A program made the translations under genes and the position numbers. DNA of 17,268 nucleotides from Campylobacterales bacterium (GTDB lineage: Bacteria > Campylobacterota > Campylobacteria > Campylobacterales > JACAEZ01): assembly GCA_013388565.1 (NCBI GenBank), contig JACAEZ010000006.1, forward strand, positions 1 through 17,268, written 5' to 3'. Below, piece after piece: positions 1-17,268 of this stretch. The first letter of the stretch is position 1; each line of letters starts with the position of its first letter. The notes beneath the pieces were generated by a model. The model was not told where the DNA came from, searched no databases, and saw only the letters and a list, made by a program, of their open reading frames with translations.

Positions 1-1111
1 CTTCAACTGTAATAATCTTTTTTTCTGTACTTTTGATAGCATTTAGTGCTGCATAGAGTGTTGTTGTTTTTCCACTTCCAGTAGGACCTGTTACAAATAT
101 CATGCCATAAGGTGCTTTTGTGGCTTTTATAAATCTATTGAATGTGACACTATTCATGCCAAGTTCTTCGATTTTTATCATGACTTTTGATTTATCTAAA
201 ATTCTTAAAACTATAGATTCACCGTTCATGACAGGTAGACTTGAAACCCTAAAATCATACTCTTTATCAAACATTTTCAGAGAAATTCTACCATCTTGCG
301 GTTTTCTTTTTTCAGCAATATCTATATTTGCTAGTAGTTTAAGTCTTGAACTAAGTGGCGGATAAATATCAGCATCAAATACAAAACTCTCATTTAAAAT
401 ACCATCAATCCTATTTCTAACAATACAGTTATATTGGCTAGGCTCTATGTGAATATCACTAGCACGAGATAAAATCGCATTTTTAAAAATCATCTCTATT
501 AGTTTTAAGACACTAGAACTACCTTTTGCATCTATTAAACCTTGGTTTACCTCTTTTCTTATATTTTCAACAGTATCACGAACTTTTTCATTTAATTCTA
601 ATTTTGCAATATATTTTCTAACTTGGTCTATTTTTGTAATTGCAACTTTTACTGGTAACTGTTTGAAAGCTCTTTGGATTATCTCTATTGCTTGAAGATT
701 TAGCGGGTCACCAAAAGCTACAACAACATTAAACTCATTTTGTTTAATAGGAATAGCAAAATATTTTCTAAGAACTTCAAGAGATACTTTTGATGCAAGT
801 TTAAAATCTATCTCAACAGAATCTAAATCATAATAATCTGTATTTAATATAACAGCTAATTTTCTTAAAATTTCCTCTTCGGAAGCTGGAAAGTCCATGA
901 TAATTGAGTCAAGATTTAAATTTCCAAGTCTGCACTGTTCAACAAAAAATTTTAATAATCTATTTTTATCTATATAACCAAGCTCTGTTAAAATTACAAG
1001 TATTTTCTTTCTAATTGGTAAACTTTTTTGAACACTTAATGCCTCATTTAACTGTTCATTTGTGATAAGCCCTTCACTAACAAGCCTATCACCAATCCTC
1101 ATGATAGCCAT
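1..1111 (-). CDS. mshE: GspE/PilB-family assembly ATPase (MshE/CtsE-like), 3' end cut by window edge
   Basis: This is a hexameric cytoplasmic ATPase that powers pseudopilus or type IV pilus assembly, here probably for the DNA-uptake/MSHA-like machine encoded upstream. The frame is open for 370 codons from the ATG at 1111 to the window edge. The N-terminal region (about residues 5-60) looks like an MshEN/GspE-N domain. The core has an ASDIHIEP box (217-224), a RKPQDGR Asp/arginine region (269-275) and the Walker A GPTGSGKTT (342-350). The Walker B and zinc-binding parts lie outside the window. The start overlaps the stop of the TPR gene by one base (TAATG); an ATG at 1102 is an alternative start. 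The same gene order (secretin, AAA ATPase, small membrane protein, GspE) occurs in the Campylobacter cts cluster, which is needed for natural transformation. The family call is firm; the choice between pilus and DNA uptake is inference. Confidence 0.93.
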   Translation of the reverse strand, partial: MAIMRIGDRLVSEGLITNEQLNEALSVQKSLPIRKKILVILTELGYIDKNRLLKFFVEQCRLGNLNLDSIIMDFPASEEEILRKLAVILNTDYYDLDSVEIDFKLASKVSLEVLRKYFAIPIKQNEFNVVVAFGDPLNLQAIEIIQRAFKQLPVKVAITKIDQVRKYIAKLELNEKVRDTVENIRKEVNQGLIDAKGSSSVLKLIEMIFKNAILSRASDIHIEPSQYNCIVRNRIDGILNESFVFDADIYPPLSSRLKLLANIDIAEKRKPQDGRISLKMFDKEYDFRVSSLPVMNGESIVLRILDKSKVMIKIEELGMNSVTFNRFIKATKAPYGMIFVTGPTGSGKTTTLYAALNAIKSTEKKIITVE

Positions 1112-1905
1112 TAATCAAATTTTCCTTTTTGTATTTCGTCTAATAACTCTTTTGCTTTTGTTGATTTAAAAGCTTCTATATATTGATTTAGTGCATTTAT
1201 AGCATCATCTTTTTTACCAAGTTTTGCACTATTTTTAGCAAAAAACAGCCATGACTCTTCATTATCTGGTTCAGCTTCATTTATTTTCATTGTCCAAAAC
1301 ATAGATTTTTGATAATCTTTTTGATTATAATATGCCCTCATTAAAGAGTATGCAAATTTTATATCGTTTGTTGCATAATATTTGTCTCTCAACTCTTTTA
1401 TGTCTGCAACACTATTTTGTTTTATCTCTATTGTACCTTTAGGTTTAAACTATTTTTCATGTTGTTCGTCATGAAGAGAGATTGTCTCCTCTTCTATCTG
1501 TTTTGAACTGTTTAAAAAAAGTTGTTTAGCTTCTAAACTCTCTTTTTGTTCCATTTTTTTATTAGTAACTTTATCTTTAATCTCTTCGGAAGATGGTTCA
1601 ATTTGCTCTTCAATGATTGGCTTTTCTATATTCTCTTTTACATTTGGCAATGGTTGTGGTGTATATTTTGGAACTACCAAAACTTGTTCTTGTTTTGTGA
1701 TATTTTGTTCAGATACTACTATCTTTTTTTCTTCTTCGAGTTGTTTTGATATTTCTATATTTGTTTTTTCAATATCTTTATTTAAAATGGAGATAGATAT
1801 GTAAACTATTGTAAAAATTACAAAAAAAGAGAGTATTGTTAGTTTTATTACTCTATTTAACCTATACTTTTTCCACTTTTGTTCTAATGGTTCATATTCA
1901 TACAT
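1111..1905 (-). pseudogene. mshN: MshN-like membrane-anchored TPR protein, split by an in-frame amber codon
   Basis: One reading frame runs from the ATG at 1905 to the TAA at 1113-1111 (264 residues) but is interrupted at codon 152 by TAG (1452-1450). The first part has a short basic cytoplasmic stretch, one membrane segment (about residues 19-41) and a Lys/Glu/Pro-rich linker. The second part, beginning FKPKGTIEI, carries two to three TPR-like repeats; its last helix ends at the MshE start. The two parts are in the same frame with no other disruption, so a single base change explains the split. A TTG at 1392 could restart a 93-residue TPR fragment, but no good ribosome site is seen. In the Msh cluster this position is taken by MshN, an inner-membrane TPR scaffold; in C. 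jejuni a small membrane protein lies between ctsP and ctsE. The gene could be a true nonsense mutant, a strain-specific suppressor target or a base-call error. Confidence 0.8.
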
Positions 1906-2710
1906 GGATATATCCTAAGTCAATGGCACTCATCTCCAAAAACATGGCTCTGAAATTTTTTGTATTTACCATTGATGAATTTTTATTTTCATAATAGATT
2001 GCTATATCAAATATTTTGTAAAAAAATTTGTTAATTTCTCTTAAATTACCATTTGTGTAGTTATAAATTTTTTTTAAACTACTATCATTGAAGATAGATA
2101 TTATTTCACTTAATGAATTTTGTAACATCTTTTTTTGAAAATATGTTTTGAAATCGCTAAAATCTATATTTTGAAGTTCGATTTTTTCCCAAACTCTACT
2201 TTTAAAATGTGCTAATTCAAACTTTTCATTACTATTTAATTTATGCAGTGAAAGTATAAATATAATCTTCTTTGTATCTGACAATACCCTTATAATATCC
2301 AGTATAGATTCACTATATTGTTGTGTTTCATCTAATAAAAATATATAGTAATCTATTTCACTGCTATTTAATAACTCTATTGTTTTGGACATGATAGACT
2401 CAACTTCTATATTGCTATCTGTATTGAACAAAATTTTATAAAAAGTTTGCAAAAAATCTTTCTCATTTTGAAAAGGTGTTAAAATAAGATTTATCTTCTC
2501 TTTATCTTTTAATTCAGAATATATTTTTCTAAGTAACATAGTTTTACCAGTACCTGGTTTACCATATATCATTGATAAAGGTATCTTATTTTCTATTACA
2601 CTTTTTAATTTATTATATGCAAATGATGATTGACCAAGATTTATATAAGGAGTGTTATCATCTATAAATACATTTTTAGTTTGTTCAAATTTATTAATCA
2701 GAAAAGTCAT
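1898..2710 (-). CDS. mshM: ExeA/MshM-type AAA ATPase of the secretion/transformation cluster (CtsP-like)
   Basis: A cytoplasmic AAA ATPase of the ExeA/GspA-MshM family, about 270 residues. In type II secretion GspA-type ATPases help place the secretin; CtsP of Campylobacter is a related NTP-binding protein required for transformation. Walker A GKPGTGKT lies at residues 50-57 and Walker B FLLDE, with its Asp-Glu pair, at 127-128, followed by a lid-like C-terminal region. The ATG at 2710 is preferred because it follows a GGAT ribosome site inside the end of the secretin gene and overlaps that gene by only 17 bases. An upstream ATG at 2749 would overlap by 56 bases and adds 13 residues with no domain support. 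No GspA-type peptidoglycan-binding tail is present, which fits MshM rather than full-length ExeA. The stop overlaps the start of the TPR gene by 8 bases. Confidence 0.85.
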   Translation of the reverse strand: MTFLINKFEQTKNVFIDDNTPYINLGQSSFAYNKLKSVIENKIPLSMIYGKPGTGKTMLLRKIYSELKDKEKINLILTPFQNEKDFLQTFYKILFNTDSNIEVESIMSKTIELLNSSEIDYYIFLLDETQQYSESILDIIRVLSDTKKIIFILSLHKLNSNEKFELAHFKSRVWEKIELQNIDFSDFKTYFQKKMLQNSLSEIISIFNDSSLKKIYNYTNGNLREINKFFYKIFDIAIYYENKNSSMVNTKNFRAMFLEMSAIDLGYIHV

Positions 2711-4274
2711 ATTTATATCCAAGTTTTTTAAGTGATATTTTAGAGCCATGTTCTATGATGTGTGGTGTTATTACAATTACCAACTCTTCACTGCTTTCAA
2801 TGTCCACATTTGATTTAAAAAGCTCTCCCATGATAGGAATGTCGCCTAAAATTGGTACTTTTTGTTCATTAGAATTTGTATTTGAGCTAATAAGTCCACC
2901 CATGATTATCTTTTCACCATCTTTTACTTTTATAACTGATGAGAGCTGTTTTCTGTTTAAATCAGGAGGGATTTCTCTAACTGTTGTAGAACTTTTTTCA
3001 AGAGTACTATCAATCGAACTTAGTGAAGGATTGATTTTTAACATGATTTCATCATTTTCAAATACAGAAGGAGTAATATCAAGCAACACACCAGCAAATA
3101 TAGATTTTATATCATAACCTGTTCTTGTTTGTATATTTGCATTATTTTGTGTATCTACGATTTGAGTTTGTCTATAATATATCTCTTTTCCAACAGAGAT
3201 AAGTGCTGGTTGATTATTTAGTGTTAATACCTTTGGATTTGAGATAGATTTAACATCTCCATTTTTTTTCAAAAAACTAATAATATCTTTAATTTCAATC
3301 GCACCATTTAGTGTTAAAACACTTGAACCCCCAGATGTAAAGTTTAGTCTATTTGAACCAGCTTTATCTAAAGTTTGTGTGATAGTGTTTGTAATTGGGT
3401 CTGTATGTGCAACTGTAGCAGAATCTGCAAAAGTTGCACCCTCTTCAGCTGTTTTTGTACTACCTTTATTAAAATTTTTACCATACTCTATTGCTACATT
3501 TTGCAAAGCAAATATTTGATTCCAATCAATTCCAGTTTTATTTGATTTATCCAATAAAACACTATATAACTTCACATCTATCAAAACCTGTTTTTGTAAT
3601 CTTTTTTCAAGTCTTTTTATGTAATCTTCAACAAGTTTTATCTGTTCATTTGTACCAGTTACTGTAATAAGTCCAGCCATTTTATTAATTAAAGGCTCTT
3701 TTACATCTACATGTGTATCAGTTCTAGCTAATAGCTCTTTAATCTCCTCTTTAATCTCTTTCCAAAAATTTGATTCATCTGTCGATTCTATCGTTGTGCC
3801 ACTATCTGTAGTACTTGTAGTTGTTGAACCAGCTTGTTGTGTATTTGAGTTTTGATTTGAATTAGTACCACTTCCGCCACCACCACTTATTTGAATACCT
3901 GTATTGCTTTTTGCTGTTCTTTGTGTACTAAAATAATCCAATTTAAATGTCTTAGTTACAAGATAGTTTATTTTTAAAACATTATTTTCAAATGTGTAAC
4001 CAATATCATAATCTTTTAAAATCAAATCAAATATCTCTAAAAGTGTCATATCTTTTATTTTTATATTTGATATTTCTTGATTTAACTTTTCATTTGATAT
4101 TTGAGATTGCACAATAACACTAAAATCACACTGGTCTGATAGTTGAGATATAACATCCATGATAGTTACAGAATTTACAATATTTATATCTAAAAAGTTA
4201 TTCATGCAACTATTTGCAGATAAATTTGTTATCAAAAATAGTGATAAAATAAATTTTTTAAACAATTGTTTCAA
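2694..4274 (-). CDS. mshL: Type II/IV secretin, MshL/CtsD-like outer-membrane channel
   Basis: Outer-membrane secretin of 526 residues forming the exit or entry channel of the machine. A basic N-terminus and hydrophobic segment (about residues 5-20) form a signal peptide. An N0/STN-like domain occupies about 30-110. It is followed by a Gly/Ser/Thr/Asn/Gln-rich linker (about 127-168), then an N1-like KH domain (about 180-225). The secretin core follows, with VLIDVKLYSVLL near 230 and the classic MGGLISS, KVPILGDIPIMGELF and LVIVITPHII motifs near the C-terminus. The start is TTG at 4274, overlapping the previous gene's TGA in a TTGA quadruplet, which implies translational coupling. A Cys at residue 23 lies close to the likely cleavage site, but the motif (SANSC) is a poor lipobox. 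The family call is firm; substrate (DNA versus pilus) rests on context. Confidence 0.93.
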   Translation of the reverse strand: MKQLFKKFILSLFLITNLSANSCMNNFLDINIVNSVTIMDVISQLSDQCDFSVIVQSQISNEKLNQEISNIKIKDMTLLEIFDLILKDYDIGYTFENNVLKINYLVTKTFKLDYFSTQRTAKSNTGIQISGGGGSGTNSNQNSNTQQAGSTTTSTTDSGTTIESTDESNFWKEIKEEIKELLARTDTHVDVKEPLINKMAGLITVTGTNEQIKLVEDYIKRLEKRLQKQVLIDVKLYSVLLDKSNKTGIDWNQIFALQNVAIEYGKNFNKGSTKTAEEGATFADSATVAHTDPITNTITQTLDKAGSNRLNFTSGGSSVLTLNGAIEIKDIISFLKKNGDVKSISNPKVLTLNNQPALISVGKEIYYRQTQIVDTQNNANIQTRTGYDIKSIFAGVLLDITPSVFENDEIMLKINPSLSSIDSTLEKSSTTVREIPPDLNRKQLSSVIKVKDGEKIIMGGLISSNTNSNEQKVPILGDIPIMGELFKSNVDIESSEELVIVITPHIIEHGSKISLKKLGYKYDFSD

Positions 4275-4726
4275 TCTTTTGACTTTCTAATTAAGATAAG
4301 TTTGCTATCTTTTTTTAAATCTTTAATGATTATATCTCCATTTTTATTTTTTAAAACAATAAACTTATTTGTGACATTTGCTATTTGTAAATCATTAACA
4401 ATATCATTTTTATTAAACCAAGTATCATTAATTTTAACCTTAGAACCTACAATTGCTTGTAATACAAATTGCTCTTTATTTGTTTGATTTTCATCTAATG
4501 AATTTAAAAACTCAAACGATACATCGCTCTCATTGTCGTCTAAGTTTGTTGATGGTAGAAAAGGATTTCGTAAAGTTGAAAGTTCATCTAAAGTTTGTGT
4601 ATCTATACTACCTATTAAAGCATTTAACTCTTCTAATTTAAGAATATTTTCATTTTCTGCTACTAAATGAGAGACAAAAGTTATTAAAATTATAAAAATT
4701 GCTTTAAAGCTTAATCTCCCAACCAT
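4271..4726 (-). CDS. mshK: MshK/PilP-like periplasmic protein of the secretion cluster
   Basis: Predicted exported protein of 151 residues. Residues 1-23 form a signal peptide (two basic residues, then a hydrophobic run ending near HLVAEN). A central RNPFLPS motif matches the NPF signature seen in PilP/MshK/GspC-type inner-membrane partners. The C-terminal 60 residues (INDTWFNKNDIV and following beta-rich sequence) resemble the small HR domain of this group, which contacts the secretin N0 domain. It overlaps the end of mshJ by 23 bases and the secretin start by 4 bases, so the order J-K-L is as in msh operons. Sequence divergence is high; assignment rests on length, motif and position together. 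Confidence 0.7.
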   Translation of the reverse strand: MVGRLSFKAIFIILITFVSHLVAENENILKLEELNALIGSIDTQTLDELSTLRNPFLPSTNLDDNESDVSFEFLNSLDENQTNKEQFVLQAIVGSKVKINDTWFNKNDIVNDLQIANVTNKFIVLKNKNGDIIIKDLKKDSKLILIRKSKD

Positions 4727-5357
4727 TTAACCTCATTTCAAATGTAATAACAGTATCACTTTTACCGTTTAATTCTATATTTTCTATCTCTATAAATGGT
4801 GAAAAACTCTCTATTTCACCTATAAAACCAAGCAATTTATAAAAATCACACTCACCTTTGATTACTGCTTCATGAGTTTTAAAAAAGTTTGGGTTATCAA
4901 CTTTTTTGTCTTCTTTTTTATTCTTTATATTATCAATATTTAGCTTATAATGGTTTGATTTATCTGTTAAAAATGTTAAAAAATTGTACCAATCTTTATT
5001 AGAATTGATAAATTCTCCCAATTTTAGATTATAAAGCTCTTTTTTCTCACTTATTTGTGTTACTTTTAATTGGATTTGCTCTATCTTTTTATCTAAATTT
5101 TTAGAAATTTCTGTCTCATCATTCCCATATTTAGATAACAGTGTTAATGTATCATTTTTTGTTTTTATACTATTTAACAGATTATTTTTTTCACTATTTT
5201 GCATAGCTATTTTTTCATCATAATATGGCACTACAAAATAGAGTGTTATATATAAACTAATAACTATAGGAGATATAAATGCAATTAATCTCTCTCTTTT
5301 ATTAAATTTTTCAAATCGTTCATCAAACTTTTCAAATAGAGAATTTATATAACTCAT
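4704..5357 (-). CDS. mshJ: MshJ/PilO-like inner-membrane scaffold protein
   Basis: Bitopic inner-membrane protein of 217 residues. The first 22 residues are charged and cytoplasmic, followed by one membrane segment at about 24-44. A Lys/Glu/Asn-rich coiled coil spans about 45-105, and the C-terminal domain (about 120-217) is compatible with the ferredoxin-like fold of PilO/GspM/MshJ. Such proteins pair with a PilN-like partner and recruit the PilP/secretin complex. The ATG at 5357 overlaps the stop of mshI (ATGA), typical of coupled scaffold genes. No catalytic motif is seen. Identification depends on topology and gene order more than on residue identity. Confidence 0.72.
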   Translation of the reverse strand: MSYINSLFEKFDERFEKFNKRERLIAFISPIVISLYITLYFVVPYYDEKIAMQNSEKNNLLNSIKTKNDTLTLLSKYGNDETEISKNLDKKIEQIQLKVTQISEKKELYNLKLGEFINSNKDWYNFLTFLTDKSNHYKLNIDNIKNKKEDKKVDNPNFFKTHEAVIKGECDFYKLLGFIGEIESFSPFIEIENIELNGKSDTVITFEMRLNGWEIKL

Positions 5358-6835
5358 CTAATATAAACCTCAATATCACTTGTATATTTTTTATCAATTT
5401 TTGAAATCTCATCAAATGCTATTACAAAATCTTTTGATAAATTTTTTAAAAAATTTGTAATATAGTGTTCATCATTTGCAATAATGGCAAGTTTTATTAC
5501 TGTTTGAAGATTTTTATTCTCTATTTGACATTTTTTAATATTTATATTATGAGCATTTAACTGTTTTATCGTATCTATCAATATAGAAATTTTTTCAGGA
5601 TTTGATTTTTTTTGATTAAATACACTATTTATTACATGTTCTAACTTTTTTAGCTCTTGAGAAGTGTTTGTTAAAACTTGTTCAAAATTTTTCTCTTTTG
5701 TATTATATGATTGTACTATATTTGAAAAAGATGTGATTTTTGTATTCAACTGGGCATCAGAAACCCTTAAATTTTCACTCTCTATATTTATCAAAGTAGT
5801 TAAAAAATAGGCATACAAAGGATATATAGCAATAGAGGCAATGGAAGCTGCACTTAATAATAAAAATGAGAAACTTTGCTTTTTATATATCGGGAGAGGT
5901 TTTTCATAAATAGTAAAATTTATTTCACTATTTTTGCTATTTTCATAATCAATAGCAGATAAAAACATTAAGTTTATAAGCTGATTACTATGAGGTAAAA
6001 ATGGAAAATTAAAATTAAACCTTTTTACATCAAACTCTGTTATTGTAGTAAACATCTCATAAAAATCTTTTTCAAGCCCATAATCAGAATCTATAAAAAA
6101 TATTTCAAAATTTTCAATAGAGTTTAATCTTTTTACATATATTAAAATATCCATTAAATGGACTATTATGTCATTATATAAATTATTTAATGACATGATA
6201 AATTTTTGCTCTTTTTGCTTTAATTCATCTGTTGATAGTATAGATATAAAATTCTCAAAGTCAAAAATTTTTCCATAATACTCATTAAATTTCTCACTCA
6301 ACTCTCTTATAGAAAATTTTAGTGATTTAAAAAATATACATTTTGCATCTTTATATACAACAATAAATGAGTCATTTAAACCAAAATATAAAAAGCAATG
6401 TATATCATCTGGTTCTAATATCTTTTGTTTATATAAAGCTTCAAATATAAATGCAGGAGATGCTATATAATCTATATATCTTGATTTTTCAACAAACGGC
6501 TCAAACTGTTTAACTATCGTTTCGCTATTTACTGCAAAAACATCATAATCTACATTTTCACCTTGCAATGTCTTTTTGATATAGTTTATTTTATAAAGTA
6601 TATTTTCATCTAATACTAAATCTTGATATGTCTGAAACTCTATCAATTCTGCGATTGCATTTTTTTCACTATTTTTTGGTATCTCAACAGTTGCATTTAT
6701 AATATCTTTTGAGTTTAATAATCCTATATATAAGTAGTTTTTTAATGGAGTAAACTCTTTGAACTCTCTAATTTTGTTTTTTTCTAGTTTGTAGTATGTA
6801 GCTTCTTGATAATCATAAAAAATTATATCACTCAT
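5354..6835 (-). CDS. mshI: MshI-like protein: PilM-like cytoplasmic part joined to a PilN-like membrane part
   Basis: Protein of 493 residues combining what are usually two proteins. Residues 1-300 are soluble, and their size and position fit the actin-like PilM/GspL cytoplasmic domain, although the ATP-binding motifs are not obvious. One membrane segment lies at about 321-347. It is followed by a periplasmic coiled coil (about 352-410) and a small mixed alpha/beta domain (411-493), as in PilN/GspL periplasmic parts. The gene heads the scaffold genes I-J-K-L. It starts 14 bases after the yjjB stop with only a weak A/G-rich ribosome site. In C. jejuni, ctsR is located in front of the secretin gene ctsD, but equivalence to this long protein is uncertain. 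GspL-like is the main alternative description. Confidence 0.68.
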   Translation of the reverse strand: MSDIIFYDYQEATYYKLEKNKIREFKEFTPLKNYLYIGLLNSKDIINATVEIPKNSEKNAIAELIEFQTYQDLVLDENILYKINYIKKTLQGENVDYDVFAVNSETIVKQFEPFVEKSRYIDYIASPAFIFEALYKQKILEPDDIHCFLYFGLNDSFIVVYKDAKCIFFKSLKFSIRELSEKFNEYYGKIFDFENFISILSTDELKQKEQKFIMSLNNLYNDIIVHLMDILIYVKRLNSIENFEIFFIDSDYGLEKDFYEMFTTITEFDVKRFNFNFPFLPHSNQLINLMFLSAIDYENSKNSEINFTIYEKPLPIYKKQSFSFLLLSAASIASIAIYPLYAYFLTTLINIESENLRVSDAQLNTKITSFSNIVQSYNTKEKNFEQVLTNTSQELKKLEHVINSVFNQKKSNPEKISILIDTIKQLNAHNINIKKCQIENKNLQTVIKLAIIANDEHYITNFLKNLSKDFVIAFDEISKIDKKYTSDIEVYIR

Positions 6836-6848
6836 TTATTTTCTTTAA

Positions 6849-7304
6849 TTAAGATAGTTTAAATGCATATCTTCTAAATATAATAGAAGGTGTTGTAATT
6901 CCAAATGCGATAGCACCTAATGTTAATGTTGTTTTAGAGCCATTTTGTAGAAGTTTTAACATGTTTGTATCATTTTGCAATGTTGATGTTGCAAAATCTA
7001 TAAAAGCTATCATGGTTTCATAAGCATAAATACCTGGCACTAAAACAATAGAACCACTTATGACATATACACTTTGTGGAATTTTCTGTAATTTAGCAAA
7101 AACTATTCCTAATACACTTATTGCAAATGCTGAAAAATATGTTGATATTTCATATCCTAAAAACATCTTTTCTATCAAAAAATCTCTTATCTCATATCCT
7201 AAACCACCTGTTAAAAATACAAAAAAGAGTGTCTCTTTTGGCGAACTAAATAGTATTGCAAACCCAATAGCTACCATACCTGCATAAAAAAAATCAAATA
7301 ACAT
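6849..7304 (-). CDS. yjjB: ThrE-type exporter small subunit (YjjB/DUF3815 family)
   Basis: Integral membrane protein of 151 residues, about the usual length for YjjB-type (threonine/serine exporter, ThrE_2) subunits. Four to five hydrophobic segments cover nearly the whole protein. The conserved LVPGIYAYETM motif (about residues 87-97) is the family signature. It lies two bases after the stop of the yjjP homologue, so the two form a bipartite transporter. In E. coli the YjjP-YjjB pair has been linked to succinate export, and the fused relative ThrE of Corynebacterium exports threonine and serine. Which substrate applies here cannot be told. It shares the operon with ftsW and the msh genes but has no evident link to their function. 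Confidence 0.85.
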   Translation of the reverse strand: MLFDFFYAGMVAIGFAILFSSPKETLFFVFLTGGLGYEIRDFLIEKMFLGYEISTYFSAFAISVLGIVFAKLQKIPQSVYVISGSIVLVPGIYAYETMIAFIDFATSTLQNDTNMLKLLQNGSKTTLTLGAIAFGITTPSIIFRRYAFKLS

Positions 7305-7306
7305 TT

Positions 7307-8059
7307 TTATATTCCAACTATTGAAATAGCACTCATCATGCCAAGTGCAATTCCAAGAGAAATTAAAATACCTCTTATACCTCTACTGATTGCATTTGTA
7401 TAGTGTGCTTTTAGCATATCTTCAAAAGCATTTATCAAAGGAACTCCTGGGACTAACATTAAAACTGCACTACTAATTGGTACATGAGATACATAAAAAA
7501 GTTTTACAAAAAAAGATGAAATTAGTGTCGTGACAAAAGATGTTATTATGACTACTAAAAAAGGGTTTACTTGATTGTTTGATAACATAATTCTAACTAC
7601 CATGCCACTACTTGATGCTATAAATGTAATTAAAAAAACTATCAATGAAGATTCTATTAATTGGCTAATAAAAGCACATGCAAGTGCTGAAGCAACTATT
7701 TTTAATATTGGTGGGTAGTTTAAATGGAGTAAATGGATATGTTTTAATCGAATTAAAGCTTTTTTTATCTCTTTTGGATTTAATTCAATCTGATTTGTAA
7801 TTCTATGAATTTCAGTAATTATTGAAAAATTTACCTCTTGTTTTGGAGCTCTTTTTATTTTTGTTACTGTTTTATCATCTATATTTACATTTAATATTAT
7901 CGTATAAGGCAAAATTACTACCGTGTAATCTTTTATGTTACATATTTTTAATAATTTTGAAATACTCTCTTCTACATCTTGTGTTTGTGCCCCATACTGA
8001 AGTAGAAGTATTCCAGCATGAAGAGCTGTTTCTATAAACTCTGTTTGAAATTGAATCAA
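7307..8059 (-). CDS. yjjP: ThrE-type exporter large subunit (YjjP/DUF1212 family)
   Basis: Membrane protein of 250 residues, a typical YjjP length. A soluble N-terminal 110 residues (starting IQFQTEFIETALHAG, with the GAQTQDVEESI helix) is followed by five hydrophobic segments. The LVPGVPLINAFEDML motif (about residues 202-216) is the DUF1212 hallmark. The start is TTG at 8059, overlapping the ftsW TGA in a TTGA quadruplet, so translation is probably coupled to ftsW. It works with the downstream yjjB product as a two-subunit exporter of small organic acids or amino acids. Confidence 0.88.
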   Translation of the reverse strand: MIQFQTEFIETALHAGILLLQYGAQTQDVEESISKLLKICNIKDYTVVILPYTIILNVNIDDKTVTKIKRAPKQEVNFSIITEIHRITNQIELNPKEIKKALIRLKHIHLLHLNYPPILKIVASALACAFISQLIESSLIVFLITFIASSSGMVVRIMLSNNQVNPFLVVIITSFVTTLISSFFVKLFYVSHVPISSAVLMLVPGVPLINAFEDMLKAHYTNAISRGIRGILISLGIALGMMSAISIVGI

Positions 8060-9228
8060 TTTTTACCGTTTTTAATCATGGTTTTGCTAATTGATAAAAC
8101 CATACCAATACCAAAAGCTAAAGCCCAAAGAGAGCTACCACCATAACTCAAAAATGGAACCGCTATCCCTTTAACTGGTGTCAATCCTGAAATACCAAAT
8201 GAATTTATCAAAAATGAGAATGATATAAGCAGTGCCACACCCAAACAAAATAGAAAATAGACTTGATTTTGACTCCTATTTGCTATTTGGAATATTCTAA
8301 AAATTATAAAAAACATTGTCACTGTTACAAATAAAAGCCCAATAATTCCTGTCTCTTCAGCAATACCTGCTAATACAAAGTCTGTATGAACTTCACTTAA
8401 AAACCCTAGTTTAAATATACCATTTCCAACACCTGTACCAATAATTCCACCATTATATATGGCATTTAATGAGTGTGAAATTTGGTAAGGTTCTGGTGCA
8501 TCTTGAATTCGCAAATGTACAGCAACTGCTTCTGGAAATAGTGAAAGTACAAAATTTTGGATACTGCCCCACCAACTTTTTACCCTTAATATCCTATGTT
8601 CACTTGTTATAATAATAATCAAAGCTGCGAAAATTGCACTAATTATCAAAGAACCAAACAGTTTTATACTACTTCCAGCACTAAATAACATGATTGTCAA
8701 AGTCAAAGCTATTAAAACAATCTGTCCTAAGTCATTTTGCATAACAGCTATAAGAAGAATAACTATAAAAAACACGAATGCATAAGGAAGTATCAATTTA
8801 ACCTCTTCAAGCATTGTAATTTTTTTATTCAATGAAAATTTTCTTGAAAAGCTAAAAGCCAAAAAGAATATAAACCCTATTTTGAAAAACTCAACTGGTG
8901 CAATCGAAAGAGGTCCTAATCTTATCCATCTTTTTGCCCCACCAGCACTTGTAGCAAAACTTTCTGGTAAAAATGGCATAATAATCATACCCAATAATCC
9001 AAATGTCAAAAGCATAAATCCAACTTTTTTAATCATCTTATCAGGGTTTTGGATAGCTAAAATCCAAATAATACAAATAGCCAAAATACCAGCAAAAAGT
9101 TGTCTAATAAAAAAGTGATACCACTCATAATTTAAACTCAAAACAGAAAATGTTGAAAGTGAATATGATGATATTACACCTATCGTAATCAGTAATGAAA
9201 CAGCAAAAAATAGATACTTATCAACCAT
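8056..9228 (-). CDS. ftsW: FtsW/RodA/SpoVE-family peptidoglycan glycosyltransferase, FtsW-like
   Basis: SEDS-family septal glycan polymerase of 390 residues with about ten membrane segments, acting with a class B PBP at the division site. Conserved elements are visible: GGAKRWIRLGPLSIAPVEFFK (start at 96), QNDLG (164-168), GGIIGTGVGNG (260-270), HTDFVLAGIAEETG (281-294) and KGIAVPFLSYGGSSL (353-367). These fit FtsW better than RodA, which also belongs to this family. The ATG at 9228 follows the stop of the small flagellar-like gene by 8 bases. Its place in front of a transporter and a secretion cluster, rather than in a mur cluster, is notable but not rare in Campylobacterota. Confidence 0.9.
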   Translation of the reverse strand: MVDKYLFFAVSLLITIGVISSYSLSTFSVLSLNYEWYHFFIRQLFAGILAICIIWILAIQNPDKMIKKVGFMLLTFGLLGMIIMPFLPESFATSAGGAKRWIRLGPLSIAPVEFFKIGFIFFLAFSFSRKFSLNKKITMLEEVKLILPYAFVFFIVILLIAVMQNDLGQIVLIALTLTIMLFSAGSSIKLFGSLIISAIFAALIIIITSEHRILRVKSWWGSIQNFVLSLFPEAVAVHLRIQDAPEPYQISHSLNAIYNGGIIGTGVGNGIFKLGFLSEVHTDFVLAGIAEETGIIGLLFVTVTMFFIIFRIFQIANRSQNQVYFLFCLGVALLISFSFLINSFGISGLTPVKGIAVPFLSYGGSSLWALAFGIGMVLSISKTMIKNGKN

Positions 9229-9236
9229 TTTTAATT

Positions 9237-9443
9237 TTATGCTTTTATATCAAGTATAGTTTTTGTCATCTCATCTTGTGTTTGAATTGATTTTATATTT
9301 GCTTTTACATCTTTTTCAATCTCAATTTCAGCAGTTACATTTTTAACCAAATCAACACCACTATCAAAAAGATTGTTTCTCTCTTTTGCTACATTATTAA
9401 AATTGTTAAAACTTGAAGTTAATGAATTTATATTGTTAATCAT
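9237..9443 (-). CDS. Small protein resembling the C-terminal helix of flagellar rod/hook proteins
   Basis: A 68-residue soluble protein with a good ribosome site (AAGGA) in front of its ATG. The first 25 residues are Asn/Ser-rich (NINSLTSSFNNFNN). The second half (VKNVTAEIEIEKDVKANIKSI..TKTILDIKA) follows the pattern of the C-terminal coiled-coil helix of FlgB/C/E/G proteins, in which a helical stretch with KANxKxIxTxDEM precedes a final leucine/isoleucine-rich end. Short stand-alone proteins of this type exist in Campylobacterota, but their role is not established. It could be a rod/hook accessory protein, an export-competent fragment or an unrelated helical protein. No signal peptide or membrane segment is seen. 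Confidence 0.6.
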   Translation of the reverse strand: MINNINSLTSSFNNFNNVAKERNNLFDSGVDLVKNVTAEIEIEKDVKANIKSIQTQDEMTKTILDIKA

Positions 9444-9473
9444 GAGGTTATTCCTTTTTGTTTATATAATGTT

Positions 9474-9875
9474 TTACAAAATTTCTATTTCAAGATTTGT
9501 AAATTTTTGAAGATTTTTGAAATCGCTATCAAAAGTAATAATTTTTGAACAATATTTTTCAGCTGTTTTTAGATGTATAACATCATTTATATTTTTGCAA
9601 AATTTAATTTCTTCACATAATAAATAAGACTCTTTTACTAACTTTTTGTCAATCGAGCCTTGTATATATTTAGAAAAATATTTAACCCTTTCTTCACTAA
9701 CATCTAACATCTTTATTTTAGATAGAACAAAAATGAATTCACTAAAAACTAAAGGAGATATAAAAAATCTATCTTCAGCTATAGCTTTTTCAACAATTTC
9801 CATTGACCGTTTTTGTCTATCTTCAATTTGATTAATAGAAAAATAGATAAGCATGTTTGTATCAAAAAATATCAC
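9474..9875 (-). CDS. vapC: PIN-domain ribonuclease toxin (VapC-like)
   Basis: PIN-domain protein of 133 residues, normal length for VapC toxins, which cleave RNA using a metal held by acidic residues. The expected acids are all present: D5 in FFDTN, E46 in FSEF, D98 in INDVIH and D116/D118 in TFDSDF. It overlaps the upstream 80-residue gene by 14 bases, the usual antitoxin-toxin arrangement. The toxin appears intact. Target RNA is unknown. The pair sits directly downstream of lon, whose product degrades antitoxins in several bacteria. Confidence 0.88.
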   Translation of the reverse strand: MIFFDTNMLIYFSINQIEDRQKRSMEIVEKAIAEDRFFISPLVFSEFIFVLSKIKMLDVSEERVKYFSKYIQGSIDKKLVKESYLLCEEIKFCKNINDVIHLKTAEKYCSKIITFDSDFKNLQKFTNLEIEIL

Positions 9876-10104
9876 TGTTCATGTCCTCATCAAGCTTTGT
9901 TAAATCTAAATCACTTTCAAATTTAGGAATATTTTTACTTAACTTTCTAAACTCTTCAACCAACTTATCTGTTGATTTTTTTCTTTTTTTACTCTTTTTT
10001 TCTTCAATCTCAAAAACCAAAACTTCAACACTTTTATTTATGTACTCTTTTGGAATTTGTATTTGAATATAGTCATGACTTGGTCTTATTATCTCTCGTA
10101 CCAT
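9862..10104 (-). CDS. Antitoxin of the VapBC-like pair
   Basis: An 80-residue, highly charged protein whose size and position identify it as the antitoxin of the downstream PIN toxin. The N-terminus (VREIIRPSHDYIQIQIPKEY) has a short beta-like segment followed by PKEYINKSVEVLVFEI, which resembles the AbrB/SpoVT-like or similar DNA-binding start of many antitoxins. A lysine-rich stretch (about 36-44) leads to an acidic C-terminal tail that would wrap the toxin. A strong AAGGAG ribosome site lies inside the last codons of lon, so expression is tied to lon transcription. The exact antitoxin family is not clear. Confidence 0.72.
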   Translation of the reverse strand: MVREIIRPSHDYIQIQIPKEYINKSVEVLVFEIEEKKSKKRKKSTDKLVEEFRKLSKNIPKFESDLDLTKLDEDMNSDIF

Positions 10105-10108
10105 AAAA

Positions 10109-12529
10109 CTACTCCTTTATCAAAGCTCTATTTAACACCTCGTCAATAGTTGAAACAGCGATAATTTCGAGATTTTGTTTTACCTCTTCTGGAATATCAT
10201 CTAAATCTCTTTCAAAATTTTTCTTAGGAATTAATACTTGTTTGATTTTTGCTTTATATGCAGCTATTAGTTTCTCTTTTAGCCCACCTATTGGTAACAC
10301 TTTTCCTGTAAGTGTAATCTCACCTGTCATGGCAACATCAGCTTTTACTTTTTGGTTTGACAAAATCGAAGCTATACATGTAGCCATCGTAATTCCAGCA
10401 CTAGGTCCATCTTTTGGAGTTGCACCTTCTGGTACATGGATATGCAAATCATATCTTTTATATATCTCACTTGCTTGTAGAGTTGTGTTTTCACTCTCCT
10501 CTTTTGCATTTTTTGGGATTAACTTTTCATCTATTTTTAGCTTATTCTCATCAATCAAAACCTTTACAACACTGTAAGCTATTTTTGAAGACTCTTTCAT
10601 AACGTCACCCAAACTTCCAGTTATTTGCACAACACCTTTGCCTTGGATTTTCACACTCTCTACTTTCAGCACATCACCACCGACAGATGTCCAAGCTAAG
10701 CCATTTACAACACCTACAACACTCTCTTTATCAATCTCATCAATTTCAAAAACCATCTTGTCTAAAAACTCTTTATAATTTTTCAACGAGATATTTATCT
10801 TTTTAGTTTCACTATTTTGCACTATCTGTTTTGCACATTTTCTAAAAACTTTTGCGATTTGTCGTCGAAGATTTCTAACACCAGCTTCTCTTGTATATTT
10901 TTCAATAACCTCTTTTAAGGCATCATCAGAGATTTTTATCTCCTCTTTTGTGAGTCCATGTCGCTTTAACTCTTGTGGAATTAGATACTTTTTGGCGATT
11001 TGAAACTTCTCTTGTGGAGTGTATGAGCTTACCATGATAATCTCCATTCTATCTCTAAGAGGTGTTGGAATAGAGCTAATATCGTTAGCAGTAGCTATAA
11101 AAATCACTTTGCTCAAATCAATATTAAAATTTACATAGTGGTCTCTAAATTTTTCATTTTGTTCAGGGTCAAGTATCTCTAAAAGTGCAGCCGTTGGGTC
11201 ACCTCTAAAACTTCTACCAACCTTATCTATCTCATCTAACACAACAACAGGGTTCATCTCTTTAGCATCTATAAGCCCTTGAATAATTCTCCCAGGCATT
11301 GCACCAATATAAGTTCTTCTATGACCTCTAAGCTCATTTACATCTTCAAGCCCACCAAGAGCAATTCTTACAAGTGACCTTTTTAAAGCTGTAGCGATAG
11401 AGTTTGCTAGTGAAGTCTTACCAACTCCTGGAGGTCCTGCAAAACACAAAATCGTACCTCTATCAGATTAATCAGATTTTCCTCTTAAATTTAAAAGCTC
11501 TCTTACTGCAAAAAATTCTACAATTCTCTCTTTTGCCTTTTCTAGTGAATAGTGGTCTTTATCAAGATGTTTTTGAACCTCTAAAATATCAAGTTTTTTA
11601 GTTGAATATTTGCCAAACGGAAGCTCTAAAACCCACTCAATATAGTTTTGAATTAAACTAGCATCTGCACTTTCTGGGTGCATTTTAGACAATCTATCAA
11701 TTTGTTTGGTTATCTCTTTTATCGCATCTTCATCTAAATATTTTTTGATTTTTTCTAGCTTTTTTCGATACTCTTCTATCTCTTCATCTCGTTGATTATC
11801 AATGCCTAACTCGTTTTGTATTTGTTTTAGTTGCTCTTTTAAAAAGTACTCTCGATTTACTTTTTCTATTTTTACATTTACTTTTGAACGAATTTCTTTT
11901 TGAAGTTTGCTAGATTCGATATTTTCAACTATCAAATCAATCAACATAAATAGTCTTAATTCGATATTTTCTTCAATAAATAGTCTGTAAGCTTGTTCTT
12001 TTTTTAGTTTTATGTAGCTTGATATAAGGTCTGCAATTCTATTTGGTTCATCATTTTCATCAATCGCTCTAATCAAATCTGGCGAAAATTGTTGATTTAT
12101 ATTTGAAAGATATTTTATTTTTTCTCTTAAAATATTTAAGATAGCTACCACTTTTGAACTATCATACTGTTTTGTGGTTATTAAATCAACAGTAGCTATT
12201 AAAGGATTTGTATCAACTTCATCAATAATTCTACCTTTTGCCAAACCTTGAAATAAAATTTTTATTCTACCATCAGGAAGTGTTACCTTTCTCATGATAG
12301 TGCCTATAACACCACTATTATATATAGTTTCAAAATCTCTTTGTCCTTCATGCTCCTCTTTTGAAGGTACTATCATGACCGTTTGATTGTGTTCTATGGC
12401 ATAATTTACTGCTTTTATATTTTTATCATCGCTCAAAAAAATAGGCGAAATCATAAATGGGTACAGAAAAAAATCATCTTCTACAATTATAGGTACATTA
12501 GAAGGGAATGAATATTCACTCAACGGCAT
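10109..12529 (-). pseudogene. lon: ATP-dependent protease Lon, interrupted by one in-frame ochre codon
   Basis: One frame of 806 sense-length codons runs from the ATG at 12529 (AAGGAT ribosome site) to the TAG at 10109, broken only by TAA at codon 354 (11470-11468). The parts are the N-terminal substrate domain (about 1-210) and a coiled-coil region (about 210-330), then the AAA module with Walker A GPPGVGKT (365-372) and Walker B VVVLDEID. The protease domain follows with the Ser-Lys dyad S710 (DGPSAG) and K753 (GGLKEK). The total length is normal for Lon. The stop falls in the linker just before Walker A, between two TCTGAT copies. A TTG at 11449 with AGAGG seven bases upstream could in principle restart translation, yielding a protein with AAA and protease parts but no N-domain. 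Either lon is inactive in this strain or the base is wrong. Confidence 0.9.
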
Positions 12530-12538
12530 GTGTATCCT

Positions 12539-13174
12539 TTATTCAAAAATTTCACGAATGAAACTATCTCTAGCCTCTTCATACTGCAAATTTTTAGCCC
12601 AATAAGAGCTGTTTTTGTTTCTATAATATTCAGATGCACTTATCTTATCTCTTCTATCATAGAGTGAAGCTATTTGATAATTTAAATCTATTTTTGCTAA
12701 AACCATTTTTGTAAGCATAGTTTTTACATCTAAAATAAATTGTGAGTTAGGATACTCCATGATAAATCCATTTGCCTCTTCTACACTCTCATCAAGTAAT
12801 TTTTGGTCTCTATATTTATATTTAAATGATAAAAAGTTTGCTTTAATTTTTAAAAACTTTGGATAATCCAAACTCTTTTTATCACCAAATCTTTTTATAT
12901 ACTCATCAAAATAAAAATTTGCTAATAAATACTCTTCATGATTCATGTGAGCTGTTCCTAAAAGTATCATCGCGTCACTTAAAAAAGGGGAATTTATATG
13001 TTCACTTTGAAGTGATGTAAAGTAATTGTCTGCTTGTTCCAAGTCACCTTTTGATGCTTCAAAAACCAATTTTTGGTACCAATATAGTGCTGGTTTGTTA
13101 AATTCTTCATCAACTTTAGATGAACATCCTATTAAAAATAAGGCAAATATGCCAACTGCAAAATATTTCAACAT
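12539..13174 (-). CDS. bamD: Outer-membrane assembly lipoprotein BamD
   Basis: Essential TPR lipoprotein of the BAM complex, which inserts beta-barrel proteins into the outer membrane; 211 residues. The signal peptide ends in a lipobox LIGC with the modified Cys at 17. Several TPR-like helix pairs follow, including KPALYWYQKLVFEASKGDL, FLSDAMILLGTAHMNHEEY and YPNSQFILDVKTMLTKM. It is the first gene of the long minus-strand run, with an AGGA ribosome site and a promoter region shared divergently with fliW. The gap to lon is nine bases. Confidence 0.88.
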   Translation of the reverse strand: MLKYFAVGIFALFLIGCSSKVDEEFNKPALYWYQKLVFEASKGDLEQADNYFTSLQSEHINSPFLSDAMILLGTAHMNHEEYLLANFYFDEYIKRFGDKKSLDYPKFLKIKANFLSFKYKYRDQKLLDESVEEANGFIMEYPNSQFILDVKTMLTKMVLAKIDLNYQIASLYDRRDKISASEYYRNKNSSYWAKNLQYEEARDSFIREIFE

Positions 13175-13202
13175 GTAAAATCCTGTGTTTAAAATTTCGG
13201 AG

Positions 13203-13208
13203 ATTTTA
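13203..13208 (-). promoter_or_regulatory. Candidate -10 box for bamD and the minus-strand operon
   Basis: Read on the minus strand, TAAAAT in the context TTTTAGATAAAAT lies about 29 bases upstream of the bamD start. Campylobacterota sigma70 promoters usually have a clear -10 and no conserved -35, so only this element can be judged. In such AT-rich DNA the match could be chance. Confidence 0.35.
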
Positions 13209-13254
13209 TCTAAAACTTAGTTATTGCACAATAAAATTTTTAACTTTGAGATGT

Positions 13255-13260
13255 TATAAT
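13255..13260 (+). promoter_or_regulatory. -10 box of the fliW-proC promoter
   Basis: A perfect TATAAT preceded by TG one base upstream (TGTTATAAT context), 30 bases before the fliW start. It is followed by a short GGTT..AACC inverted repeat (13261-13270) at the expected transcript start and an AAAAGGA ribosome site (13277-13283). This is the best promoter match in the window. Confidence 0.65.
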
Positions 13261-13289
13261 GGTTAAAACCAAATTAAAAGGATTTTCTT

Positions 13290-13691
13290 ATGCTTTTTGA
13301 TATTGCTATGCCAATTCTTGGCTTTGATGATTTAAAAAAAGTAAAATTAACAAAAATAGATGAGCTTTTTATGAAACTTGATAATGTTGAAAGCGATAAA
13401 CCGTCTTTTACACTTATAAATCCATTTATGCTTAGAGATTATGATATAGAGTTGCCAGATAGTGCAAAACAGATTTTACAATTAGATGAAAATGCAAATG
13501 TTCTTGTATTAAACATCATGATAGTCAATTCTCAAATAGAAAATTCTACAATAAATTTTATAGCTCCATTAGTTTTTAATGTTGATAAAAATCTTGTAGG
13601 ACAAGTCATTCTTGATAGCAATAAATATACAAACTATGGAATTATGGATAGTTTGTCAAATTTTATAAAAACAGATGAAATTTATGAATAA
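13290..13691 (+). CDS. fliW: Flagellar assembly factor FliW
   Basis: A 133-residue cytoplasmic protein, the usual FliW length. FliW binds flagellin and, when flagellin is exported, is freed to antagonise CsrA, so that flagellin translation is matched to export. Conserved features are the ILGFDDLKKVKL start, the FTLINPFMLRDYDIELPD segment with the Asn-Pro-Phe turn, VLNIMIV, and the NFIAPLVFN motif followed by GQVIL. It has its own promoter and an AAAAGGA ribosome site. Its stop overlaps the proC start by 8 bases. Confidence 0.92.
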   Translation: MLFDIAMPILGFDDLKKVKLTKIDELFMKLDNVESDKPSFTLINPFMLRDYDIELPDSAKQILQLDENANVLVLNIMIVNSQIENSTINFIAPLVFNVDKNLVGQVILDSNKYTNYGIMDSLSNFIKTDEIYE

Positions 13692-14451
13692 AATAGTTGT
13701 TGTTGGTTATGGCAAAATGGCAAAAGCCATTTGCGACGGGCTTAGAGATGATTTTGAAATAGAGTTAGTTGGTAGAGATTTACAAAAAGCTAAAAAATTT
13801 AAAGATGAATTGAATTTAGAGTGTAGTATATATGAATTAAAAAACTATGATATATCAGAAAAAATAGTCTTGTTATGTGTAAAACCTTATGCAATTGATG
13901 ATGTTTCAAAAGAGTTGATAGGTCAAGCAAATGTATTAATATCAATTTTGGCTGGAACAAGATTAGAAAAATTAAAATCCAAAATATCTGCAAATTATGT
14001 TATCAGAGCTATGCCAAATGTTGCTGCACAATATAAAAAATCAATAACTACAATCACTGGAGATATATTGGCAAAAGATGTAGCAGTTGAGGTTTTGTCA
14101 AAAATTGGTCAAGTTGTTTGGCTAAATAGCGAAAAAGAGCTTGACATTGCAACAGCACTTGGTGGAAGTGCTCCTGCATTTTTATCAATAGTTGCTGAAA
14201 GTTTGATTGATGGTGGTGTAAAAGAGGGGCTTAAAAGAGATGATGCGACAGTTGTAGTAAATACTTTATTTGAAGGATTTAGCTATCTCCTAAAAGATAT
14301 ACATCCTGCACTTATAAAAGAGTCTGTCATGAGTCCTGGTGGTACGACCGCAGAGGGAGTTTTTTCACTAGAACATGACAAAATCAGGTCTGCTTTCATG
14401 AAAGCAATTCATAAAACAAATCTAAAAGCAAAAGAACTATCTAAAATCTAA
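13684..14451 (+). CDS. proC: Pyrroline-5-carboxylate reductase
   Basis: Last step of proline biosynthesis: NAD(P)H-dependent reduction of pyrroline-5-carboxylate to proline; 255 residues. The Rossmann motif VVGYGKMAKA lies at about residues 5-14, the AMPN signature follows the first domain, and the C-terminal dimer/substrate region has GGSAPAFL and the hallmark SPGGTTAEG. An ATG at 13675 adds three residues; the second ATG (13684) is preferred because it gives the standard MNKIVVVGYG start and a smaller overlap with fliW. It is cotranscribed with fliW and followed by a terminator. Confidence 0.94.
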   Translation: MNKIVVVGYGKMAKAICDGLRDDFEIELVGRDLQKAKKFKDELNLECSIYELKNYDISEKIVLLCVKPYAIDDVSKELIGQANVLISILAGTRLEKLKSKISANYVIRAMPNVAAQYKKSITTITGDILAKDVAVEVLSKIGQVVWLNSEKELDIATALGGSAPAFLSIVAESLIDGGVKEGLKRDDATVVVNTLFEGFSYLLKDIHPALIKESVMSPGGTTAEGVFSLEHDKIRSAFMKAIHKTNLKAKELSKI

Positions 14452-14482
14452 CATCTATATACACTTCGTAAAAAAACTACTT

Positions 14483-14513
14483 AACACAAACTTTTTGAGT
14501 TTGTGTTTCTTTT
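14483..14513 (+). terminator. Rho-independent terminator after proC
   Basis: A perfect 10-base-pair stem (AACACAAACT at 14483-14492 with AGTTTGTGTT at 14498-14507) around a five-base loop, followed by TCTTTTT. It sits 32 bases past the proC stop and before a new promoter region, so it ends the fliW-proC transcript. Confidence 0.82.
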
Positions 14514-14520
14514 TAAATCA

Positions 14521-14595
14521 TCAATCTTTAAATAAATATTAATTTAAGTAATTAAATATTAGTATATTATATAAAATTTATATAAAGGGATGGAA
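14521..14595 (+). promoter_or_regulatory. AT-rich promoter region of the outer-membrane protein/sensor operon
   Basis: Nearly pure A/T sequence with possible -10 boxes TATATT (14563-14568) and TATAAA (14570-14575). Two direct copies of AAATATTA (14534-14541 and 14554-14561) are exactly 20 bases apart. That spacing, two helical turns, would suit a dimeric response regulator, but matches of this kind arise easily in A/T-only DNA. AAAGGG (14584-14589) is the ribosome site for a TTG start at 14596. Confidence 0.45.
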
Positions 14596-15297
14596 TTGAA
14601 AAAAAGTGTTACTACCAATATTAGCCCTATTTGGCTTGGCAAATGGAGATACATTTTCAACATCAAACATACAGTTAATGCATGGTATTGATTTTGATAA
14701 GGTTATAGGAAATCAAGTTGATGATAAGTTTAGTACATTGACTTATGAAAATTTTACTGCTTGGGAGTATGGAGACAACTATTTCTTTGCAGATTTTACT
14801 CATGCTACATTTAAAAATGACAAAAAATATGAGATTTATGCAGAACTTTCTCCTAGATTTAGCATTTCAAAAATATCAAATCAAAATTTGTCTGTTGGAA
14901 TTTTAAAAGATGTATATGTTGCTGGAACAGTAGAACAAGGTGATGGTTTTCAAAATAGACTTGGTGGTTTGAGTGTTGATTTGGATTTGCCATATTTTTC
15001 TATATTTTCAATAACTCAAACAGTTAGAAAAGATTATTTTGATGAAAAAAAGATATGCAAACGACACTTGTTTGGAAAATGCCTTTGAGTATAGAAAATT
15101 TTAATTTTTCATTTGAAGGTTTTGTTGACAAAACTTCACAAGATATAATATATCAGCCTCAAATATTGCTTGATATGGCATGTATTGGCATGAATAAAAA
15201 CAAAGTGTTTGCAGGTGTTGAGTTTTATGGATATAGACATGATGATTTAGATATTGCTGAATTTAAACCACAACTCATGATAAAAGCCGTCTGGTAA
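14596..15297 (+). pseudogene. Tsx/DUF5020-like outer-membrane channel protein, disrupted by two A-run length changes
   Basis: Outer-membrane beta-barrel resembling the nucleoside channel Tsx and DUF5020 proteins, about 233 residues if two one-base changes are undone. The N-terminus reads as a signal peptide (MKKVLLPILALFGLANG) only if the A-run at 14599-14605 is six rather than seven long; the TTG start then has an AAAGGG site at the right distance. Barrel-like strands follow (FTAWEYGDNYFFADFTHATF, SVGILKDVYVAGTVEQG). At 15045-15051 an eighth A would join DYFDEKKDMQTTLVWKMPLSIE, linking to the family-typical W-x-x-P-x-S-I strand and FEGFVD motif. The frame then runs to the TAA at 15297. As read, translation from TTG ends early; a GTG start at 14606 gives a 160-residue fragment without a basic signal-peptide start. 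It is followed four bases later by the sensor gene. Confidence 0.75.
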
Positions 15298-15301
15298 AAA
15301 C

Positions 15302-17268
15302 ATGCTTTTTAAAATCATCTGTTTAATAGCTTTTTTAACTATTTTTGCATTTGCAGATGAGTTAAAACATGTAAAATTACAACTTAGATGGTTACACCAA
15401 TTTCAATTTGCTGGTTATTACATGGCAGTTGAAAAAGGTTTTTATAAAGATATGGGGCTTGATGTTGAGATAATAGAGGGTTTTAAAAAACACTCTACAA
15501 CAGAGGTTTTAGAAAAAAGAGCAGATTTTGGTGTTGGAAATGCTGGAATTGTATATGAACGGTTAAACGGTAAGAAAGTAGTCTCATTAGCAACAGTTTT
15601 TCAACACTCTCCAAATATTTGGTTGATTAGAAAAGATTCTAATATCTCGTATATAGAGGATTTAATCGGCAAAAAGTTGATGATGACAAAAACAGATGAA
15701 AATATAGAACTACTTGCTATGTTTGTAAATGAAGGTATCCCTCTTGATAAATTAAATATCATAGAGAGTTCTTATAATTTAGATGATTTGATAGATAGAA
15801 AAGTTGATGCTTTTAATACTTACTATTCAAATGAACCATTTTTCTTAGAGCAAAAAGGTATAGAATATACTATCTTACAACCACATACTTACGGCATGGA
15901 TTTTTACAGTGATTGTCTATTTACATCTGAAGAGTTTTTAAATAAAAATCCAGAAGTTAAAAAAGTTTAGAGAAGCATCACTAAAAGGGTGGGAATATGC
16001 TCTAAATCATGTAAATGAAACCATAGATATTATTATGGAAAAATATAACACACAAAATAAAACAAAAGAACATCTATTATATGAAGCAAAAATCATAAAA
16101 GAGCTAACAATGCACCATGTAATAGAGATAGGACTTACAAATATCGGCAGATGGAAACACATAGCAGATACATTCGTCTCTTTTGGCATGGTAAAACCAG
16201 ACTATAATTTAGATGGTTTTATCTATAATCCAAACCCGCCTACAGATTATACACCTTTGAAAATTGCTTTGTCTATTATTGCAGTTATATTATTTTTGAC
16301 TATTTTTAACAATATCTCTACAAAAAGATTAAATACAAAATTAAAATCTGAAATAGAAGAAAAAGAGTTGGTACAAGAAGAGTTAAAAGCTATCAACGAA
16401 AATCTGGAAAATTTAGTAAAAGATGAGGTTGAAAAAAGATTTGAAGCAGAGATGATTTTTAGGGCTATTTTTGAAAACTCTCCAATAGGTATCGTTGTTA
16501 TAGATTTTAAAAATATGAAAATAAATCCAAATGGTACATTTTTAAAAATGTTAAAGTATGAGTTTGATGAAATATCACAAATGAATTTTTTAGATTTGGT
16601 ATGTCATGAAGATTTTACATCTTTAAAAGAAGATTTTGTTTTTTTGCTTGATAAAAAATATATAAGTATAAACAGACATATTTGCATGAACACAAAAGAT
16701 AAAGAGTTAATTGATTTAAATATTTATGCGAAAATTATAAAAAATGAGCATACTTTTGCAGATAAAATATTGGTTGTTTGTGAAGATATAACACAAAAGC
16801 TAAAAATAGAGCAAAAACAAAAAGAGCATGACATGATGATGTTTCAGCAAAGTAAGATGGCGATGATGGGTGAAATGATTGGTTCTATCGGTCATCAATG
16901 GAAACAACCATTAAATGTGTTGATACTCATGATAGTAGGTTTAAATTGTTCAAATCTTGATAACACTATTGATAATCAAAAAAATAGATAATTTTTGTAA
17001 AAAATCATCTCAATTGATAGAGTACATGTCTTCAACTATAAACGATTTTAGAAATTTTATATCTCCAAATAAAAGAATAGAAGAGTTTACTGTTTTAGAA
17101 GCTATTAAAAATACACTATTTTTAGTTGATTATAATTTTAATTTGTTAAATATCTTTGTAAATCTTGACAATATTGACAAAGATATTATTATAGTTGGCA
17201 ATAAAAATGAGTTTATACAAGTTTTGATAAATATTTTAAATAATGCAAAAGATGCAATATTAGAAAAA
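15302..17268 (+). pseudogene. NMT1-domain sensor histidine kinase, disrupted by two A-run length changes; 3' end cut by window edge
   Basis: Membrane sensor of at least 655 residues after two one-base corrections. The signal peptide occupies about 1-19. A periplasmic NMT1/THI5-like binding domain covers about 20-310 and begins LQLRWLHQFQFAGYYMAVEKG, the signature of pyrimidine-type binding proteins. One membrane segment lies at about 319-340, a coiled coil at 345-385 and a PAS domain at about 385-500. The kinase core has an H-box GSIGHQWKQPLN with H531 and an N-box NILNNAKDAI near 643-652. The G-boxes lie beyond the window. Lesion one is at the A-run 15959-15964 (six A; five restores VKKFREASLKGWEYAL). 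Lesion two is at 16978-16984 (seven A; six restores QKIDNFCKKSS and STINDFRNF). As read it yields a periplasmic-domain fragment ending at 15970. The ligand is unknown. Confidence 0.85.

Follow-up and report, generated by a model that had tools for sequence, protein, structure and literature searches.

Frame breaks in a Tsx-type channel and NMT1/THI5-like sensor gene pair of a Campylobacterales genome: recent decay or assembly error

What has happened to two adjacent genes whose reading frames change repeatedly within 2.7 kb, close to short runs of A? The question is raised by the end of a contig (C201) from the genome of an uncultured Campylobacterales bacterium, 1,411,770 bases in 238 contigs, with completeness 90.04 and contamination 2.92; the window analysed here is that whole contig, 17,268 bases long. 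Its gene order runs fliW, proC, a terminator-like hairpin, then a gene for a Tsx-type channel and a gene for a sensor (Table 1). Two terminator-like sites were found between 14300 and 15400, where shuffled sequence gives a mean of 0.3, and they are one hairpin seen on both strands. As relatives we drew 59 other genomes of the same order (Campylobacterales), every one of another family. An earlier note had ascribed all breaks in the operon to A-runs and offered four readings, namely on/off switching by slippage, decay, transcriptional slippage and read errors; in our analysis decay and read errors survive, whereas switching and transcriptional slippage fit badly.

Table 1. Features of the channel-sensor pair and its upstream flank (window positions)
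Feature	Positions	Strand	Remark
Terminator-like hairpin between proC and the pair	14483..14507	+	Consensus match only
A7 run at the channel gene start	14599..14605	+	Frame break only if the start codon lies upstream of the run
Tsx-type outer-membrane channel, first open piece	14606..15088	+	160 aa; PF03502 36.3 bits, cut-off 27.2
A7 run at the break within the channel gene	15045..15051	+	Possible stretch 15046-15088
Channel gene, second open piece	15055..15297	+	35.8% identity to the end of the L009 channel
Sensor gene, first open piece, NMT1/THI5-like domain	15302..15970	+	PF09084 148.3 bits, cut-off 20.5
Stretch with the first sensor break, includes A6 15959-15964	15942..15970	+	Two bases short by family spacing
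Sensor, second open piece: PAS, then phospho-acceptor region HQWKQPLN	16035..16991	+	Frame open from 15942
Stretch with the second sensor break, includes A7 16978-16984	16945..16991	+	One base over by family spacing
Sensor, third open piece: kinase core, cut by the contig end	16957..17268	+	Weak matches below cut-offs

All four A-runs were confirmed at the positions and lengths first reported. Translated alignment to relatives placed a frame change in the channel gene between 15013 and 15097 (1 supporting query) and two in the sensor gene, at about 15954-15988 (75 supporting queries) and about 16961-17008 (2 supporting queries). Homology thus backs three of the four breaks, but the first depends on the start codon that is chosen for the channel. 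The claim there was of one A too many. A GTG start at 14606 needs no break and leaves 16 residues before a conserved FST motif, compared with 16-17 in 8 relatives. On the other hand, AAGGG stands at a fitting distance before an upstream TTG and Lys-Lys would follow a TTG start, which argues for a break; the protein read from GTG 14606 is without the lysine that 8 relatives have near the start.

The stop-bounded stretches within which the frame must change are 92, 43, 29 and 47 nt long, and each holds an A-run of 6 or more. Counting A-runs of 5-7 inside each stretch, we put the chance that all four would hold one at about 7e-4, or about 0.007 for three stretches when the site in the NMT1/THI5-like domain is left aside. 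The proposal that every break lies in an A-run stands as a statement about nearness, and at 15959-15964 residue spacing argues against a plain change in run length. Because frame cannot tell one base over from two bases short, we used the spacing between conserved residues to fix the size of each break, with patterns that required the conserved residues and allowed 5-25 and 20-70 residues between them; relatives outside the patterns are uncounted. At the first sensor break the spacing is 64 nt, compared with 22 codons in 39/39 relatives matched, so the gene is two bases short there and does not have the single extra A that had been suggested. At the second, HQWKQPLN and DFRNF are both present in the sensor and lie 145 nt apart, compared with 48 codons in 11/11 kinases, which bears out one base over; 7 of these 11 are other kinases of the source genome. 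In the channel gene a break was found where one A too few had been reported, but the loop length differs from that of relatives, so spacing does not give the size of the change.

The first channel piece and the NMT1/THI5-like domain exceed their Pfam cut-offs (Table 1). The second channel piece has no Pfam match, and the NCBIfam Tsx model scores 24.9, far under its cut-off of 311; a search with the channel piece retrieved, besides the piece itself, a single protein at 35%. For the NMT1 domain the nearest named relatives, at 55-60% identity, come from Campylobacterales and Sulfuricurvum assemblies, which suggests an environmental Campylobacterales lineage. The last sensor piece, its core cut by the contig end, has no Pfam match and weak NCBIfam matches. 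A DNA search found no second copy of the pair elsewhere in the genome, and the NMT1 protein search gave 1 match in the source genome (G000). A plasmid search returned one distant match, in Arcobacter. RNA family models gave no match in the window at gathering score, and no riboswitch was found there.

Intact counterparts of the pair exist in other genomes. A Tsx match adjoins an NMT1 sensor in 8 of 10 Sulfuricurvum-type loci (L009-L018), with the sensor first, and the frames of L009, L010, L014 and L018 are open. These loci resemble the window in setting an NMT1/THI5-like sensor beside a Tsx-type channel as adjacent open reading frames. They differ in that the sensor comes first, is intact and ends in a GGDEF diguanylate cyclase (in L009 and L010, the two scanned), whereas in the window the channel comes first, the sensor carries PAS and kinase parts, and both genes are broken. 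The domain order of the window sensor is that of a Helicobacteraceae NMT1-PAS-histidine kinase (L033: NMT1, PAS, HisKA, HATPase), which has the family spacing of 48 codons in its kinase and, unlike the window sensor, is a single open frame of 753 aa. Passages of PMC7373994 describe a xanthine riboswitch that precedes NMT1/THI5-like genes as well as tsx genes and others, so a reasonable guess is that the intact pair deals with a purine-like ligand. Papers combining three of the terms NMT1, THI5-like, histidine kinase and Tsx included, by their titles and the openings of their abstracts, none on such a pair.

To set the breaks against the rest of the genome, we sampled 80 of its 238 contigs (491 kb). 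The first 20 contigs were mostly picked by kinase DNA matches, which over-represents sensory genes among them; the remaining 60 were taken by number. With tblastn the operon has 3 breaks, whereas the remainder of the sample predicts 0.05 for a length of 2.7 kb (P 2e-5; 0.0035 once the number of such stretches is allowed for). Before any were judged, frame switches with no start codon close by numbered 15 in the 491 kb (10 + 5) compared with 3 in 584 kb of two control genomes (1 in G001, 2 in G089; P 0.001), and all 3 control switches were judged by eye to be gene boundaries. Among the 15, one is the operon and seven were accepted by eye (L121, L125, L127, L177, L240 and two in L224), while those in L110, L113, L120, L170, L174, L227 and L254 were taken as gene boundaries, non-coding ends or unclear. 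Outside the operon, 9 breaks were accepted by eye in 489 kb: these seven, one in nuoL found by tblastn, and one in L257. The last came from a laxer list of switches without ATG and is without a fair control, the corresponding control lists (12 and 24 entries) being unread by eye. Weak tblastn calls in L120, L239 and the control locus L189 were left out. The claim that the breaks are concentrated in one operon is borne out locally, but genes on other contigs, on both strands, are also broken. Breaks are generally elevated in this genome, and the operon stands out above that background as a hot spot.

The sensitivity of these counts and their support differ by class. Of the simulated breaks, tblastn recovered 138/200 at conserved sites; the coding model under the no-start rule recovered 124/300 at accessory and 96/300 at conserved sites. 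Over the first 286 kb the coding-model detector raised 95 calls, of which many were adjacent genes. Pfam domains support both sides of the break in L127 only, one side in L125, L121, L257 and the first L224 break, and neither side in L240, in a scan that omitted L177 and the second L224 break. In-frame stops found by tblastn do not separate the genomes, at 22 sites in 286 kb of G000 compared with 15 in 184 kb of G001, mostly unreviewed. Judged stop codons before curation numbered 7 in 491 kb of G000; the control MAG had 3 in 184 kb, and G089 had none in 400 kb. Counted strictly, the contrast between conserved and accessory genes gave P 0.08-0.27 for 5 to 3 accessory breaks; a looser count, with P 0.02-0.08, took in breaks outside the measured class.

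Several of the other broken genes could be described individually. A sensor kinase (L125, on contig C219 at about 6740-4900, minus strand) has one frameshift and three in-frame stops, as read by eye, and is a clear pseudogene. In L224 (C26, at about 1622 and 3392) lie PDDEXK-type transposase-like and integrase-like remnants, both frame-broken, the integrase identified by eye. An outer-membrane efflux gene (L110, C5, 3233) has an in-frame TAA. The nuoL gene (L175, C180, about 8997-9007, minus strand) has a frameshift in a T-rich stretch. It has one full match in the genome, two further matches being paralogues at 27-28%. No other break was accepted across 153 kb of conserved coding sequence, at the tblastn sensitivity given above; the one in nuoL looks like an assembly error.

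We consider it most likely, though still tentatively, that both genes of the pair were recently inactivated and are decaying. The breaks would then be in the organism and not only in its assembly, and selection on the pair would have been lost recently. Several observations favour this reading. The two break sizes that could be fixed differ, one site being two bases short and another one base over, and misreading of a homopolymer does not usually change two bases. The breaks cluster in one gene pair, as would be expected after a gene has lost its function. Elsewhere in the genome the sensor kinase L125 is a clear pseudogene and the efflux gene L110 carries a stop, and intact relatives of both genes exist at the Sulfuricurvum-type loci. 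The excess of frame switches over the control genomes fits decay or error alike.

Recent decay could have proceeded by small steps. In an AT-rich genome with many A-runs and no detectable MutL domain, replication slippage would be frequent and other small indels would also arise; in the channel-sensor pair these may simply not have been removed by selection. The MutL domain (PF01119) was not found in the source genome and was found in 11 of 14 control genomes; a MutS N-terminal domain is present at C191, within an open frame 753 aa long. Slippage may be frequent if MutL is missing, which makes it a good source of breaks and not a reason to call a switch. Parts of PMC5133587 describe A-run slippage mutants in Campylobacter, the species studied there being without working mismatch repair. 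Blochmannia, as excerpts from PMC3017870 present it, is alike in having an AT-rich genome and A-run indels as first steps of gene erosion. It differs in that its tracts are of 9 or more and single in each gene, whereas in the window they are of 6-7, there are several per gene and one change is of two bases.

Some results count against decay. The pair has disabling changes and intact relatives elsewhere, as a pseudogene should, but neither worn sensor residues nor added stops were found in it; if the decay is recent, this is expected to be a weak test. Changes were seen at 0/34 conserved columns of the NMT1 piece and 0/14 of the middle piece, and the open pieces contain no in-frame stop, although substitutions in a decaying gene should introduce some. 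For the channel piece the figure is 31/63 changed columns, which is uninformative because its 8 relatives form one tight group. All the breaks fall within the final 2.7 kb of a contig from a fragmentary assembly, and nuoL, a single-copy housekeeping gene, is broken too. Judged stops before curation are no more frequent than in the control MAG, and the contrast between conserved and accessory genes is not significant on the strict count. If the breaks are nevertheless real, the lineage would be losing accessory genes by small indels, an instance of slippage-led decay outside insect symbionts.

The close rival to decay, and a quite plausible one, is that the genes are intact in the organism and that the consensus in the last 2.7 kb is poor, from low depth or from reads prone to homopolymer error. 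The position of the breaks at a contig end, in an assembly of 238 contigs that is 90% complete, is consistent with such an error, as are the break in nuoL despite its single copy, the intact conserved residues of the sensor and the A-runs held by every break stretch. Passages of a survey of frameshifted genes (PMC3711429) treat isolated homology-backed cases as mostly sequencing error. The two-base deficit within 15942-15970, however, argues against it. The contig also ends in a stretch common to other kinases of the same genome (29/29 final bases are matched at 97% in C145), which explains the end without low depth, and the gene with several stops elsewhere (L125) shows true decay in this genome. 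If the breaks are technical after all, the locus would illustrate that frame alone misleads, since residue spacing contradicts the homopolymer account at one site.

Whichever of decay and error is right, there is nothing unusual in such local clustering of small indels across the channel and sensor genes: it would be commonplace biology in the one case and commonplace error in the other. Switching by slippage, in which the A-runs would turn channel and sensor on and off as phase-variable genes, is poorly supported, and we regard it as very improbable. In its favour, each of the four breaks has an A-run at it or close by, the search for a MutL domain found none, and passages of PMC5133587 report that an 8-A tract in Campylobacter pgp1 varies from 7 to 9. 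That tract resembles the present case in belonging to the same order and in being a short A-run length change in a gene; as described there, however, pgp1 has one tract, a known phenotype and measured length mixtures, whereas the window has several sites in an assembled sequence. Phase-variable loci are marked by unusually long hypermutable tracts, and here A6 and A7 runs are common: 372 kb of sampled coding sequence holds 1037 A6, 377 A7, 107 A8 and 8 A9. None of the 22 relatives displayed has the run found at the NMT1 site, one break is two bases short, and several positions are off at once and would need joint correction. Campylobacter is said in parts of PMC8355987 to use G/C tracts, and G or C runs of 6 or more are absent in 168 kb of this genome. 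Slightly less probable again is the specific idea of a slippage-controlled module in which A-run changes in the genes for the Tsx channel and the NMT1 sensor turn the uptake of a purine-like nutrient, and its sensing, on and off; in this order the known mechanism is G/C tracts.

The last alternative, recoding, would have transcriptional slippage or ribosomal frameshifting restore the frames to yield full-length proteins. At the inner break of the channel gene, 15046-15052 reads A AAA AAG in phase with the gene, which we take to be the slippery heptamer of dnaX, and the direction of the shift would be right. Such restoration is nonetheless the least probable of the readings, because the heptamer fits 1/4 breaks, the runs are not conserved as a programmed site would be (at the NMT1 site in none of the 22 relatives displayed, and absent at the channel site in 8 relatives displayed), successive corrections would multiply to a small yield, the poly-A frameshifted Blochmannia genes thought to be rescued have tracts of 9 or more and one frameshift per gene in the excerpts from PMC3017870, and E. 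coli RNA polymerase slippage on poly-A was below detection in one test described in part of PMC6260861.

Two further genes of the window, both on the minus strand, are interrupted by stops. In a pilus-like cluster, a TPR gene has an in-frame TAG at 1450-1452 that divides it into pieces of 151 and 112 aa; among the matches listed, its relatives are mostly 200-340 aa in a single frame. The lon gene, which has a match in 145/149 genomes including the source genome, has an open frame of 452 aa compared with about 780-860 aa in most of the rows listed for the order. We rejected it as an additional frameshift: its break is an in-frame stop, at 11449-11470, within nine added bases that form an imperfect tandem duplication. 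The codon preceding this stop recurs, by chance or not, at the end of the duplication. Such codon recurrence resembles ribosome hopping, but here it is most likely just the duplication.
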